A program made the translations under genes and the position numbers. DNA of 64,000 bases, from NCBI GenBank assembly GCA_034926675.1, contig JAYFQW010000016.1, positions 1 through 64,000 on the forward strand, given 5' to 3'. The notes under the pieces are model-generated. The model searched no databases, was not told the DNA's origin, and worked only from the letters and a program-made list of their open reading frames with translations. Position 1 is the first letter of the stretch. Each line of letters begins with the position of its first letter. Of the stretch, positions 1 through 64,000 are shown piece after piece. The DNA comes from Clostridia bacterium (GTDB taxonomy: Bacteria; Bacillota; DTU025).

Positions 1-123
1 GACATGTTGGAGCCGGAGCCCGCCCGGATCCGCTTGACGGCCCGACAGGCCATAGCGCGGACCGTAGTGACCATTACGAAGTATGGAGGGCGTTGCTTAG
101 CAAACCCATTAACAGTGTCTTGA
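1..123 (+). CDS. Possible 3' end of a gene entering from the left edge
   Basis: Frame 1 is open from the window edge to a TGA at 121-123 and would encode about 40 residues, including TARQAIARTVVTITKYGG. I recognise no family. The only support is an open, GC-rich frame with plausible codon use over a short stretch, so it may be chance. The complete gene lies outside the window. Confidence 0.2.
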   Translation, partial: DMLEPEPARIRLTARQAIARTVVTITKYGGRCLANPLTVS

Positions 124-243
124 CAAAGGGGTCCACCTTAATCTGCACCCATGTTCCTACTGCCTGTTTCCCTTGTTTGACTCTTTGCTTCAACTCAGCG
201 GCATTCATTCGCATGCACCTTCCGTTTGTTTGATTCCCCGACA

Positions 244-789
244 TCAGAATGACGGCGGCGTTACCACGCCGATAACTACCGTCTTCTCATCAGACCCATT
301 GGCGATTCTGTGGCCCATGCTCGCGTCAAAGTATACTGAGTCGCCTGCATCCAGGACGCTCAGCACCCCGCTAAGCTCGAACTTGAGCCTCCCTTCCATC
401 ACGTACATGCACTCCTCGCCCCTGTGAGTTAGGGCTGGACCCTCAAAGTCTGACTCGCCGGGTTCTAGTTCGAGGAGCACCGGTTCCATCATGCGGTTAA
501 GGTCTGGAGACAGTAGCTGGTATCTTATCTGTGATCCCTCTTGCCCCAGGAACTTCCGCCGACCCTTCCTCACCACGATGTCGGTGTTCTGATCACCCTC
601 GAAAAACTGCACCAGTGACGTCTCAAGAGCCATGGCGATCTTGCGCAACGTTGCAATAGATGGAGATGTCTTGCCCGTTTCTATCTGGCTCAGAAGGCTT
701 GCAGATAGCCCGGTGATGTTGGCCAACTGCGTTATTGTCATGGCCTTCGATTTCCTCAGCGTCCTGATCTTGTCGCCTATTTCCGTCAT
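244..789 (-). CDS. XRE-family regulator with C-terminal cupin sensor domain
   Basis: A 181-residue protein. Residues 1-65 form a lambda-repressor-like helix-turn-helix (TITQLANITGLSASLLSQIE); residues about 105-178 form a cupin barrel (THRGEECMYVMEG, then DAGDSVYFDASMGHRIANG). The fold is that of the PuuR/SinR-cupin regulators, in which the cupin senses a small ligand, often an amine or amino acid. It starts at an ATG with nothing co-directional immediately downstream in the window, so its target is unknown. A second protein of the same architecture (56277-56819) sits directly upstream of potABCD, which makes a metabolite-responsive repressor likely here too. Domain call is firm; ligand is inference. 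Confidence 0.88.
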   Translation of the reverse strand: MTEIGDKIRTLRKSKAMTITQLANITGLSASLLSQIETGKTSPSIATLRKIAMALETSLVQFFEGDQNTDIVVRKGRRKFLGQEGSQIRYQLLSPDLNRMMEPVLLELEPGESDFEGPALTHRGEECMYVMEGRLKFELSGVLSVLDAGDSVYFDASMGHRIANGSDEKTVVIGVVTPPSF

Positions 790-1108
790 GTTCCGATCAC
801 GTCACCTTTTCAGTATAGGTTAATATTTTGATGTTTCTACAGCTCTAGTGAAATTCCTTCTGCGTCACATCGTTTATTTGTGGTTTGCCTGCATGGCAGG
901 CGGGAGAGTTGCCACTTCGGCTGAATCATGACCGCAGCGCGTCCCTCATCAGGCACAACTTCACATCGAAAATGCTCGGGGAACTCCCCTTTGGATGCGT
1001 ACTGCGATAACATCCGGCCACCTGTTACGATTTCATTCGGTCACCCGGCTCCTCAGCCGTGGATAGTCTGTGGAGAGTGCGATGAGGCTGTCGCTCTTTC
1101 CGCGCGTT

Positions 1109-1523
1109 TCAACTGAGCCACGGCTGAAGAGCCGTGGATAGGGGGCCCTTCCGGTCGAGAGACATGTGCGGCGCCTCATTGAGCGACCTGTATGCATCCT
1201 CGGCCAGCGCACCTAGTTTCTCAGAGACCCAGTACGGATTTCGTACAGGCAACACCGGACACCTGCACGGATTCCGTACTGCGCTGAAGGCAAAACCAGT
1301 GGACGGTCTCTAGAAACCGCGTAATTGCCCCCAACAAGAGCACTGCAGGCCGGATTTTGGACCATGATTCCCGTTTTGTGGTTCGATTTCGGTCCGCCAG
1401 ACCCGATTTTCGGCGAATGAGGCCTAGGGGCGTACGCATTTCGTACTGGTCACATGACAACCCAGTACGAATTCCGTACCGACATCGTACCGGCATGCAT
1501 AAGACTGGCTGTAGGAAGCACGC
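1109..1523. repeat. Long dispersed repeat, copy 1, with four palindromic sites
   Basis: About 415 bp matching 61190-61623 in the same orientation, at roughly 95% identity by eye. It opens with a perfect 8-bp hairpin (CCACGGCT gaag AGCCGTGG, 1118-1137). It then carries four 15-bp imperfect palindromes of form GYACGNATTYCGTAC at 1232-1246, 1265-1279, 1432-1446 and 1465-1479. The two sites within each pair start 33 bp apart and the two pairs start exactly 200 bp apart. The right end is near AAGACTGGCTGTAGGA. No convincing ORF, terminal inverted repeats or transposase lies inside. Possible identities are a non-autonomous mobile element, a protein-binding array or a structured RNA. Confidence 0.88.
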
Positions 1524-2263
1524 CCCACTACGCCCCCCGAGGCGGGCAAACAGGCCATGGCCATCGGCGACATGCACGTATTCCAGTGCCATGCTGCACT
1601 GGTATGCTGGGCGGCGCCGCTGGCAGCCGACGGGATACTCCTGGGTTCGGCAGTGTGTGGGCAGACGATCATGTGGGAGCCTGACGGGGATTTTCTCAAA
1701 GAAGTAATGGCCCTGACGTAATCGGGGTCGCCCTGTCCGAATCCATGGTCATGGCCCCTGTGAAGTCCATATCATCACTGTTCCCCATTGCGCGAAAGCC
1801 GCCGGCCCGGCTCAGCACGTTCAACGCCTGTGATGGATGCACGTGTAGGCGCACGTGTGTGTATGACAATACAGATCCAGAGCCTGTAGTTAGGCCCTCT
1901 TCAAGCATGATCAAGTAGTCCTTGTGGGGCACATAGTTGGGCACGGAGTTGCCCGAACGCGGGGCCTAGCGCCGCCATTGTGCATTCGGCATAGGCATTC
2001 AACTTCTTCGCCTACATCCGATGTAGGTTGTGGCGCCATCCATACCCATTCCGTGGACGCTGTTGTGCGGGCTGTCGCCCGGGCGCAGAATGGTGCCCGG
2101 CAGACCTTCTTGTGCGTGGGAGCACAAGTTGTCTAGCTGGTATTACGTTCTCGCATGCTCTGACGGCAGCCAAGTGCTATCCGAATCAAGGGTGTTCACT
2201 TACAGGATGTTCCAAGCCATAGGAGTATCACCGTCGGTTTGCATCAGAATCCCACGAGAAACG
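1524..2263. other. Intergenic stretch with no recognised gene
   Basis: About 740 bp between the dispersed repeat and the hairpin behind the FAD dehydrogenase. The only frame of note is 1696-1944 on the minus strand (GTG start, 82 codons, containing EEGLTTGSGSVLSYTHV and SDDMDFTGAMTMDSDRA). It reads like a protein fragment but I cannot place it in a family, so I do not call it as a gene. The 790-1108 stretch on the other side of the repeat also shows nothing recognisable. Confidence 0.4.
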
Positions 2264-2291
2264 CTCAACCTCTGAAAACTCAGGGGTTGAG
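2264..2291 (-). terminator. Hairpin downstream of the FAD dehydrogenase
   Basis: CTCAACCTCTGA (2264-2275), an AAAC loop and TCAGGGGTTGAG (2280-2291) form a 12-bp stem with a single non-Watson-Crick position. It lies about 75 bp past the stop of the leftward etf/dehydrogenase operon, so it can end that transcript. There is no clear U-tract on either strand, so it could instead be a 3'-stabilising hairpin. Confidence 0.45.
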
Positions 2292-2365
2292 CGTGCAAGG
2301 GTGCTCAATGTGGAATCCAGCATTGATCGCACGCAACTGCTCAGACTATCCTCGCCCAAGCCATG

Positions 2366-3787
2366 TCAAACGCCTTCTGCCACGATCTTGCCGGGATTGA
2401 GTATGAGGTTGGGATCCAAGGCAGCCTTTATCGACCTGATGACACCCAGGGCAACAGGATCGCCGAACTTCTCGTAATGCTGAAGGCGCTTTGCTCCTAT
2501 GCCGTGTTCGCCTGAGAGGTTGCCTCCACGCCGGTAAGTGGCCTCGTACATCTCCTGCAGGATATGTCGCTTGCACTCGTTCCAACGGGAATCGTCCATG
2601 CCCTGTTTGAGAAGAGTAGCATGGATGTTGCCGTCGCCTGCGTGGCCGAAGCAGGGTATGGTCACACCGTACCTGCCCGCGATTTGAGCTATGTCGGCTA
2701 TGAGCCCAGGTATCTCAGATGTCGGTACGGTGATGTCTTCCATGCAGTATACGGGGCTGACCATTCTGAGTGCTTCAGCCACACACTTGCGTGCCTGCCA
2801 GATCCGTTGAGATGTGGAGAGGTTATCGGCCACATACACCTCCAGCGCCCCATGCTCCATCAGAAGCTTGCCTACGGTCTCGTAATCAGCCTCTACCTGC
2901 TGTTGCGAGTTGGCCTCGAGCTCGATAATGATGTAGGCGCCTGCATCGGCGTGGGGCAACGAAGCATTGAGATACTCAGCCGCCGCCTTGATCGAAAGGC
3001 TGTCCATGAATTCGACGGATGTTGGCACAACGCCGCTGGCAGTCATTATGCGTGGAACTACGTCGATGGCTGTTTGCATGTCATCGAAAGGCGCTAGCAA
3101 GTCCACCTTGAACTTGGATAGGGGCAGTAGCTTGAGCCATATTCTGGTGACAACGCCCAGCGTGCCCTCGGAACCCACGAACAGCTTCACAAGGTCATAT
3201 CCTGTAACGTCCTTGACACACTTGCCGCCAACTGTCATTACGTCACCGCCCGGAAGCACAACCTCCAGCCCATACACGTATCTGCTGGTAACGCCGTAGC
3301 GAACCGCCTTGTTGCCCCCTGCGTTTTCAGCCACATTTCCGCCTATCTGCGAGCTTTCGGCGGAGCAGGGGTCACCAGCGTAGAGCAGGCCCGCCTCTTT
3401 CGCCCTGCGCTGCACCTCGCCTGTGGTCACGCCAGGCTCTACGACTATGAACAGGTTCTGCGTATCGATCTCGATAATTCGATTCATGCGTTCCATAGAC
3501 ATGACTATGCCGCCATGCGTGGGCACGCATCCGGCAGAGAGCCCTGTTCCCGAACCTCTGGGGGTGACAGGGATCATCTCTCGATTGGCCAGCCGAAGTA
3601 TCTGAGCGACCTGCTCGGTGTTCTCCGGTTTGACCACGGCTTCGGGCATGCGGCAGTATTCCGCCTCTGATGTTTCATCGTGGGCGTAAGCAGCCATCTT
3701 GTCGGCTTCAGTAGTAACGCCTACGCTTCCCACGATGGAAATGAGCTCGTCAACTATTCTTTGATCTACCTTGCTGTAGCATGACAC
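2366..3787 (-). CDS. FAD-linked dehydrogenase, GlcD/LctD family
   Basis: A 473-residue FAD-dependent 2-hydroxyacid (lactate or glycolate type) dehydrogenase. Visible features are the N-terminal FAD_binding_4 domain (TPRGSGTGLSAGCVPTHGG; SSQIGGNVAENAGG; GGKCVKDVTGYDLVKLFVG; GSEGTLG) and the C-terminal FAD oxidase domain with the conserved LSGEHGIGAKR near the end. Start is GTG behind GGAGGTAACGCCT. It follows etfB and etfA, which is the gene order of Acetobacterium lctBCD, where the Etf pair lets NAD-linked electron confurcation drive lactate oxidation. I infer the same type of complex. The true substrate (D-lactate, glycolate or another 2-hydroxyacid) cannot be told from sequence. Confidence 0.9.
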   Translation of the reverse strand: MSCYSKVDQRIVDELISIVGSVGVTTEADKMAAYAHDETSEAEYCRMPEAVVKPENTEQVAQILRLANREMIPVTPRGSGTGLSAGCVPTHGGIVMSMERMNRIIEIDTQNLFIVVEPGVTTGEVQRRAKEAGLLYAGDPCSAESSQIGGNVAENAGGNKAVRYGVTSRYVYGLEVVLPGGDVMTVGGKCVKDVTGYDLVKLFVGSEGTLGVVTRIWLKLLPLSKFKVDLLAPFDDMQTAIDVVPRIMTASGVVPTSVEFMDSLSIKAAAEYLNASLPHADAGAYIIIELEANSQQQVEADYETVGKLLMEHGALEVYVADNLSTSQRIWQARKCVAEALRMVSPVYCMEDITVPTSEIPGLIADIAQIAGRYGVTIPCFGHAGDGNIHATLLKQGMDDSRWNECKRHILQEMYEATYRRGGNLSGEHGIGAKRLQHYEKFGDPVALGVIRSIKAALDPNLILNPGKIVAEGV

Positions 3788-3792
3788 AGGCG

Positions 3793-4788
3793 TTACCTCC
3801 CGGTTCTAAGCCGCGACATTATATCAGGAACCACCTCAAGCAAGTCGCCCACTATTCCGAAATCAGCCACCTTGAATATCTGAGCATCCTTGTCCTTGTT
3901 GATGGCTACGATGGTCTCGGCAGTTTGCATACCCGCCAAATGCTGCACTGCACCGGATATGCCTACCGCAATGTAAATCCGGGGCGACACTGTCTTGCCC
4001 GACAGCCCTATCTGATGCGGGTAGCTGGCCCAGCCCAGATCCACGACGTCTCTGGTGGCTCCAACACCAGCGCCCAGCAATTCCGCGAGCTCCTCAATCA
4101 GCCGGAATCCATCTCGGTTCTTCACACCTTTGCCGCCGGCCACGACGATCTCTGCATCCTGTACGTTCACTTCCTGAGTCGTGTCTTTGACCAGTTCGAT
4201 CAGCTTCTCGTCGCCGCGGTCTACGTCACACGCGGGTATGCTCAAGCTCACCACATTGCCGCGGCGCGAGGCGTCGCGCGGCAGGGGCCTCGCCGACTTG
4301 GGGCGAACCGTAGCCATCTGCGGCCTGCATACAGGGGTCTTGATAGTCGCCATGATGTTGCCGCCGATCGCCGGACGCGTCTGTAACAGCAGCTTCTCCT
4401 CGTCGTCGATGTCAAGCTCTGTACAGTCGGCCGTAAGGCCCGTCCAGAGCCTGGCTGCCACTAGCGGCATGACCGTGCGGCCCGTAGTGGTGGCAGCCGC
4501 CACGACCACTTCCGGCCTGACGTGCTCAATCACTCGCTGCAGCGCCCTGGATTGAGGGCCCGGCAGCGACCAGGTCACACCTGGTTCATTAACAACATAA
4601 ACCACATCAGCGCCGCGGAAGATAACCTCCTGCGCTGCGTCGCCAGGGTCACACCCTATCACGACGCAACCCACATCACACCCGAGCTTGTCGGCGAGGC
4701 GACGCGCACGTGCCAGTAGTTCATACGTTGTAGGATGCACAAATCCGCTGCGTTGTTCTGCGAGCACCAATACACTCATTCTCATCAC
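3793..4788 (-). CDS. etfA: Electron transfer flavoprotein alpha subunit
   Basis: About 330 residues. The N-terminal Etf domain is followed by the C-terminal FAD domain with GATRDVVDLGWASYPHQIG, SGKTVSPRIYIAVGISGA and AVQHLAGM, the classic FAD-binding signature. It carries electrons between the adjacent FAD dehydrogenase and a nicotinamide or ferredoxin partner. Unlike A. woodii LctC it has no N-terminal ferredoxin-like [4Fe-4S] domain: the protein begins directly with SVLVLAEQ. The start is ambiguous between GTG 4788, ATG 4785 and ATG 4779; the last has the best spacing from AGGTGA. It overlaps the etfB stop, so the genes are translationally coupled. Confidence 0.93.
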   Translation of the reverse strand: MMRMSVLVLAEQRSGFVHPTTYELLARARRLADKLGCDVGCVVIGCDPGDAAQEVIFRGADVVYVVNEPGVTWSLPGPQSRALQRVIEHVRPEVVVAAATTTGRTVMPLVAARLWTGLTADCTELDIDDEEKLLLQTRPAIGGNIMATIKTPVCRPQMATVRPKSARPLPRDASRRGNVVSLSIPACDVDRGDEKLIELVKDTTQEVNVQDAEIVVAGGKGVKNRDGFRLIEELAELLGAGVGATRDVVDLGWASYPHQIGLSGKTVSPRIYIAVGISGAVQHLAGMQTAETIVAINKDKDAQIFKVADFGIVGDLLEVVPDIMSRLRTGR

Positions 4789-5606
4789 CTACCCAGATCC
4801 AGGCCACGTTGGTTGAGGAACTCAACTAAGGCGTCTGCTGCTTTTCCCGAGTTATCCTGCTGATGAAGCACTGTAGCTCTGGAGAACTTGGGCCTGAACA
4901 CGCTCACTACTCTGGTGGGCGAACCGCCAAGGCCAAGACGGTCTCTCGAAAGGCCCAGCTCATCAGGACCGAGCACTGGTATCTGGGCGTTCCTGGCCGC
5001 CAGCTTGCCTGTAAGCGTTGGGAAACCAGGCTGGTTCACGTCTTTGACCACGGTGAGCACAGCCGGAAGGGTTAGCCTTACCCTCTCGAATCCGTCCTCC
5101 ACAATGCGTTCGACTTTCACAGTTCCGTCGCCGAGTTCAATGCGTCGGACGTACGTGCACACAGGCGTATTGAGCAGGGAGGCAACCATCGAGCCAACCT
5201 GCCCGGTTTCTCCATCGGTAGCCCTCTCACCGCAAAGAACTAGATCGTCGGGGTTCATCTCGCCGCCTGCCAGATGCCTGATCCCAGCGGCAAGAGTTGC
5301 TGCGGTGGCCATGGTGTCGGATCCTGCAAACGACCTATCGCTGAGCAACACCGCCTCATCGGCGCCCATGGCCACAGCCTCGCGCAGGGCGGCCATGGCA
5401 GGGCGAGGCCCCATGCTGAGCGCTACAACCCTAGTTCCAGGGACCTGCCGACGCAGGCTCAGGGCCGCTTCAAGAGCGTTCTCGTCCAGCGGATTGATCA
5501 CGTTCTCGTTCTCAGTTCGAATCATGGTTCCGGTCTGCTCGTCCATCTTCACATTAGCCGTGCCCGGAACCTGCTTGATAAGCACAAACAGCCTCATTCC
5601 ACACAT
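4785..5606 (-). CDS. etfB: Electron transfer flavoprotein beta subunit
   Basis: A 273-residue EtfB, somewhat longer than the roughly 255 usual for the family. It opens with the family N-terminus RLFVLIKQVPGT. It carries NPLDENALEAAL, VALSMGPRPAMAALREA, and LVLCGERATDGETGQVG in the nucleotide-binding region. It is first in the etfB-etfA-dehydrogenase operon; its stop overlaps the etfA start. ATG 5606 and ATG 5597 are both possible starts. About 60 bp upstream lies a truncated sugar-kinase gene, so the operon boundary looks like a deletion scar rather than a designed junction. Confidence 0.93.
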   Translation of the reverse strand: MCGMRLFVLIKQVPGTANVKMDEQTGTMIRTENENVINPLDENALEAALSLRRQVPGTRVVALSMGPRPAMAALREAVAMGADEAVLLSDRSFAGSDTMATAATLAAGIRHLAGGEMNPDDLVLCGERATDGETGQVGSMVASLLNTPVCTYVRRIELGDGTVKVERIVEDGFERVRLTLPAVLTVVKDVNQPGFPTLTGKLAARNAQIPVLGPDELGLSRDRLGLGGSPTRVVSVFRPKFSRATVLHQQDNSGKAADALVEFLNQRGLDLGR

Positions 5607-5666
5607 CTGCTCCGTTCATTGCATTGTTCCGTTAGTGTATGCCGCAGTGTTTGCATGAAACCGCCA

Positions 5667-5957
5667 TCAGGCATGCCATGGGCGCGAATCCGGGCCCGGA
5701 ACCCCCGTCATGCCCAGCCACAGGCAGCTCACATCATCAGGCGCGGCCCCCGCCATCTGCAGGGCCTGTTCCACCAGGGCCAGCATCTTGTTGGGGGCTC
5801 CGGGGCCCTCGATCTCGTCCACAATCCTGCCGCAGTCGGGCGCCTCCACGTATGAAATGCATGCCCCTCCAGTGGAACATACGGCACAACGTGTGGACGT
5901 CTGACCGCCGCCTACTCCCACGATCAACCCCACTCGGTCAGCCCTACTCAACTGCAT
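5667..5957 (-). pseudogene. Truncated BadF/BadG-type sugar kinase (MurK/NagK-like), N-terminus only
   Basis: About 96 codons starting at MQLSRADRV and overlapping the DUF624 gene by 14 bp. The sequence GLIVGVGGGQTSTRCAV is the phosphate-1 ATP motif of the BcrAD/BadFG kinase fold (usually DGGGTKT), followed by GGACISYVEAPD and the helix region ending LWLGMTGVPGPDS. Complete members have about 300 residues; the match stops there and none of the other frames continues it. In Clostridium, MurK, a MurNAc/GlcNAc kinase of this family, sits beside murQ. Here it follows murQ and anmK. I infer a deletion that removed the last two thirds and joined the MurNAc operon to the etf operon. Confidence 0.75.
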
Positions 5958-6654
5958 TGGGCTCCTTTCCCTGCTTGCCATGGTCGGGAGCGTTGTCGGG
6001 AGGATCTCGCAGCAGCTCTTCACAGGCAACATTCACGATCAGAGCTGCTATGCCTGCAAACAGTATCAGGAAACCAATGGTCGTGGCCAGCAGAAATGCA
6101 GCGAGAGCTGTTATTTGAAGCCACAGGAGCAGGGAGTAGGCTGTGGATGTGAAGAAGAGTCGAAAAGAGGTTAGCACTGCTTCGCGGAATCTACACCGTG
6201 TAATGGCGAGCACCGAAGGCACATATACCAGCGACATTGAGAAAACAGCCAGCATGTAGGTTTGAACCATGGCAAGGATGAACCTTAGCGTGCCGGGGTC
6301 AGACCTGTAATACCACCAGCTGCTGTAGAGGATGGTGTACACTATGCACCCCATTAGCCCGAGCAAGGCGCCCTGGCCAACCGCTTTGGGCAGTGTAGGC
6401 CAAAACTCCGCATGTAGGGTGCGCTTGCAGCGAATAGCTAGATGAGTGTACCTGGCGGCAGGCACAATACACATGAGTGAGACGAACGTAACGTACGCAC
6501 CTGCAAACGGCATCTTGATCTGGAACACACCAGGCATAATTGGAAGGCCCCATACTGCACTCACGGCCACGCACATGAGCAGGTTCTCATATATGGCCCG
6601 TGCAGCTCGTTTGAGAACCATGCTTACACTGACTACCGGTTGCTTCGACGACAT
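5944..6654 (-). CDS. DUF624/YesL-like membrane protein
   Basis: About 236 residues from ATG 6654 (MSSKQPVV), overlapping the end of anmK by 22 bp. There are about five strongly hydrophobic segments; the N-terminus has ARAIYENLLMCVAVSAVWGLP followed by MPFAGAYVTFVSLMCIV, the arrangement of YesL-type proteins. These commonly sit in ABC sugar-import operons of Gram-positive bacteria; their biochemical role is unknown, with an accessory or regulatory role in carbohydrate uptake suspected. The family assignment rests on topology and context rather than on a decisive motif. Confidence 0.65.
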   Translation of the reverse strand: MSSKQPVVSVSMVLKRAARAIYENLLMCVAVSAVWGLPIMPGVFQIKMPFAGAYVTFVSLMCIVPAARYTHLAIRCKRTLHAEFWPTLPKAVGQGALLGLMGCIVYTILYSSWWYYRSDPGTLRFILAMVQTYMLAVFSMSLVYVPSVLAITRCRFREAVLTSFRLFFTSTAYSLLLWLQITALAAFLLATTIGFLILFAGIAALIVNVACEELLRDPPDNAPDHGKQGKEPNAVE

Positions 6655-7862
6655 GCTTCCACCTCTGATCGCAAGGCTCCCATGAGATCGCATCCCAATC
6701 GGCCCGGGGTTATACAGCCAAGAAGCACTGGCTGAGAGGCTCCGGTGGCCCCAGGCACATTTGCCGCGCGGCCCCGTACCGTTTCATACGCCAGAACAGC
6801 GAAGGCTATAGCTTCCTTGCCATCGCTTGACATTCCATAGTCCTCCGCTCGAACCACTCTGACCGGAGCGATTCCATCGCCTATCATCCTCATCAGGACA
6901 GAGTTCAGGGCGCCGCCGCCGCTCACAATCACCTCATCCAGCCCGCTTCGGGACATGACGAACTCCTTGAGGTGCCACACAATGGCCTGTGCAGTGAAGG
7001 CGGTGGCAGTTGCCACCATGTCTTCATCTGGCACGCCCCGCCCTTTCCACCTGCCCATGAGATCCTGCGTGAACTCTGCTCCGAATTCCTCTCGTCCACT
7101 GGTCTTGGGCGGTTTCCGCAGCACGAACTCGTTCGACATGAGCTCATTGAGGAGTTCCCGGTGGATCCGGCCTCTCTTAGCCATAGCTCCATCTTCATCG
7201 TAGCGCATCTTTCCATCGGTTATGGAGCTGACAATGTAATCGATTATCATGTTGCCCGGGCCGTTATCGAACGCGTAAACATCCTGCAGGCAGCATCCCT
7301 TCGGAAGCACCGTCATGTTGGCGATTCCACCAATGTTCTGCAGAACACGCGTGCGCTCGGGATGCCTGAACATAAGCCAATCGAAATACGGAACTAGCGG
7401 CGCGCCTTCGCCGCCCGCGGCCATGTCGCGGGCACGGAAATTGGATACAGTGGTGATCCCGGTGCGCTGGGCTATTACTGCGGCTTCGCCAATCTGCAAA
7501 GTGGCATGGCTCGCCGGAAGGTGATGAATGGTCTGACCATGGCACCCTACAAGATGAACCTGCTCAGGGCTGAGGCCTGCGGCGCCGATCACCCCGAGCG
7601 TGGCCCTAGCGAACTCCTCCCCTAACACTACGTTCATACGGCATATCTTGTCTACTGTCGAAGTCGACGAAGAAAACAGCTCAAAGACTTCGTCTCGGAG
7701 CTGCGCTTCGTAGGGTGTGGCTACGTAAGCCAGGGTAGTGATTGCCAACCCTTCTGCTTCCGAGCGCTCCTCTATCTGGACAAGGGCCGCATCAATCCCA
7801 TCGGCCGACGTGCCCGACATGAGACCCACAACTCGCACAGGCTCACGCAACTCAGCATTCAC
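6633..7862 (-). CDS. anmK: Anhydro-N-acetylmuramic acid kinase
   Basis: About 409 residues. AnmK opens 1,6-anhydro-MurNAc and phosphorylates it to MurNAc-6-phosphate in the cytoplasm, feeding MurQ. The family motifs are visible: GLMSGTSADGIDAAL at the N-terminus, GCHGQTIHHLP, SNFRARDMAAGGEGAPLVPY, DNGPGNMIID and VSGGGALNSVLM. I place the start at GTG 7862, whose codons overlap the murQ stop (GTGAATGCTGA); an upstream extension has no ribosome-binding site and lies before the conserved N-terminus. The coupling implies coexpression with MurQ. Length is slightly above the roughly 370-390 typical of the family. Confidence 0.95.
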   Translation of the reverse strand: MNAELREPVRVVGLMSGTSADGIDAALVQIEERSEAEGLAITTLAYVATPYEAQLRDEVFELFSSSTSTVDKICRMNVVLGEEFARATLGVIGAAGLSPEQVHLVGCHGQTIHHLPASHATLQIGEAAVIAQRTGITTVSNFRARDMAAGGEGAPLVPYFDWLMFRHPERTRVLQNIGGIANMTVLPKGCCLQDVYAFDNGPGNMIIDYIVSSITDGKMRYDEDGAMAKRGRIHRELLNELMSNEFVLRKPPKTSGREEFGAEFTQDLMGRWKGRGVPDEDMVATATAFTAQAIVWHLKEFVMSRSGLDEVIVSGGGALNSVLMRMIGDGIAPVRVVRAEDYGMSSDGKEAIAFAVLAYETVRGRAANVPGATGASQPVLLGCITPGRLGCDLMGALRSEVEACRRSNR

Positions 7863-8760
7863 CCCCGCTCTTGGTGAACTCCTTCTCAAGCGCAGCACGA
7901 ACGCTACTCCCGGCCCTCGCCAGGCGCACCCTTGCCTCCTCAAGATCCAGGCCGGTTTTGGCCATTATCACGGCGAGTTTGAGGTCGCCATTGGCCTGTT
8001 CAATGTAGCGCGTGGCCGCGTCCTCATCGATATCAGCCGCGATCGATGCGATTTTCTTCACGCGCCTGGTCAGCTTGGCATTGACCGGACGAAGCTCTAT
8101 CATGAGATCCTGATAAATCCGCCCAAGTCTGACCATGGAGGCGGTGCTTATCATGTTGAGCACCATTTTCTGAGCCGTTCCCGCTTTCAGCCTGCTGGAT
8201 CCCATGATCACCTCTGGCCCCACAATGGGTGCTATTGAAACGTCTACCATGTCGCGAATGCTTGACGATGGATTGCAGGTCAATCCAATGATTGACGCCC
8301 CAACCGACTTCGCATAGCCCAGAACACCCATCACGTATCTGGCGCTTCCACTGGCCGATATGCCTACAACAGCGTCATTCGCGTTGATGCCGCGCGCCCT
8401 GGCGTCTTCCATACCCAGCTCGTAATCGTCTTCAGTTCCTTCCTGCGCGCGTTCCACGGCTGAAACTCCTCCAGCCATCAGCACCTGCACTAGATCGGGC
8501 GGAGTGCCGAAAGTTGGCGGGCACTCGGCCGCATCTAGCAGCGCAAGGCGACCACTGGTTCCGGCGCCTGCATAGATCAGTCGTCCTCCCGACTTGAGCG
8601 AGCCAACCACCAGTTCGATGGCTCGGGCCACGTCATCCAACACAAGCTCAACTGCATCTGCCACGAGCTTGTCTTCATCATTCATGATCTGCAGGATGTC
8701 CCTGACGGAAAGAGAGTCAAGTTCACGGGCATTTGGATTTCGACTCTCCGTAATGGTCAC
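7852..8760 (-). CDS. murQ: N-acetylmuramic acid 6-phosphate etherase
   Basis: 302 residues, normal family length. It cleaves the D-lactyl ether of MurNAc-6-P, giving GlcNAc-6-P and D-lactate. The SIS domain shows YAGAGTSGRLALLDAAECPP near residue 65 and GSSRLKAGTAQKMVLNM near residue 195, both hallmarks of MurQ; a helical UBA-like C-terminal region follows. Start is GTG 8760 behind AAAGGACG. D-lactate released here could be a substrate for the neighbouring Etf-linked dehydrogenase, which would link the two operons metabolically; that connection is inference. Confidence 0.96.
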   Translation of the reverse strand: MTITESRNPNARELDSLSVRDILQIMNDEDKLVADAVELVLDDVARAIELVVGSLKSGGRLIYAGAGTSGRLALLDAAECPPTFGTPPDLVQVLMAGGVSAVERAQEGTEDDYELGMEDARARGINANDAVVGISASGSARYVMGVLGYAKSVGASIIGLTCNPSSSIRDMVDVSIAPIVGPEVIMGSSRLKAGTAQKMVLNMISTASMVRLGRIYQDLMIELRPVNAKLTRRVKKIASIAADIDEDAATRYIEQANGDLKLAVIMAKTGLDLEEARVRLARAGSSVRAALEKEFTKSGGEC

Positions 8761-8766
8761 AACCGC

Positions 8767-11181
8767 TCACGTCCTTTTAGGCGATGTCACAACCCATATT
8801 GGGCTGCTCCACGCCATGTGTCCGTCATTCTGCACCACTCGGATGTAGTACACTGTCTCGCCATCCTCAGGCGCTGCGTCATCAAACTCCGCGTCAAAAC
8901 GGCAGTCTTCTGGGCGGTATTCCCGATAGTCAGAGCAGTCTTTCACCACTGTCACCTTGCACAACGGCGAAGTACCCCTCACTTGTATGCTGAGGCTCAC
9001 TGAATCGTCATTGCCCAACTTGACCTCAGAGCCCATTAGGTGACCATTGATGCTGAATCCCAGCACAACCTGGGCGCCGCTCGTAGCATAGGTCCGCCTG
9101 GAAAGCAGCGCCTCCCATATGGCCTCACGCGTCAGATCCCTTGCGTACACTGCTGTGAGCCCGCTGATGGAGGTATTGCTGGTCCAGGATGTGCCGTGGT
9201 GCCACAGCAGCCCGTGGTTATCAGTGCCCCCGACGAGCCCGAACTTGAGCCCTTGCCTGTAAAGATCCTGTGTGAAGTAGCCCTCGAAGTATCTATCGTC
9301 CCTAGGCGGGATCGGCCGTATCTGGAGGAACTCGTTGGCGCCATGTGCTGAGCAGATCTCCATGATGGGTTCAATATCTGCATCATGGTACTGCCTGTCA
9401 ACGCCTGACCAGGCAGTATGGTGAGGTATTGAGAGCCCTCCCGATTTTCTGACCTGGATAGCGAAATCGTGGGAGTGATCATCATCGTAGGCAGAATCCG
9501 CCTTGGTGAACAGAGGCGGATAGTCGTACGGGTAGACCACGTGCTTGTGCCCTGGCCCGGGATGCGCATTTCCAGTCCATTCATAGCCGGGAAACACCAC
9601 AAACTCGCCGGGCGAGTTGAGTGAAGCCGCTGCCTGACATATCTCAGCCCATGTGTAGCCCGCTATCGACTTCTGGCAGAAGTACTCATGATCGGTGAGT
9701 GCGCAGAAGTCCATCCCCAAGAGATCACGGCATCGCATGAAGAACTCATCGGCATCGCCTGTGCCATCAGAATGATAGCTGTGTGAATGAATGTCGCCGA
9801 AGTACAACTTGTAACCGCGCGCACCGTAATCGCCAGGGCTTTCACGTTCAGCACGCTCCACCCAGGTGCTAGCACCTGCATAGTCAGCTTCCGCCACAGG
9901 CCTGGTTCCAGGCTCAGTTCGTGTGATGTCGCCCTTCGCCCAGGTGGCTAGCTTGGCGATTTCGAGGTAGCGAGGGCCCTCGTACACCAGCCATATCAGG
10001 CCGTCCGGCGCACGGTTCACCGAGATGTGTTTTCCCCTCTTGCCCCAGGCATTCAGAGTGAAATCTACCCGATGGCTCCAGCTGCAGCCATCCCAGTACT
10101 GGCAGTGGAATGAATGTGCCGAACGGCCGAACACCCATATGCGACCCTGGGCATCATCTATGATAGATGGAAACTCCCATCCCTGATCCTCCCCGGTGGA
10201 ATCCATGCTCACATCGGTTTGAGGAGCATAGGGCACTTCCACCTGGCCAGAATCTGTGACGCGGTACAGCCGGATCCATTTGACCAGATCACCATCTCGA
10301 TCGGGCCTGCGGTTGCTAGTGTAGGCCAGCCACGTGCTGCCTGTGCCATCGCGGAGAATCGCAGGGTGCATGGAATTGGCACGGGTGGCATTTGCCTCTA
10401 TGGACTTGCCGCGAGTCGCAGTTTCATCGCCCACATCCTTCTGATCAAGGGGTAGTCGCACAATGGTCACGTTGTAAGCGCCGCCTAGAGCAACATCGTA
10501 CGCAATCTGCACCTCGCCCGCTGCACCCGAAGATACGGCAGGCCTGAAGCACTGTGCCTGATCAACTGCGTCTAGCTGGTCACAGGCAGTCCAACCAGTG
10601 CTGAGCCGTGCCCGCCACGCTACGCGCCTTCGCCCCGCCTCCACCCGCTCCCAGGCAACAACCAGTGCGTGGCCGCAGCGTGTCGCCGTCGGCACAAGCG
10701 CGATGGCGGGAGCCCGAACCCCCTCACACGAGTGATCCAGCACCTCCTCTGTTCCCACAACCAGGCGGCCGTCCTGCAACGCTATTTCGCATCCCAACAG
10801 CAGCCATGAAGCGTCCCTTCGCGCCGCCCAGACCACATAGGCGACGCCGTAGCCGGCTGAACTGATGTGCGCGATTCTGGGAGAACCCTCAGCCCCTGCC
10901 CTACTGCTCACAACGACTGGCTCAGATACCGAATCGCCTGCCACGCGCGCTGCTATGATGCTTGATTGGGCTTCAACGGTGCGCGTCCACGCCACGCACA
11001 ATCCGCCCTGGTCATCTATGGCGCTATCGGCGTCGGTATCGATGGCCTCCTGGCCTAGGCTGCGACTGACGCTTATTCTGTAGTGATCATCCTCAACACG
11101 CTGGACCGGGAAGTGGCGCAACCCGACTGCAGGCTCCAGATCCTCCCTGACCTGCGCGAATACCTTCTGCTTCGATGCCAA
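8767..11181 (-). CDS. Large protein with beta-propeller-like N-terminus and C-terminal PHP-type metallo-hydrolase domain
   Basis: About 804 residues from TTG 11181 (GGAGGGCTCATC spacing); no signal peptide, so apparently cytoplasmic. Residues about 20-430 contain repeated blade-like segments (AWTRTVEAQ, VVWAARRDAS, LVVAWERVEAG, TWLAYTSNRR, RIWVFGRSAH, LIWLVYEGPRY), suggesting a propeller. Residues about 470-690 form a PHP-like domain: FGDIHSHSYHSDGTGD, CALTDHEYF, PGYEW, IPHHTAW and GGTDNHG supply the metal-binding His/Asp set. A beta-sandwich tail follows. It resembles DUF3604-type proteins. It lies between the importer ATPase and murQ in one operon, so I infer action on a MurNAc-derived compound or glycoconjugate; the reaction is unknown. 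Confidence 0.8.
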   Translation of the reverse strand: MASKQKVFAQVREDLEPAVGLRHFPVQRVEDDHYRISVSRSLGQEAIDTDADSAIDDQGGLCVAWTRTVEAQSSIIAARVAGDSVSEPVVVSSRAGAEGSPRIAHISSAGYGVAYVVWAARRDASWLLLGCEIALQDGRLVVGTEEVLDHSCEGVRAPAIALVPTATRCGHALVVAWERVEAGRRRVAWRARLSTGWTACDQLDAVDQAQCFRPAVSSGAAGEVQIAYDVALGGAYNVTIVRLPLDQKDVGDETATRGKSIEANATRANSMHPAILRDGTGSTWLAYTSNRRPDRDGDLVKWIRLYRVTDSGQVEVPYAPQTDVSMDSTGEDQGWEFPSIIDDAQGRIWVFGRSAHSFHCQYWDGCSWSHRVDFTLNAWGKRGKHISVNRAPDGLIWLVYEGPRYLEIAKLATWAKGDITRTEPGTRPVAEADYAGASTWVERAERESPGDYGARGYKLYFGDIHSHSYHSDGTGDADEFFMRCRDLLGMDFCALTDHEYFCQKSIAGYTWAEICQAAASLNSPGEFVVFPGYEWTGNAHPGPGHKHVVYPYDYPPLFTKADSAYDDDHSHDFAIQVRKSGGLSIPHHTAWSGVDRQYHDADIEPIMEICSAHGANEFLQIRPIPPRDDRYFEGYFTQDLYRQGLKFGLVGGTDNHGLLWHHGTSWTSNTSISGLTAVYARDLTREAIWEALLSRRTYATSGAQVVLGFSINGHLMGSEVKLGNDDSVSLSIQVRGTSPLCKVTVVKDCSDYREYRPEDCRFDAEFDDAAPEDGETVYYIRVVQNDGHMAWSSPIWVVTSPKRT

Positions 11182-11208
11182 GATGAGCCCTCCAATTCTC
11201 AATGCGCG

Positions 11209-12318
11209 TCAGTCGTGCAACAGCGCCCTGCCGTCTTCAGGGTTGAACAGCTGAGCCTTGCCGAGATCGACTACGAACGTCCAGGGGGCACTGGATTCCA
11301 CTTTGCTGGCGGCAGGCAACTGCGCCGTGAACGTTTTGCCGTTCAGCTGGAAGTAGGCGAGTTTCTGGGCGCCAAGATACTCCACCACCTTGACTCTCGC
11401 AGCAAGCCTCGCCTCACACCCCTGCACAAGGCTGATCTGAGCGTCGTGAATGTCTTCTGAGCGAACGCCAAGTATCACATCACAGCCTACGAAACCGCCA
11501 AGCCTTGCGCGAATGGCCTCTGGAACCTCGGCAGTAAGATCGGGGCTGACTATCTTCTCGCCGTCGTACGCCACGGTGGTGGTGTTTATCGTGGGAGCGC
11601 CTATGAAACCTGCAACAAACAGGTTGCGAGGGTGCTGATACAGCTCATCCGGTGGAGCAATCTGCTGAATCACGCCCTGGTCCATAACGATGATACGCTG
11701 GCCCAGAGTCATCGCTTCCACCTGATCGTGTGTAACATACACGATAGTGGTCTGAAGCCGTTTGTGCAGCTCAGCCAGTTCCACTCTCATCTGGATCCTA
11801 AGCTTCGCATCGAGGTTGGAGAGGGGTTCATCAAACAGGAACACCTTGGGCTGGCGAACGATGGAGCGCCCCACCGCAACCCTCTGCCGCTGCCCGCCGC
11901 TTAACTCCCTGGGCTTTCGATCTAGTAGCTCCTCAATCCCCATCATCCTGGCTGCCTCTTGTACCTTCTGATCAATCTCGGCCTTGGGAAATCTCAGATT
12001 CTTCAGTCCAAATGACATGTTCTCGTACACTGTCATGTGCGGGTACAATGCGTAGTCCTGAAACACCATGGCGATATCTCTATCCTTGGGGTGGAGATCG
12101 TTCACCAGGCGCCCATCAATATATATGTTGCCGCTGGTCTGCCGCTCAAGCCCAGCGATCATCCTAAGCGATGTGGTCTTGCCGCACCCTGATGGCCCAA
12201 CAATGGCCACAAACTCCTTGTCACGTATGGTGAAACTCGCGTCGTTCACCGCAAGCACGAAACCGCGCTTCTCGTCGCGAAACTCTTTTGATACGTTCCC
12301 AAATACTATCTCGCCCAT
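11209..12318 (-). CDS. CUT1-type sugar ABC importer ATPase (MsmK/UgpC family)
   Basis: 369 residues. Walker [12 protein letters not shown]-loop FQDYALYPHMTVYENM, signature LSGGQRQRVAVGR, Walker B VFLFDEPLSNLDAKLR and H-loop TTIVYVTHDQVEAM are all intact. A C-terminal TOBE/OB region (ILGVRSEDIHDA) places it in the MsmK/MalK group, which powers sugar or glycerol-phosphate importers. It follows two permeases and a solute-binding protein and precedes the PHP protein. Start is ATG 12318. Context points to uptake of MurNAc, GlcNAc-MurNAc or another cell-wall sugar. Confidence 0.95.
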   Translation of the reverse strand: MGEIVFGNVSKEFRDEKRGFVLAVNDASFTIRDKEFVAIVGPSGCGKTTSLRMIAGLERQTSGNIYIDGRLVNDLHPKDRDIAMVFQDYALYPHMTVYENMSFGLKNLRFPKAEIDQKVQEAARMMGIEELLDRKPRELSGGQRQRVAVGRSIVRQPKVFLFDEPLSNLDAKLRIQMRVELAELHKRLQTTIVYVTHDQVEAMTLGQRIIVMDQGVIQQIAPPDELYQHPRNLFVAGFIGAPTINTTTVAYDGEKIVSPDLTAEVPEAIRARLGGFVGCDVILGVRSEDIHDAQISLVQGCEARLAARVKVVEYLGAQKLAYFQLNGKTFTAQLPAASKVESSAPWTFVVDLGKAQLFNPEDGRALLHD

Positions 12319-12355
12319 TGTAAACCTACCTTCCCGTAAGGCGTATTCACTGATC

Positions 12356-13198
12356 CTAACCCTTGAGTGCTCCTACAGTGATACCCTGCAGGAAATACTT
12401 TTGCAGGGCGAAGAAGAGAACTACCACAGGCAGCGACGCAATGACCGCACCTGCCATCATTGCACCGAAGTCGGTAGACTCGGCGAACCTGAAACTCGCC
12501 AGACCCACCTGCACCGTTCTCATGGACTCGGATGTGGTCACCAGAAATGGCCAGAAGAACTGGTTCCAGAAAGCTACGAAGGTGAAGATGGCCACGACTG
12601 CAAGGCCCGGTTTGGCCATGGGGAGTATGATCTTTCTGTAGATGCCGAACTCAGAACAGGCGTCAATTCTGGCGGCCTCAATTAGTGTGCTAGGAAGAGT
12701 GGACATGTACTGCTTCATGAGGAACGTGTTGCTTACCGTACAGAAGAACGGCACTACAAGGGCTGTGTAGGTGTTGCCCATTCCTAGCTTGTTGATGACG
12801 AGAATGTAGGTTGGAATCAGAGTAACGTGGTATGGCAACATCATTGTGGAAAGCAGCATCCAGAAAATCGTATCCCTGCCCGGAAAGCGCAGCTTTGCAA
12901 AGGCGTACCCTGCCATAGACGAGAACACCACGTTAGCCAGTGTGACCAACCCCGCCACTATGGCGCTGTTCAGAAGCCACCTCGGAGCTTGGCTCTTGCC
13001 CAGGAACCTGGCGTAAGGGGCAAGCGAAGGCTTCAGCGGTATCCATGAAGGGTTCATCGAAGCCGAATCCTGCGCATTGGTTACCGACGTCACCAGCATC
13101 CAGTACAGCGGGATGATGGTAAACGCGACCCACAAGATCAACACTGAATACATAATTGCCAGCCTGATTGTTTCTCGGCGGTTGTTTTGCGCTTTCAC
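12356..13198 (-). CDS. Sugar ABC importer permease, MalG/AraQ type
   Basis: 280 residues, about six membrane segments. The cytoplasmic EAA loop is visible as EAARIDACSEFGIYRKIILP, which docks on the ATPase. N-terminus LAIMYSVLILWVAFTIIPLYW is the first transmembrane helix. Start is GTG 13198 behind AAGGAGGTATGGGGTC. Second permease of the importer; the partner is encoded immediately upstream (22 bp gap). Confidence 0.94.
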   Translation of the reverse strand: MKAQNNRRETIRLAIMYSVLILWVAFTIIPLYWMLVTSVTNAQDSASMNPSWIPLKPSLAPYARFLGKSQAPRWLLNSAIVAGLVTLANVVFSSMAGYAFAKLRFPGRDTIFWMLLSTMMLPYHVTLIPTYILVINKLGMGNTYTALVVPFFCTVSNTFLMKQYMSTLPSTLIEAARIDACSEFGIYRKIILPMAKPGLAVVAIFTFVAFWNQFFWPFLVTTSESMRTVQVGLASFRFAESTDFGAMMAGAVIASLPVVVLFFALQKYFLQGITVGALKG

Positions 13199-13219
13199 GA
13201 CCCCATACCTCCTTCGTCC

Positions 13220-14110
13220 CTAGTACTCCACATCTGTGGAGAGATACTTGAACTGCAGGGCTGATACCACAACGATAACTACGGCCAGCAGGAACGACAT
13301 GGCCGAAGCAAGCCCGAAATCGAAGTATCTGAATGCGTTCTGATAGATCAGGTAGGCTATGGTTGTCGTGGCAAAGTTGGGCCCTCCTTGCGTCATCAAG
13401 TAGACGTTCATAAAGACCTGAAATGAGTTGATAACTCCAGTAACCAACAAGTATAGTGTTGTGGGTTTCAACAGTGGCCAGGTGATGTTGCGCAGCTTAG
13501 ACCAGTTGCTTGCAGCATCAACATCAGCCGCCTCATAAAGGGACTTCGGAATGCCTCCCATGGCCGATAGATACAGGATCAGTGAAGGGCCATGGCTTCC
13601 CAGGTAGTTCATGAGCATGAGGGAAAACAGGGCCGTCTTGCTAGAACCAAGCCACACCACGTTCTCTGCCCCGAAGATCTTCAGGAACCGGTTCAGCAAA
13701 CCGGCAGGAGTGGGATCCAGGATCCATAACCACACCAGCGAAAGAGTAACCCCTGACGTCACCGCCGGCAGGTACAGCGCGGCCTTGAAGAAAGTTTGCG
13801 ATTTGGTTCGCAGCTGAAACACAAGGTAAGCCAGTATCAGGCTGATAGCAAGATCCACAGGCACCGTGCCCAGAGTGTAGATCAGCGTAACCTTCATGGA
13901 CCGCCAGAACACGGGATCTGTGAGGGCGAACCTGTAGTTCGAGACTCCTACCCATGTGGAGGCAAGAGGGCTGTAGTCCTGGAAGCTCATGATGAACGCG
14001 CTGACTATTGGGTACAACGTGAAGGCTAGGAACAGCAGCACTGGCGCGGCAATGAAGAAGTAACACCACTTGAACTCATCCAAGAATCTCTTCAAAGTGA
14101 CGGGTTTCAC
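13220..14110 (-). CDS. Sugar ABC importer permease, MalF/UgpA type
   Basis: 296 residues with about six transmembrane helices and the EAA loop LYEAADVDAASNWSKLRNIT. FIAAPVLLFLAFTLYPIVSA is the first helix, typical of UgpA/LacF-type subunits. GTG start behind GGAGGGCC. It sits between the solute-binding protein (separated by a strong hairpin) and the MalG-type permease and forms the heterodimeric channel with it. Confidence 0.94.
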   Translation of the reverse strand: MKPVTLKRFLDEFKWCYFFIAAPVLLFLAFTLYPIVSAFIMSFQDYSPLASTWVGVSNYRFALTDPVFWRSMKVTLIYTLGTVPVDLAISLILAYLVFQLRTKSQTFFKAALYLPAVTSGVTLSLVWLWILDPTPAGLLNRFLKIFGAENVVWLGSSKTALFSLMLMNYLGSHGPSLILYLSAMGGIPKSLYEAADVDAASNWSKLRNITWPLLKPTTLYLLVTGVINSFQVFMNVYLMTQGGPNFATTTIAYLIYQNAFRYFDFGLASAMSFLLAVVIVVVSALQFKYLSTDVEY

Positions 14111-14168
14111 GGTATAACGGCCCTCCTCGCATGCAGATGCCCCTGGCTAGCGCCTTTTGCTGGCGCTG

Positions 14169-14195
14169 AAGGGGCCGCCGCTGGGGCGGCCCCTT
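14169..14195 (-). terminator. Intra-operon GC-rich hairpin after the solute-binding protein
   Basis: AAGGGGCCGCC (14169-14179) pairs perfectly with GGCGGCCCCTT (14185-14195) across a 5-nt loop, in the 110-bp gap between the binding-protein gene and the first permease. There is no long U-tract. Such hairpins often let the binding-protein mRNA accumulate above the downstream transporter message by partial termination or by blocking 3' decay; that role is inferred here. Confidence 0.7.
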
Positions 14196-14220
14196 CGATT
14201 AGGGTAGCTCGTGATGTGAG

Positions 14221-15555
14221 CTACCTTGACAACACGCGCTCAGCGCGCTGAATCAGAGCAGCTGCTGCGTCTTCTGGACTCATCTCATACGCCATGACTG
14301 CCTGAAAGATGGGTAGTACTGCCTCGCTGATTATGCGCGACTCCTTGGCCGCAAGATCCAGAGGCAGTGGCTTGCGCCAGTTGATCAGCCTCGTCTGGCT
14401 ATCGGTGAATGACACGTTATCAGGGTTCAAAGACGCCAAGTTGGCCTTGAACATCTCCCTACCCTTAGACGAAACAGGCGGATATGCAAGCTCGCAGGCG
14501 CCCGCGCCAGCCTCAGGGCCCGTCAGGAACTTGAGCAGCTTGGCGGCGTTAGCGGTATGCTCTTCGCCCTGATGCTTCTTCTGCTTGAACAGGCAGTATC
14601 CCTCAGAACCGCCGTAGGTGCGCGGCGACTGACCAGCTCTGTACGGGAAGGGCAGCGACACGTAGTCGATGGGCTTGCCCGAGACGGCGCCAACAGCGAT
14701 GTCCTTCCGCCTCTGAATCGACATGACCTCGAAATACGGGATTCCACGGCCGAATATCGCGGTATCCCAGGTGTTGAACAGCTCCCATCTCCTGCCGGCG
14801 CTCATGCCCGAACACTCCTTGGGCATCAGGCCATCGTCCATAAGCTTGCGGATGAGCTTGAAGGCTTCGGCTATGTTCGCCTGGCTCCAGGCGAGCTTGC
14901 CGTTGGCTAGAACCAAATCAGTGGCTCCGTTATTCAGCATGAGCATCTCAAGGAATTCACTGTTGTAGCCTGGCATCACGAATGCGTACTGAGTGCGGCC
15001 GTCAGGCAGCTTGCGGGTAAGCTTCTTGGCGACATCAAGGAACTCATCCCAGGTCCAGCCATCGCACTGGATCTTGCGCCAATCGATCTTGGACTGCTCG
15101 AGCAGCTCACGGTTGCCTCCCAGAGTGTAGATGAACACGTAGAGTGGAATGCCCCAGAGCTTGCCATCGAGGGTGTAGCCATTCAGGCCGATATCCAGCA
15201 AGTCGGCGCGCTCTGCGGCGGAGAGATACCCGTCCAGGGGCACCATTAGGCCGGTCTTGGGATACTTCGCATCAAGTTTCCACCAGTAAACATCTGGCGG
15301 ATCGCCGGCATTCAGCGCGACCTCGAACTTCTGCGGGCCCTCGGCCCAGGAAAGCATCTCTACCTGCACTTCTACGCCGGGGTTCTGTGCATGGAATTTG
15401 GCCAAAATTCCTGCTAGTTCCTGGTCATACTGCTTGTGGACGGGATAAGTCCACAAACGAATGACGTCCTTCTTAGCCAGAACAGGTACGGTCAGAGTGG
15501 CTGCCATCAGCACCACCAGTAGAGCTAGAACGGACAAGCGCTGCAACTTACTCAA
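14221..15555 (-). CDS. Extracellular sugar-binding protein of an ABC importer
   Basis: 444 residues with an N-terminal signal segment (LSVLALLVVLMAATLTVPVL) ending near AKKD. No Cys lipobox follows, so it is a secreted or membrane-tethered form rather than an obvious lipoprotein. The mature part has the family-1 fold signature (VIRLWTYPVHKQYDQEL; FHAQNPGVEVQVEMLSW; ALNAGDPPDVYWW). The TTG start at 15555 is chosen for GGGAGGT at 7-nt spacing. It delivers substrate to the two permeases encoded next. Its position right after nagZ suggests a cell-wall amino sugar or muropeptide-derived saccharide as ligand; this is inference. Confidence 0.93.
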   Translation of the reverse strand: MSKLQRLSVLALLVVLMAATLTVPVLAKKDVIRLWTYPVHKQYDQELAGILAKFHAQNPGVEVQVEMLSWAEGPQKFEVALNAGDPPDVYWWKLDAKYPKTGLMVPLDGYLSAAERADLLDIGLNGYTLDGKLWGIPLYVFIYTLGGNRELLEQSKIDWRKIQCDGWTWDEFLDVAKKLTRKLPDGRTQYAFVMPGYNSEFLEMLMLNNGATDLVLANGKLAWSQANIAEAFKLIRKLMDDGLMPKECSGMSAGRRWELFNTWDTAIFGRGIPYFEVMSIQRRKDIAVGAVSGKPIDYVSLPFPYRAGQSPRTYGGSEGYCLFKQKKHQGEEHTANAAKLLKFLTGPEAGAGACELAYPPVSSKGREMFKANLASLNPDNVSFTDSQTRLINWRKPLPLDLAAKESRIISEAVLPIFQAVMAYEMSPEDAAAALIQRAERVLSR

Positions 15556-15670
15556 AGTCAGTACCTCCCAATCTTGATCTCCTGGTAATCAGTATCAGTG
15601 CATCCCACAGATTCCGTGACCCAGATTCCCGCCCGCAACACGTCCCTCCTTTCATCTCATGCCCTGTAAG

Positions 15671-17287
15671 CTAGTGCAAACCCGGAACAGTGACCGGGAG
15701 TACGCCCGATGGCGTGAGGGATCCGAATACAACCTCAATAGCCGCTTGCATGCTGCAGTCTCTGAAACCGTACGCAGCTATGTAAGTGCCCACATCCGCG
15801 AAGTCCTTCACATCGTAGGGATTGCGCATCCCCACAACAACTACAGGCACTCCTACCTCGGCCAGCCGACGCACCAACGCGGCCTGCTGAGGATACAGGT
15901 GGCTATTGTAGGTTCCGACTATCACAAGGTCGCGCCCGGCTGCGCCTGCAGCCACCTTCCCGATTTCTTCAGCCGAGGGAGACTGGGATACGCAAATGTC
16001 GCTGGCCTCGGGGATTACCGCTCTTACCGCTTTCGCCAACCCAGAGCCGTGTGACCCCGTGTCCTCAACCATAGTGAGGTTCTTGACATCAGGAGTTACA
16101 ACCAGCACGTTTCGACCGCGCTCAGCATCGTATGGGATGATCCCGTAGTTGTTCTGAACAACAGTCACTGCCCTGCGGGCTATCTCAAGAGCGAGTGCAC
16201 GATTAGCGGGCGACCCCACCCCACTGCGCCCGACGTCGCTGACTCGGGGTTCGAGTATGCCAAAACGCGCCTTCGCGGCAAGTACACGCCTGACTGAAGA
16301 ATCGATTCTCTCTCGCGGAATCCGGCCCGAGCGAGCAGCTTCTACAGCGGCTCTGATCGCAAATGCCTGCTCATCAGGCTTATGGCACATCAGAGCAATA
16401 TCGGCTCCTGCGACTATGGCCCTGATGGCTGCTTCAGCTAGCCCATATTCCCTAGATATGGCGCCCATGAAGAGGTCATCAGTGATAGTAATGCCATCGA
16501 AGTGGAGTTCGTTCCTGAGAAGCCCTGTGAGCACGTTACGTGACATGGTTGCAGGAAGCAGAGGTTCAGGTTCGATGGAGGGGAAAGTGACATGGGCAGT
16601 CATGATGGCCCCTACGCCTGCTGCGATGGCAGCCTTGAAAGGAACGAGTTCTACGCTGTTCAGCCTTTCGCGACCGTGTGGAACATGGGGAAGGTCGATG
16701 TGGGAGTCGATTGTTACGTCGCCCTTGCCAGGGAAGTGTTTCGCCGTGGCTATCACGCCCACCGACTGGCTGCCTTCAATTGCAGCTGTTCCTAGTTTGG
16801 CTACGAGCTCGGCATCCTCGCCATACGACCGGGCCCCTATCCCGGGGTTGTCGGGGTTGTTGTTCACATCTAGCACAGGAGCCAGGTTCATGTTCAGACC
16901 AAGACCGAGCATCTCCTGCGCCATGACCTCAGCGGCCCTTCGTGCGTAGTTGGGAGAGCCGATGGCGCCTAGCGCCATGTTGCCTGGGAACACACTCACG
17001 CCATCGAGTAACCGCGCCACTACGCCGCCTTCTTGGTCTATGGCAGTGATGAACCCGATTGGAACGCGCCTGCGGGCAGCCACTTGTTGTAGGTCGCGGG
17101 TGAACGCCCACACCTGCGCATTATCTACGATGTTTCGGCTGAAGAAGATCACATTGCCCACTGAGTTCTGGCTCAGGTGATTCTCCAGCTCTGGGGTGAG
17201 GGATTGACCGTCAAAGCCAACCATGACCATCTGCCCAATCTTCTCTTCGAGCGTCATGGAGTTCAGCAGCGACTCAACCACGGCCAC
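15671..17287 (-). CDS. nagZ: Beta-N-acetylhexosaminidase, GH3 family
   Basis: 538 residues, GTG start overlapping the regulator gene by 14 bp. Cytoplasmic (no signal peptide). KHFPGKGDVTIDSHIDLP carries the His-Asp acid/base dyad peculiar to NagZ, and GITITDDLFMGAIS carries the Asp nucleophile. Residues beyond about 340 form the alpha/beta GH3_C domain (VTVVQNNYGIIPYD; VVVGMRNPYDV), present in the long Gram-positive form. It removes GlcNAc from GlcNAc-MurNAc or GlcNAc-anhydroMurNAc, producing the substrate for AnmK and MurQ encoded downstream. A paralogue lies at 62891-64000. Confidence 0.95.
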   Translation of the reverse strand: MAVVESLLNSMTLEEKIGQMVMVGFDGQSLTPELENHLSQNSVGNVIFFSRNIVDNAQVWAFTRDLQQVAARRRVPIGFITAIDQEGGVVARLLDGVSVFPGNMALGAIGSPNYARRAAEVMAQEMLGLGLNMNLAPVLDVNNNPDNPGIGARSYGEDAELVAKLGTAAIEGSQSVGVIATAKHFPGKGDVTIDSHIDLPHVPHGRERLNSVELVPFKAAIAAGVGAIMTAHVTFPSIEPEPLLPATMSRNVLTGLLRNELHFDGITITDDLFMGAISREYGLAEAAIRAIVAGADIALMCHKPDEQAFAIRAAVEAARSGRIPRERIDSSVRRVLAAKARFGILEPRVSDVGRSGVGSPANRALALEIARRAVTVVQNNYGIIPYDAERGRNVLVVTPDVKNLTMVEDTGSHGSGLAKAVRAVIPEASDICVSQSPSAEEIGKVAAGAAGRDLVIVGTYNSHLYPQQAALVRRLAEVGVPVVVVGMRNPYDVKDFADVGTYIAAYGFRDCSMQAAIEVVFGSLTPSGVLPVTVPGLH

Positions 17288-18134
17288 GACCTCCCTTTTT
17301 GCTCGACACCGCCTGCTTGGTCTTGATCAGGCACGTCATGGCATCCTCGTACCGGCTCATTGCCACCAACACAAACAGGCAGTCGACCACAGATAGCTGG
17401 GCTATCCTGGAGGCCAGAGCTCCGCCCCTCATGCTGCCCTCTGCCGCAGAGGTTAGAAGGACGATTCCTGCATGCTCAGCCACGGACGAATGCGGATGAT
17501 TGGTGATACATATCGTTGATGCACCCACATCCTGGGCCAGGCGCAGCACTTCCAGAGCATCCGCAGTCTCTCCAGAATGCGACACTATCACTACAACGTC
17601 CTTCGGCCCCAGCAAAGAAACCCGGGTCAACTGCATGTGCGGGTCAAGCTCGCATTCAGCCGCAACGCCGATTCTCATGAACTTCTGCTTCGCATCCAGT
17701 GCAACTATTCCCGAGGCGCCCATGCCAAAGAACGTGGTTGATGTAGCCCCTGCTACCAAAGCCGCAGCCCTCTCCAGCTGCTCGGGATCGAGTACTTTCG
17801 CTGTATCCGAAAGCGCCATTGAGTTTGCATGGAACACCTTATTCATGACTACGTCAGCCTCATCCTCGGGTTCAACCTCACCAAAGGCAGTGGGCGGAGC
17901 AGCGACTAGATCCCGCGCTAATGCCAGTTTTAGCTGGACAAATCCATCAAACCCAAGCCTCTGGCTGCACTTAACCACAGTAGATTCGCTCACACCCGCA
18001 GCCGTTCCAAGCTGCATAGACGACATGTCTACTACATCGTGGGGGTTGCCCATGATGAACTCGGCGACCTTCTGCTCCGATGGTCGCAGTGAGGGCAGTT
18101 TCCCACTGATAAGCGGCAAACAGTAGTGCGACAC
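17274..18134 (-). CDS. RpiR/MurR-family transcriptional regulator
   Basis: About 286 residues from GTG 18134, which is 7 nt behind GAGGTG. The N-terminal HTH_6 domain is evident (LRPSEQKVAEFIMGNP; AAGVSESTVVKCSQRLGF), and the C-terminal SIS domain binds a phosphosugar (FFGMGASGIVALDAKQKFM; VVIVSHSGETADALEV). MurR of this family senses MurNAc-6-P. Being first gene of the nagZ-importer-murQ-anmK operon, it most likely controls it. A second RpiR protein at 61962-62852 closely resembles it and also precedes nagZ-type genes. Confidence 0.93.
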   Translation of the reverse strand: MSHYCLPLISGKLPSLRPSEQKVAEFIMGNPHDVVDMSSMQLGTAAGVSESTVVKCSQRLGFDGFVQLKLALARDLVAAPPTAFGEVEPEDEADVVMNKVFHANSMALSDTAKVLDPEQLERAAALVAGATSTTFFGMGASGIVALDAKQKFMRIGVAAECELDPHMQLTRVSLLGPKDVVVIVSHSGETADALEVLRLAQDVGASTICITNHPHSSVAEHAGIVLLTSAAEGSMRGGALASRIAQLSVVDCLFVLVAMSRYEDAMTCLIKTKQAVSSKKGGRGRG

Positions 18135-18181
18135 TCCACTACACCTCGTTTGACACAATAGCGTGATTTCGCCCTACACAT

Positions 18182-18890
18182 TCAACATGTGTGGCAGAAT
18201 TCCTTCCGCAATTCGTGGCCCGCGGAATAATCTCTTATTGGATTCTGTGACGGAGTCGATCGGGATGCCTTCCAAACAGGAAAGCTGTCAGGAAAGCGCA
18301 GACCACATTGCCCCTGCGCCAGCCCAGAAAGGCGAGGCGTAGTCACCCTGGCCAGGAACGCACCGCCGAGCGACGCGGCGATGGAGTTCCCAATCACCTG
18401 TGATACATGCAGCACCGCCGCTGTTGAAGCCCTTGCCTCCGGCGTGGGAGTTCTCATGGCATGCGCGAATGATAGCGATGACTCGGCTGCAAACACCGCC
18501 CTAACCAGCCAATCTGACATACCGGCCACAAGCGCGTTGCCGGTCACGGCCATTACGATGCTGGGAAACGCGATGCCAACTCTCAGCGCAGTAATGGTTT
18601 CCACCCCTAGATTGCTCTGAAGCCGGTCGCATGAGCCAGATGGGCAGGGCGGCGGCAATCGACATGAACGCAGCGGCGAAAAGAGTGTACCTGTATTAGA
18701 GATAACGATCCATCCTTCTCAGCGGCTCCATGCCGGGCAGGTGGCCTGCGGCTAGAGTGCCCACTGCGTTGTTTGCCGCGCTAGAAGCGAAGCCGCTCAA
18801 GCTGAACAACCGGGCCCTGTTCTCCTAAGCGCTCTGCTCGGCCAGAAAAGGTAGCCGCAGCAGGAAGTCGCCAGTCCCCTCAATCCATCT
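18182..18890 (-). pseudogene. Decayed major-facilitator transporter
   Basis: Two stretches of MFS sequence lie on the minus strand. Around 18720-18870 one frame reads LLRLPFLAEQSA, an in-frame TAG, then ENRARLFSLSGFASSA and NNAVGTLAAGHLPG, which matches the end of helix 3 to helix 5 of MFS exporters. A second segment at 18300-18600 reads VLHVSQVIGNSIAASLGGAFL, matching a late transmembrane helix. In between the frame is disrupted. No intact transporter can be assembled, so this is a pseudogene carrying at least one nonsense codon and an internal loss. Confidence 0.7.
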
Positions 18891-19680
18891 ACGACGAGAA
18901 CCAGTCAAATGGACTGATATCTGCAAGATCCTCAACGCTTCCCACAACCCGTGTAGGGCGGATGCAGGACGACTCAAGGCCCTGCCTATCGGTGGCGCCC
19001 GACATCACAAGAACCGATCTCAATCCATTCCTGACCGCCAATTCTATGTCGGTATTCAGGCTATCGCCGATCATGACAAGCTCATCATGGTGCAGGCCAA
19101 GGATTCCGGTTGCACACTCTAGTATCTCAGGATGCGGCTTGCCGAGGAAACGTGCAGATCTGCCAGTGGAACACTCAAGCACACGAGTCATAGCTCCGCA
19201 CCCGAGTATGAAACCATGCTCACACGGGATAATCAGATCCGGATTAGTGGCCACGAATCTAGCCCCCTCGCTCACATGCCTGGCAGCAACGCACAATAGG
19301 TCATATGATAGGCTCCGCATCTCAGCCATGAGCACGCAATCGGGGCGTTCATCAGTGACGAGCTGGAAACCGGCGTTCAACAGACCCTGTTCCATCGAAG
19401 GTTCTCCAATACACAGAATCCTGCCGCCGTCATAATGCTTGGTGAGGAAATCCACAGCCACCTGACCGGCGGTGAGTATCGATGCCGGCGGCGCCTTTAT
19501 CTCCATGTCATGCAGCTTGTGACTGTATTCATGGGCGGACCTGGCGGAATTATTCGTCACAAAAAGGAAGGGCACACACTGCTGCTCGAGGAAGTTGATG
19601 AAGCGCACAGCTCCTGGTATGGGTTCAGAGGCCCGGTAGATGACTCCATCCATATCGATTAGCACGCCGATCTGGTTCAA
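18889..19680 (-). CDS. HAD-IIA family sugar-phosphate phosphatase (NagD/AraL-like)
   Basis: 263 residues. Motif I DMDGVIYRASEPIPGA near residue 9, motif II VTNNSARS near residue 40, the type-IIA cap between motifs II and III, and motif III/IV GKPHPEILECA with MIGDSLNTDIELAVRNG near residue 205 are all present. TTG start behind AAGGAGCGTGCAAG. These enzymes dephosphorylate small sugar or nucleotide phosphates; NagD is encoded beside GlcNAc genes in enterobacteria. The nearby MurNAc locus makes an amino-sugar or glycolytic phosphate substrate plausible, though the two are separated by a pseudogene. Confidence 0.88.
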   Translation of the reverse strand: MNQIGVLIDMDGVIYRASEPIPGAVRFINFLEQQCVPFLFVTNNSARSAHEYSHKLHDMEIKAPPASILTAGQVAVDFLTKHYDGGRILCIGEPSMEQGLLNAGFQLVTDERPDCVLMAEMRSLSYDLLCVAARHVSEGARFVATNPDLIIPCEHGFILGCGAMTRVLECSTGRSARFLGKPHPEILECATGILGLHHDELVMIGDSLNTDIELAVRNGLRSVLVMSGATDRQGLESSCIRPTRVVGSVEDLADISPFDWFSS

Positions 19681-19696
19681 CTTGCACGCTCCTTAG

Positions 19697-19894
19697 CTAT
19701 CCTATCTGAGTGCCATCGGCTACAGGTTCATCGACGGACAGTAGCACCACATCGCCCTGCCCGAGTAGTCCGCCCATTACCAGCACCTCTGATGCGAACC
19801 CCGCGATCCGACGAGGCGGCATGTTCACAACTGCAATTACCTGCCTGCCTACGAGGGTATCCGGAGCATAACGCCGCGTAATCTGGCGCTTTCC
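19697..19894 (-). pseudogene. C-terminal fragment of a CsaA/EMAP-type tRNA-binding protein
   Basis: A frame ending in TAG at 19697 reads QITRRYAPDTLVGRQVIAVV followed by NMPPRRIAGFASEVLVMG and ends EPVADGTQIG. This is the second half of the roughly 110-residue CsaA/MetG C-terminal oligonucleotide-binding domain (usual text GRQVIAVVNFPPRQI, SEVLVLG, VPNGSRIG). A TGA lies just upstream of the match and the first half is missing, so it is a 5'-truncated remnant. CsaA is a chaperone-like tRNA-binding protein of Bacillota. It lies directly upstream of the HAD gene on the same strand. Confidence 0.7.
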
Positions 19895-20093
19895 TTCTCA
19901 GGGCCAACCGTTTGAGCACATGATACCACAGATCAACCCATGAGCCGTCGTTCTACCTCTCGCCATGAGTAGTGACACACCATCACGCACACGTGCAGGG
20001 CAAGTCGCGTTGCAGCCGGACTCCTTGCCAACGCCCCAAACGTATTGGAAGTTGCCCAGCATGAGCATGCAATTGATACCTTCATACAGCAAA

Positions 20094-20117
20094 GCCCCCT
20101 GCACTTATGCAGGGGGC
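20094..20117 (-). terminator. Perfect 10-bp hairpin
   Basis: GCCCCCTGCA, loop CTTA, TGCAGGGGGC. Read leftwards it is followed by TTTGCTG, a weak U-run, so it could act as an intrinsic terminator for minus-strand transcription arriving from the right. It lies between the plus-strand ABC-2 fragment and the csaA remnant. Confidence 0.5.
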
Positions 20118-20127
20118 CACGAGGGGC

Positions 20128-20674
20128 AAACGCGGGCCTAGCGGGTGTAGTGGCGGCGAAGCTTGCGCACTACATAGCGACGGTGTCGGGAATCGTCTTC
20201 GTTATCACAATGCTGAACTACTACTACTCAGTCGTGCTTTTCCCGGAAGGCAATCCCAGCATCGCCTCAGCCGCAAGGTGTGCGAGTCTGCTCGCCGCCT
20301 ATTTCGCGACCAGAGTTGTACTTGTCACTTTTGCAGGCGCTGTGTTCACAAAGCCGCTCGCGGTCGGGTTAACCACCCTTGTCGTAAGCTATCTCGAGCC
20401 CATCGCAGCATCGTTTCAGCGCAGCAAGTCGCTCGTGGCATATAGCCTGATCAATGTGGCGAGCCAAGCACTGGGGACCGGGACTTCGGCTAAAATGACG
20501 CCTGGGGCAGGCACTGTGCCAAGTTCTGGGGCAACAGCGATCGTTGGAGAAGGAACTGAGGTCAACGGATGGGTTCTTCCTGCAGCACTGGTGATCGAGG
20601 TTGCGGCAATGGTGTTGCTTACCATCTGGCGCATGAAGCGCCTTGAGATCGCACCGGGCACGGAGCGAGGCTGA
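20128..20674 (+). pseudogene. Probable C-terminal fragment of an ABC-2-type membrane permease
   Basis: The plus-strand frame ending at 20674 (up to 209 codons) has four to five hydrophobic helices: ATVSGIVFVITMLNYYYSVV, SLLAAYFATRVVLVTFAGAVF, AVGLTTLVVSYLEPIAASF and VLPAALVIEVAAMVLLTIW, ending with the positive tail RMKRLEIAPG typical of ABC-2 permease C-termini. No good start or ATPase partner is on this strand, and the upstream 80 codons look non-coding. I read it as a truncated gene; a small intact membrane protein is the alternative. Confidence 0.45.
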
Positions 20675-20719
20675 GGCCCAACCTCATTGCCGCACCTGGC
20701 GGAGGCGTGCTGAGAACAC

Positions 20720-20898
20720 ACGACACTGAGCGCGCACGGCGCTGCTATATCATCCGCCCTGATATACATGTCCCAGTATGGCCCCTGGAATCCCTCTACT
20801 AGAATGTCGATATCCGATCTATCATGAAAACAACCTTCCGCAAGAGAACCATACACGATAACCGCCGACGCTCCATTCCGTCGTCGGTCACCACCCAT
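20720..20898 (-). pseudogene. Remnant of a MNT-type minimal nucleotidyltransferase
   Basis: AVIVYGSLAEGCFHDRSDID is the active-site signature GS-x9-SDxD of minimal nucleotidyltransferases, the antitoxin half of HEPN/MNT pairs, followed by ILVEG. About 40 codons match. No in-frame N-terminal helix precedes it, because the frame upstream is the tail of the neighbouring permease gene, and the C-terminal part degenerates. There is no HEPN partner beside it. An intact relative is at 34268-34573. Confidence 0.6.
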
Positions 20899-21607
20899 TT
20901 CTGCCCTGCCATGCTCCTGGCCTCCCTGCTGCTATCCAGGCGAGCCAGAGCATGAGGCTGCCAACCACGAACAGGAACAGCTTCTGCACGCCGGGAGTGA
21001 GCCACACGGGCCCTGTTGGCAGCCTTCAGCACCACGTGGCGCCGAAGAGATAGAGTTGTCGGGTTACCGTCCCTCCTGTCAGTCGATCAAGCGCCCACCA
21101 GCCGAACCCCGCGCCGAATCCCGCTGCCACACCGCCAATCACGGCTCCCAGGACCGTAGCGCCAATCAACGCCCACATGGTGGGCGCTACGGCCTTGACC
21201 AACTCCCATGCAGTCAGCTCGCCGCCTGTCGTCCTGACCGCCCAGGCAATCGTGGCGGCAGTCGGCACTGCCAGTGCCACAATAATGGCGACAAGCCTGC
21301 CCGCCACAGTGCGTCGCAGCGACCCGGGCCAGGTCGCCGCCAATTCGCCCCACCCATGCAACTGCTCCGGAGCCAACACCGAGGCCGCAAACACAGGCGC
21401 CAGCACGGGCAAGTATACCTCCGCCATTCTCATGCACAGCAGCACCCACCTGCCCGCATCAGCGCCCATGTCCATGCTCGCGTCGGTCGGGCCGCCGCCT
21501 GGAACCGCCTCTGCCAGGGCAAGCGCCAGCACAATTGGCGCCAGCAGATGCACCCACGAGGCCATGAGCTTGCCACCGTATTTGAGCTCCACCATCACCC
21601 TGATCAC
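20888..21607 (-). pseudogene. ABC-2-type membrane protein interrupted by one in-frame TGA
   Basis: The frame from 21607 encodes hydrophobic helices (LLAPIVLALALAEAVPGGG; LVAIIVALAVPTAATIAWAV; AVIGGVAAGFGAGFGWWAL). It hits TGA at 21026-21028 after LYLFGATWC. The same frame then continues for 45 codons (RLPTGPVWLTPGVQKLFLFV, then a further hydrophobic run SLMLWLAWIAAG) to a TGA at 20888. The extension is clearly membrane-protein-like, so the full gene is about 239 codons with a single nonsense codon. It overlaps the preceding 739-residue gene by 4 bp and is the last gene of the ECF/ABC locus. Loss of function, sequencing error or recoding cannot be separated here. Confidence 0.7.
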
Positions 21608-23823
21608 TTCGCTGCTGCCTCCTGTGCCGCCCTGGCAATGGTCGCCTCAAGATCAGCCACAGTCACAATGCCGTCGCGACCAGCTTGCCCCGCCCTGAGC
21701 AATGAGTACACCCGTCTCACGGTTTCCAGCCCGTAATCCTTCCTCGCCTGTTCCAGCATCAACTCTGCGTGAGCCCACAAGGAGCCACTATGCATAACGC
21801 CGGGCCAGTATTCCTGCTCCGCTTTCTCCAACATGCGCTGAGCAGCATCGTGCTCCCCATTGTGCTCCATGAAGAGCACCAGAGCATAGCGAAGCACCCC
21901 GTTGATAACGTTCATCTCACCTTCCGACGCAGGGTGCACGATGGTGTCCCACCGTGTTCCGCCTTCTGGCCACCACGCGCCCAACACAGCGTTTTCCACC
22001 ACATTCCTATCGTAGGGCAGCATTTCATTCGCGCCTTGATGTCCTGAATCGCCTCGCGCCAGGCGCTGCACCACCCTGGCATTCACTACCATTGCCCCGG
22101 AAGGGGCCAAGAGTGGGCTCGAGGGGAGACTTCCCAGCCTGGGCGTGGGTGGATTGGCCGGAACTATCTCACTGCCTGATTGCGCCAATGCCTCGTAGAA
22201 ATCCCACCTACGATCTAGATACGTGCGGGCAATGTCGGGGAGCTCAACCCCGCCCTGGCGTGCGGCGCCAACAGTCAGGTAAAGATCCCTAGCCCAGTCC
22301 GATCTGAACTCGTACACAGGGTTCTCACCCTCGCCTGATATCAACGTGCCTGGTATGCCCATGTCCACCCGGGTTCCAGGGGGCATGCCTGTATGCACCC
22401 TCACATGCATGCAGGCCGAGGGATGAGAGTTCTCAACCCATGCCGCCTTGAGGGCAGCGCCCTCGGTTCGCAGGTCAGTCACCCCCATCTCTCCGTTGGC
22501 TACGGCGACGTATCGTGTATGTCGGGCTCCAGCAACGGGGTACCAGGCCAGTCCTGCAGGGAGCCATGCCCTATCCGGCCTGACGATGCCGTTGAGTTCA
22601 GTGTTGAGCCACAGGAACTTGCCAAGAGTCCAGTCCTGCACAGGACCGCGGTAGGATATGCGAACAGCGCAGCTCTGTCCGGGCGCAAGCGGAGTGTCCA
22701 ACTGCACACTCAGCAGGCTGGCGCGTCGGTCGCAGCGAGCGGCGTTCCAACTCCCCTGCCTGACCTGGCAGCCTTCAACTGCGAATTCGCCCCTCAATGT
22801 GAACGAAAGCGTACTCAACGGCGCAACACCCGAGTTGATCACGTCCATGACCACGGTATTCTGAAACACACCCTGAGACGGGTGCAGGCGCACCTCCATG
22901 TCGTAGGAGCGCACATCTGTCGCCGGGCGAAGTCCCAGCTCAAGCGCTGAAAGCCCTGCCAGTGCCCTGGTTTCCTCTGGCGCCATGCTCACGGAATTGC
23001 GCGACGCTTCGAGGCGCGGTGACCAGCGAACCCAGCTAGCCCCCAGAGCTAGCCCGAAGGCAGCCACCGTCACTGCCACTGCCGCCGCCGACATCAGGCG
23101 ACGCCCCGCCGCCGCCTCGCGGCCCCTCTTGACCAAGCCCGCCGCGGCGCCCGCCCCGAGCAGGCCCAATGCCACCATGGCCACGGCTGTCAGTCCACGG
23201 TCAAAGTCGTGCGCAGACCCCATGTCGAGCACCGCAAGCCACCTGGTTGTCGGCCTCCAGGAAGCCTGCCTGCTGCCCATGACCACGGCAAACCACAACC
23301 CTGCAGCCACTGGGTAAGCCACCACTGGCGAACCTATTAAGTACCCCACCGCGTAGCCCAACCCTGCAGTCATGACCGCACCAGGCAGCAACTGAACAAA
23401 CCAGAAACTTACAGCCGCCGCAATGTTCACCGGCATTCTGCCGTAAGCAGCCCAAACCAGCCCCGTTCCCCACACTACTGACACAGCCTGAACTGCAGCG
23501 AAGGCCAGGAAAAGCCCAAGTGCTTGGCCTATTGCGATCTCAGTGTTGGTGTGCCAGTAGGTGTCGGTCATCTCAGACGCACGCCCCGACCTGGCCATCG
23601 TACCAGCCCACGCTGCCAGCAAAGTGAACACGAGCAGAGCCATCTCATTCATTGAGGCCGCCGATGCCACCGTGGTTTCCACCGGCGCAGCCGGAAATCC
23701 ATCGGCGCGGTTTACTGCGCCAACGGTCAGGATCACCAGTAGCGCCAGCACTGCAACAACGAACAGCGGAGAACGAGCGATCAGAACCAGCTGATACCGG
23801 GCGATGCTCCTGATGCTCCTCAC
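21604..23823 (-). CDS. ABC-2 membrane protein fused to an inactive M1-aminopeptidase-like domain
   Basis: 739 residues, GTG start. Residues 1-260 hold about six to seven transmembrane helices (LFVVAVLALLVILTVGAV; AVQAVSVVWGTGLVWAAYG; MVALGLLGAGAAAGL). Helix SAAAVAVTVAAFGLALGA precedes a long exported region. It resembles the M1 aminopeptidase N-terminal beta domain (YDMEVRLHPSQGVFQNTVVM; LSFTLRGEFAVEGCQV; GPVQDWTLGKFLWLN; AWYPVAGA) and then the catalytic domain. The zinc motif HExxH is absent: the aligned segment reads VVENAVLGAWWPEGG where HELAHQWWG is expected. I infer a sensor or binding role rather than proteolysis. It is encoded with two ATPases and an ECF sigma factor. Confidence 0.75.
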   Translation of the reverse strand: MRSIRSIARYQLVLIARSPLFVVAVLALLVILTVGAVNRADGFPAAPVETTVASAASMNEMALLVFTLLAAWAGTMARSGRASEMTDTYWHTNTEIAIGQALGLFLAFAAVQAVSVVWGTGLVWAAYGRMPVNIAAAVSFWFVQLLPGAVMTAGLGYAVGYLIGSPVVAYPVAAGLWFAVVMGSRQASWRPTTRWLAVLDMGSAHDFDRGLTAVAMVALGLLGAGAAAGLVKRGREAAAGRRLMSAAAVAVTVAAFGLALGASWVRWSPRLEASRNSVSMAPEETRALAGLSALELGLRPATDVRSYDMEVRLHPSQGVFQNTVVMDVINSGVAPLSTLSFTLRGEFAVEGCQVRQGSWNAARCDRRASLLSVQLDTPLAPGQSCAVRISYRGPVQDWTLGKFLWLNTELNGIVRPDRAWLPAGLAWYPVAGARHTRYVAVANGEMGVTDLRTEGAALKAAWVENSHPSACMHVRVHTGMPPGTRVDMGIPGTLISGEGENPVYEFRSDWARDLYLTVGAARQGGVELPDIARTYLDRRWDFYEALAQSGSEIVPANPPTPRLGSLPSSPLLAPSGAMVVNARVVQRLARGDSGHQGANEMLPYDRNVVENAVLGAWWPEGGTRWDTIVHPASEGEMNVINGVLRYALVLFMEHNGEHDAAQRMLEKAEQEYWPGVMHSGSLWAHAELMLEQARKDYGLETVRRVYSLLRAGQAGRDGIVTVADLEATIARAAQEAAAK

Positions 23824-23824
23824 A

Positions 23825-24724
23825 TCACATCGCCTCCATCAGCGCAATGTAGGCATCTTCAAGGGTTGGCTCAGCGGCCGGCGAGGTCGACGCCCCATCC
23901 CCGAGGACAGGCGCGGCAGCCGAAACCACCCGCGCTTCCACCATGTCGCCTGAATTCCGCGCGCCCACTACCGTGATATTTGATCCCGCCGACAATCGCT
24001 CGAACGCATCGCGGCGGCACCGCACCTCCCACACCTTTCCCCTTGCTTCCGTGATAAGCTGCGCAGGGGAGCCGCGGAACACTATCCTTCCCTTCCGTAT
24101 CACTGCCATATTGGAGCATGTGGATTCCACGTCGGCGACGATGTGAGTGGATAGTAAGACCACTCTGTCGCCGCTCATCATTGACAACAAGTTGCGGAAC
24201 CTAATCCGTTCCTCAGGGTCTAGCCCTGCTGTAGGTTCATCAACAATCAGCAGGCTGGGATCCCCCAGCAGGGCCTGGGCTATTCCGAGCCTCTGCAGCA
24301 TTCCACCAGAGAACTCCCGCACACGCCGCCTGCGGTCCCCCCACAAATTCACTATCTCCAACACCTGCTGTATGCGCCTGCGCCGGTCTGCCCCATTGAA
24401 GAGGCCCTTCAAAGAGCCTATGTAGCCGAGAGTCTCCCACGCCGTAAGCCTCGGATACAGCCCGAAGTTCTGTGGCAGGTAACCCAGCTTACGCCTGACC
24501 GCCTCCTTGTTCCGGGCAAGTTGCACGCCATCCACAGTCACCGACCCTGATGTGGGATCATGCAGCGCGGCGAGGATTCTCATCAGAGTGGTCTTGCCGG
24601 CCCCATTAGGACCGAGAAGGCCGAACATGCCAGCGCCGATTGTCAGGTCCACGTCCGACAGCGCCGTCACATTCGGCCTATACACCTTCGTGAGTTTCGA
24701 GACCTCTATGTGCACTGATCGCAC
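23825..24724 (-). CDS. ABC exporter ATPase (canonical)
   Basis: 299 residues. Walker A GPNGAGKTTLMRIL, Q-loop LPQNFGLYPRLTAWE, signature FSGGMLQRLGIAQALL, Walker B LLIVDEPTAGLDPEER and H-loop VVLLSTHIVADVES are all intact. It resembles BcrA/CcmA-type exporter ATPases. It ends 1 bp before the 739-residue membrane gene begins, so the two are coupled. A GTG at 24712, better placed behind TAGGGGGTG, may be the true start. Probably pairs with the degenerate ATPase encoded upstream. Confidence 0.92.
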   Translation of the reverse strand: MRSVHIEVSKLTKVYRPNVTALSDVDLTIGAGMFGLLGPNGAGKTTLMRILAALHDPTSGSVTVDGVQLARNKEAVRRKLGYLPQNFGLYPRLTAWETLGYIGSLKGLFNGADRRRRIQQVLEIVNLWGDRRRRVREFSGGMLQRLGIAQALLGDPSLLIVDEPTAGLDPEERIRFRNLLSMMSGDRVVLLSTHIVADVESTCSNMAVIRKGRIVFRGSPAQLITEARGKVWEVRCRRDAFERLSAGSNITVVGARNSGDMVEARVVSAAAPVLGDGASTSPAAEPTLEDAYIALMEAM

Positions 24725-24754
24725 CCCCTACCGAATCGCTCAACACCTATACGA

Positions 24755-25684
24755 TCATCCGGCATCGAACGTTCGAAGCCAGAGGTACGCTTCCTCAAGG
24801 CTAGGTTCCACACCGCGCCACCCATCACAGCCGCCAGGAAGGTTCTGTGCATCGGCAGCAAGAGCGCGAACGATCGCACCCCCTCCATACTGCCTCGCAG
24901 AGCTAGTCACCACCAGCTCAGCCCGGTTAAGTGCATGCAGGGCGCTGTCACACAACTCTTTTGTGTAAACTGAACCTCGAGCCAGATCCACCAGGTCCTC
25001 AGGGCGTCCGGCGAACGTGACCCTGCCGCTATCCAACACCAGCAGGCTGTCACACAGACTGTCCACATCGGAAATGGCTGACGCTGATATCACGCATGTG
25101 GCATTCAACTGCCTGTTGCGCAGCATGTTCCTGATGCGAGCGCGTTCAACAGGGTCACACGATGTCATGGGCTCGTCCAGCAACAAAACCCGAGGCTTGC
25201 CCAACACAGCCGCCGCAAGCACTGTTCGGCGCCTCTCACCCTCTGATCTGCGCCACAACGGCGCGGTAGTGTCAGGGTCCAGCCCACAGTCGATGAGGGA
25301 GGTCCGGGCAGCCTCGTTGAGTTCGTTCCCCGCCATGCACTTCAGTTCTCCGATGTACTGCACAAACTGCGTCGAACTGAGATTAGGGTACACGCCAAAA
25401 CTCTGAGGCATGTATCCCAGCATCGATCGGTACCATCTGAGATCCACAGGGCTTGCTCCACCTCGATCAACTCGGCGGCCCTCAAATACCACACATCCCC
25501 GGGCTGGCGACTGCGACGTTGCGAGGCGCCTGATGAGGGCGGTTTTTCCCGAGCCATTCGGGCCCACAATTGCTGTTATGCCCCTCGATAACCTGGCATC
25601 CACGTTCTGAAGCACCCAACGACCGCGGCTCGCCCATGCATCTGCCCGCGACCACAGGCCTGAGACCTCAAGAACCTGCTGCAC
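24755..25684 (-). CDS. ABC ATPase with degenerate signature and H-loop
   Basis: 309 residues. Walker A GPNGSGKTALIRRL and Walker B VLLLDEPMTSCDPVER are present, but the signature reads RRSEGERRRTVLAA instead of LSGGQ, the D-loop reads SCDP instead of GLDP, and the switch histidine is replaced (TCVISASAISDVDSL where STH is expected). It therefore likely binds ATP but contributes a weak or non-hydrolysing site, as in heterodimeric exporters; the canonical partner is the next gene. GTG start 25684, overlapping the upstream membrane gene by 17 bp. Confidence 0.85.
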   Translation of the reverse strand: MQQVLEVSGLWSRADAWASRGRWVLQNVDARLSRGITAIVGPNGSGKTALIRRLATSQSPARGCVVFEGRRVDRGGASPVDLRWYRSMLGYMPQSFGVYPNLSSTQFVQYIGELKCMAGNELNEAARTSLIDCGLDPDTTAPLWRRSEGERRRTVLAAAVLGKPRVLLLDEPMTSCDPVERARIRNMLRNRQLNATCVISASAISDVDSLCDSLLVLDSGRVTFAGRPEDLVDLARGSVYTKELCDSALHALNRAELVVTSSARQYGGGAIVRALAADAQNLPGGCDGWRGVEPSLEEAYLWLRTFDAG

Positions 25685-26531
25685 CAGGCCAACCCCCTTC
25701 CTCCAGGCGCTTCAACCGAAGCAGGGTTATCCCTATCAGCACCAATCCGCAGGCTACGTACGTCAGTTTCCACTCAAGCCATTCCTGGGCTCCAACAGGC
25801 GCAAAAGGGCTGACGCCTCCGTGCAGCCCCGTGGGAAGCAGGCCAAGGGCGCCAATGGCCGACATCACTGCCACAGCAGTTGCTGGCCCCCATTCCAGCG
25901 ACGCGTAGAGCGCGACCCCTGTAAGCAGCACTGCCGGACCCAGCCACGACAACAGCACCAACCCGAATGGCTGGCCTCCAATGATCGACACTGCAGCTGC
26001 AGCTACAAGGCCCACACCTGTATCCACCGCACTAGCGATCAGCACCCTCGCAAGAGCCAGCTGAGCAGGCCCCACCGGGCACACACCCTCTATCTCGCTC
26101 ACCCCGTAGTATCCCGCCCTCAGCGCATACACCAGGAAAAGGCCTGCACAAATGGGAACTGCCGCCGAAGCTGCCAGCAGACCTCCACTGGCCACACACG
26201 CAGCTAGGAAAGCCGCCGCAAACAGCGCCACTCCCAACACCAGGCCTCTGGGCCCGATTATGTGCAACTGGCCCATGATGATGCCCATTGACACTCTCCG
26301 CGCCGGCGCGACTGCAACGACCGACTGGGCCGTCTGCGCTGCTGTGGCCGCTCTGGCCTCCTTGGCCCCCCGCGCCGCTTGGGCCAACGCCTTCGACTGC
26401 TCCACAGTGGGCACAGGAGCAGGATACGACGCAATGGCATGCAGAACCGCACGAGCCCCATCATCGTCGCCCAAGTCCAGTTCAGCAAGGATCACATCTA
26501 TCTTCTTGTCGTCAGTGCATCGCCCGCGCAT
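25668..26531 (-). CDS. Six-helix membrane protein, candidate anti-sigma factor
   Basis: 287 residues. Residues 1-95 are soluble, acidic then Ala/Gln-rich (VILAELDLGDDDGARAVL; AQAARGAKEARAATAAQTAQ). The rest has about six transmembrane helices (GLVLGVALFAAAFLAACVA; AVPICAGLFLVYALRAGYYG; LVLLSWLGPAVLLTGVAL; LTYVACGLVLIGITLL). It overlaps the ECF sigma gene by 34 bp and precedes the two ATPases. A cytoplasmic N-terminus on a membrane anchor encoded next to an ECF factor is the usual anti-sigma layout, but no zinc-binding anti-sigma motif is visible, so it could equally be a permease of the exporter. Confidence 0.6.
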   Translation of the reverse strand: MRGRCTDDKKIDVILAELDLGDDDGARAVLHAIASYPAPVPTVEQSKALAQAARGAKEARAATAAQTAQSVVAVAPARRVSMGIIMGQLHIIGPRGLVLGVALFAAAFLAACVASGGLLAASAAVPICAGLFLVYALRAGYYGVSEIEGVCPVGPAQLALARVLIASAVDTGVGLVAAAAVSIIGGQPFGLVLLSWLGPAVLLTGVALYASLEWGPATAVAVMSAIGALGLLPTGLHGGVSPFAPVGAQEWLEWKLTYVACGLVLIGITLLRLKRLEEGGWPGAAGS

Positions 26532-27103
26532 TCTCCAGCCCCCTTGTCCTCCATGATCCGTTTGAGCTTGTTCACCGCACCATGAAGCCGGCTCTTCACT
26601 GTGCCCTCCGGAACACCCAGAGCCTTCGCGACCTCCGGAATCGAAAGGTCCTGATAGAACCTGAGCACCAGTGCCTCACGATAGATGAAAGGCAGTTGAG
26701 CCAGAGCCTCGACAACCTCCCGCCGCTCCAGGCGACTCACGGCTTCATCGTGCGCGTCGTTGTCACTTGGCCCACTCGGCCTCGCCTCCGATTCGCCAAC
26801 ATCGCCATACAACCTGACACGCCGGGCATACGCCGATTTTAGGTAGTCCTTGAGGCAATTGCAGGCTATCGTGAAAAGATACGGCCTCACCGGCCCCGGG
26901 TATCTGTACCTGTCGATTGTCGCGCAGAACCGAGCGAAACACTCCTGAGCAGCCTCTTCAGCCAGATCGACGTCACGGCACATTCTGTACAGGTAACCAA
27001 GCAGCGGGCCGTGGTATCTGTGAACGAGCACCTCGAACGCAGCCTCGTTTCCATGCTGGCACTGCAGCGCCAGCCGCTCATCAGAGAGCGAGACCTCGTT
27101 CAA
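26498..27103 (-). CDS. ECF-type RNA polymerase sigma factor
   Basis: 201 residues. Region 2 reads FEVLVHRYHGPLLGYLYRMC, DLAEEAAQECFARF, YLFTIACNCLKDYLK; region 4 reads LAQLPFIYREALVLRFYQDL, SIPEVAKALGVPEGTVKSRL. The TTG start is preceded by GGGGGAGGTGGGCTC. It heads a leftward operon whose other members encode a membrane protein, two ATPases, an ABC/M1-like fusion and another permease, comparable in design to the SigY-type ECF/ABC loci of bacilli. It probably drives its own operon; no promoter pair was confirmed. Confidence 0.93.
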   Translation of the reverse strand: MNEVSLSDERLALQCQHGNEAAFEVLVHRYHGPLLGYLYRMCRDVDLAEEAAQECFARFCATIDRYRYPGPVRPYLFTIACNCLKDYLKSAYARRVRLYGDVGESEARPSGPSDNDAHDEAVSRLERREVVEALAQLPFIYREALVLRFYQDLSIPEVAKALGVPEGTVKSRLHGAVNKLKRIMEDKGAGECAGDALTTRR

Positions 27104-27373
27104 GAGCCCACCTCCCCCTTCTCGCAGCCGTGCCCGTATCTACTACGATGCAGCCAGTACAAAGGTTCAGTTGGTGATGCAGAAACTGAGGCCAAGCGTA
27201 ATCCCGAGGATCGTTGCCACTACGAACGTCGAGCCTGATGAAGCATGCCCGATCGACTCGCTCTAGCCGAAAATCCAGCTCCCACAGAGCGGCTCTGTTA
27301 CTGCCCCATTTGAGCATCTGCACCTCCTACGCAACTGCCCCAGGCGGTGGTTGACGCCCGCCGGGCAGGGAAC

Positions 27374-28636
27374 TCACCAGTCCGCCGACTCCGCGCTAAG
27401 GCCCAGCGGCGCAAGCGCCCTGGGCAGGATGCCCAGGCAGGCTGCGATAGTCATCCCGTAGTTCGTAACGGGCACTCCCGCATCCTCCAGCCCGTCGAGG
27501 CGCGACACCATCTCGCGCCTGTTCAGCATGCACCCGCCGCAGTGCACGGCCAGCTTGAACCGGGCCAGATCAGCGGGAAAGTCCACCCCGCGGCGCCACT
27601 CGAACGAAAGCTCTCCGCCGGCTTTCCGTTTGAGCAGTCGTGGGATCTTCACGGCGCCTATATCGTCGTCAACCGGGTGATGTGTACACGCTTCAACAAT
27701 GAGGACATTGTCTCCCGGCTCGAGAGACTCGATGGCATGCGCGCCCCTGGCAAGCAGCCCGAGGTCGCCCTTGTGCCGGGCGAAGAGGATCGAAAACGAC
27801 GTGAGGTCAACCGAACCAGGCACGAGGGCATCGACTTCGCGAAACGCCTGGGAGTCGGTGATGACCAGTCGGGGCCGGAAGGCGGGGGCAGCAAACACCT
27901 TCTCGAGCTGGGCCACTCGCGTCGCCATCGCGACGGCATTGTGATCGAGGATGTCGCGTATGGTCTGGACCTGGGGCAGTATCAACCGTCCCCTGGGCGC
28001 CTGCACATCTTCCGGGATCACAAGCACAACCGTGTCACCTGGGGTCAGAAGATCGCCCACGATGGGCGGTCCGTCCAGCTCCTGCGTCCCCTGCGTCCGC
28101 GAAGCCACGGCCCGGATGGCTTCGATGAGTTGCCCCAACCCTTCTCGAGTCATCGCGCTGACAGGTACGCGCGGGGCGCCCGGCAAGTCATGGGCATCCG
28201 CGTGAAACTCGCGGCCATCGGACGAGACTTGAACCATATCGGTCTTGTTGACCACTATTGCATACGGGACATGTCTCTGGTCAAGTTGAGAGAAGAGCGT
28301 GCTCTCGGGTCCGCCTGCACCCTGGGTCGCATCTATCACAACCAGAGCCATGTCTGCCTTGTTGATTGCTCTCCGAGTCCGGGCCACGCGCGCGTCTGCA
28401 AGGACGCTCTCATCGTCGATTCCGGGCGTATCGATGAACACCACAGGCCCGAGCCCGTGAATCTCCATTGCCTTGTAGACGATGTCGGTTGTGGTGCCGG
28501 CGACGGGCGACACCACCGACACGTCCTGCCCGCATATGGCGTTTATCAGGCTGGACTTGCCCGAGTTCATCCTTCCTAGAACGGCGATATGGATACGATT
28601 CGACATCGGGGTCGCATCAAAGCTCGCTGGGCTCAT
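27374..28636 (-). CDS. hydF: [FeFe]-hydrogenase maturation GTPase HydF
   Basis: 420 residues from ATG 28636, placed 6 nt behind AGGAGG; a longer frame upstream overlaps hydG and lacks support. The N-terminal Era-like GTPase domain has G1 GRMNSGKSS, SPVAGTTTDIV, G3 DTPGIDDE and NKTDM. The C-terminal scaffold domain has the cluster ligands ACTHHPVDDDIG and HCGGCMLNRREM. HydF carries the 2Fe precursor of the H-cluster and hands it to the hydrogenase. It is last gene in a regulator-hydE-hydG-hydF run. No hydrogenase structural gene is in the window. Confidence 0.97.
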   Translation of the reverse strand: MSPASFDATPMSNRIHIAVLGRMNSGKSSLINAICGQDVSVVSPVAGTTTDIVYKAMEIHGLGPVVFIDTPGIDDESVLADARVARTRRAINKADMALVVIDATQGAGGPESTLFSQLDQRHVPYAIVVNKTDMVQVSSDGREFHADAHDLPGAPRVPVSAMTREGLGQLIEAIRAVASRTQGTQELDGPPIVGDLLTPGDTVVLVIPEDVQAPRGRLILPQVQTIRDILDHNAVAMATRVAQLEKVFAAPAFRPRLVITDSQAFREVDALVPGSVDLTSFSILFARHKGDLGLLARGAHAIESLEPGDNVLIVEACTHHPVDDDIGAVKIPRLLKRKAGGELSFEWRRGVDFPADLARFKLAVHCGGCMLNRREMVSRLDGLEDAGVPVTNYGMTIAACLGILPRALAPLGLSAESADW

Positions 28637-28685
28637 TTCGCGCCTCCTCAGTGTTTGAAAGCGTCCGCCTAATACAGACGGCCCG

Positions 28686-30077
28686 CTAGAAGTAGAGATC
28701 CCTCTCGCCGCTCTTGATTTGCTCAATTCTGCGCTCGCACTCCTGACGCAGCCTCGGGTCGACTTCGGCGAACGCGCACCTGATCGCCGGCTCGGCAAGC
28801 CTGACGGTATCCGGGGACGCGTAATCGCACAGGTATTCCTGGAAGGTCAGCAACGCGTTGGGTTGGCAGAATTCGTGGATGTGGCTGGTCTTGGCGAGAG
28901 ACATGAAAGCCTCGCCTGTCCTGCCAGACCTGTAGCATGCAGTGCAGAAACTGGGGACATAACCCGAGGGGAGGAGGTCGCGGATGATCTGGTCAAGATC
29001 GCGGTGGTCGCTCACCTCGAACTGCGGAGTGTCGTAGGCCTCATTCCTGCTGTACTCCCCAACTCCAGTGCACGAACCCGCGCTTATCTGCGATATCCCT
29101 AGGGCTATCACCTCCTGGCGGAACTCGGCAGCCTCCCGCGTTGACAGGATCATCCCTGTGTACGGCACCGCCAGGCGCAAACAGGCGACTATCCGCTTGA
29201 AGTCGTCATCTGACACCAGGTGCGGAAATTCATCGAGCGACATTCCGGCGGCGGGCCGCAGTCGCGGGAACGAGATGGTGTGCGGTCCGACTCCATGGGC
29301 GCCATCCAGGTGGTGCGCATGCCGAAGGAGCGCGACAGTTTCGAAACGCCAGTCGTACAGACCGAATAGCACCCCGATTCCGACGTCATCGATGCCGCCG
29401 GCAAGCGCCCTGTCCATGGCAGTGGTGTGCCAGTCGTAGTCCGCCTTGGGCCCATTGTGCACGCGGCGATAGGTCTCGCGATGGTAGGTCTCCTGGAAGA
29501 GCACGTAGGTTCCGATGCCAGCGTCCTTAAGCCTGCGGTAATCGTCCACGGTGGTGGCCGCGATGTTCACGTTGATCCGACGTATGCTGCCGTTGTCGCA
29601 GTGGGTATCGTATATCGTCTGCATCACCTGGGTGATGTAGTCGATGGGGCAGTTTGCCGGGTCCTCGCCGGCCTCCAGCGCGATACGCTTGTGGCCCATC
29701 CTTTCGATGGCCCGGACCTCCTCGCGCACCTCGTCCATGGTGAGCTTACGCCGGGGATAGTTGTTGTCCCTCTTGTAGGCGCAGTAGTTGCAGTTGTTCA
29801 CGCAGTAGTCGCTCACATACAGCGGGGCGAAGAAGACCAACCGCTTTCCATATATGGTCTCCTTGATCTTCCGCGCGGCCGCATAAACCTCACTCAGCAG
29901 CTCGGGGTCGTCAACCCACAGCAGGGCCGCCAACTCCTCGAGGTCGAGCCCGCGCAGTTCGAGCGATTTGGCGAGAACACCTCTGACGGCAGCCGAGCTG
30001 TAGCGCTTGCCCTGTTCGAGGGCCCTGCCGATCTCCTCGTCGTCTATGAAAGTGCACTCAACTCTGTCTCGCGACAT
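28686..30077 (-). CDS. hydG: [FeFe]-hydrogenase maturase HydG, radical SAM tyrosine lyase
   Basis: 463 residues from ATG 30077 (MSRDRVE), overlapping hydE by 20 bp. The radical SAM cluster motif CVNNCNYC lies near residue 85 (CX3CX2C), and the auxiliary cluster motif CTACYRSG followed 22 residues later by a third Cys lies near the C-terminus, as in all HydG. It cleaves tyrosine to CO and cyanide for the H-cluster. Also visible: LEAGEDPANCPIDYI and VLFQETYHRETYR. Length is normal for the family. Confidence 0.97.
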   Translation of the reverse strand: MSRDRVECTFIDDEEIGRALEQGKRYSSAAVRGVLAKSLELRGLDLEELAALLWVDDPELLSEVYAAARKIKETIYGKRLVFFAPLYVSDYCVNNCNYCAYKRDNNYPRRKLTMDEVREEVRAIERMGHKRIALEAGEDPANCPIDYITQVMQTIYDTHCDNGSIRRINVNIAATTVDDYRRLKDAGIGTYVLFQETYHRETYRRVHNGPKADYDWHTTAMDRALAGGIDDVGIGVLFGLYDWRFETVALLRHAHHLDGAHGVGPHTISFPRLRPAAGMSLDEFPHLVSDDDFKRIVACLRLAVPYTGMILSTREAAEFRQEVIALGISQISAGSCTGVGEYSRNEAYDTPQFEVSDHRDLDQIIRDLLPSGYVPSFCTACYRSGRTGEAFMSLAKTSHIHEFCQPNALLTFQEYLCDYASPDTVRLAEPAIRCAFAEVDPRLRQECERRIEQIKSGERDLYF

Positions 30078-31413
30078 CTGAGCATTCCCCTTTCCGTATG
30101 TCCTCTTTCCGTATGCCCTGTCCCCATCGAGCCTTGGGGCTGTCTCCCCGCCCGGGACAGATCGACATGCCCAGCCGGTTGATCTCACGCCTGGCCGCAT
30201 CTACTGCCTCGGCGATTTCATCTCCATCGGCCCCGGGCTTGCCGGGGTAAATCTCGTAAAGGCTTCTGTACTGCCATGGAGTCACATCCAGCATGAGAAC
30301 ATTCGCCCCGGCGAGGAGAGCGAGGAAACGAGCATCGCCGAAGCAATCTGTGTCTTCACGCCCGGGGCCGTGAGGCGGCGCGCTGCAGGCGCCCTGGCCG
30401 TAGCTGCCAGATAACTCGCCCATCGTCGCTAGATACGCGGCAGCAAGGCCCCTCCAGGCGTTGTCCTGTCTGCCGACTACGCCAAGAGCGGTAGTGGCTG
30501 GCATGTGCGCCATCGGAACCAGCAGACGCGCGACTGCAACGGTGTTAAGTGTGGCGCGAACATCGGGCGTCCGGGCTGGCCACCGCGCGTGGCCCCGTTC
30601 GTGCGCCGTGCCGCCGCCAGCCGCGCTCGAGTCGCCGCCCGTTGCGCCAGCGCGCAGCGGGGTATCGGGATGCGGGATGAACGGCCCGATGCTCACCATT
30701 TCGTAGTCCTCTTCCCTGCACAGGAGGAGGTCGCGGGCCACCGACGCCCGGTCTTGGCCAGGCAGGCCCAGGATTATCCCGGAGCCAACTTGATAGCCCA
30801 TATCCCTCAGGGCTTTCAACCTCCCAAGACGCGCCGCAAGTGTGGTCGTGGGTTTGAGCCTCGCGAACAGCCCGGGGTCGCCCGTCTCGAACTTGAGCAG
30901 AAACCTGTCCGCCCCCGCCTCTCTCCATAGCCGATAGTGCCGGTCAGGCGCCTCACCCACGCTCAGGGTCACGGCTGCCCCAGTTGACGCCTTGATTCCG
31001 CTTACCGCTCTCGCGAGGCCGTCCGGCGGGTAGCCAGGGTCCTCACCCGACTGCAGGACGAAGGCGCCGAACTTGTGAACTCGGCATGCAGCCAGGGCGG
31101 CGCGGATGATCTCATCCGGGTCCATCCGGTATCGAGCGACCCTGCCGTTGCTGCGACGGAGCCCGCAGTAGAGGCAATCCTGCCGGCAGTAGTTGGAGAA
31201 CTCGATTATGGCCCTGAGGTGCACACATGAGCCGACGGCCGCCACCCGCGCCCGGTGGGCGTCTGCCCACAGAGCCGTCTCACGAGCCGGACCAGGCGGG
31301 TCAAGAGCCGCTGCGATATGTGCAGCCGTAAGGCTGCCCTGTTCGTCGGCGCCAAGTCCGCCGAACAAGGCGCGGTCGCCCGTGGCAACACAGCTACTCG
31401 CCATCTTTGCCAT
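30058..31413 (-). CDS. hydE: [FeFe]-hydrogenase maturase HydE, radical SAM
   Basis: 451 residues, about 100 longer than typical HydE. The radical SAM motif CRQDCLYCGLRR lies near residue 75; LQSGEDPGYP, LKFETGDPGLF and GSGIILGLPGQ are HydE landmarks. Extra length comes from a Gly/Ala/Arg-rich insert after IPHPDTPLRAG (about residues 265-290), another near SYGQGACSAPPHGPG, and a C-terminal tail with repeated charged residues. HydE supplies the dithiomethylamine-side chemistry of the H-cluster. It overlaps both the upstream regulator gene and hydG. Confidence 0.95.
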   Translation of the reverse strand: MAKMASSCVATGDRALFGGLGADEQGSLTAAHIAAALDPPGPARETALWADAHRARVAAVGSCVHLRAIIEFSNYCRQDCLYCGLRRSNGRVARYRMDPDEIIRAALAACRVHKFGAFVLQSGEDPGYPPDGLARAVSGIKASTGAAVTLSVGEAPDRHYRLWREAGADRFLLKFETGDPGLFARLKPTTTLAARLGRLKALRDMGYQVGSGIILGLPGQDRASVARDLLLCREEDYEMVSIGPFIPHPDTPLRAGATGGDSSAAGGGTAHERGHARWPARTPDVRATLNTVAVARLLVPMAHMPATTALGVVGRQDNAWRGLAAAYLATMGELSGSYGQGACSAPPHGPGREDTDCFGDARFLALLAGANVLMLDVTPWQYRSLYEIYPGKPGADGDEIAEAVDAARREINRLGMSICPGRGDSPKARWGQGIRKEDIRKGECSDVARQS

Positions 31414-31702
31414 CCAAATTGACCAGGGTGACGCGGGACTTGACGCCTCCGATCGACCCCAATTTGCCTGTCATGGCGCCGATTGTGTCCGTGTCGCCGT
31501 CCAGGATGAGCGCGATCACCGAAACGCCCCGGTCCTTGTATGGAACCCCCATGCGACCGACGATGATGTCCGCATAGTCGCTCAGAATGCGGTTTACAGC
31601 AGGCGCAGCGTTCAGCCTGTCCTGCACCACAATCGCCGCCACGCCCACGCGCTTGTTGACTCCCGGACTGCCTGCCTTCGCCTTCTCGCCTGACGATGCC
31701 AT
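31394..31702 (-). CDS. TM1266-type iron-only hydrogenase system regulator
   Basis: 102 residues, ACT-like fold. Sequence KRVGVAAIVVQDRLNAAPAV, IIVGRMGVPYKDRGVSVIAL and DTDTIGAMTGKLGSIGGVKS matches the small protein family encoded next to hydEFG in anaerobes and described as a putative iron-only hydrogenase system regulator. ATG start behind GGAGGGGACAG. First gene of the maturation operon, overlapping hydE by 20 bp, downstream of a structured leader. Confidence 0.92.
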   Translation of the reverse strand: MASSGEKAKAGSPGVNKRVGVAAIVVQDRLNAAPAVNRILSDYADIIVGRMGVPYKDRGVSVIALILDGDTDTIGAMTGKLGSIGGVKSRVTLVNLDGKDGE

Positions 31703-31781
31703 TTTCTCTGTCCCCTCCTTCTATTAGCTCCCCACGCTCGCCGGTATCGCGAACCCGATCATGACGCGGTTTTACCCAATC

Positions 31782-31806
31782 AAAAAACCCGTCGTGCGGA
31801 CGGGTT
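31782..31806 (-). terminator. Intrinsic terminator in the hyd leader
   Basis: On the minus strand AACCCGTC, loop CGCAC, GACGGGTT followed by a run of T residues: an 8-bp perfect stem with a U-tract. It lies between the leader structure and the TM1266-type gene with no coding gene immediately upstream, so it more probably controls entry into the hyd operon than ends another operon. Confidence 0.85.
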
Positions 31807-31943
31807 GATACTCCTGAGGCGAGAAAGCCCTCAGGAAAGCGTCAACCCTAGGTTCAGGCCCAAACCCTACCCGCAGGTATCCTCAGTATTCACCTGATAG
31901 GCGCCGCAGTCGCAACGCAGTAGTCCCGTTGGCGGCTGCGCAC
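31782..31943 (-). ncRNA. Structured leader or small RNA upstream of the hyd operon
   Basis: Read leftwards, a plausible -10 TACAAT (31949-31954) precedes about 160 nt that fold well: CAGGT/ACCTG (31892-31896 with 31874-31878), then GGGTTGA (31842-31848) pairing with TCAACCC (31802-31808), enclosing CCTGAGG/CCTCAGG. The left arm of the last stem shares five bases with the 5' arm of an intrinsic terminator at 31786-31806, so the two structures exclude each other. This is attenuator or riboswitch architecture, 80 bp before the first hyd-operon gene. I cannot assign it to a known riboswitch class; a free-standing small RNA is the alternative. Confidence 0.6.
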
Positions 31944-32068
31944 AATGTCATTGTAGCACAGCCCGCTTGTGAAGGAAAGCACAATCCGCTCGGGCGATGG
32001 TGCCACTTTTCTGGAGTATTGGTGTCAGAATATCACACTGGCTGACGATATGGTGATAAAGGGGCGGG

Positions 32069-32809
32069 TCAAGAGAGGAAAGGGTCTGTCGAATCGCCGA
32101 GACGCATTCGCGCGGCGCAGACAAGAACCTGCGCTCTGTTCTGAAGATGGAGTTGGTCAAGAATCTGTCTCATGTGGTGCTTTACGGTCCGCTCGCTGAT
32201 GAAGAGGGCGCTGCCTACTTCCTTGTATGACATTCCGGACGCGACAAGCCTGAGGACCTGCATCTGGCGCGGCATCAGTATCGATTCGGTTTCTATGCGG
32301 CGGTCGTCGTCCGCCCGGCGCTCGGCCCCCGCGCGATCGCCGTGAGGCGCCGGGTCACGAGAGCGCTGGCTATCTCGGGCCTCAAGTAGAGTGCCAAGAC
32401 GCGTGAACTCCTCCAGGATTCTCGCCGTAAGGCCTGGGGAAAAGGCTACTTCGCTCTTTTCCAGGGCCGACAGCATCTCCATTAGCTCATCGGCGTCAAC
32501 GTCCTTCAAAACATAGCCGGAGGCCCCGCTCTTTACTGCCTCGAACACGCTGCTGTCGGAGTCGATCGCCGTAAGGATCACGATACTCATTTCCGGAAGC
32601 TCCGCCTTGATCAGACGCGTGGCAGCTAGCCCATCGCATCGCGGCATGGATATGTCCATCAGTATCACGTCCGGACGCATCTCGCGCGCCATCGCAAGCG
32701 CCTCCAGCCCGTCCTTGGCCGTCCCCGTTGCCTCGACCCCGCGCCCCGCCATCAGGTCGGCTAGGCCGCAGGCGAACAGCGGATGGTCGTCAACGATCAG
32801 GATCCTCAT
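32069..32809 (-). CDS. NarL/LuxR-type response regulator
   Basis: 246 residues. Receiver domain residues 1-120 with LIVDDHPLFACGL, the phospho-acceptor Asp in DVILMDISMP, and VILTAIDSDSS; C-terminal LuxR helix-turn-helix PRQMQVLRLVASGMSYKEVG, SERTVKHHMRQIL. A charged Arg/Asp-rich linker of about 35 residues separates the domains. Its cognate kinase directly upstream is a pseudogene, so this regulator is now an orphan unless another kinase serves it. Target unknown; the hyd operon lies next downstream on the same strand. Confidence 0.93.
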   Translation of the reverse strand: MRILIVDDHPLFACGLADLMAGRGVEATGTAKDGLEALAMAREMRPDVILMDISMPRCDGLAATRLIKAELPEMSIVILTAIDSDSSVFEAVKSGASGYVLKDVDADELMEMLSALEKSEVAFSPGLTARILEEFTRLGTLLEARDSQRSRDPAPHGDRAGAERRADDDRRIETESILMPRQMQVLRLVASGMSYKEVGSALFISERTVKHHMRQILDQLHLQNRAQVLVCAARMRLGDSTDPFLS

Positions 32810-33541
32810 CGGTCTGGTCCCCTTCGTCGAATCTTGACTTGAGTGGAATGCATACCCTAACCTCCGTGCCCTCGCCGGGCGCGGATCGCAGCGTCAAGTC
32901 GCCGCCTAGCCGGTCAGCCGGCCAGCCGGTAAGGGCCTGGGCGGCAGGGTTGATGGCCACGATCCGGTCCTCGAAATTGGTCACGATTATGCCGTCGTCC
33001 ATGTCCCCGACCACGGTGGACCAGGCAACCCAATTGTCACCCTTATGACTCTGACAGTCGCGATCGCAAGCAGTGTGTATGAGTAGGCTGTCCAGATCCA
33101 GAACCAAGGGCCGTATGCCTTGGCGATGAGTGCAACCGGTCCGCTTGTGTCGAGCCTGATGTTGTAGCGCATCAGCTCGTGATGTCCGCTGATCCATACC
33201 ATCACCTGGGTGATTGCAGGCATGATCAGAAGGAGCAAGATATTGCGCCGAGTCAGCCGCTCCCCCTTACCTGACAGACCGAGCGCCGTAGCGAACCACG
33301 CCACAGGCACAGGGGTTATCCCGGCATACTCGATTCTCGACCAAAGGAGTTTGGCTTCTAGCTCCGCACTGCAGAGCTCCATGGCGTTGCAGAGCGACCA
33401 CTGAGCCGTAGCCAGCATGAGGCAGCACAGAGCCGTTGCCCCGGGCCTGCCCCGATGCCTCCAGGCGACTACAGCCATCACAAGAGCTGTGATGCCGCTC
33501 ACTATGTACGGAATCGAAAAAGGCGTGTATTCGAAGTGCAT
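32790..33541 (-). pseudogene. Broken sensor histidine kinase (7TM-PAS-HATPase remnants)
   Basis: From ATG 33541 an intact N-terminal seven-helix sensor is read (IVSGITALVMAVVAWRHRG; ALCCLMLATAQWSLCNAMEL; WSRIEYAGITPVPVAWFAT). The frame then ends at IGLPGPPWSGTWTTA. A second frame carries part of a PAS domain (DDGIIVTNFEDRIVAINPAA, LTGWPADRLGG) fused directly to the extreme C-terminus of an HATPase domain (DLTLRSAPGEGTEVRVCIPL). Both the phosphorylated-His domain and most of the ATP lid are missing. A frameshift plus an internal deletion of several hundred bases explain this. The tail overlaps the response regulator start, confirming they were a pair. Confidence 0.85.
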
Positions 33542-33887
33542 TGTGCTCAACCTCGTGACAGGTTACTCTGCACTTCTTTCTTCGATGATGTGTTCGCGGA
33601 TAACCCTGCAAATCCCGCGGGTTTCCTTGGCTACGCTACCACCTTGCTCATAAACGTGATCGTCGTGATGCCCAGGCGCAGGACGTAGCCCTTGTTCTAC
33701 CGGTAGTTAGCCTGTGCCTCTCTAGCATACAGGGCATCAGTGCACAAGATATCGCAGTATCGGTGGTTCCTAAGCTCATTTTCCGCAGCAGAAGAGGCTG
33801 AGTTTTCGTGCTGTAGTCAGATACTGTAGTCAGATTCTCTGAGAAGGTGCTGGCAGCGCTCATGTCGAACATAGCCCCGATGCAGAC

Positions 33888-34166
33888 GCGAGGGTGGTCG
33901 GCATGGCGCTGAGGAACCCTCAACCCGTATCCATCGGGCGTTTTCACGAAGTGCGATCGGTAGGCGAGGTCTGCAAAATCCTCGTCCTGAACAGGATGGC
34001 AGGTTACCGCAACCATCTGGTTCATCTGTACCATCAGGCGACAGTGGAAGAGCCATATCACATAGTCTCGGAGAATCTGGATGGCTTCCGTGCGTTTTCG
34101 GATTCCATTCGAGGAAGGTGCGGCACTAGAAGGCGCGACCGATGGCTTGAAGAGTCTGCGGTCTGA
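33888..34166 (+). pseudogene. C-terminal fragment of a HepT-like (DUF86) toxin
   Basis: The plus-strand frame contains RMAGYRNHLVHLYHQATVEE and PYHIVSENLDGFRAFSDSI, matching the C-terminal half of HepT/YutE toxins (usual text GFRNVLVHxY, the R-x4-H RNase motif). The region before it (PQPVSIGRFHEVRSVGEVCK) is only weakly similar and no start or full N-terminal helix is visible, so the gene is truncated. It lies 100 bp before an intact MNT/HEPN pair, hinting at repeated turnover of such modules here. Confidence 0.6.
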
Positions 34167-34267
34167 AGATATCCTTCTGGACATGTATCGGAGTACTGTC
34201 GCCCGTATCTCGGGATGCTAGCATCAGGCAGAAGAATGGAGACGTTCGCAACCCGGAGGTGAGCCGT

Positions 34268-34573
34268 ATGCCGGACTTGCTTCAGGCAATCATAGACAGG
34301 ATAGTCGAAACTGCCGAGCCAGACCGCATAGTGCTATTCGGATCCAGAGGCCAGGGCAAGGGCGCCGCGGATAGCGACTACGATGTGTTGGTTCTCAAGC
34401 ACGGCGTGACTCATCGCAGACGCCTCGCGCAGGCGATCTACCTCGAACTGGCCGACATTCCGGCCCCAGTTGACGTGATTGTGGAAGACCCCGACAGAAT
34501 CGAGAAGTACCGAAATACTCCCGGTTTCATCTACAGTGAAGCCCTCAAGGGACGCGTGGTCTATGAGTGGTGA
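34268..34573 (+). CDS. MNT-domain nucleotidyltransferase, antitoxin of a HEPN/MNT pair
   Basis: About 101 residues from ATG 34268, behind GGAGGTGAGCCGT. The catalytic signature IVLFGSRGQGKGAADSDYDV (GS-x9-DxD) is intact, followed by VDVIVEDPDRIEKY. MNT antitoxins neutralise HEPN toxins, in the MntA case by adenylylating them. Its stop overlaps the HEPN start (ATGAGTGGTGA), so the two are translationally coupled. One of the few plus-strand genes in this half of the window, consistent with an acquired module. Confidence 0.9.
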   Translation: MPDLLQAIIDRIVETAEPDRIVLFGSRGQGKGAADSDYDVLVLKHGVTHRRRLAQAIYLELADIPAPVDVIVEDPDRIEKYRNTPGFIYSEALKGRVVYEW

Positions 34574-34955
34574 GGCATGGCGAGCACGGATCGGAAGAGC
34601 AGAAAGCAACCTCGCCCGCGCCAGGCTTGGTCGCCAGTCGGAGGACATCCCGTACGAGGATATCTGCTTCGATGCGCAGCAGGCTGCGGAGAAGGCCCTG
34701 AAGGGCCTCTTGGTGCACTCAGGTCTGGATGTGCCAAGAACCCATTCCATCGGCTACCTTCTATCACTTATCAAGGAGACTGGCGGCATGCCCGTGCCGC
34801 CGCAGGTGGAGCAGGCCGCGCAGTTATCGGACTACGCCGTAACCACCCGGTATCCCGGGGACTGGGAACCCGTGGGCGAAGACGAGTACAAACAGGCTCT
34901 GGCGCACGCTGAAGAGGTGTGGAAGTGGGTGATCACCGTCACCGGGTACAAGTAG
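34563..34955 (+). CDS. HEPN-domain protein, toxin of a HEPN/MNT pair
   Basis: About 130 residues from ATG 34563 overlapping the MNT gene. Typical HEPN text: ARARLGRQSEDIPYEDICFD, AQQAAEKALKGLLVHSGLDV, PRTHSIGYLLSLI, then YAVTTRYPGDWEPV. RTH and the RYPG segment are family landmarks; the classic R-x4-6-H RNase motif is not clearly present, so RNase activity is uncertain. With the MNT gene it forms a type VII-like toxin-antitoxin module. Confidence 0.88.
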   Translation: MSGEAWRARIGRAESNLARARLGRQSEDIPYEDICFDAQQAAEKALKGLLVHSGLDVPRTHSIGYLLSLIKETGGMPVPPQVEQAAQLSDYAVTTRYPGDWEPVGEDEYKQALAHAEEVWKWVITVTGYK

Positions 34956-34964
34956 AGTCGGAGA

Positions 34965-35065
34965 CCCCCGGAACTCAGTAGTTCCCCGCGACCATCGCTC
35001 CGTATTGTCCGTGCCCACAAACACCACATTGTCGAGTCTGCGGAGGGATCCAAGTATGCGGGCCG
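34965..35065 (-). pseudogene. Small remnant of an S41-family protease
   Basis: The minus-strand frame reads RILGSLRRLDNVVFVGTDN, then after a one-base shift YGAMVAGNY. This mirrors YVQQLDNVVVVGTNTCGAML in the protease gene at 40267-41763, and the nucleotide sequence stays alignable across the shift. Only about 30 codons survive, abutting the 3' end of the HEPN gene. It suggests the MNT/HEPN module or a deletion removed the rest of a second S41 gene at the end of the immunity operon. Confidence 0.5.
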
Positions 35066-35233
35066 GACGCAAATCGGCCCCTGCAGATCCCCTCTTCCAC
35101 CCCCCTGGCCCACGTCCGGTCTCCGACCGTATGTGACCTCGCATCGAGGAAAGCCGCCGATGCTTCCTTCAGCTTGACCGCGTCACGCGAGGCAACCGTT
35201 CATGGCCCCTGTACAACTGATTCCAAGCTACGT

Positions 35234-36034
35234 TCAACTCCTCGGGGGTACATCATCGACATTGACAGCACGATAGTACACGTGGTTGATCTCAACCGCG
35301 ATGGCGCTTTCCACACTCGAGTCAGCAACCTCATAGACCTTACCAAGCGTCCAGTGGGTCCGGTCAGCACAGGAACAGCCTGATCCACGCCAATCGACAG
35401 CAGCCAGATCCTCTCTCGGAAGAACACGCCTGGATTCCGACTCAAAGGTCACCGAGTCGGCGACTGCTCCAAGATAATCGCCCCGTTCCGCCTCCGGCAA
35501 GACCTCCTGGGTGATCCGATAGGTGTTGCCGCCGGCCTTGATCATGGTCGGATCCCTGGTATCGAGGCAATACGTGCCTTCCGCCCCCGTAGTCCTGCGT
35601 TTGAGATGCAAGAACTGGTCTTCCCTCGAGACGCCGACCGACTTTACTGCCCGGTGAAAGCGTCCATCGACATCGACGGCCAGTTCTCCCGACTCGAACA
35701 GCGAGTAGACATTCCCAAAGGAGTAGACAGTTCCCGATATAGAGTCAGAATCCCTGCTAAATGGAGCAAAGTCGATCAGACGCCCATCCTCCAGGACCAT
35801 CGCCCATTTCCGGATAGTTCCGACCCAGGTGTTCAGTGCTTCCCGCTCGACTGTATCCTCAAGAATCGCGTATTCATCTCCCATATAGTCGAACAACCGA
35901 ACGTCTTCCCTATGGATGCGACACGCCTCTGGGCCTCGGCTCACTCTCGAAGCTGTCGGTCTGACGCCAGAGCATCCTGCAAGAGCCATTGCCGCCAGTG
36001 CCAGCGGCAAGAGAACCCGATGTCTGATCCACAC
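35234..36034 (-). CDS. NisI/SpaI-like lantibiotic immunity lipoprotein
   Basis: 266 residues, GTG start behind AAGGAGGACAGTACA. Lipoprotein signal LLPLALAAMALAGCSG with lipobox Cys near residue 21. The mature part contains two related segments: DYMGDEYAILEDTVEREAL to LAVDVDGRFHRAV and GGNTYRITQEVLPEAERGDY to IAVEINHVYYRAV, matching the duplicated NisI layout. Such proteins sequester a lantibiotic at the outer membrane surface. It is the last intact gene of an operon with a LanFEG-type exporter and a two-component system. Assignment is from pattern and context; similarity to named immunity proteins is distant. Confidence 0.65.
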   Translation of the reverse strand: MWIRHRVLLPLALAAMALAGCSGVRPTASRVSRGPEACRIHREDVRLFDYMGDEYAILEDTVEREALNTWVGTIRKWAMVLEDGRLIDFAPFSRDSDSISGTVYSFGNVYSLFESGELAVDVDGRFHRAVKSVGVSREDQFLHLKRRTTGAEGTYCLDTRDPTMIKAGGNTYRITQEVLPEAERGDYLGAVADSVTFESESRRVLPREDLAAVDWRGSGCSCADRTHWTLGKVYEVADSSVESAIAVEINHVYYRAVNVDDVPPRS

Positions 36035-36109
36035 TGTACTGTCCTCCTTTCCTCTTCTCCACAGCGATTTCGCAGGCGTCTCAAGCGGTTCACCTTCCCA
36101 GTCTGAGAC

Positions 36110-36841
36110 TCACCTGCTCTTCCGGAACGCCCGCGCCGCCCAGATCGTCAGCAGGCATGAAACCGCGGCCGCCGTCATGCCGAGTCTTCCCCAGGGAAAC
36201 ACAGTACCCGGGAGGAATCCGGCAGCCGCATAGTACGGCCACATCAGAACGATCCACGCCGTCACGGAGTTGAGTGGGATTCCCGATGCGACGATCGCGA
36301 GAATCGAGGCGATAGCAGCACAGAGCAGCGATGCGATCCGTCTCTTCCGCAGAAGCAGCGCCGCCTGGCCCGCGAGCACCGGCGATTCGAACAGCAGGAG
36401 AACCTCGAGCGGACACAGAACCTGCGAAACGCGGATCGTTCTCTGTCCGAGGATGACATTCGCCGCCCCGACTGAAAGGATCGATGTGGCAAGCACGGAC
36501 AATGAGCAGAAAGCAATGGCGATGAGCAGATCTGCCAGGACGAACGCAGAGGGGCGCGAGGACCTGCGAATGTGAAATCCATCTCCTGCCTCGAACTCTT
36601 CTCCGACACTCAGGCTCTCCCACAGGAAGAGAAGAATCGGGAACACGACAGCGTAGCCCGTGAAGATCAAGGTCAGCCGGTCCTCAATGGAGTAGTGGTC
36701 CATTCCGATAAGGAGAAAGGATGCCAAAACTGTTCCTGCAATGGTGTGCGATGCCAGAAGGGTCGTTAGCGCACTCCCCTTCATCCGATAGCAGCGGCAC
36801 GCCAGAACAAGACATGTCTGCTTCAGAAAGCCCCCCATCAT
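36110..36841 (-). CDS. Lantibiotic-protection ABC permease, LanG/MutG-like
   Basis: 243 residues with about six helices: LASHTIAGTVLASFLLIGMD, LTLIFTGYAVVFPILLFLWE, LLIAIAFCSLSVLATSILSV, AIASILAIVASGIPLNSV and AWIVLMWPYYAAAGFLPG. ATPase and a second permease of the same kind are encoded upstream with 4-bp overlaps (ATGA). The pattern of one ATPase plus two paralogous six-helix permeases is that of LanFEG exporters that expel lantibiotics or bacitracin-like peptides from the membrane. Confidence 0.82.
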   Translation of the reverse strand: MMGGFLKQTCLVLACRCYRMKGSALTTLLASHTIAGTVLASFLLIGMDHYSIEDRLTLIFTGYAVVFPILLFLWESLSVGEEFEAGDGFHIRRSSRPSAFVLADLLIAIAFCSLSVLATSILSVGAANVILGQRTIRVSQVLCPLEVLLLFESPVLAGQAALLLRKRRIASLLCAAIASILAIVASGIPLNSVTAWIVLMWPYYAAAGFLPGTVFPWGRLGMTAAAVSCLLTIWAARAFRKSR

Positions 36842-37596
36842 CTGTTCACCGTCCTGGTTCTTCTGCTCTTCCAGAGAACGAGCGCGGCGAGAACCGCGGC
36901 CAGCAGGACCCCCAGGAAGATCGCGGCATACGGCTTCCCCTGCATCGCCTGAGCGATGGTCCCTCCATTGTATTCCTCAAGCGCTCCAGACGGATGAATG
37001 GAGAGCAGTCGCCCGGTCGCGACAAAAGGGTAGCTTGCCGGCGCCAGATACCAGAATGTCGCCTGCGCGGCCAGCGGCCCCAGTGCCATGTTTATGCAGC
37101 ACAAGGCGACAAGGAGTACGCCTCCCGGTTTCACAGACGCAAGTTGCGTCACAGGTATCATCCACGCTTCGGCCAACAAAATCGCCAGAAAAGCCAAGCA
37201 GTAGCGACCAAACGGAATCGGATGCGTCTCCATCGCGCCCGCCGTGAGGCGTGCGATTCCAGCGACGAACAGGCAGCAGATCGCAGAGGACAACGCCGTA
37301 CGGATCGTTACGAGGAGCAGATCCGCCGCCACGAGCGACTCTTCCGGCATCCCGGAAAACGCTCGATTCTGCCCATGAGCGGCACTCCTCTCATAGTCCC
37401 ACCGTATCCACTGAAAGGCAGACATCAGCATACTCATGAAGAGGAGTTCCCACCAGTACACCATTGCTCTCGATGCATTGGATGCTCCCGAGATCAGGAC
37501 GGACACGAGAAACGTGGTCAGCGGGACAAGGACCATGAGCGAAGCCATCCCGCTGTGCTTCTCCTTGAGGTACTCCGACTGGATAGCACTCCTCAT
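36838..37596 (-). CDS. Lantibiotic-protection ABC permease, LanE/MutE-like
   Basis: 252 residues. N-terminus IQSEYLKEKHSGMASLMVLV and PLTTFLVSVLISGASNASRA are typical of the MutE/EpiE family, followed by WWELLFMSMLMSAFQWIRWD and several further helices (LSSAICCLFVAGIARLTAGA; YAAIFLGVLLAAVLAALVLW). It overlaps the ATPase gene and the next permease by 4 bp each, a tight translational coupling for equimolar subunits. Confidence 0.86.
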   Translation of the reverse strand: MRSAIQSEYLKEKHSGMASLMVLVPLTTFLVSVLISGASNASRAMVYWWELLFMSMLMSAFQWIRWDYERSAAHGQNRAFSGMPEESLVAADLLLVTIRTALSSAICCLFVAGIARLTAGAMETHPIPFGRYCLAFLAILLAEAWMIPVTQLASVKPGGVLLVALCCINMALGPLAAQATFWYLAPASYPFVATGRLLSIHPSGALEEYNGGTIAQAMQGKPYAAIFLGVLLAAVLAALVLWKSRRTRTVNR

Positions 37597-38291
37597 CGCG
37601 AACGGTCCTCATGTCGGGTTTCGGAAGACGGGATAAACAGACCTTGGAGATGCCGAAGGTCTCCGCTGGGTCCATCGAAGATGATGCGGCCCCCCTGCAG
37701 CATTATGACACGGGGCGCCAGCGCCTGAATCTCCAGCAGATTGTGGCTCGACAGCAACACCGTCGTCCCCTGTTCCTGCAAGCGATCGATCAGCTCAATG
37801 AATTGGTCGACGCCCACGGGATCCAGCCCGCTTGTCGGCTCATCCAGAAGCAAGAGTTCGGGGTCGGGCAGCAGCGCCATGCCTATCCCGAGCCGCTGCC
37901 TCATGCCGATCGAGAAGAACTTCGCGCGCTTTTTCCCAGCATCCTCGAGTCCGACCATCTGCAGCACTTCCTCAATCCTCAGGTTGCGGATGCCGCGCAC
38001 GAGCGCGAGCACCTTCAGGTTATCAAAAGCTGACAGATGACCGTACAGCGGAGGCCGTTCGATCAGCGCTCCGATGCGCTGCTGGTCCGATGCGGTCAGT
38101 GGGCGCCCCTGAAGGAGTACCTCGCCGGAATCCGCTCGTTCGAGCCCCGCAATGATCTGCAGCAGCGTCGATTTTCCGGCGCCGTTCTCACCAAGAAGCC
38201 CGGTCACCTCGCCCTTCTGCAAGGAAAAGGCGATATCGTGAAGAATCTCGACCCCACCATATGATTTCATGACGCCCTTGACCTCAAGCAT
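37593..38291 (-). CDS. Lantibiotic-protection ABC ATPase, LanF/BcrA-like
   Basis: 232 residues, all catalytic motifs intact: Walker A GENGAGKSTLLQI, Q-loop LIERPPLYGHLSAFDNL (with the E-loop glutamate usual in lantibiotic exporters), signature FSIGMRQRLGIGMALL, Walker B LLLLDEPTSGLDPVG, H-loop TTVLLSSHNLLEIQ. It energises the two permeases that follow. The two-component system upstream probably induces it on peptide exposure. Confidence 0.93.
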   Translation of the reverse strand: MLEVKGVMKSYGGVEILHDIAFSLQKGEVTGLLGENGAGKSTLLQIIAGLERADSGEVLLQGRPLTASDQQRIGALIERPPLYGHLSAFDNLKVLALVRGIRNLRIEEVLQMVGLEDAGKKRAKFFSIGMRQRLGIGMALLPDPELLLLDEPTSGLDPVGVDQFIELIDRLQEQGTTVLLSSHNLLEIQALAPRVIMLQGGRIIFDGPSGDLRHLQGLFIPSSETRHEDRSR

Positions 38292-38352
38292 AGTTCAGAG
38301 TCGCCTCCGATGGGGTTCATCATGCCTTCGGTCTGACTATGACACTAATGCT

Positions 38353-39495
38353 TCAAGGTTCTATCAGAAAAGTCACCACTCCCCCTTCCACAGGAGAATT
38401 CTCGATCCGAAGACACCCTCCATGGTGCTCGCAGACTCTGCTGGCAAAGGCCAGTCCCATTCCATAGTGACGCTCGCGTCCCTCCCGTCCGGACTCACGG
38501 TAGAAGAGTTGCACCCCCTGCGCAAGCTCCTGTTCGGAGAAGCCGGGTCCGTTGTCGATGACCTGAAATCGGACGTAATGATCCTCCACCCCAACGGCAA
38601 TTGTAACCCTCCCACCATCGGAGACATGCTCACAGGCGTTGCCGACTGCGTTAAGCAGCGCTCTGGCCAGGAACATCAGGTGGACCGACACAGTGGCATC
38701 GGGACCGATCTCGTGATACTCAATGGAGTGCTCAATGTTCTTGAAAGCAAAGACCCCCGAACACATCTTCGTCAGAGTGTCGACGATCTCGTGAATGGAC
38801 ACTTCCCGCTTTGCCAAAGGCACGGGATCCTCCGATTTCGAGTACAGGATGATCTCCCTGGAATAATGGTACAGCGTGTCGGCAGCCTTCTGTATCTCCG
38901 CGTTATACTCCTGCTGCTCTCGGCTGAGCGGCGTCATTTCCAAGAGCTCGCTGTTGCCCTGGATGATCGTAATCGGAGTGTTGATGTCGTGCGCCAGCAT
39001 CGAAATCTGATACTTCCGCTCTTGTTCGATCTGGTTCTGCCTCGCAATGGACGCTACTAACTCCTGGTCCATCTGTATGACGCTGTCCCGGATCTCCTGA
39101 AACTCCGAGATCTGCGATTCCTCCATATGCGTGGCGGATTCACCGTTCCTCAGCAGGCGGCAGACCATTACGATGCGGTTGACCTCCCACTTCATCCGGA
39201 GAACATAGCGGACGATCGCAAAGAGTACAAGGAGAAAGAACAGCAAGATGAATAGCAGAATACTGCCGGAGTTGAAGTTGATGCGACTCGCCCACTCGGG
39301 ATCCGCGAAGCGCGGAAGATTCCCCTCGGTATCCCCTGGAATCACCGCGCCGGTCCTGATGAGTATCGTCACGATGAGCGCCGTCACTAGCAATGCGACA
39401 ACTCCCGCGATCACAGCCTGGACCAGTAACCAGAAGACCTCCTGTGCGAAGCCGCTCCTTCGAGGACGCTTCCTGTGCGCGTGTCGATGCTTCAT
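38353..39495 (-). CDS. Sensor histidine kinase of the immunity locus
   Basis: About 380 residues from ATG 39495 (MKHRHAHRKR), overlapping the response regulator stop. Two transmembrane helices (EVFWLLVQAVIAGVVALLV near residue 20, ILLFILLFFLLVLFAIV near 95) flank a short extracellular loop of about 40 residues. Then HAMP-like linker, H-box SMLAHDINTPITIIQGNSEL, N-box LLNAVGNACEHVSDGGR and G-boxes IDNGPGFSEQ and HYGMGLAFA. The short loop and context fit LanK or BceS-like sensors of antimicrobial peptides. Confidence 0.9.
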   Translation of the reverse strand: MKHRHAHRKRPRRSGFAQEVFWLLVQAVIAGVVALLVTALIVTILIRTGAVIPGDTEGNLPRFADPEWASRINFNSGSILLFILLFFLLVLFAIVRYVLRMKWEVNRIVMVCRLLRNGESATHMEESQISEFQEIRDSVIQMDQELVASIARQNQIEQERKYQISMLAHDINTPITIIQGNSELLEMTPLSREQQEYNAEIQKAADTLYHYSREIILYSKSEDPVPLAKREVSIHEIVDTLTKMCSGVFAFKNIEHSIEYHEIGPDATVSVHLMFLARALLNAVGNACEHVSDGGRVTIAVGVEDHYVRFQVIDNGPGFSEQELAQGVQLFYRESGREGRERHYGMGLAFASRVCEHHGGCLRIENSPVEGGVVTFLIEP

Positions 39496-40211
39496 TCGGC
39501 CCTCCAGCGATACCCTACTCCCCAGACCGTATCGATCGGCTGCAACCGGTAGGGCTCCAGCTTTTTTCGAATCTGGTATACGTATTCGGACACCGAGCTG
39601 ATCATAGTGTCGGAGCATAGATCGTACACCGCTTCGTAGATCGTCTCCCGCGTATAGGTCTTGCCGGGATGCAGTGCAAGCAGTGTCAGAATGTCGAACT
39701 CTCGACGCGACACGTTGATCTCCTCCTTACCGACAAAAACCCGTCGCGCGTCGAAGTCGAAGGTGATGCCGGAGATGGTGCGGACGAGCCGCTCATGCGG
39801 CAAATCCCGGGCCCTCAGATGCGCCTGGACGCGCGCGATGAGCTCCTTGCGGCGAAACGGTTTGGCGACATAGTCGACGGCGCCGGATTGTAGTCCTTCG
39901 ACGAGATCCTCTTCCTGAGTCTTCGCCGTGAGAAAGATAACCGGACAGTCGATGTGCTCCGCGATGTGTCTGCAAAGCACTATCCCGTCCATTCCCGGCA
40001 TCATGATGTCCAGGAGGATCAGGTCGTACCCGAAGAAATCCTGCACGCGAAACCGGTCGACCGCTCCCATCGACGATACCTCGTATCCCTCCTTCATCAG
40101 CATCGTCTCCAGCAGCTTCCGGATCGAGGCATCGTCATCGATCACAAGAATCCGCTTTGTCCGCTCCCTCTCCATCCCGGACTGTCGATTGCTTTGCGCG
40201 TTCGTATCCAT
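39492..40211 (-). CDS. OmpR-type response regulator of the immunity locus
   Basis: 239 residues from ATG 40211, 6 nt behind AAGGAG. Receiver domain ILVIDDDASIRKLLETMLMK, phospho-Asp in LILLDIMMPGMDGI, VIFLTAKTQEEDLV; winged-helix output domain NVSRREFDILTLLALHPGKT, then SVSEYVYQIRKKLEP and VWGVGYRWR. Order regulator-kinase-exporter-lipoprotein matches LanRK-FEG-I immunity clusters. Confidence 0.94.
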   Translation of the reverse strand: MDTNAQSNRQSGMERERTKRILVIDDDASIRKLLETMLMKEGYEVSSMGAVDRFRVQDFFGYDLILLDIMMPGMDGIVLCRHIAEHIDCPVIFLTAKTQEEDLVEGLQSGAVDYVAKPFRRKELIARVQAHLRARDLPHERLVRTISGITFDFDARRVFVGKEEINVSRREFDILTLLALHPGKTYTRETIYEAVYDLCSDTMISSVSEYVYQIRKKLEPYRLQPIDTVWGVGYRWRAE

Positions 40212-40266
40212 GACATACTCCTTCTGCGGGAATAAGACTGAAGCAGGTTCATTGCTTCGCCTGGCC

Positions 40267-41763
40267 TCAACGATTCCTCCCATCAGCCTGCACAGCCTGT
40301 ATGTACTTGACGGCTCTCTCCAGCGCCTCGTCGGGATGAACCCACAGGTCGGGCATGAGGCCGCGACCATCGGGGTTAACGAGGTCTTCGCATAGGGATA
40401 TCTTGGTGCCGCACGACAGCCCGATTTTAGAGTTCGGGAGGATGAATACACCCACATTCCCTGCGAGCATCGCCCCACAAGTGTTTGTTCCGACAACCAC
40501 CACGTTATCAAGCTGCTGGACATACTTGACAAAGTCCTCTCCGGCTGAGCCCGCGTAAGAGTCGATCAGCACGACCAGGAGTGTATCGTTTTCCGCCCTT
40601 ACGCCCCCAGTGACAGATATCAGGCTCCAGCCGGGCCTGTCCGGATCAGCCCCAGCAGCTTGCCATGATCGGACACTGATTGGTCCCGAGGAAGTGCCGG
40701 CGGCGAACAGGTCCGCTCCCGCGTACGACAAGAAATTCTCGAATAGCTTCCCGGCCGTGCTCGTCACCAGCAGAGCGTTGAGACTGGCCGGGCACACATC
40801 AGCCCCCGAGAGTTCCCGTGCCCACTCCAAAGCGTACGGGCTGTTTCCACCCATATGCGACCTCAGGTCGAGGATGACGGCAGGAGCCTTCCTTAGCTTC
40901 CTCGCATCGCGCGTCAGCCTCTCAAGCTCCGACATGGTATCAGGTCGCGGTGTCAGACTACGATTCACGGCAACCGGAACACCGTCTACATGCCTCAGCT
41001 CGTACACGGGTCCACGCACACGGGCCGAGTCAACCAGTTCGAGCTGAACAGGTTCAGAAGAGCCATCGCTCCACTCCAGCTTGACGCATATGTCCACATC
41101 GGAATCGCTCACAGCGCCAAGGCAGTAGAAGATCTCTCCATCGCTGTCTATCGACGGCTTCATCCAAAGTGACGGGTCTTCGCCCTCCACGGCAGTCGCC
41201 CATCAGTCAGGCGCATGGCGCTGGCGGAACCTGCCGCCGCATTCATCGAACTCCATGTCGAACCTTGCGAAGAACCTGTACCTGAGGCACATCTTCTTGT
41301 CGCCGATGGAAAAGTGACCGTCCTGTATGAAACCGAGCTGTCGCTGAAGCAATTCGGCAAGCTGACCGGGATTAACATCCTCACCCGGGAAATCTTCGGT
41401 CTCTGCAAGGATGCTTTCCTTAGCCGCAAGGAACGCCTCATCCCCGCCGAAGAACTGATACGCCCCGTATCCGTACTTCAGCACTCTGAAGAGAAAATCC
41501 ACATCCTGCCGAGCTTCATCTTTCGGAATAAGTGAAGGCACGATTCCCAAGTCCCATCTGTTGAACGACAGAGTCTCAGGATGCGGCTCATCCCAGAAAT
41601 CGCCATATCTGTACAGCAGCCGTTCGAACTCCGCCCGCGCCTCAGGCTTCGTTGCACCGTGCTTGTGAGAATACGCAACCCGAACAGCGTCCGACAGAAT
41701 CGACACCAGTGCGCACGTGAGGACCAGCGTTACAGCGAAAACCGCGCCGGCCCTTCGGGTCAT
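40267..41763 (-). pseudogene. S41-family (tail-specific) protease interrupted by one in-frame TGA
   Basis: From ATG 41763 (RBS GAAGGTGG) the frame has a signal-anchor (AVFAVTLVLTCALVSILSDA), then a protease N-terminal region (DVDFLFRVLKYGYGAYQFF; LGFIQDGHFSIGDKK) up to TGA at 41203-41205. The same frame continues without shift: GEDPSLWMKPSIDSDG, VILDLRSHMGGNSPYALEW, catalytic region VLIDSYAGSAGEDFVKYV and VVVVGTNTCGAMLAGN. Together they make about 498 codons, a complete S41 protease with a single nonsense codon, perhaps CGA to TGA. It lies 56 bp upstream of the regulator-kinase pair. It could degrade an antimicrobial peptide outside the cell if functional. Confidence 0.8.
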
Positions 41764-41945
41764 CGCACAACCACCTTCTCTTCCAACAGCAGTCTCAACG
41801 GTCAGTTCAGCAGGAAGATACTCGCCAACGCCTACCATATTCCCTCTCCGCTGCCGGTTCAACGCCATATGCTGACCGTACTCTCGATACGCGGCTCAAG
41901 CGCTGCAGGCCGCATCAACCGGTGCAGAGCTGCGCTTCAGCTAAT

Positions 41946-42683
41946 CTAATCCCATTCCAGGACTCCGCTCGCGCGCTCCCGAGGCGCCAGTCCAGCCAAG
42001 GCCCAACATGCGGCGACGACGGCGAGGCATACCATACTCGACATAGTGAACAGACGAGCATGGTGTTGGGCACCCAGTATCTTGTACCATACTGAAGACA
42101 AGACGAGGGGAGACATCGAGAAAAGGACAGCTACGTACCACGCATGTGTGTATAGCATGATAATGATGCCCACTACTCCGAAGGACGCCAATGAGACCAG
42201 AGGCGCGACCACTAGGCTGGCAATGGTCCATTTCAGTGTGGGCAAGCTCAGGCCCCGCCCGATTACCGACATCCCGCCGACGTACAGGCCAAGGGCCGCG
42301 AGAACGACCACATATGTCACGGCGAACACCGCCGACACCTTGGCAGCCCACACCGCCCTAGGAGTGACTCCCGAGCACAGGATCGGGATCATTGTCTTTC
42401 GGGTCTTCTCGCGAATCATGAGGTTCGACACGATGTAGGCTCCGGCGAACACCATGATCCATAGCACGAGCAGTGGCATCTGCGCATTGGCTGCTGTGCT
42501 GAGTGCAGCTCTGTAGGCGGCGGTCTCTGCGCCCTGCGTATGAAGCGTGCGAGGTAGAGTCATCACGGGAATCAGTGCAAATCCCAGGGCGCCCAGGAGG
42601 CTCATGGCAATGTGCAGTCCGCCCGTGCGAAGGGCTTCCGCGATGTCCTTGCGCACAAGCGTCCGAAATGGGCCGGTGTTCAT
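41946..42683 (-). CDS. ABC-2-type exporter permease
   Basis: 245 residues, about six helices: GGLHIAMSLLGALGFALIPV, LLVLWIMVFAGAYIVSNLM, AVFAVTYVVVLAALGLYVGG, IASLVVAPLVSLASFGVVGI and VCLAVVAACWALAGLAP. The segment LMIREKTRKTMIPILCSGVT is the cytoplasmic loop common in these exporters. ATG overlaps the stop of a truncated ATPase gene (ATGA), so its own ATPase has been lost; it may be served by the NatA-like ATPase at 43966-44874 or be non-functional. Confidence 0.82.
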   Translation of the reverse strand: MNTGPFRTLVRKDIAEALRTGGLHIAMSLLGALGFALIPVMTLPRTLHTQGAETAAYRAALSTAANAQMPLLVLWIMVFAGAYIVSNLMIREKTRKTMIPILCSGVTPRAVWAAKVSAVFAVTYVVVLAALGLYVGGMSVIGRGLSLPTLKWTIASLVVAPLVSLASFGVVGIIIMLYTHAWYVAVLFSMSPLVLSSVWYKILGAQHHARLFTMSSMVCLAVVAACWALAGLAPRERASGVLEWD

Positions 42684-42894
42684 CCGTGATTCGCCTCCTC
42701 TTCCTCCTCGATGGCTGAAAGGAACACGTCCTCGAGCGTGTTCCCCATCTCCCGCACCTCACGGAATTCGATGGAGCCCAGAGCCAACCTGCGCAGGACT
42801 TCACTGGACTGGACGCCCTGAGCCATCGCCGCCTGGACTGTGTCCTCTGCGACCCATGAGTGTTCCGCTACCGTGAGCAGGGACAGCGTTAGTT
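42680..42894 (-). pseudogene. C-terminal remnant of an ABC exporter ATPase
   Basis: A frame overlapping the end of the NatB-like gene reads EELTLSLLTVAEHSWVAEDT, VQAAMAQGVQSSEVLRRLAL, GSIEFREVREMGNTLEDVFL and ends EEEEEANHG before TGA at 42680. The LEDVFL tail is the invariant C-terminus of exporter ATPases. Walker motifs and the rest (about 230 residues) are gone. The residual frame still overlaps the next permease start, showing that an ATPase/permease operon was truncated by a deletion that brought the NatB gene alongside. Confidence 0.8.
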
Positions 42895-43857
42895 CTTCCG
42901 AATCGCGAGACCAATTGCTTTGAACACGCTGATCTTGTTGCCATAGTTTAGGATTCCCAGACGATAGATCTGTATTGATAGCTTAATCACAAGAATCGTT
43001 GCGGCGACGAGGAGTACGAGACTCACAGACAGATCCCCTATGGAGACAGTCGTAGTGAAATAGCGCAGAACCATGGCGAAAGGAGACGAACACGGAAGGA
43101 TGGACATAACACGCAGCACCTTGCTTCCGGTCTTCTCCGGAAACACCCGGGCACAGGCACATATGGTATACGAAACGATGAATGTAGTATACCCAATGCC
43201 GAATGCGTTTGCACGTCCGTCCACGTTGGTCATTAGGGATGCCTCGGCCGCAAGCATAAAAACGTAGAACAAGAGGCCAGGAATCGCAAAGGCAAAGAAA
43301 CATGCGAATCCCTGTGGAGCTATTCCTGTTGCCTCTGCAAGAGAAATGGGAGAACGCGACCCATTTGCCCAGACCCCAAGAACCCCAGCCAGGACGACTA
43401 TCGCGAGTTGAATGACGGCCAATGTAGCAGACGCCAGGACCTTACCGAGAATCAAGCTCTTTGGACTCGTACTGGTTACCAGAAGCTCCACTGTCTGAAA
43501 AGTCTTCTCCTCCGCCATTGCATTGATGATTAGGACGGAATAGCCCGTAATAGCAATAAGCATGATGTTCATCAGAATCATGCCAACAGCCGTGCCTACA
43601 TCCGTTTTGTCGTGAAGAGCACCCTCTGCGCCCTTCCTGTCTAGGTTTCTACTCTCCTGAAGCCTATCGATAACGGACGTGTCAGTAGACTCTTGACCTT
43701 CACCATTCCTCTGTGAAGAAGCAGCCGTGTCCATGAACCTCGGAATGCACGCAAGGAAGAAGACCATGGTCACAACAAGAATCGTTGCGACCCAGATGCC
43801 CCTCTTGCTCAGCAGATTTCGCAGTTCAAAACGGAATACCGTCCTAAACCCTTTCAT
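42889..43857 (-). CDS. NatB/YhaP-type ABC exporter permease
   Basis: 322 residues. N-terminus FELRNLLSKRGIWVATILVV, long extracytoplasmic loop (residues about 45-95, charged), then five helices including IMLIAITGYSVLIINAMAEE and the loop EKTFQTVELLVTSTSPKSLI, a landmark of NatB/YhaP proteins. Start ATG behind AGGAGGGGGACG. Its ATPase partner is encoded 110 bp upstream. NatAB-type exporters remove sodium, other cations or peptide antibiotics; substrate is open here. Confidence 0.9.
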   Translation of the reverse strand: MKGFRTVFRFELRNLLSKRGIWVATILVVTMVFFLACIPRFMDTAASSQRNGEGQESTDTSVIDRLQESRNLDRKGAEGALHDKTDVGTAVGMILMNIMLIAITGYSVLIINAMAEEKTFQTVELLVTSTSPKSLILGKVLASATLAVIQLAIVVLAGVLGVWANGSRSPISLAEATGIAPQGFACFFAFAIPGLLFYVFMLAAEASLMTNVDGRANAFGIGYTTFIVSYTICACARVFPEKTGSKVLRVMSILPCSSPFAMVLRYFTTTVSIGDLSVSLVLLVAATILVIKLSIQIYRLGILNYGNKISVFKAIGLAIRKN

Positions 43858-43965
43858 CGTCCCCCTCCTAGTACAATAGAGTGGCTTCCAGCTGGTCCTT
43901 GAAGAGCTAAAAGAGTCGTGTCGAGGATCAGCGCGACAGCCAGACAGTCGAGCGAGTTCACAGGT

Positions 43966-44874
43966 TCATGGGTTATCTGCTAGGCTGATGAAAACTTCCT
44001 CCAGGTTTGGCTGATAACTACCAAAGAGCTCAATCTGTAAGTTCCGCGAAAGCAGCTCATCTAGGAGACACTCCGGCGTCTTCCCGTTCTTGAGATCAAC
44101 AATGATAGACTGCCTATCCTCGCTCACATCAATGTCAGATATCTGCGACAGTATTGCTCTGGTTTCATCACGCGATTCATGAGCAAGAATCAAGCGCAGC
44201 CTATTCTCAACCCGGAATCTCCCTTTTACCGCTTCAATTTCAGCACTTACCGTGATTCTGCCGTCCTGAATGAAGGTTACGGCATCGCAGAATTCCTCTA
44301 CCAACCCCATCTCGTGACTCGAAATGACCACAATACGGTCCTTCTCGGAAAACTCATGAACTACGTCTTTCAGAGTCTTGGTGTTAATCGGGTCCAGACC
44401 ACTAAAGGGCTCGTCCAGGACCAGAATATCCGGATCACCCAAGACTGCCTGGATAATGTGGATCTTCTGCTGATTCCCCCGAGACATTGTGCCAAGATTC
44501 TGGCGTTCAGAGTTGGCAAGATTCAAACGTCTCAACCATTCACGGACAGTTGCCCTAGCCTCCAGGGGTGTTAAGCCCTTGAGTTCACCAAAATACACTA
44601 ATTGATCAATGACGGTGGTTCTCGGATACATGCCGCGTTCTTCCGGAAGATAGCCGAACCTATGCTCACCTCGCCTGATGGGAATTCCGTCCAGAAGCAC
44701 ATCCCCCGAATCGCATGCAAAGACGCCGATCAGAATACGCATTATCGTTGTCTTTCCTGCTCCGTTCTGCCCGACAAGTCCCATGATCTTACCGCTGTTA
44801 ACTGCAAAGGATACATCATGCAGAATCTGCTTGCCGGCGAAGCTCTTATTCACCCTGGCTAGCTCCAGAATCAT
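43966..44874 (-). CDS. NatA/YhaQ-type ABC exporter ATPase
   Basis: About 302 residues from ATG 44874, behind GGAGGATCTCTATGAG. Walker A GQNGAGKTTIMRIL, Q-loop LPEERGMYPRTTVIDQ, signature MSRGNQQKIHIIQAVL, Walker B ILVLDEPFSGLDPINT, H-loop IVVISSHEMGLVEE. Signature with SRGNQQK and the C-terminal extension of about 85 residues ending LEEVFISLA are typical for NatA/YhaQ. First gene of the long leftward transporter-immunity run ending near 35.2 kb. Confidence 0.92.
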   Translation of the reverse strand: MILELARVNKSFAGKQILHDVSFAVNSGKIMGLVGQNGAGKTTIMRILIGVFACDSGDVLLDGIPIRRGEHRFGYLPEERGMYPRTTVIDQLVYFGELKGLTPLEARATVREWLRRLNLANSERQNLGTMSRGNQQKIHIIQAVLGDPDILVLDEPFSGLDPINTKTLKDVVHEFSEKDRIVVISSHEMGLVEEFCDAVTFIQDGRITVSAEIEAVKGRFRVENRLRLILAHESRDETRAILSQISDIDVSEDRQSIIVDLKNGKTPECLLDELLSRNLQIELFGSYQPNLEEVFISLADNP

Positions 44875-44892
44875 CTCATAGAGATCCTCCAC

Positions 44893-45880
44893 TCAACGAA
44901 ATCCCCGACCGGAATATCGGCCGTCCATGGCCCAATCTCTCCTGTACCTGCTGGTAATCTGTGTTCAGAACCCCTAGGGACTCAGCTTCTGGGTTTCCGG
45001 GATCTGCATTTCAGTTGCGCCGAAAACAGAACATATGCCAAAGTATTTCCGGAATCACCAGACGAATTCAGTTGTCGACTCTTCATATCACGTATCTCTG
45101 GACAGGCATCAAGGATCTACTCCAAGGCGCCGGACCAAGTCTGCAGAACCCATCGGCTCAAGAGGGCGCATCACCTCCCATAAGGCTCCTGAGCATCACA
45201 AGAACGTGGGCACGTGGCGACGCTTACACTGCCCCAAATCCCATTTCGCCGTGTTCTCCATTGTTCTAGCTACCCCATGTCCCGATAACCCCGCCTACCA
45301 TTTTTCGTTCTGACCATACGTCATCTGAGCCAAAGCAAGGAAGGACTCGTTGCCATTTGAAGGCCTCCGCGCGACTCAAAAACACCTCGCATCGCCACAT
45401 GCCACCAAGGATTCTGAACACCGGCTGCGACTGCGGAGATCATTCTTCCAGCGCATAGGATAGCAGGGCGAATAGTTCCTTATGCAGTAGCACTTGCTCA
45501 TCGGTTGGCACAACGCCTGGATCTCCCAACGACATATTGTCCAACACCTCCTTTGGCTTGAAGGATATTTCCGACCCCACTATACCCGGAATGCAAAACT
45601 CCACGGCCCAGGCCTTTACTGGCAAGACCAGCGGCAACAGGAACAGCCCTGGCCCTACGAATCATCGCGCAGCTTGCCTCCTCCCCAAGCGGCAGTTCGC
45701 TTACTCAATTCAACGTAGGATGGCATTCTTCAACCCCTTCTCCATTCCCTCTCTGCTGCAGCGCCACTGCATAGAACAGAAGAAATGCAGCCGAGGCACA
45801 AGGCACAGAATGTCCCCACAGGGTTCGCAGGAGCAGTGCCGAATACTTGAGTGGTACTCTCAGTTATGGAGGTGCTTTTC
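44893..45880. other. Intergenic region with two doubtful small ORFs
   Basis: About 990 bp between divergent genes. No known family is recognisable. Two small minus-strand frames are worth recording: 45440-45535 (31 codons, ATG, AAGGAGG about 11 nt upstream, sequence MSLGDPGVVPTDEQVLLHKE then LFALLSYALEE), and 45730-45927 (65 codons, ATG, containing VGTFCALCLGCISSVLCSG), the latter partly antisense to the peptidase gene start. Neither has an independent line of support, so they are listed as possibilities only. Confidence 0.4.
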
Positions 45881-47476
45881 TTGGCGATGGATATCCGCGA
45901 GTTGATCTCGAACCGTGTCGCGTCCATCAGCAGCCTCACTCGCAAGATCAACGAGGCTAGTTGGCGCGCCGACACCACCGGCGACGCCGACCAGCGCCGC
46001 GCGGCCACGGAAGGCAGAAAGCGTCTGGGCCAACTGCTTTCAGATCCCGATGACTACCAGACGCTGAGGCAGGCTGAGTCTGCCGGGACGCAGGATCCAC
46101 TGCTTGCCCGGGAGATCTCGGTGCTCGCCAGAATGTACGCCCGAAACCAGATGACTGTTGAGGAGATCACCCAGCAGGCCGACCTTGAAAGCGAGATTAC
46201 CGAGATCTTCGTGCACTTCAGGGCCAACCTCGACGGGCAGACGGCATCCGAAAACGACATCAACCAGGTGCTTGCCCAGGAGCGCGATACGTCCAGGCGC
46301 CGCAGGGCCTGGGAGGCCTCTAAGCAGATCGGGCGGCAATCGGGCCCTAAGGTGATTGAACTGGTCGAGGCGCGCAACCGCGCCGCCAGGAGAATGGGAT
46401 ACTCTAACTTCTATTCTATGTCCCTCGCCCTGGATGAACTGGACGAGGCTGACCTGTTCACCCTGGTTGACTCTCTGGCTTCAAAGACCGACGCCCTGTT
46501 TCAGGTAGAAAAGGCCAAGCTAGATAGGTCACTGGCCGAAAGATTCGGCGTTTCAGCACACGAGGTGGGCCCGTGGCACTACTCAGACCCATTCTTCCAG
46601 CGCGCTCCGGTGGATGGCAGTGTGAACCTGGATCCCGTCTTTGAGGGACTAGACTTTCCTGAACTCGCTCGCAGGTTCTACGCAGGCATCGGAATGGACG
46701 TGGACGATATTCTGTCTCGAAGCGATCTGTACGAGCGCCCCGGGAAGTATCAGCATGCGTACTGCAACGACATCGACCGTGAGGGCGACATTCGCACAAT
46801 CTGCAACCTGCGCGACAATCACGAATGGATGGCCACGCTCCTGCACGAATTGGGCCATGGCGTGTACTTCAAGTACATCGATCGCAAGCTGCCCTACCTG
46901 CTGCGCGAGCATGCCCACTCCCTCACAACAGAGGCGGTGGCGATGGTCATGGGGAACCAGGTATTCGACGCACGTTGGCTCACCGAGATCGCAGGTGTTG
47001 ATGAGCGCCATGCCCGAGAGCTGGAGGCTGCCGCAGCGCGGGTATCTGCCCTCGAGTCTCTCATATTCATCCGTTGGTGCGTGGTGATGGTCAGCTTCGA
47101 ACGCGCCCTTTACGAGAACCCGCGCCGTGACCTGAACGTCCTGTGGTGGGAGTTGGTGCGCCGCTACCAGATGGTTCAGCCGCCGGCCGGACGCAACGAG
47201 CCCGATTGGGCCGCAAAGATACACATTGCCCTCTACCCAGCCTACTACCAAAACTACATGCTCGGCGGACTGCTGTCGACACAGCTTCAGTCCACCATCG
47301 CTCGGCGCTTCGGAACCAAGTCGTTCACAAACATGCGCGCAGCTGGCCAATGGCTGATCCAGGCGGTGTTTGAGCCCGGAGCGAAGTGGCCATGGAATGA
47401 GATGATCGAGCGAGCCACAGGCAGCAACCTAAGCGAACAGGCCTTCGTAGAGACTATTTCGGTGCTGGAGGATTGA
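45881..47476 (+). CDS. Gluzincin metallopeptidase, M2/M3-like
   Basis: About 531 residues; TTG 45881 is favoured because GGAGGT sits 7 nt upstream (ATG 45887 is the alternative). Zinc motif HELGHGVYFKYIDRKLP at about residue 322, with the third ligand Glu in SLTTEAVAM 25 residues beyond the second His. The preceding helix (RTICNLRDNHEWMATLL) and the C-terminal helical domain (WWELVRRYQMVQPP; IALYPAYYQNYMLGGLLS) are shared by M3 oligopeptidases and ACE-like M2 enzymes. No signal peptide, so a cytoplasmic oligopeptidase. The exact family (M2 or M3) needs a profile search. Confidence 0.88.
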   Translation: MAMDIRELISNRVASISSLTRKINEASWRADTTGDADQRRAATEGRKRLGQLLSDPDDYQTLRQAESAGTQDPLLAREISVLARMYARNQMTVEEITQQADLESEITEIFVHFRANLDGQTASENDINQVLAQERDTSRRRRAWEASKQIGRQSGPKVIELVEARNRAARRMGYSNFYSMSLALDELDEADLFTLVDSLASKTDALFQVEKAKLDRSLAERFGVSAHEVGPWHYSDPFFQRAPVDGSVNLDPVFEGLDFPELARRFYAGIGMDVDDILSRSDLYERPGKYQHAYCNDIDREGDIRTICNLRDNHEWMATLLHELGHGVYFKYIDRKLPYLLREHAHSLTTEAVAMVMGNQVFDARWLTEIAGVDERHARELEAAAARVSALESLIFIRWCVVMVSFERALYENPRRDLNVLWWELVRRYQMVQPPAGRNEPDWAAKIHIALYPAYYQNYMLGGLLSTQLQSTIARRFGTKSFTNMRAAGQWLIQAVFEPGAKWPWNEMIERATGSNLSEQAFVETISVLED

Positions 47477-47517
47477 GAGCATCCGCTCAAAACTGAAGTC
47501 TCATCTTATGCCCGTAC

Positions 47518-47835
47518 TCAACGAATCCCGAGATGTGCTCTTGCGGAAAAGGGTTCTACCGTAGCGCTGCCGCATTCCGGGCAGTTCACGCGAGTCAGAC
47601 AACCGCACGATCTGCATTGGAGCCGGCCGTCGCGCCGAGAGAGATGCGCTTTCCAAGCGTCGCCCGCAACCTGCAGTGATTCCGGACCAGACGGCGCCAG
47701 CCGTATTCCCGTAGCCTCAAGAAAAGCATCCAGCCCGTGCGCAGCTGTAAACTGGCACGCTAACTCGGCATAGACCACTTCGCAGATAATCAGTGCGCCG
47801 CGGCGCGTGCCTCATCCTGGCGGTCACCGAGTGGC
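47518..47835 (-). pseudogene. 5'-truncated VapC-type PIN toxin with zinc-ribbon insert
   Basis: Minus-strand frames read GDRQDEARAA, then (after a one-base shift) ALIICEVVYAELACQF, DAFLEATGIRLAPSGPESLQ, VAGDAWKAHLSRR, matching the middle of VapC-type PIN proteins. It continues CRSCGCLTRVNCPECGSATV, a CxxC...CxxC zinc ribbon inserted where the PIN domain normally carries a short loop. The final PIN acidic segment (DFLIGAHA) is lost. The N-terminal DTN motif and the antitoxin are missing too. Its 5' end overlaps the end of the sigma-54 activator gene. Confidence 0.6.
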
Positions 47836-49950
47836 CTGTCCCGTCTGGTCGCACGTTGAGAACCTGTGAATCCTTCGGTAAACCGTATTGCGCGAAACTC
47901 CGAGCTCCTGGGCGACACGGCTGATGTTGCCTCCGTATTCCTGCATGAGGGCCAGCAGGCGCTCCTGCTCGCGCCGCTGGAGCATCCGGCGCATACGACG
48001 CCTTTCGTCTTCAAAGTCTGCGAACCGCGCCTCCGGTCCAGCCGCTGGCGCAACCACCGGCCCAGTTGCCGGCGCAACCGCGGGCGCAATCACCTGCCCA
48101 GCTGCTGGCGCAACCACTGGAGCAACCGCCCGCGCCAATTGGTGAGGGCTCAAGATCTCTTCCGGTACGTACTGCAGCCCGATCCTTCCATCTGTCGCAA
48201 TGCTCACCATGCGCTCAACTACATTCTGCAGTTCGCGCACGTTGCCTGGCCAGTCGTAGCCCATCAGGCATTCTATGACGCGCGGATCCACCTCGTTCAC
48301 TTCCGTGCCGAGCCTGCTGCCTGTCTTGGCCAGGAAGTAGTCGAACAGCAACGGTATGTCGTCTGGCCGTTCACGCAGCGGGGGCAACTGTATCTGGATA
48401 ACGTTGAGCCTGTAGTAGAGGTCCTGCCTGAAACTGCCTCTGGCTACCGCCTGCAGCAAGTCTTTGTTGGTGGCGCTGATCACCCGCACGTCTGTCTGGG
48501 TGACAGCGCTGCCGCCAATTCGGATGACGTGCTTGTCCTGCAGGACCCGATGCAAAGCCACCTGTTGCTCAAGGGGCATGTCGCCGATTTCGTCAAGAAA
48601 TAGGGTGCCGCCTGAGGCCAGCTCGAACTTGCCTGGGCGCCCACCGCGCGCGGCGCCCGTGAAAGCTCCTTCTTCATAGCCGAACAGCTCACTTCCAACG
48701 AGTTCGCGGGGGATGGCTCCGCAGTTGACTGGAACGAACGGCCTGTCCACACGGCGACTTCGGTTATGTATCGCCTGAGCGATCATTTCCTTTCCAGTGC
48801 CGCTCTCTCCGCATATCAGTACATTGCTGTCGCTCTGGGCAGCGATGGAAGCGAGTTCTACCGCCCGGCGCAGCTTCTCGTCGCGCCCTAAGATGTCTTC
48901 GAACCTGAAGGTCGCGTACGACCCACTATACCTGCTGATCAGCTTGGTTATCCGCTTGGACGGGTTGAGCGATATGACGCCGCCGCTGATGTTGCCTTCA
49001 TCGTCGCGAATGGGCTTGGCAGCCACTAAGCAATGCACGGGTCCGCCACGGGTCTTCAGCGCCATATCGATATCATCGAAAGCTTTGCCCATTCCCAGCA
49101 TCTGAGTGAAGTAGTGCGGCTTGTTCACCAGTTCATAGATGGGTTTTGTGTATGGCCCATCTGGTTCGGTTGAAGCCATCGGCGCCCCCAGGATTCCTTC
49201 GGCTGCCGGGTTAGCGCGCTGCGTAATGCCACGGTCATCTACAAGTAGTATTCCGTCTGACGTGATCAAGAACATCTTATTGAGGTTGTCGTTGAGCAAC
49301 GTGAGCTGGCGTATCTTGGCATTGATGCGCACCTGCGCCCGGACGGCTTCCGCTGCTGCCACTATCATTCCCAGCGTGTGGGCGTGTGTGCAAGTAGAGG
49401 GGCCCGACATCTGCAACGCCCCGATTATCTGCCCCTGCTCGCCGAGGATCGGCGCCGCAGAGCACGTCCAGGTGTGAAAGCGCTCGCAGTAGTGCTCGTA
49501 ACCTGAAATCTGCAAAGGGGTCATCGATGCCAGGGCGGTGCCGATTCCATTGGTGCCAACGTGGTGTTCGGCCCAGCTCGACCCGGGCACGAGGTTGACG
49601 AGACCAGCGCGCTGCAGGGCGTCTTCATCGCCAAGCACCTCCATTACCCGCCCTTGCTCGTCGGCCAGAATCACGATGAAGCCTGATCCGGCGACGAATC
49701 TGTACAGGCCGGACATGAAGTGGCGCGCCACCTCGATCAAGTCGCTGTGGCTCTCGCGCAGTGCGTCAACACCTGAGTGATCCAGCGACAGGCGGCCCAG
49801 TGCATCCCTGGGATCGACCATGGCCTCCTTCGATCTCCTCCATGAGGCAGCAACCTCAGGACGAAGCGCCGCCTCGTCAACATCCCCTGTCTTCACAAAA
49901 CGCTGCCACGCCTCAGCAATATGTGGTTGGTGTGTGATCTCGGAAGCCAT
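47824..49950 (-). CDS. Sigma-54-dependent activator, AcoR-like
   Basis: About 708 residues from ATG 49950. Domains in order: N-terminal region and GAF-like domain (FIVILADEQGRVMEVLGD; GSSWAEHHVGTNGIGTALAS), PAS domain (GILLVDDRGITQRANPAAEG), AAA+ domain with Walker A GESGTGKEMIAQA, the sigma-54 contact loop GAFTGAARGGRPG, Walker B GGTLFLDEIGDM, and Fis-type helix-turn-helix (NISRVAQELGVSRNTVYRRI). Between AAA+ and HTH lies an unusual Ala/Pro/Val tandem-repeat linker. HVGTNGIG is diagnostic of AcoR-type regulators of alcohol, acetoin or aldehyde metabolism. It is divergent from the aldehyde dehydrogenase gene, which has a matching -24/-12 promoter. Confidence 0.95.
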   Translation of the reverse strand: MASEITHQPHIAEAWQRFVKTGDVDEAALRPEVAASWRRSKEAMVDPRDALGRLSLDHSGVDALRESHSDLIEVARHFMSGLYRFVAGSGFIVILADEQGRVMEVLGDEDALQRAGLVNLVPGSSWAEHHVGTNGIGTALASMTPLQISGYEHYCERFHTWTCSAAPILGEQGQIIGALQMSGPSTCTHAHTLGMIVAAAEAVRAQVRINAKIRQLTLLNDNLNKMFLITSDGILLVDDRGITQRANPAAEGILGAPMASTEPDGPYTKPIYELVNKPHYFTQMLGMGKAFDDIDMALKTRGGPVHCLVAAKPIRDDEGNISGGVISLNPSKRITKLISRYSGSYATFRFEDILGRDEKLRRAVELASIAAQSDSNVLICGESGTGKEMIAQAIHNRSRRVDRPFVPVNCGAIPRELVGSELFGYEEGAFTGAARGGRPGKFELASGGTLFLDEIGDMPLEQQVALHRVLQDKHVIRIGGSAVTQTDVRVISATNKDLLQAVARGSFRQDLYYRLNVIQIQLPPLRERPDDIPLLFDYFLAKTGSRLGTEVNEVDPRVIECLMGYDWPGNVRELQNVVERMVSIATDGRIGLQYVPEEILSPHQLARAVAPVVAPAAGQVIAPAVAPATGPVVAPAAGPEARFADFEDERRRMRRMLQRREQERLLALMQEYGGNISRVAQELGVSRNTVYRRIHRFSTCDQTGQATR

Positions 49951-50152
49951 GCGAAAGCCGCCGTCCTTTCCACATTGAACGTCATGGCCTGCTGCCCCAA
50001 CGATGTGAACTTGACCGCCAGTCACAGTGTAACATAACAGTACCACAAGTGTACCATCGTGCTAACACCAGAGTGGCGCTAACGGTACAGATGAGCAAGC
50101 GGGAATCCCGGCACACCGCGGGCGAAGGAGCTTGGGGCGCAGAGCGTGACGA

Positions 50153-50168
50153 TGGCATGTTATTTGCA
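50153..50168 (+). promoter_or_regulatory. Sigma-54 (-24/-12) promoter of the aldehyde dehydrogenase gene
   Basis: TGGCATGTTATTTGCA matches the sigma-54 consensus TGGCACN5TTGCW with one mismatch and the required 10-nt gap between the GG and GC pairs. It lies about 60 bp before the dehydrogenase start, and the divergent gene encodes a sigma-54 activator. The roughly 100 bp between the two genes (49980-50100) contain short palindrome-like elements such as GTACCACAAGTGTAC that could be activator sites. Confidence 0.85.
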
Positions 50169-50227
50169 TCATTCTCTATTCTGTCAGCCGACTCGAAGGC
50201 TACCAATGCGAAAGGGAGGATCTAACC

Positions 50228-51703
50228 ATGCAGAAGCCTATGGACAGGCACTACAAGCTGTTCATCGACGGGAAGTGGGTAGACGGTAAGGAGGGCAAGA
50301 CGTTTGACACGTATTGCCCAGCGAACGGAGAGCTGCTTGCCACGTGTGCAGACGCGGGCAAGCAGGACGTGGACCTCGCCGTTCAGGCGGCGTGGAAGGC
50401 CTTTGAAAGCTGGAAGAACACAAGTCCCGTGGAGCGGTCTACGATCCTGCTGAAAATCGCCGATCTCATCGATGCAAACGCGGAGAAACTGGCCATGGTG
50501 GAGACCATCGACAACGGCAAGCCGATACGCGAGACGATGTCGGTGGATGTGCCTCTGGCGTCCGACCATTTCCGTTACTTTGCCGGCGTCATCAGGGCCG
50601 AGGAAGGCACAGCGGTGATGATCGACAAGGATCACATGAGCATCATTCTCAGCGAGCCACTCGGAGTCATAGGCCAGATAGTCCCGTGGAACTTCCCATT
50701 CCTCATGGCGGCCTGGAAGATCGCGCCGGCGCTCGCAGCGGGATGCGCCGTGGTGATCAAGCCATCTTCAGCGACCCCGCTCTCAACGCTCGAATTCGCC
50801 AAGTTGCTTCAGGAAGCAGTCCCACCGGGCGTCGTCAACGTGATCACCGGTCACGGTTCCACCACCGGCGAGTACATGCTCAGCCACCAGGGCTTCCGGA
50901 AACTGGCGTTCACCGGCTCCACTGACGTTGGATACAGCATTGCGCGGGCCGCAGCCGACAAACTCATTCCGGCAACCCTCGAGCTTGGCGGCAAGTCGGC
51001 TAACATCTTCTTCGCCGACTGCCCGTGGGAAAGGGCCATTGAAGGCGTGCAGATCGGCATCCTGTTCAACCAGGGGCAGGTGTGCTGCGCAGGCTCCAGG
51101 GTCTTCGTCCATGAAGACATATACGATAAGTTCCTCGCGGAGTGCGTAGCTGCGTTCAATAAGGTGAAGGTGGGCCTGCCGTGGGAGAAGGACACGATCA
51201 TGGGCTCGCAGATCAACGAGACTCAGCTCAAGAAGATACTGTCGTATATCGATGTCGGCAAGAAGGAAGGGGCCCGCGTGGCCTGCGGCGGCGAGAGGCT
51301 CGTCCAGGGCGAACTGGCCAAGGGGGCTTTCATGAAGCCTACCATCCTTGCCGACGTCACGAACAACATGAGAGTCGCGCAGGAAGAGATATTCGGGCCT
51401 GTAGTGTGCTTCATCAAGTTCCACGATGAAGACGAGGTCATCAAGATGGCCAACGATAACGAATACGGACTGGGCGGCGCCGTGTGGACTCGGGACATCA
51501 ACCGTGCGCTTCGCGTTGCCAGAGCCGTCGAGACCGGGCGGATGTGGATCAACGATTACAACAACCTGCCTGCCCACGCCCCGTTCGGCGGGTATAAGAA
51601 GTCCGGCATAGGCAGGGAGACGCACAAGATGATGCTGGCGTACTATACGCAGAAGAAGAACATCTTCATCAGCATGGCCGAGACCAAGTCCGGTATGTAC
51701 TAA
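50228..51703 (+). CDS. NAD(P)-dependent aldehyde dehydrogenase
   Basis: 491 residues. Landmarks are IVPWNFPFLMAAWKIAPALA, the Glu general base in LELGGKSANIFF, the catalytic Cys in FNQGQVCCAGSR, and EEIFGPVVCFIKF. It oxidises an aldehyde to the acid with NAD(P)+; the closest style is the acetaldehyde/phenylacetaldehyde AldA/ExaC group. RBS GGGAGGATCTAACC precedes ATG 50228. Control by the divergent AcoR-like activator at a sigma-54 promoter is strongly implied. Acts in the cytoplasm as a tetramer in relatives. Confidence 0.95.
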   Translation: MQKPMDRHYKLFIDGKWVDGKEGKTFDTYCPANGELLATCADAGKQDVDLAVQAAWKAFESWKNTSPVERSTILLKIADLIDANAEKLAMVETIDNGKPIRETMSVDVPLASDHFRYFAGVIRAEEGTAVMIDKDHMSIILSEPLGVIGQIVPWNFPFLMAAWKIAPALAAGCAVVIKPSSATPLSTLEFAKLLQEAVPPGVVNVITGHGSTTGEYMLSHQGFRKLAFTGSTDVGYSIARAAADKLIPATLELGGKSANIFFADCPWERAIEGVQIGILFNQGQVCCAGSRVFVHEDIYDKFLAECVAAFNKVKVGLPWEKDTIMGSQINETQLKKILSYIDVGKKEGARVACGGERLVQGELAKGAFMKPTILADVTNNMRVAQEEIFGPVVCFIKFHDEDEVIKMANDNEYGLGGAVWTRDINRALRVARAVETGRMWINDYNNLPAHAPFGGYKKSGIGRETHKMMLAYYTQKKNIFISMAETKSGMY

Positions 51704-51714
51704 GCCAGTATGCA

Positions 51715-51817
51715 CTGAGACTGCATGCGCCGAGACTGCGCGTACCGAGACTGCGGCACGATTTCGCGCGCGAGTCCTAACGCAGTCCACACGCGCAGTC
51801 CACACGCGCAGTCTCAG
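51715..51817 (+). repeat. Nested inverted and direct short repeats after the dehydrogenase gene
   Basis: CTGAGACTGC (51715-51724) pairs with GCAGTCTCAG (51808-51817); GACTGCGCGT (51734-51743) can pair with either of two ACGCGCAGTC copies (51791-51800, 51804-51813). The block starts about 10 bp past the dehydrogenase stop and can fold into a long, alternative-register hairpin. There is no U-tract, so if it ends transcription it is not a classical intrinsic terminator. Confidence 0.6.
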
Positions 51818-51918
51818 GGGATGAGCTGGCCCGGTGTGCTTCGAAGCGGATGAAGCCTCCGGGCCGGCTGCTTTCATTGGCGCCTTCCGAGGCCGTCTGC
51901 TCAGGGGATTGTTCTCGG

Positions 51919-52066
51919 TCGCGCCCCGACGGCGCGCGCCTTGGGGGCCGAGCGGAGTTTCCCATTTTTGAGCACGAACCGCCGGAAAATCCTCACGGAT
52001 GAGAATCTCCACCCGCCGCTTCACTCAAAAATGAGAATCTCGGCATCGCCGCCCGCGATCACTCAC
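51919..52066. repeat. 148-bp direct repeat, copy A
   Basis: Runs from TCGCGCCCCGACGGCGCGCG to GCGATCACTCAC and recurs at 52191-52338 with about 11 differences and no length change. Inside is CTCAAAAATGAGAATCTC with partial inverted partners (TTTCCCATTTTTGAGCACG), plus ATCCTCACGGATGAGAAT which can form a short hairpin. No open frame is conserved between copies beyond chance. Nature unknown. Confidence 0.85.
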
Positions 52067-52190
52067 GCGAACAAGCACAAGAGCATGTGAGGTAGGCGGC
52101 ACCGTCGCGCCGCCTTTCCTTTACGCCCAGATACGCGCGTTGTGCCCGCCATGGGCATCCCTGCACTGGTGATCCACTGACGGCATTCAG

Positions 52191-52338
52191 TCGCGCCCCG
52201 ACGGCGCGCGCCTTGGGGTCCAGGCGGAGTTTCCCATTTATGAGCACGAACCGCCGGAAAATCCTCACGGATGAGAATCTCCACCCGCCGTTTCGCTCAA
52301 AAATGAGAATCCCGGCACCACCGCCCGCGACCACTCAC
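52191..52338. repeat. 148-bp direct repeat, copy B
   Basis: Second copy, same orientation, start offset 272 bp from copy A. The hairpin-forming core (AAAATCCTCACGGATGAGAA) is unchanged, while differences cluster at the ends and in the AT-rich arm (TTTTTG to TTTATG). The 124-bp spacer holds another GC hairpin (GGCGGCACCGTCGCGCCGCC) but no gene. Neither copy is near an ORF that uses it. Confidence 0.85.
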
Positions 52339-52446
52339 CCGGGCCGTCTCCCGCGCCATCTCCCGGGCCGTCACGCGGACCGACGTCTGCTCGGGCCTCC
52401 CGTAGGCTCTCTCTCGTAGGCTCTTTCCCGAACGCCGTCTCCCTTT

Positions 52447-53526
52447 TCATGATGACTTCCTATGCATCTTGAACTCAAGGAAAAGCTCATTGTAGTAGCT
52501 AAGCATCCGTCTTCCGAGGTTCACGCACACCTCCAGCTTCTCGGTGATATCGGGGCCAGGGTAGAATCGTCTGTCGCTCGTAATCTCCTCTGGCAGATAC
52601 TCGAGAGCTCTTTCATTGGGTGTGGAATACCCGACGTATTCAGTGTTTTGGGCAGCATTCTCCGGATCAAGCATGAAGTTGATGAATAGGTGCGCCCCCT
52701 CCACGTTCCTGGCCGTTGTTGGAATTACCATGTTGTCGAACCACAAGAGCGACCCTTCCCTGGGTATTACATAATCGAGTTTATCGTTTTCGCTCATGAT
52801 TATCGCAGCATCACCCGACCAGACGACTCCGATTGCAGCTTCTTCATTTGCAAGCAGCATTTTGACCTCGTCCCCGACAATCGCCTTCACGTTCGGGGTA
52901 AGCTCACTCAGTTTCCGCTGTGCTTCCTGAAGATGGTTGATATCCGTGTCATTCAGGGAATAGTGGAGGCTGTTCAGGCCCATGCCCATCACTTCACGGG
53001 CACTGTCCATAAGCAGGATCTCGCCCCTCAGTCCTTCATCCCACAGATCATCCCAGCCTGTGAACTCTCTCCCTTCAACCATTTCGGGGTTATAGATGAT
53101 CCCGAACGTCCCCCAGAAGTAGGGGACAGAGTACTCATTACCCTCGTCAAAGGGTAGATCCAGAAAACGCTGGTCGATGCGTTTCAAGTTTGGAATCTTG
53201 GAGTGATCAAGGGGAACTAGCAGCCCTTCCTGCTTCATCTTGTTGATCGCATAGTCAGATGGGATCACCACGTCGAATGTAGTCCCCCCGTGGGCAATCT
53301 TCGTCAGCATCGCTTCGTTGGAATCAAAGGTCTGATAGATTACCTTGATTCCTGTCTGTTGCTGGAACTTCTCGACTAGGTCGGGGTCGATGTAATCTCC
53401 CCAGTTATAGATGGTGAGGGTATTCCCACCCGAATAGCCGTTGGACGAGTTCAGATACGACGTGAGACAGACCAAGGCAAACGCCACGATGAACGCCGTG
53501 GCGAACATGCGCGCAACTTTCCTCAT
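52447..53526 (-). CDS. potD: Spermidine/putrescine-binding protein
   Basis: 359 residues. N-terminal hydrophobic export segment (MFATAFIVAFALVCLTSYL), then the PotD fold: LTIYNWGDYIDPDLVEKFQQ, FDVVIPSDYAINKMKQEG, YFWGTFGIIYNPEMV, GVVWSGDAAII. The family's polyamine-binding Asp/Trp/Tyr positions are recognisable. No lipobox Cys is evident, so it may be anchored by its uncleaved signal. Last gene of the potABCD operon. Confidence 0.95.
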   Translation of the reverse strand: MRKVARMFATAFIVAFALVCLTSYLNSSNGYSGGNTLTIYNWGDYIDPDLVEKFQQQTGIKVIYQTFDSNEAMLTKIAHGGTTFDVVIPSDYAINKMKQEGLLVPLDHSKIPNLKRIDQRFLDLPFDEGNEYSVPYFWGTFGIIYNPEMVEGREFTGWDDLWDEGLRGEILLMDSAREVMGMGLNSLHYSLNDTDINHLQEAQRKLSELTPNVKAIVGDEVKMLLANEEAAIGVVWSGDAAIIMSENDKLDYVIPREGSLLWFDNMVIPTTARNVEGAHLFINFMLDPENAAQNTEYVGYSTPNERALEYLPEEITSDRRFYPGPDITEKLEVCVNLGRRMLSYYNELFLEFKMHRKSS

Positions 53527-54326
53527 TCCCCGGCCTCCGCTCTGCTCGGCTTAGTCCTCTGCATGTTCATAATGTAGTAACCGATGGCCAAGGCCAAAGT
53601 GACCAGGAAGACCAGCGTCGACAGCGCATTGATGGTCAAGGAGATTCCTTGCCTTGCTCGCGAGTAGATTTCCACAGATAGCGTGGAAAAGCCATTTCCA
53701 GTGACGAAGAACGTCACGGCGAAATCATCGAGCGAATAGGTCAGGGCCATGAAAAAGCCGGCGAGAATCCCTGGAGCAATGTATGGAATCACCACTCTGG
53801 TCAGCACATCCAGCCTGCTCGCTCCCAGATCTCGAGCAGCGTCAATCAGTGTCGGACTCATCTCCTGCAGTTTGGGCAGAACCATCAGCACGACAATGGG
53901 CACGCTGAAGGCGATATGAGACACCAAAACCGAGACGAACCCGAGTTTGATTCCTATCGCGGCAAACAGAATCAGAAAAGACGCCCCGATAATGACGTCA
54001 GGGCTCACGATCAGCACGTTGTTCAGGGTCAACAGGGCACTTCGAAACCGTCTCTCTCTGACATGCACGATGGCAAGCGCGCCTGCAACTCCAATGATCG
54101 TGGATATGGCAGCAGACAGGAGGGCAATGGCCAGCGTGTCCAGGAGAATAATGACGAGACGTGTGTCCCGAAACACCTCGCGATACCATTCAAGGGTAAA
54201 CCCCTCGAAACTGCGCATGGAACCTCCGCTATTGAAGGAGTAGTACGCTAGGTAGAGGATCGGGGCGTACAAGATGAAAAAGACGACGACAAGGTAGGCT
54301 GTGGAGGCTCTCCCTGTTCTTCTCAT
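53523..54326 (-). CDS. potC: Polyamine ABC importer permease PotC
   Basis: 267 residues, about six helices (LVVVFFILYAPILYLAYYSF; LALIAL-type helix ALLSAAISTIIGVAGALAIV; VLVSHIAFSVPIVVLMVLPK) and the EAA-like loop [20 protein letters not shown]. Overlaps potD by 4 bp. Works with PotB as the membrane channel for spermidine or putrescine. Confidence 0.94.
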   Translation of the reverse strand: MRRTGRASTAYLVVVFFILYAPILYLAYYSFNSGGSMRSFEGFTLEWYREVFRDTRLVIILLDTLAIALLSAAISTIIGVAGALAIVHVRERRFRSALLTLNNVLIVSPDVIIGASFLILFAAIGIKLGFVSVLVSHIAFSVPIVVLMVLPKLQEMSPTLIDAARDLGASRLDVLTRVVIPYIAPGILAGFFMALTYSLDDFAVTFFVTGNGFSTLSVEIYSRARQGISLTINALSTLVFLVTLALAIGYYIMNMQRTKPSRAEAGE

Positions 54327-54327
54327 G

Positions 54328-55128
54328 CTACTTACCCGCCCTCCTACTCTCTGTCAGCGCCATGATCAACCCCATGGCAATGATCAAGAAGACAGCAATG
54401 GTCGAACCCATGCCCCAGTCCTGCGTAACAAGGAAGTGCTGTTCAATAGCGGTTCCAAGGGTAATCACGCGGTTTCCGGCAATGAGGCGAGTGATCATGA
54501 ACAGCGACAGTGCCGGGATAAACACGGCCCGACATCCCGATTTGACCCCGTTAATCGTTAAGGGGAAGACCACTCGGCGGAACGTGACCCATGGCGACGC
54601 CCCAAGATCTCGGGCTGCTGCAGCCAACGATGGGTTCAGTTCGTCAAGTGCGTTGAATATGGGTAGAATCATGAACGGGATGAAAATGTATACAGCCACG
54701 AAAATGAAGCTGAAGTCGGTGAACAGAATCTGCCTCGCTCCAATTCCCACAGTGTTGAGCAGGGAATTGACGGGGCCATAGGCCCCAAACATGCCAATGA
54801 AGGCATATGTCTTGAGAAGCAGGTTCATCCAGGACGGCATGATGATCAACAGAAGCCAGAGCTGTTTATGCTTTGTCTTGGTGAGCAGGTACGCCGTCGG
54901 ATAGGCAATGAGCAGAGAGAATGCCGTAATCAGGAAGGCATACCAAAATGACCTGAGCGTCATACCCAGGTAAACCCCTGTGAAGAACCTCCTGTAGTTC
55001 TCCAGGCTCAACGCCCCATCAATGTTGAACAAGGAGTAATACGCAATGAGCAGGATCGGAGCGATGACAAACGAAACGATCCACAATCCATAGGGAATGA
55101 GATAGATGTTGCGCGTCCTATTGTGCAT
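54328..55128 (-). CDS. potB: Polyamine ABC importer permease PotB
   Basis: About 266 residues from ATG 55128 (MHNRTRN), behind AAGAGG and overlapping potA by 11 bp. Helices [20 protein letters not shown] and [20 protein letters not shown]; loop [20 protein letters not shown] docks to PotA. Ends 1 bp before potC. An upstream ATG (55143) is also possible. Confidence 0.94.
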
Positions 55129-56251
55129 CGCGCGCCTCTTCATATGCTTCCAAACGCCTGTCGAATTCGCCTTCGGTCTCGCCCAGCCGCATAACATGTA
55201 TGTCATCGGGTCTAAAGTCTAGCCCGATCTCATCGCCTACCATGGCCGTCTTAGTTGAATGGACAAGCCATTCGTTCCCGTCCTCATCATAGCAGCAGAT
55301 TTCGTAGTGGACGCCTCGGAACAACTGGGAATCTACGCGAACTTGCAGCTTGCCCTGGCCTTTCGCTGTGATCTCCAAATCTTCAGGGCGAATGACGATC
55401 TCAGCTGGTTCGTTAGGGCGAAAACCCCTGTCTACGCACTCAAACTGATAACCAACAAACTCCACCAGACAATCCCTGATCATGGTTCCAGTAACGATGT
55501 TGGATTCCCCAATAAAGTCGGCCACAAAGCGGTTCACCGGTTCGTCATAAATGTCCTTCGGAGTCCCACTTTGCTCAATCGCACCATTGTTAAGGACGAA
55601 AACCTCATCAGACAGTGCAAGCGCCTCTTCCTGGTCATGAGTGACAAAGACGAATGTGATTCCAAGACGGCGCTGCAACTCCCTGAGTTCATACTGCATT
55701 TCTGTGCGAAGTTTGGAGTCAAGGGCCGACAACGGCTCATCCAAGAGAAGCACCTCTGGTTCATTCACGATTGCCCGGGCGATAGCTACGCGCTGTTGCT
55801 GACCGCCGGATAGCCCCGCGATCCCCCTGTTCTCCAGGCCTTCTAGATCGACAAAGCGTAGGGCTTCCCGTACGTTAGCTTCAACTGCGGGCTTCTTCAT
55901 CCTCTTGACCAGTAAGCCGAAGGCCACATTCTCGAATACGTTCAAATGGGGAAACAACGCGTAGTCTTGGAACACAGTGTTCACCTTGCGCTTGCTCGGC
56001 GAAATCCTGCTGATCTCTTGCCCATCAAGGTAGATGTGGCCTGCTGTGGGTTGGATAAATCCTGCAATCAAACGGATAATCGTAGTCTTTCCGCAGCCAG
56101 AAGGGCCGAGCAGGGTGTAGAATCTGCCCCTTTCCAGTTCGAAGCTAACATCATCCAGCACAGCAGGGTCGTCATCATATTGCTTGGTGATGTGCTCAAA
56201 ACGAACAACTACATCTGCAGCTATCCTCGTCTCCTCCTCACAAAATGGCAA
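55118..56251 (-). CDS. potA: Polyamine ABC importer ATPase PotA
   Basis: 377 residues. Walker [18 protein letters not shown]-loop [16 protein letters not shown], signature [16 protein letters not shown], Walker [18 protein letters not shown]-loop [16 protein letters not shown]-terminal TOBE domain ([18 protein letters not shown]). The start is uncertain: the TTG at 56251 has only a weak ribosome-binding site, while a strong AGGAGG lies just inside the frame without a standard start codon at ideal distance. Confidence 0.95.
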
Positions 56252-56276
56252 TGCGAGAAACGCCCTGCTGTCTACC

Positions 56277-56819
56277 TCACAGGTAGGAATCAGTGGCGAC
56301 TAGGAGCAGTTGGGATGGGCCATCGCTATCGTTCGAGATCTGATGCTCTTCTGATGCCTGGTAGTAAATGGTCTCCCCTGCCTTGGCGCAGTAAACACCG
56401 GTTCCAAGGTGGACCCTGACGCTTCCGCTCAGCACGTAGGCAAAAGTGTCGGCAAGAGAGGGCTCAAACTGCTTGAACCTTCCGCCCGGGTCAATAGTGA
56501 GCAGAATCGGTTCCATCTCGTTTTCGTTCGATTCCGGGACAAGCCATTGAATAGTGTAGCCTCGTTCTTCATCCACGAATTCGGTCCGATCGTTCTCGGT
56601 ATACACGACCTTCTGTTCGCGCTTTTCCTCGTCAAAGAACTCTCTCGGTGCACAACCCAGGACTTCAAGGATATTGAAGAAGGTTTCAATTGATGGGGAG
56701 CTAAGGTCACGCTCTATTTGGGAGATATGGCCCTTAGTAAGATCCGTACGTTCGCCCAGCTCTTCTTGGGTAAGCCCCTTCTTCAGCCGGAGGTTTTTGA
56801 TCTTTCGACCGATGTTCAT
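56277..56819 (-). CDS. XRE-cupin regulator of the pot operon (PuuR-like)
   Basis: 180 residues. Helix-turn-helix [39 protein letters not shown]; cupin domain [36 protein letters not shown]. The architecture matches PuuR-type regulators whose cupin senses polyamines. ATG at 56819, 25 bp upstream of potA on the same strand, with operator-like repeats in front (56847-56910). The most economical model is an autoregulated repressor or sensor for polyamine import. Confidence 0.92.
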
Positions 56820-56846
56820 CAGTATTGCCCCTCAATCGTGTCTGAA

Positions 56847-56910
56847 GTTTAGCGATAGTAAACTTTCAGTCGGGAAATTTACCGCTGTTAAACTCCCGGT
56901 TTACTGTCAT
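56847..56910. promoter_or_regulatory. Operator array upstream of the pot regulator
   Basis: Two 17-bp imperfect palindromes with arms GTTTA...TAAAC: GTTTAGCGATAGTAAAC at 56847-56863 and ATTTACCGCTGTTAAAC at 56877-56893. Their starts are 30 bp apart, about three helical turns. A further half-site GTTTACTGTCAT lies at 56899-56910. They lie between the probable promoter and the regulator start, well placed for repression. Binding by the XRE-cupin protein is inferred. Confidence 0.65.
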
Positions 56911-56919
56911 CACTAACGC

Positions 56920-56947
56920 ATTATACATCATTCTGAGAGGACTGCAA
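56920..56947 (-). promoter_or_regulatory. Probable sigma-70-type promoter of the pot regulon
   Basis: On the minus strand TTGCAG (56942-56947) and a perfect TATAAT (56920-56925) are separated by 16 bp. Transcription would start near 56913 and run into the operator array and regulator-potABCD operon. Confidence 0.65.
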
Positions 56948-57075
56948 GAAGGGACGGTCGAATCGCCTAGCCATGGATGAAGAGGAATCGGCAGTCGAAC
57001 GTCCAATAGAGTAATTGGTGTGGTATGGCAATGTCAATGCTCGCCCCTGGAAGCGCAAACGGAAGAGGGTTCGGT

Positions 57076-58536
57076 ATGGAAATCCGCAGAACCATCCCAT
57101 TCGCCCGGCATCTTGGCCCAGTTTCGACAGCAATGGCCCGGTTAGCGGCTATACTCGTCGTACTTGCTCTATTCGCTCCGCCAGTTCACGCGATTGCCTC
57201 GCTCGCATCCCCATCGCGCCTGCTAGTGATAGCCCCGCATCCCGATGATGAGACACTGGGGGCAGGAGGGTTGATATACTCGGCTTCTCAGCAAGGCGCA
57301 CGGGTAAAGGTAGTGTTCATGACCATGGGAGACGGATATCCTGCTGCTGCTGGCAGGCTGTTTGGCACAGCTCACCCGTCGCCCGATGATTTCCTGGCCC
57401 TTGGGCGCCACCGCCGTAACGAAGCTGTCGCTGCATTGGCTACGCTGGGCGTGGACGAAGAGAATCTGGTGTTCCTGGGCTACCCCGACGGCGGACTGGC
57501 CGACATCATCGAGAACTGGCGCTGGTTGCCGAGCGAGCCGTATACATCTAAATGCACAGGCCGAGGTTCAAATCCCTATCCGTCCACATTCACACTGAAT
57601 GCGGAATACTGCGCCTCGCGGATTGTCAGTGACCTTGCGATGATACTTGCTGACTACATGCCTGATCTGGTGGTTATCCCCCACCCCAACGACGCGCATG
57701 CCGACCACCAGGCGACGTACGCTTTTGCCATGTTGGCAATGGAACAGCTCGACTATGTAGAGCGCACTGGCGCCAAAGCTGTTTCCTACATCGTGCACAG
57801 CGGGCCTGGATGGCCGCAGTTATGGGGGTACCAGCCTGGTCTACCTCTAGACCCCCCGCCAGGGCGAGATCTGCCTCGGACAGTGTGGATACGCACGGAG
57901 TTGACAGAGGATGCAGAGGCCGCGAAGCTTCGGGCGCTCAAGGAGTACAAGAGTCAACTCGTCATGATGCCTTCCTTCCTGAGGAGTTTCATCAGGACCA
58001 ACGAGTTGTTCGCTCCGACGCCGATGCTCGATGTGGCTTGCTGCCAGGATGGCGCGCAAACGTATGATGAGGAGTATGCCGCAGAGGTTGGGCCGACTCT
58101 TCAGCACTCCCGGCTGCTCCGGCCGAGTGGTGAGATCATATCAGTTCTGGCCGATCGGACTGATGAAGGCGTCACTGTCACTGCGACCCTCGCATGGCGC
58201 CCCAGTTCCTCCATAACGTATCGGCTTCGGATGACGCCCTCTGCCTCGTCTGGTGAACCAGGTTCAACCATTGATTTGCTGACCTACGGGGTTGTGTCTG
58301 CAGGTGGATGGTCCCGACCCTGGGAGGTAGTATTTCTGGTCCCGCAGCACGACCTGGATCGGTTAGGCGCCAAAGCGCTGTTTGAGGTTGCCACCCTGCG
58401 GCACAGTGTTGTGGTTGACCGTTCGGGATGGATCCTGCTGCGTCTGCGATCCAGCGCCGCGCCGTGCATGCCTACACCGCCTGCAACGCGACGATCATGC
58501 GCCAGTTCTTCTCATTGCCTCTCAGCGGACGGGTGA
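57076..58536 (+). CDS. Secreted PIG-L/LmbE-family deacetylase
   Basis: About 486 residues from ATG 57076, placed 7 nt behind AGAGGG. Signal peptide MARLAAILVVLALFAPPVHA. The zinc site PHPDDETLGAGG lies near residue 54 and the second motif VIPHPNDAHADHQATYA about 160 residues later. Catalytic domain ends near residue 320 (LRALKEYKSQLVMMPSFLRS); a beta-sandwich domain of about 120 residues follows. These enzymes remove acetyl groups from GlcNAc-containing compounds. The last 25 residues (AAPCMPTPPATRRSCASSS) look unlike coding sequence of the family, while an alternative frame gives HAYTACNATIMRQFF, so a late frameshift is possible. Confidence 0.87.
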   Translation: MEIRRTIPFARHLGPVSTAMARLAAILVVLALFAPPVHAIASLASPSRLLVIAPHPDDETLGAGGLIYSASQQGARVKVVFMTMGDGYPAAAGRLFGTAHPSPDDFLALGRHRRNEAVAALATLGVDEENLVFLGYPDGGLADIIENWRWLPSEPYTSKCTGRGSNPYPSTFTLNAEYCASRIVSDLAMILADYMPDLVVIPHPNDAHADHQATYAFAMLAMEQLDYVERTGAKAVSYIVHSGPGWPQLWGYQPGLPLDPPPGRDLPRTVWIRTELTEDAEAAKLRALKEYKSQLVMMPSFLRSFIRTNELFAPTPMLDVACCQDGAQTYDEEYAAEVGPTLQHSRLLRPSGEIISVLADRTDEGVTVTATLAWRPSSSITYRLRMTPSASSGEPGSTIDLLTYGVVSAGGWSRPWEVVFLVPQHDLDRLGAKALFEVATLRHSVVVDRSGWILLRLRSSAAPCMPTPPATRRSCASSSHCLSADG

Positions 58537-58626
58537 GGCTGAAGTCGCCCCATCATCCAGCGAACTGCAGTCCGCCGGCCAGCTTGACCAGGGCAACAGC
58601 TCGCGAGCAACTTCTTGCTGTGTGAG

Positions 58627-59730
58627 CTACCGCCGTACGCCCCAGAGTTCGTCTATGTATATCTCAACTTTCATCCCCGATACTACGGGCCGCAGCGCTC
58701 CATCGCGCGGCGCTTCCACGATCCGGAACGGCGCCACCAGCATGCACACGAGAACCAACGTCAACACGGCTGCTACTAGCCTTCCAACGGGTGCATCGCC
58801 CAAGCGCTTCAGTTCGATCAGTCTCCTGCGCATCAGCTTGGCAGATGCCCCTGCGGAGGCCATCGCTACTGCCCACCTCGGGCTGACCTCACAGCGCGGC
58901 CTGATCATGGTGAGGAGAAGCTTCCCATATCGCGCCACCCCTGCGCCGGTAGCGCGTATGGCCAGCTCGTCACAGGCCATCTCCTGTGCAATCCCAAGCT
59001 CCTGGCCAGCTGCCCACACCAGCGGGTTGAGGAAGAAGAGCACCTTGCCTGCCGTGGGAAGCCAGTTCCAAGTCAAATCGTTCCTCTTTATGTGAGCTAA
59101 CTCGTGCGCCAGCGCCAACAGCAGGTCCTCGCGACGTGCCGGAGCCAGCAGCTCTACAGGAACGACTACAACGCGCCCGCTGGCCGATCGCAAGATCATC
59201 GGAACGGAAGCCCAGTCGGCGGCAACGACCTCCGGCCGTCTGCTAAGGCCCATCCCTCGGCACAGCCAGGTCATGGCGGCATCGAGTTCTTCATAACGCA
59301 CCGACACGCAGCGCCTCGCCATCGAACGCGCCCTTGCCAGGGCGATCACGATACGCACCACGCCTATGGCCACCCCCACGATCCAGAGAGCCATCACAGG
59401 TCGGCTCAACCTGATGATCAGCGTTGAACGCGTAGGCAGGGCCGCAGCAAAGCTGTCCGACACAACCCGTGCCAGCACCGTTCGAGCACGCGGCAGCAGA
59501 GCGAGATCGATCTGGGGAATCGCCAGCAACCCAAGCAGCGACTTGGCAAGCCCGAGTCGCCACAACCAGCATCGGGCAGCAGCCGGAATGCGTGGGAAAG
59601 CTCTGCACACAGTCCACACCACCGCCAGTGCTACGGCGCCCTGCCAGAACGCGCTCCACATGGAACTGATCCACTCCTGCGACACGACCCTGAACAGATA
59701 GTGCAACTGCGTGCTCATTTGCGTGCTCAC
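58627..59730 (-). CDS. BlaR1/MecR1-type M56 metallopeptidase without sensor domain
   Basis: 367 residues, GTG start overlapping the repressor gene. Four membrane helices (FWQGAVALAVVWTVCRAF; LGLAKSLLGLLAI; PVMALWIVGVAIGVVRIVIA; LVAAVLTLVLVCMLVAPF). Zinc motif LAHELAHIKRNDLTWNWLP with the third ligand in GIAQEMACDELAIR. BlaR1 normally adds a roughly 250-residue penicillin-binding sensor; here only about 25 residues follow the last helix. It is therefore unlikely to sense beta-lactams by acylation. Confidence 0.9.
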   Translation of the reverse strand: MSTQMSTQLHYLFRVVSQEWISSMWSAFWQGAVALAVVWTVCRAFPRIPAAARCWLWRLGLAKSLLGLLAIPQIDLALLPRARTVLARVVSDSFAAALPTRSTLIIRLSRPVMALWIVGVAIGVVRIVIALARARSMARRCVSVRYEELDAAMTWLCRGMGLSRRPEVVAADWASVPMILRSASGRVVVVPVELLAPARREDLLLALAHELAHIKRNDLTWNWLPTAGKVLFFLNPLVWAAGQELGIAQEMACDELAIRATGAGVARYGKLLLTMIRPRCEVSPRWAVAMASAGASAKLMRRRLIELKRLGDAPVGRLVAAVLTLVLVCMLVAPFRIVEAPRDGALRPVVSGMKVEIYIDELWGVRR

Positions 59731-60113
59731 TTCTTTCCCTCCCGCGACTCCAGTTCCTCAACGAGCCGTTTGAGGTCTTCTAGCTCCTTTGGGCTCACGC
59801 TGGCGTTGTCCGCGAGGTACGCCACGAAAGGTGAGAGCGCGCCCCCCAGGGTTTTTTCGACGAACCCACGGACCACTCCACGCATGAGCTCGGAACGAGA
59901 GAGGCAGGAAGAGTACTCGTTCACCCCTCCTACCTCGGATCTGGTGAGGTATCCTTTAGCTCTGAGCCTTTCCATCATTGTGAGGATCGTGGTTCGGGCA
60001 AGGCAGTGGTCCTTGCCATAACGCTCAACAGCCTCGCGCACCGTGATAGGCGCATGCTCGGTCACAAATCGTAGCAGTTCCAGCTCCTGATCACCCAAGG
60101 GAGGCATTGCCAT
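59727..60113 (-). CDS. BlaI/MecI-family repressor
   Basis: 128 residues from ATG 60113 (MAMPPLG), behind GGGGGTG. Winged-helix DQELELLRFVTEHAPITVRE, ARTTILTMMERLRAKGYLTR, and C-terminal dimer helices PKELEDLKRLVEELESREGK. This family binds operators as a dimer and is inactivated by cleavage triggered by the M56 partner encoded next. The operators and regulon are not identified. Confidence 0.92.
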   Translation of the reverse strand: MAMPPLGDQELELLRFVTEHAPITVREAVERYGKDHCLARTTILTMMERLRAKGYLTRSEVGGVNEYSSCLSRSELMRGVVRGFVEKTLGGALSPFVAYLADNASVSPKELEDLKRLVEELESREGKK

Positions 60114-60261
60114 CAGTACCACACCCCCTTCTCACCGTTCTCAAATGCGTACGTAACTATATCTGTAGTCAGTATACGCATCCTATCAAGAGACGTCAAT
60201 GCATAGCGCCTCCTGCATAGCACTTCCTGCGCGGCCGCTATCAGGCAGCAGCCGGCTGCCC

Positions 60262-61023
60262 TCAGCATCTTCCCTGGACTCTGTGAAACCGCCGCAACGT
60301 TGGTGCGCCACCGCGAACATGAATGACCCGGGCCGCGCGGAGTATCCCGATGGGAGTCTGCTCGCACGATTGGCCGAGCGGATTGTCGGCGAGAATCTCT
60401 GCCAGGAATGCGCGCTCCGGGCAGGCCGACGATACTCCAAGCACTACGACTCCAAGGTCATTCGCGTCGATGATCGCCACCGGCACGCCCGTCGCCTCAC
60501 TCAGAGATTGTGCCGTCTCGTTGGGTCTCAACGGGCCAAGGATCGCGTAGCGGTTGTAGGGTGGAATGGTATAGTCGCACGGGCCATCGATTGCGGCGAT
60601 GTTTGCACCGCATACCCGGTAGAACACGCCCCTGACGCCGAACAGTTTGGCAACCCCTGCTACGATGGCGGCCACTATCACGCGCAGCACGCCCGCTTCC
60701 CTGATGGCCAGTTCCATTGTCCACGGACTTCCCAGGCCGATTCCATATGGTGACTTGTACACAAACCGAACGAGAAAGCGAGCGAGCCATGAAGGCCTGA
60801 TCTGGCTGATCTGGTACGCCCTTTGCTGGGTTATCGCCACTACCTTTTCGCTTATCACTAGAATATCGCCGGAACGCAGCAGAGGCCCAGCGTACCTTCG
60901 AACGACCTCGCCGACATCGTCGGCAGCTGTGATGACGTGAGTCTTAACTGGAATGCGCGCGTAAGTGCGCCCGCCGACTTCCACAGTCAGTCTCTTCCCG
61001 TGGTTGACCCGCAACTTTTCCAT
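60262..61023 (-). CDS. F420-0:gamma-glutamyl ligase-like protein (CofE superfamily)
   Basis: About 253 residues from ATG 61023. It carries RIPVKTHVITAADDVGEVVR, LLRSGDILVISEKVVAITQQ and FYRVCGANIAAIDGP, and YTIPPYNRYAILGPLRPNET, an arrangement typical of CofE-like proteins in Bacillota that lack F420. A hydrophobic stretch (VLRVIVAAIVAGVAKLFGV) sits mid-protein. The real reaction is unknown; glutamyl ligation to a non-F420 acceptor is one possibility. It stands alone between the BlaI gene and the dispersed repeat. Confidence 0.7.
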   Translation of the reverse strand: MEKLRVNHGKRLTVEVGGRTYARIPVKTHVITAADDVGEVVRRYAGPLLRSGDILVISEKVVAITQQRAYQISQIRPSWLARFLVRFVYKSPYGIGLGSPWTMELAIREAGVLRVIVAAIVAGVAKLFGVRGVFYRVCGANIAAIDGPCDYTIPPYNRYAILGPLRPNETAQSLSEATGVPVAIIDANDLGVVVLGVSSACPERAFLAEILADNPLGQSCEQTPIGILRAARVIHVRGGAPTLRRFHRVQGRC

Positions 61024-61189
61024 TCTTGCCGTCCCCCAGACTACTGCATCCCGGTGCAATTCGTGGATCTGCACTTAAGCATTGCAGCTCCGCGGCTGTG
61101 CCGCCGACTGTTGTAGTCAATCGTAGCACAGACGACTTATGTAGTCAAGGCGTTGCCGCATTCATGTGTTGCCGCATTCATGGTCACGT

Positions 61190-61623
61190 TCCAACTGAGC
61201 CACGGCTGAAGAGCCGTGGACAGGGGGTCCTTCCGGTCGAGAGACATGCGCGGCGCCTCATTGAGCGACCTGTACGCATCCTTGGTCAGCGCGCCTAGTT
61301 TCTCAGAGACCCAGTACGGATTTCGTACAGGCAACACCAGACACCTGCACGGATTCCGTACTGCGCTGAAGACAAAACCGGCGGACAGTCTCTAGAAACC
61401 GCGTGATTGCCCCCAACAAGAGCACTGCAGGCCGGATTTTGGACCATGATTCCCGTTTTGTGGTTCGATTTCGGTCCGTCAGACCCGATTTTCAGCGAAT
61501 GAGGTCTAGGGTCGTACGCATTTCGTACTAGTCACATGACAACCCAGTACGAATTCCGTACCGACATCGTGCCAGCATCGTACTGGCGCCTTACGAACAT
61601 GCACAAGACTGGCTGTAGGAAGG
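61190..61623. repeat. Long dispersed repeat, copy 2, with four palindromic sites
   Basis: Same order as copy 1: hairpin CCACGGCT gaag AGCCGTGG at 61200-61219, then GYACGNATTYCGTAC sites at 61314-61328, 61347-61361, 61514-61528 and 61547-61561, with identical 33-bp and 200-bp spacing and every palindrome base unchanged between copies. By eye there are about 20 base differences from copy 1 over 380 bp, nearly all transitions and none within the palindromes. Near the right end it carries about 18 extra bases. It lies between the F420-ligase-like gene and the NamZ fragment. Confidence 0.88.
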
Positions 61624-61729
61624 ACGTAAGGCAAGAGGTAAGCGTCAAATGTGACGATCAGAGGTAGGACACAGCAATGGAGATTCGACATACGCGGTTC
61701 CCGACCGCAGTCCCATGGAGCAGAGCAGA

Positions 61730-61958
61730 GCAGAGCGGAATGGGACTGACTGTTCATCCAGGCCCGATTCTCCAACGAACACCGCAGCCAGTTCTCCTCG
61801 GGTCATACCATGACGAATGGGCATCCAGTCGTACCCAACAAACGAACGAAACTTGATGTCGAGAGCATTCCCGTCGACAACCGTCCCGCCGAGCGGATTA
61901 GGTCTGCCCGTCACTATTATGGGCTTGCCTGCCTCAGCAGCCCCCTCTGTGCGACGCC
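61730..61958 (-). pseudogene. Fragment of a NamZ-like (DUF1343) exo-N-acetylmuramidase
   Basis: The frame following the RpiR gene reads AAEAGKPIIVTGRPNPLGG, NALDIKFRSFVGYDWMPIRH and GMTRGELAAVF, matching DUF1343/NamZ (RPNPxGG; SFVGxxPIPxRHGMTxGELA). About 65 codons match out of roughly 400; the upstream N-terminal part and everything after GELAAVF are gone. NamZ releases MurNAc from peptidoglycan ends and works with NagZ in Bacillus. Its loss next to a nagZ and RpiR pair indicates an eroded MurNAc operon. Confidence 0.78.
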
Positions 61959-61961
61959 CGT

Positions 61962-62852
61962 TTACGCCTTTCTCGCTGCCAGAGCGTCCACCGTCTTCAT
62001 CAGCAGCTCCATTGCCTTGTCAGAGTCCTTCATGGCCACGGAAGTGAACAAACAGTCAATCACGGCAAGCTGGGTTAAGCGTGAGGTCATGGCGCCGCTT
62101 CTGAGCCCGGTAGCCTCGTGGGCCGTGGTGCAGAGCACAGTATCAGAACCCATCGCAGCGGGTGAAGTGGGGAAATTCGTGATGCATACGGTGTGCGCAC
62201 CGCATCCACGCGCAAGTTCAAGCACGTCGGTCGTCTCTCGCGTTCGGCCTGAGTAGGTTATGATCACCGCAACATCCTCCGGCGTAAGCAGAGCAGCCTG
62301 TGTCAGCTGAGCATGAGTGTCCTGGTAGCTGAATGCTGTCATCCCTATCCGCATGAACTTGAGCTGGGCATCTTGTGCTACCACACCCGAGGAGCCCACG
62401 CCGAAGAAGAACACCCGCTTGGCGCCGCGTATTGCCTCGGCCGCGCGGGCAACCTGGCTTGGGTCCAGCACTTTGGCGGTGTCTTCAACCGCCTGGATCG
62501 TTGCGGTGAATATCTTATCGCAAATGGTAGGGACATCGTCTCCGGGCTCTACTTGGCCGAAGGCGCCCTCCCTACTAGTAGCAAGTTCTCTAACCAACGC
62601 CAGTTTCAACTGGGAGAATCCAGTGAATCCAAGGCGTTGGCAACACTTCACTACAGTTGACTCGCCTACGCCTGCCGCCGTGGCCAGCTGCACCGAAGTC
62701 ATCTCGGCGGCGGATTCCGGGTGTTCCAATATGAAGGTTGCCGCCCTCTGCTCAGCAGGCGCAAGAGAAGGGTACCGCCCGCGGACAATTGCAAGGCAGT
62801 AGTCTGCGTTCTTCGTGTTCTGCATTGCGTTTTCGTCTTCGTCCTCTATCAT
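61962..62852 (-). CDS. RpiR/MurR-family transcriptional regulator, second copy
   Basis: About 296 residues from ATG 62852, behind AGAGGGGG. HTH_6 domain SLAPAEQRAATFILEHPESA, AAGVGESTVVKCCQRLGFTG; SIS domain VFFFGVGSSGVVAQDAQLKF, VAVIITYSGRTRETTDVLEL. Strongly similar to the regulator at 17274-18134 in length and motifs. Encoded directly after nagZ and before the NamZ remnant, so it should answer to a MurNAc-related phosphosugar. Confidence 0.92.
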   Translation of the reverse strand: MIEDEDENAMQNTKNADYCLAIVRGRYPSLAPAEQRAATFILEHPESAAEMTSVQLATAAGVGESTVVKCCQRLGFTGFSQLKLALVRELATSREGAFGQVEPGDDVPTICDKIFTATIQAVEDTAKVLDPSQVARAAEAIRGAKRVFFFGVGSSGVVAQDAQLKFMRIGMTAFSYQDTHAQLTQAALLTPEDVAVIITYSGRTRETTDVLELARGCGAHTVCITNFPTSPAAMGSDTVLCTTAHEATGLRSGAMTSRLTQLAVIDCLFTSVAMKDSDKAMELLMKTVDALAARKA

Positions 62853-62890
62853 ATGCCTAATGCCCCCTCTGAGTTTCCGAAGTCCATTCC

Positions 62891-64000
62891 CTATGAAGTC
62901 AAGCCGTTTCCATAATCGTGTATGCCTGGGATAGCAACGGGCAGCCTTCCCCTGGGCTTCGTCACGCCGAAAATGACCTCGGCGACTGCTTGCATTGTGC
63001 ATTCCCTGAATCCGTACGCAGCTATATATGCCTTTGCGGTCGGGAACTGCTGAATGTCATATGGATTCCTCATGGCCACGACCACCACAGGGACACCCGT
63101 ATCGAGCAGTGCCCTTACAAGAACGCCCTGCTCCTCGTGGAGGTGAGCATTGTACGTGCCAACCACAACCGCATCGCTTGAGCGGGCAAGGTTCACTGCG
63201 TCTGCTATCTGGCCGGCGCCATGGGATTGAGGAAAAGTGAAACCCCTTGCCTGCGGGGCAAATCGCCTGATTGCGATGGCAAGCGGAGGCTCCAGCAGCT
63301 GGTCGTTCTCCACCTGGGTCAGACCTCGGATATCAGGGGATATGACGGAAAGGTTCGGGTAGTCTTCTGGTTTCATTGGAATGAGACCTTGCCCATTTGC
63401 GAGAAGGGTCACCGATTCCCTGGCGATATCCAGCGCGAGGCGCCGATTCTCCTGGCATCCTACGAACTCCAGGCTGCGGTGGGCAAGGTATGCGTCGGGG
63501 TCAAGTAGACCATAACGCTCCTTGAGTAAGAGAATGCGGCCCACCGACTGGTCCACTCTCTCCTCGGAGATCCTCCCCGCCCTCACGGCATCGCAGATAG
63601 CCTCGATGGCCTTAGCCTGTTCGGCCTGGACGTGGCACATGAGGGCAATATCAGCCCCGGCCTCGAACGCACGTATTGCCGCTTCACCAACGGTGAACCT
63701 TTTCGCGATAGCGCCCATGAAGAGGTCGTCTGTCAACGAAACCCCAGCGAACCCGAGTTCCTCGCGGAGCAATCTGGTGACTACATTATACGAAAGAGTA
63801 GCAGGAAGGTCGGGCTCAGGCTCTACGGCTGGGAAGAAGACGTGGGCAGTCATGACGGCTCCAACCCCTGCCCTTATGGCAGCAGCGAACGGCGCCAACT
63901 CGGTACTCTCCAGGCGCTCCCTGGGATGTGGAACCGTGGGCAGGTCGAGATGGGAATCTACCGTGACATCGCCCTTACCCGGGAAATGCTTTGCGGTAGC
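62891..64000 (-). CDS. nagZ: Beta-N-acetylhexosaminidase, GH3 family, second copy (partial, N-terminus outside window)
   Basis: Open to the right edge; at least 369 codons are visible. At the edge the frame reads KHFPGKGDVTVDSHLDLP, the NagZ His-Asp acid/base motif, and SLTDDLFMGAIAKRF carries the nucleophile Asp. GH3_C segment ESVTLLANGQGLIPM and VVVVAMRNPYDIQQFP. The C-terminus GRLPVAIPGIHDYGNGLTS extends a little past that of the first NagZ. It continues the RpiR/NamZ-remnant cluster, so the cell has two NagZ-type enzymes. Confidence 0.94.
   Translation of the reverse strand, partial: ATAKHFPGKGDVTVDSHLDLPTVPHPRERLESTELAPFAAAIRAGVGAVMTAHVFFPAVEPEPDLPATLSYNVVTRLLREELGFAGVSLTDDLFMGAIAKRFTVGEAAIRAFEAGADIALMCHVQAEQAKAIEAICDAVRAGRISEERVDQSVGRILLLKERYGLLDPDAYLAHRSLEFVGCQENRRLALDIARESVTLLANGQGLIPMKPEDYPNLSVISPDIRGLTQVENDQLLEPPLAIAIRRFAPQARGFTFPQSHGAGQIADAVNLARSSDAVVVGTYNAHLHEEQGVLVRALLDTGVPVVVVAMRNPYDIQQFPTAKAYIAAYGFRECTMQAVAEVIFGVTKPRGRLPVAIPGIHDYGNGLTS

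Follow-up and report, generated by a model that had tools for sequence, protein, structure and literature searches.

The gene for a TM1266-like protein, followed by hydE, hydG and hydF, lies behind a structured leader in a Clostridia bacterium, which raises the question of whether this leader is a regulatory switch and, if so, what it senses. [FeFe] hydrogenases are among the most active H2-producing enzymes and carry an iron-sulphur-cyanide cofactor. To our knowledge, bacterial control of the production of this cofactor is largely unknown. The analyzed stretch of DNA (the window) comprises 64,000 nt of assembly GCA_034926675.1 (contig JAYFQW010000016.1, positions 1 to 64,000).

All four genes are encoded on the minus strand. 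The TM1266-like protein, a putative regulator of 102 aa (31394 to 31702), matches PF21699 (1.8e-29) and TIGR03959 over its cut-off, and a Shine-Dalgarno sequence, AAGGAGGGG, is directly readable at 31712 to 31720. It is followed by a HydE-like radical SAM maturase (30058 to 31413), HydG (28686 to 30200; TIGR03955, 1.8e-182) and HydF (27374 to 28798; TIGR03918, 4.6e-152). Since the HydE-like protein matches TIGR03956 in three pieces and slightly under the cut-off (241.8 versus 254.6 bits), its sequence suggests a divergent HydE with insertions. Upstream, a LuxR-type response regulator (32069 to 32809) adjoins a minus-strand region (32790 to 33550) in which an ORF for a HisKA_7TM-type kinase N terminus (PF16927) is followed by a short ORF in another frame, so that the kinase gene is possibly frameshifted. 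At 34259 to 34955 on the plus strand, an MNT-type nucleotidyltransferase ORF precedes a HEPN-like ORF, a pair that resembles a toxin-antitoxin system by sequence alone. At another locus (L002), TM1266 has a similar nucleotidyltransferase upstream of it.

The leader is read on the same strand as the genes. An extended -10 element, TGCTACAAT (31950 to 31958, hexamer 31955 to 31950), places the predicted transcription start near 31943. It is followed by the structured leader, a contested strand, a terminator and the operon. The contested strand, UCAACCC (31802 to 31808), is the 3' strand of an antiterminator whose 5' strand is GGGUUGA (31842 to 31848). An upper hairpin is predicted between the two arms (31811 to 31839). 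Five bases of the contested strand, AACCC (31806 to 31802), double as the 5' arm of an intrinsic terminator, AACCCGUC-CGCAC-GACGGGUU (stem 31806 to 31786, U-tract to 31782), which a consensus terminator scan also picked (8 pairs, 5 GC). The first-pass annotation had proposed a conditional terminator in which TCAACCC chooses between two mutually exclusive partners. Both points are borne out: the strand can pair with GGGUUGA (31848 to 31842) or with the terminator 3' arm, as direct reading, the predicted fold and controls over 71 to 75 leaders indicate. It had also named a separate hyd promoter downstream of the terminator as a finding that would undo this reading, and a promoter scan from the terminator to the ATG finds none. 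Leader-peptide attenuation was rejected, as the ATG right behind the -10 element precedes the inferred start and its frame is open in some relatives only.

By folding energy alone, the leader does not stand out on the coding strand (z = -1.17), and the case that the structure is more than chance therefore rests on comparison. Leaders from five related Bacillota metagenome-assembled genomes (L031 to L035), brought in via DNA and the TM1266 protein, retain the promoter, a core of the form CCUGCGGGUAGGG-N6-CCUGARCCU(W)AGGG, the contested stem and the terminator. The promoter motif TGTGCTACAAT recurs in L031 and L032, and similar TACAAT boxes are found in L033 to L035. In the contested stem, GGGUUGA/UCAACCC of the window is replaced by the compensatory pair GGGCUAAUG/CAUUAGCCC in L034 and L035. 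We regard this conservation as decisive for a leader that is more than chance, and the covariation that the first-pass annotation had asked of homologues is present, both in this stem and in the receptor hairpin described below.

The region between the antiterminator arms is variable, being a plain hairpin in the window and a domain of about 100 nt in L033 to L035. This domain (CCGACGCUUAC..GGGG..CCCUaAAGCCAGGGAGGUGC; L033 2730 to 2870, L034 125 to 245, L035 2801 to 2905) has no Rfam match above threshold and could be a second sensor. Behind the terminator, GGGUAAAACCGCG resembles a T-box; this reading was dismissed, as the sequence received no Rfam call and lies outside the conserved part.

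What is conserved is a 32-nt hairpin (31877 to 31846) immediately upstream of the contested stem. It consists of two CCUG(A)...RAGGG half-sites that pair via a covarying helix of 3 to 4 bp and, on either side of it, a UGA/RAG (tandem G.A) module. In the window, the 5' half-site, CCUGCGGGUAGGG, spans 31865 to 31877 and the 3' half-site, CCUGAACCUAGGG, spans 31846 to 31858, so that the GGG of the latter is shared with the antiterminator 5' strand. The consensus reads Y-C-U-G-A-N3..4-R-A-G-G-R, a loop, and a repeat of the same half-site. In order, the pairs are C-G, C-G, U.G, G.A, A.R, three to four Watson-Crick pairs, R.A, A.G, G.U, G-C and R-Y, closed by a short loop. This order of pairs predicts a receptor helix of pseudo-two-fold symmetry in which two UGA/RAG modules mirror each other; their G.A pairs are probably sheared. 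Invariant bases are restricted to these modules, and the loop, mostly of 4 nt, ranges from 2 to 12 nt. A GNRA loop was discarded as a defining feature, being present in only 13 of the 59 four-base loops. Two hairpins 12 to 21 nt apart were detected at 19 of 91 loci. Directly upstream in the window, UAUCAGGUGAAUACUGAGGAUA (31878 to 31899) may be a degenerate module hairpin, a tentative reading from sequence comparison; its counterpart in L031 and L032, AUCUGA-AUACU-GAGGAU, is a single UGA/RAG module closing a loop.

A PF21699 search of 299 genomes of the phylum gave 150 genomes with a match, 148 of them over the cut-off, and 80 upstream regions were fetched. In these and the earlier leaders, CCTGA-N4-RAGGG is enriched upstream of TM1266 on the sense strand with sharp spacing, against 0 to 1 antisense matches, and the half-sites are paired, mostly 2 to 10 nt apart. 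An unbiased pairing test was carried out on 21 pairs picked by their half-sites alone, scoring four variable positions. It yielded 63 Watson-Crick pairs out of 84, compared to 25.8 ± 4.2 with shuffled partners (maximum of 44 in 5000 permutations) and 19 to 27 in slid controls. The terminal positions covary as well, GGA occurring with UCU and GGG with CCU. In alignment A2, 94.3% of cells are paired, with 48 double changes versus 16.3. Alignment A3 (110 elements, 91 loci) contains 234 double-change cells versus 85 after shuffling and 35 to 64 in slid controls. Because A3 was fitted to the model, A2 and the 21-pair test are the cleaner evidence. Single-sequence folding of relatives yields the same hairpin. 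The alternative that each half-site forms its own mini-hairpin was ruled out, since R14 covaries with Y1 of the next half-site and the 4-bp helix spans the half-sites. The window sequence, which is absent from the training alignment of covariance model R2, is matched by that model at 31846 to 31877 on the minus strand with a moderate score (13-nt half-sites; 19.5 bits, E = 0.04 in 64 kb), the sole match in the window. A model search of the whole genome of this bacterium returned no match at the sensitivity of that search.

Consistent with the first-pass annotation, which recognized no RNA class here, no Rfam 15 family reached its gathering score in the window, and the leader gave only sub-threshold matches. 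The 6S RNA that had been raised as a refuting identity was matched in neither. No match was obtained for relatives L031 to L041, and the 20 element loci yielded nothing beyond a piece of a group II intron that lies outside the element. In E-value mode, 20 leaders gave three isolated sub-threshold matches, of which only anti-hemB, a terminator-like model, occurred twice. Anti-hemB and Trp_leader were not retained as identities, their matches being sub-threshold or terminator-like.

As in riboswitches, there is a 5' leader with an expression platform and a conserved secondary structure with covariation. Terminator-type riboswitches and attenuators likewise have a 5' leader with mutually exclusive antiterminator and terminator and a short receptor overlapping the expression platform, but the receptor here, a symmetric hairpin carrying two UGA/RAG modules, has no counterpart in Rfam 15. 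ANTAR (EutV-type) targets resemble the element in that two small tandem hairpins often stand ahead of a terminator, in operons that include a regulator gene; their two hairpins carry hexaloops in which A1 and G4 are fixed. In contrast, our element conserves stem modules rather than a hexaloop, most of its loops having 4 nt, and is predicted to act by termination rather than antitermination. Guanidine-II (mini-ykkC) RNAs are similarly tiny, often tandem and symmetrically arranged. They conserve ACGR tetraloops, whereas the loops of the element vary, its tandem G.A modules are conserved, and Rfam gives no such call. K-turns and other tandem G.A internal loops share the G.A pairs within an RNA helix, but the element has no 3-nt bulge in alignment A3 and carries two mirrored copies 3 to 4 base pairs apart. 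Finally, the Moco/Wco riboswitch is a cofactor-related leader RNA of which tandem copies (Wco) have been reported before ferredoxin hydrogenase genes (PMC9481103); its sequence and fold differ, and it has no Rfam match in the leaders searched. Hydrogenase, hydE and hydG are unmentioned in three large motif surveys later than Weinberg 2017 (224 motifs). By these comparisons, the element is an unrecorded class of putative cis-regulatory RNA for H-cluster assembly. The leader switch would be a mechanism of a known kind, with a new receptor and regulon and probably a new effector.

The element precedes hydrogenase-assembly genes in many Firmicutes. Across 299 genomes, the strict window pattern reached, apart from family members and look-alikes, only a single TM1266 leader elsewhere (G044), and therefore a profile route was taken. 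Searching 398 genomes with covariance model R1 yielded 81 matches at E ≤ 0.01, 74 of which were assigned by hand from locus readings and gene coordinates. Hydrogenase genes account for 64 of these 74 (39 before TM1266, 18 before hydG, 6 before hydE and 1 before hydF) and transporters for 5, namely 4 ECF S-components (PF12822; L222, L224, L228 and L230) and 1 NitT/NMT1-type ABC operon (PF09084). The remainder consists of one match before a 185-aa ORF and four in coding sequence, attributed to chance. Three of the seven matches outside the assignment adjoin TM1266 and HydG. NitT/NMT1-type ABC loci with the element are L210 and L257, and L242 via a TM1266 gene. Assignment of the leader to the hydrogenase-maturation operon thus holds for TM1266-hydEGF but is too narrow for the class, which includes separate hydE, hydG and hydF operons and transporters. 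The ECF and NitT/NMT1-type transporters behind the element are candidate importers of a hydrogenase-related precursor. At L161 (G158:C16:90867-90900, minus strand), one or more elements and a terminator lie before the 185-aa ORF (MDFKEALLERTREARKQ...), for which no Pfam or NCBIfam family was matched. R1 and R2 matches that fell within coding sequence or lacked a hyd gene were discarded as probable chance (L226, L231, L235, L238, L246, L247, L251, L253 to L255, L258, L260 to L262, L264, L271, L272, L275 and L276).

A terminator lies within 170 nt downstream of the element at 75 of 93 loci. The 5' arms of these terminators form duplexes with the 3' half-site at a mean of -8.4 kcal/mol, compared to -4.3 ± 0.3 kcal/mol for unrelated terminators of the same loci, whose arms are shorter on average (9.3 versus 11.4 nt), and -7.8 ± 0.2 kcal/mol when arms are shuffled among leaders. 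Because shuffling among leaders keeps most of the effect, the leader-specific excess is modest and the complementarity is mostly class-wide. CCU occurs in 59% of the leader terminator arms versus 18% in unrelated terminators. At loci without a terminator, the 3' half-site overlaps the Shine-Dalgarno sequence, either before hydG (L220, L243, L265) or before an ECF gene (L222). The 3' half-site thus has competing uses: pairing with the 5' half-site, pairing with the terminator 5' arm, or overlap with the Shine-Dalgarno sequence.

These arrangements bear on the direction of control. Since the hairpin and the antiterminator compete for the same GGG, stabilizing the hairpin should promote termination, and both the terminator and the Shine-Dalgarno arrangements predict an OFF state when it is held. 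A stabilized hairpin would turn the genes off, opposite to the earlier proposal, in which the upper stem was the sensor and its stabilization allowed transcription; that stem is not conserved, and the conserved hairpin upstream of it predicts the reverse sign. The moving strand would be the 3' half-site, made up of RAGGG and the bases that follow it. With the hairpin open, GGGUUGA of the window would pair with UCAACCC, polymerase would read through, and TM1266, HydE, HydG and HydF would be made. An effector that holds the hairpin would occupy the GGG and free AACCC, so that the terminator forms; in leaders without a terminator, the held hairpin would hide the strand that overlaps the Shine-Dalgarno sequence.

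The candidate effector is encoded by the first gene of the operon. The element was found at hyd genes in none of 25 genomes with HydG but without TM1266, versus 49 of 148 genomes with TM1266 (E ≤ 0.01; hypergeometric probability about 1e-4, calculated by hand and uncorrected for descent), suggesting that TM1266 may be an RNA-binding effector. With R2 and looser filters, the counts are 0 of 25 versus 7 of 15 genomes with TM1266, the latter chosen as R1 negative. This co-occurrence is confounded by shared descent and by the fact that most elements sit before TM1266 itself. Arg18 and Arg50 of the protein are invariant and Lys80 is nearly so, and the protein shows weak similarity to NikR, the family of nickel-responsive regulators. 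Its annotation is limited to "putative regulator," the only solved relative (2NZC) is named "hypothetical protein," and a literature search found no description of its function. We know of no TM1266 relative that binds RNA. From the hairpin and its covariation, the gene association, the terminator and Shine-Dalgarno overlap and the TM1266 co-occurrence, all read from sequence, we infer sign, effector and signal: the chances seem to us evenly balanced that the leader acts in cis as an OFF switch based on the receptor hairpin, with a TM1266-family protein as its most likely effector. This protein would act as an RNA-binding feedback repressor reporting H-cluster or iron status.

Because transporters share the element, TM1266 is ranked first as effector with a small molecule close behind. 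In a small-molecule riboswitch, the UGA/RAG modules would form one or two ligand pockets, binding would stabilize the hairpin and turn the genes off, and TM1266 would merely be regulated; the ligand would be a metabolite or ion tied to H-cluster synthesis or to the cargo of the transporters. The ECF S-component and NitT/NMT1-type ABC genes behind the element, the tandem copies, which look like tandem aptamers, and the restriction of invariant bases to the modules all fit such a switch. It is nevertheless a possibility that we lean against, given the absence of the element at the hyd genes of the 25 genomes lacking TM1266, the lack of a match to any known class, and a two-fold symmetry and 32-nt size that fit a dimeric protein at least equally well.

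Tandem hairpins ahead of a terminator also recall ANTAR targets, and AAGGG resembles generic GGA-type sites, as would be expected if another trans-acting RNA-binding protein, ANTAR-like or CsrA-like, bound the paired hairpins and controlled termination. We consider this improbable, as variable loops and bases conserved in the stem are unlike ANTAR hexaloops and the narrow hyd/TM1266 association speaks against a global regulator. The unexceptional folding energy of the window leader would, in turn, suit a constitutive attenuator or an ordinary terminator without a sensor, in which the hairpin merely tunes readthrough. Invariant non-Watson-Crick modules, compensatory helix changes over 91 loci and the use of the element at terminators and Shine-Dalgarno sites alike make this highly unlikely.

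The shared RNA element defines a candidate regulon of TM1266, hydE, hydF, hydG, an ECF transporter and an ABC transporter. It predicts a regulatory sign, suggests a molecular job for TM1266 and singles out transporters as possible importers of a precursor. The receptor architecture, in which two tandem G.A modules sit in a palindromic RNA helix, is itself unusual. In its full form, our proposal is tentative, and we place it a little short of an even chance: TM1266 would be an RNA-binding repressor of a two-fold-symmetric RNA "operator," and by causing termination or masking the Shine-Dalgarno sequence it would switch off the genes for H-cluster assembly together with linked transporters. If true, [FeFe]-hydrogenase biogenesis would have an RNA-level regulon of its own across Firmicutes.
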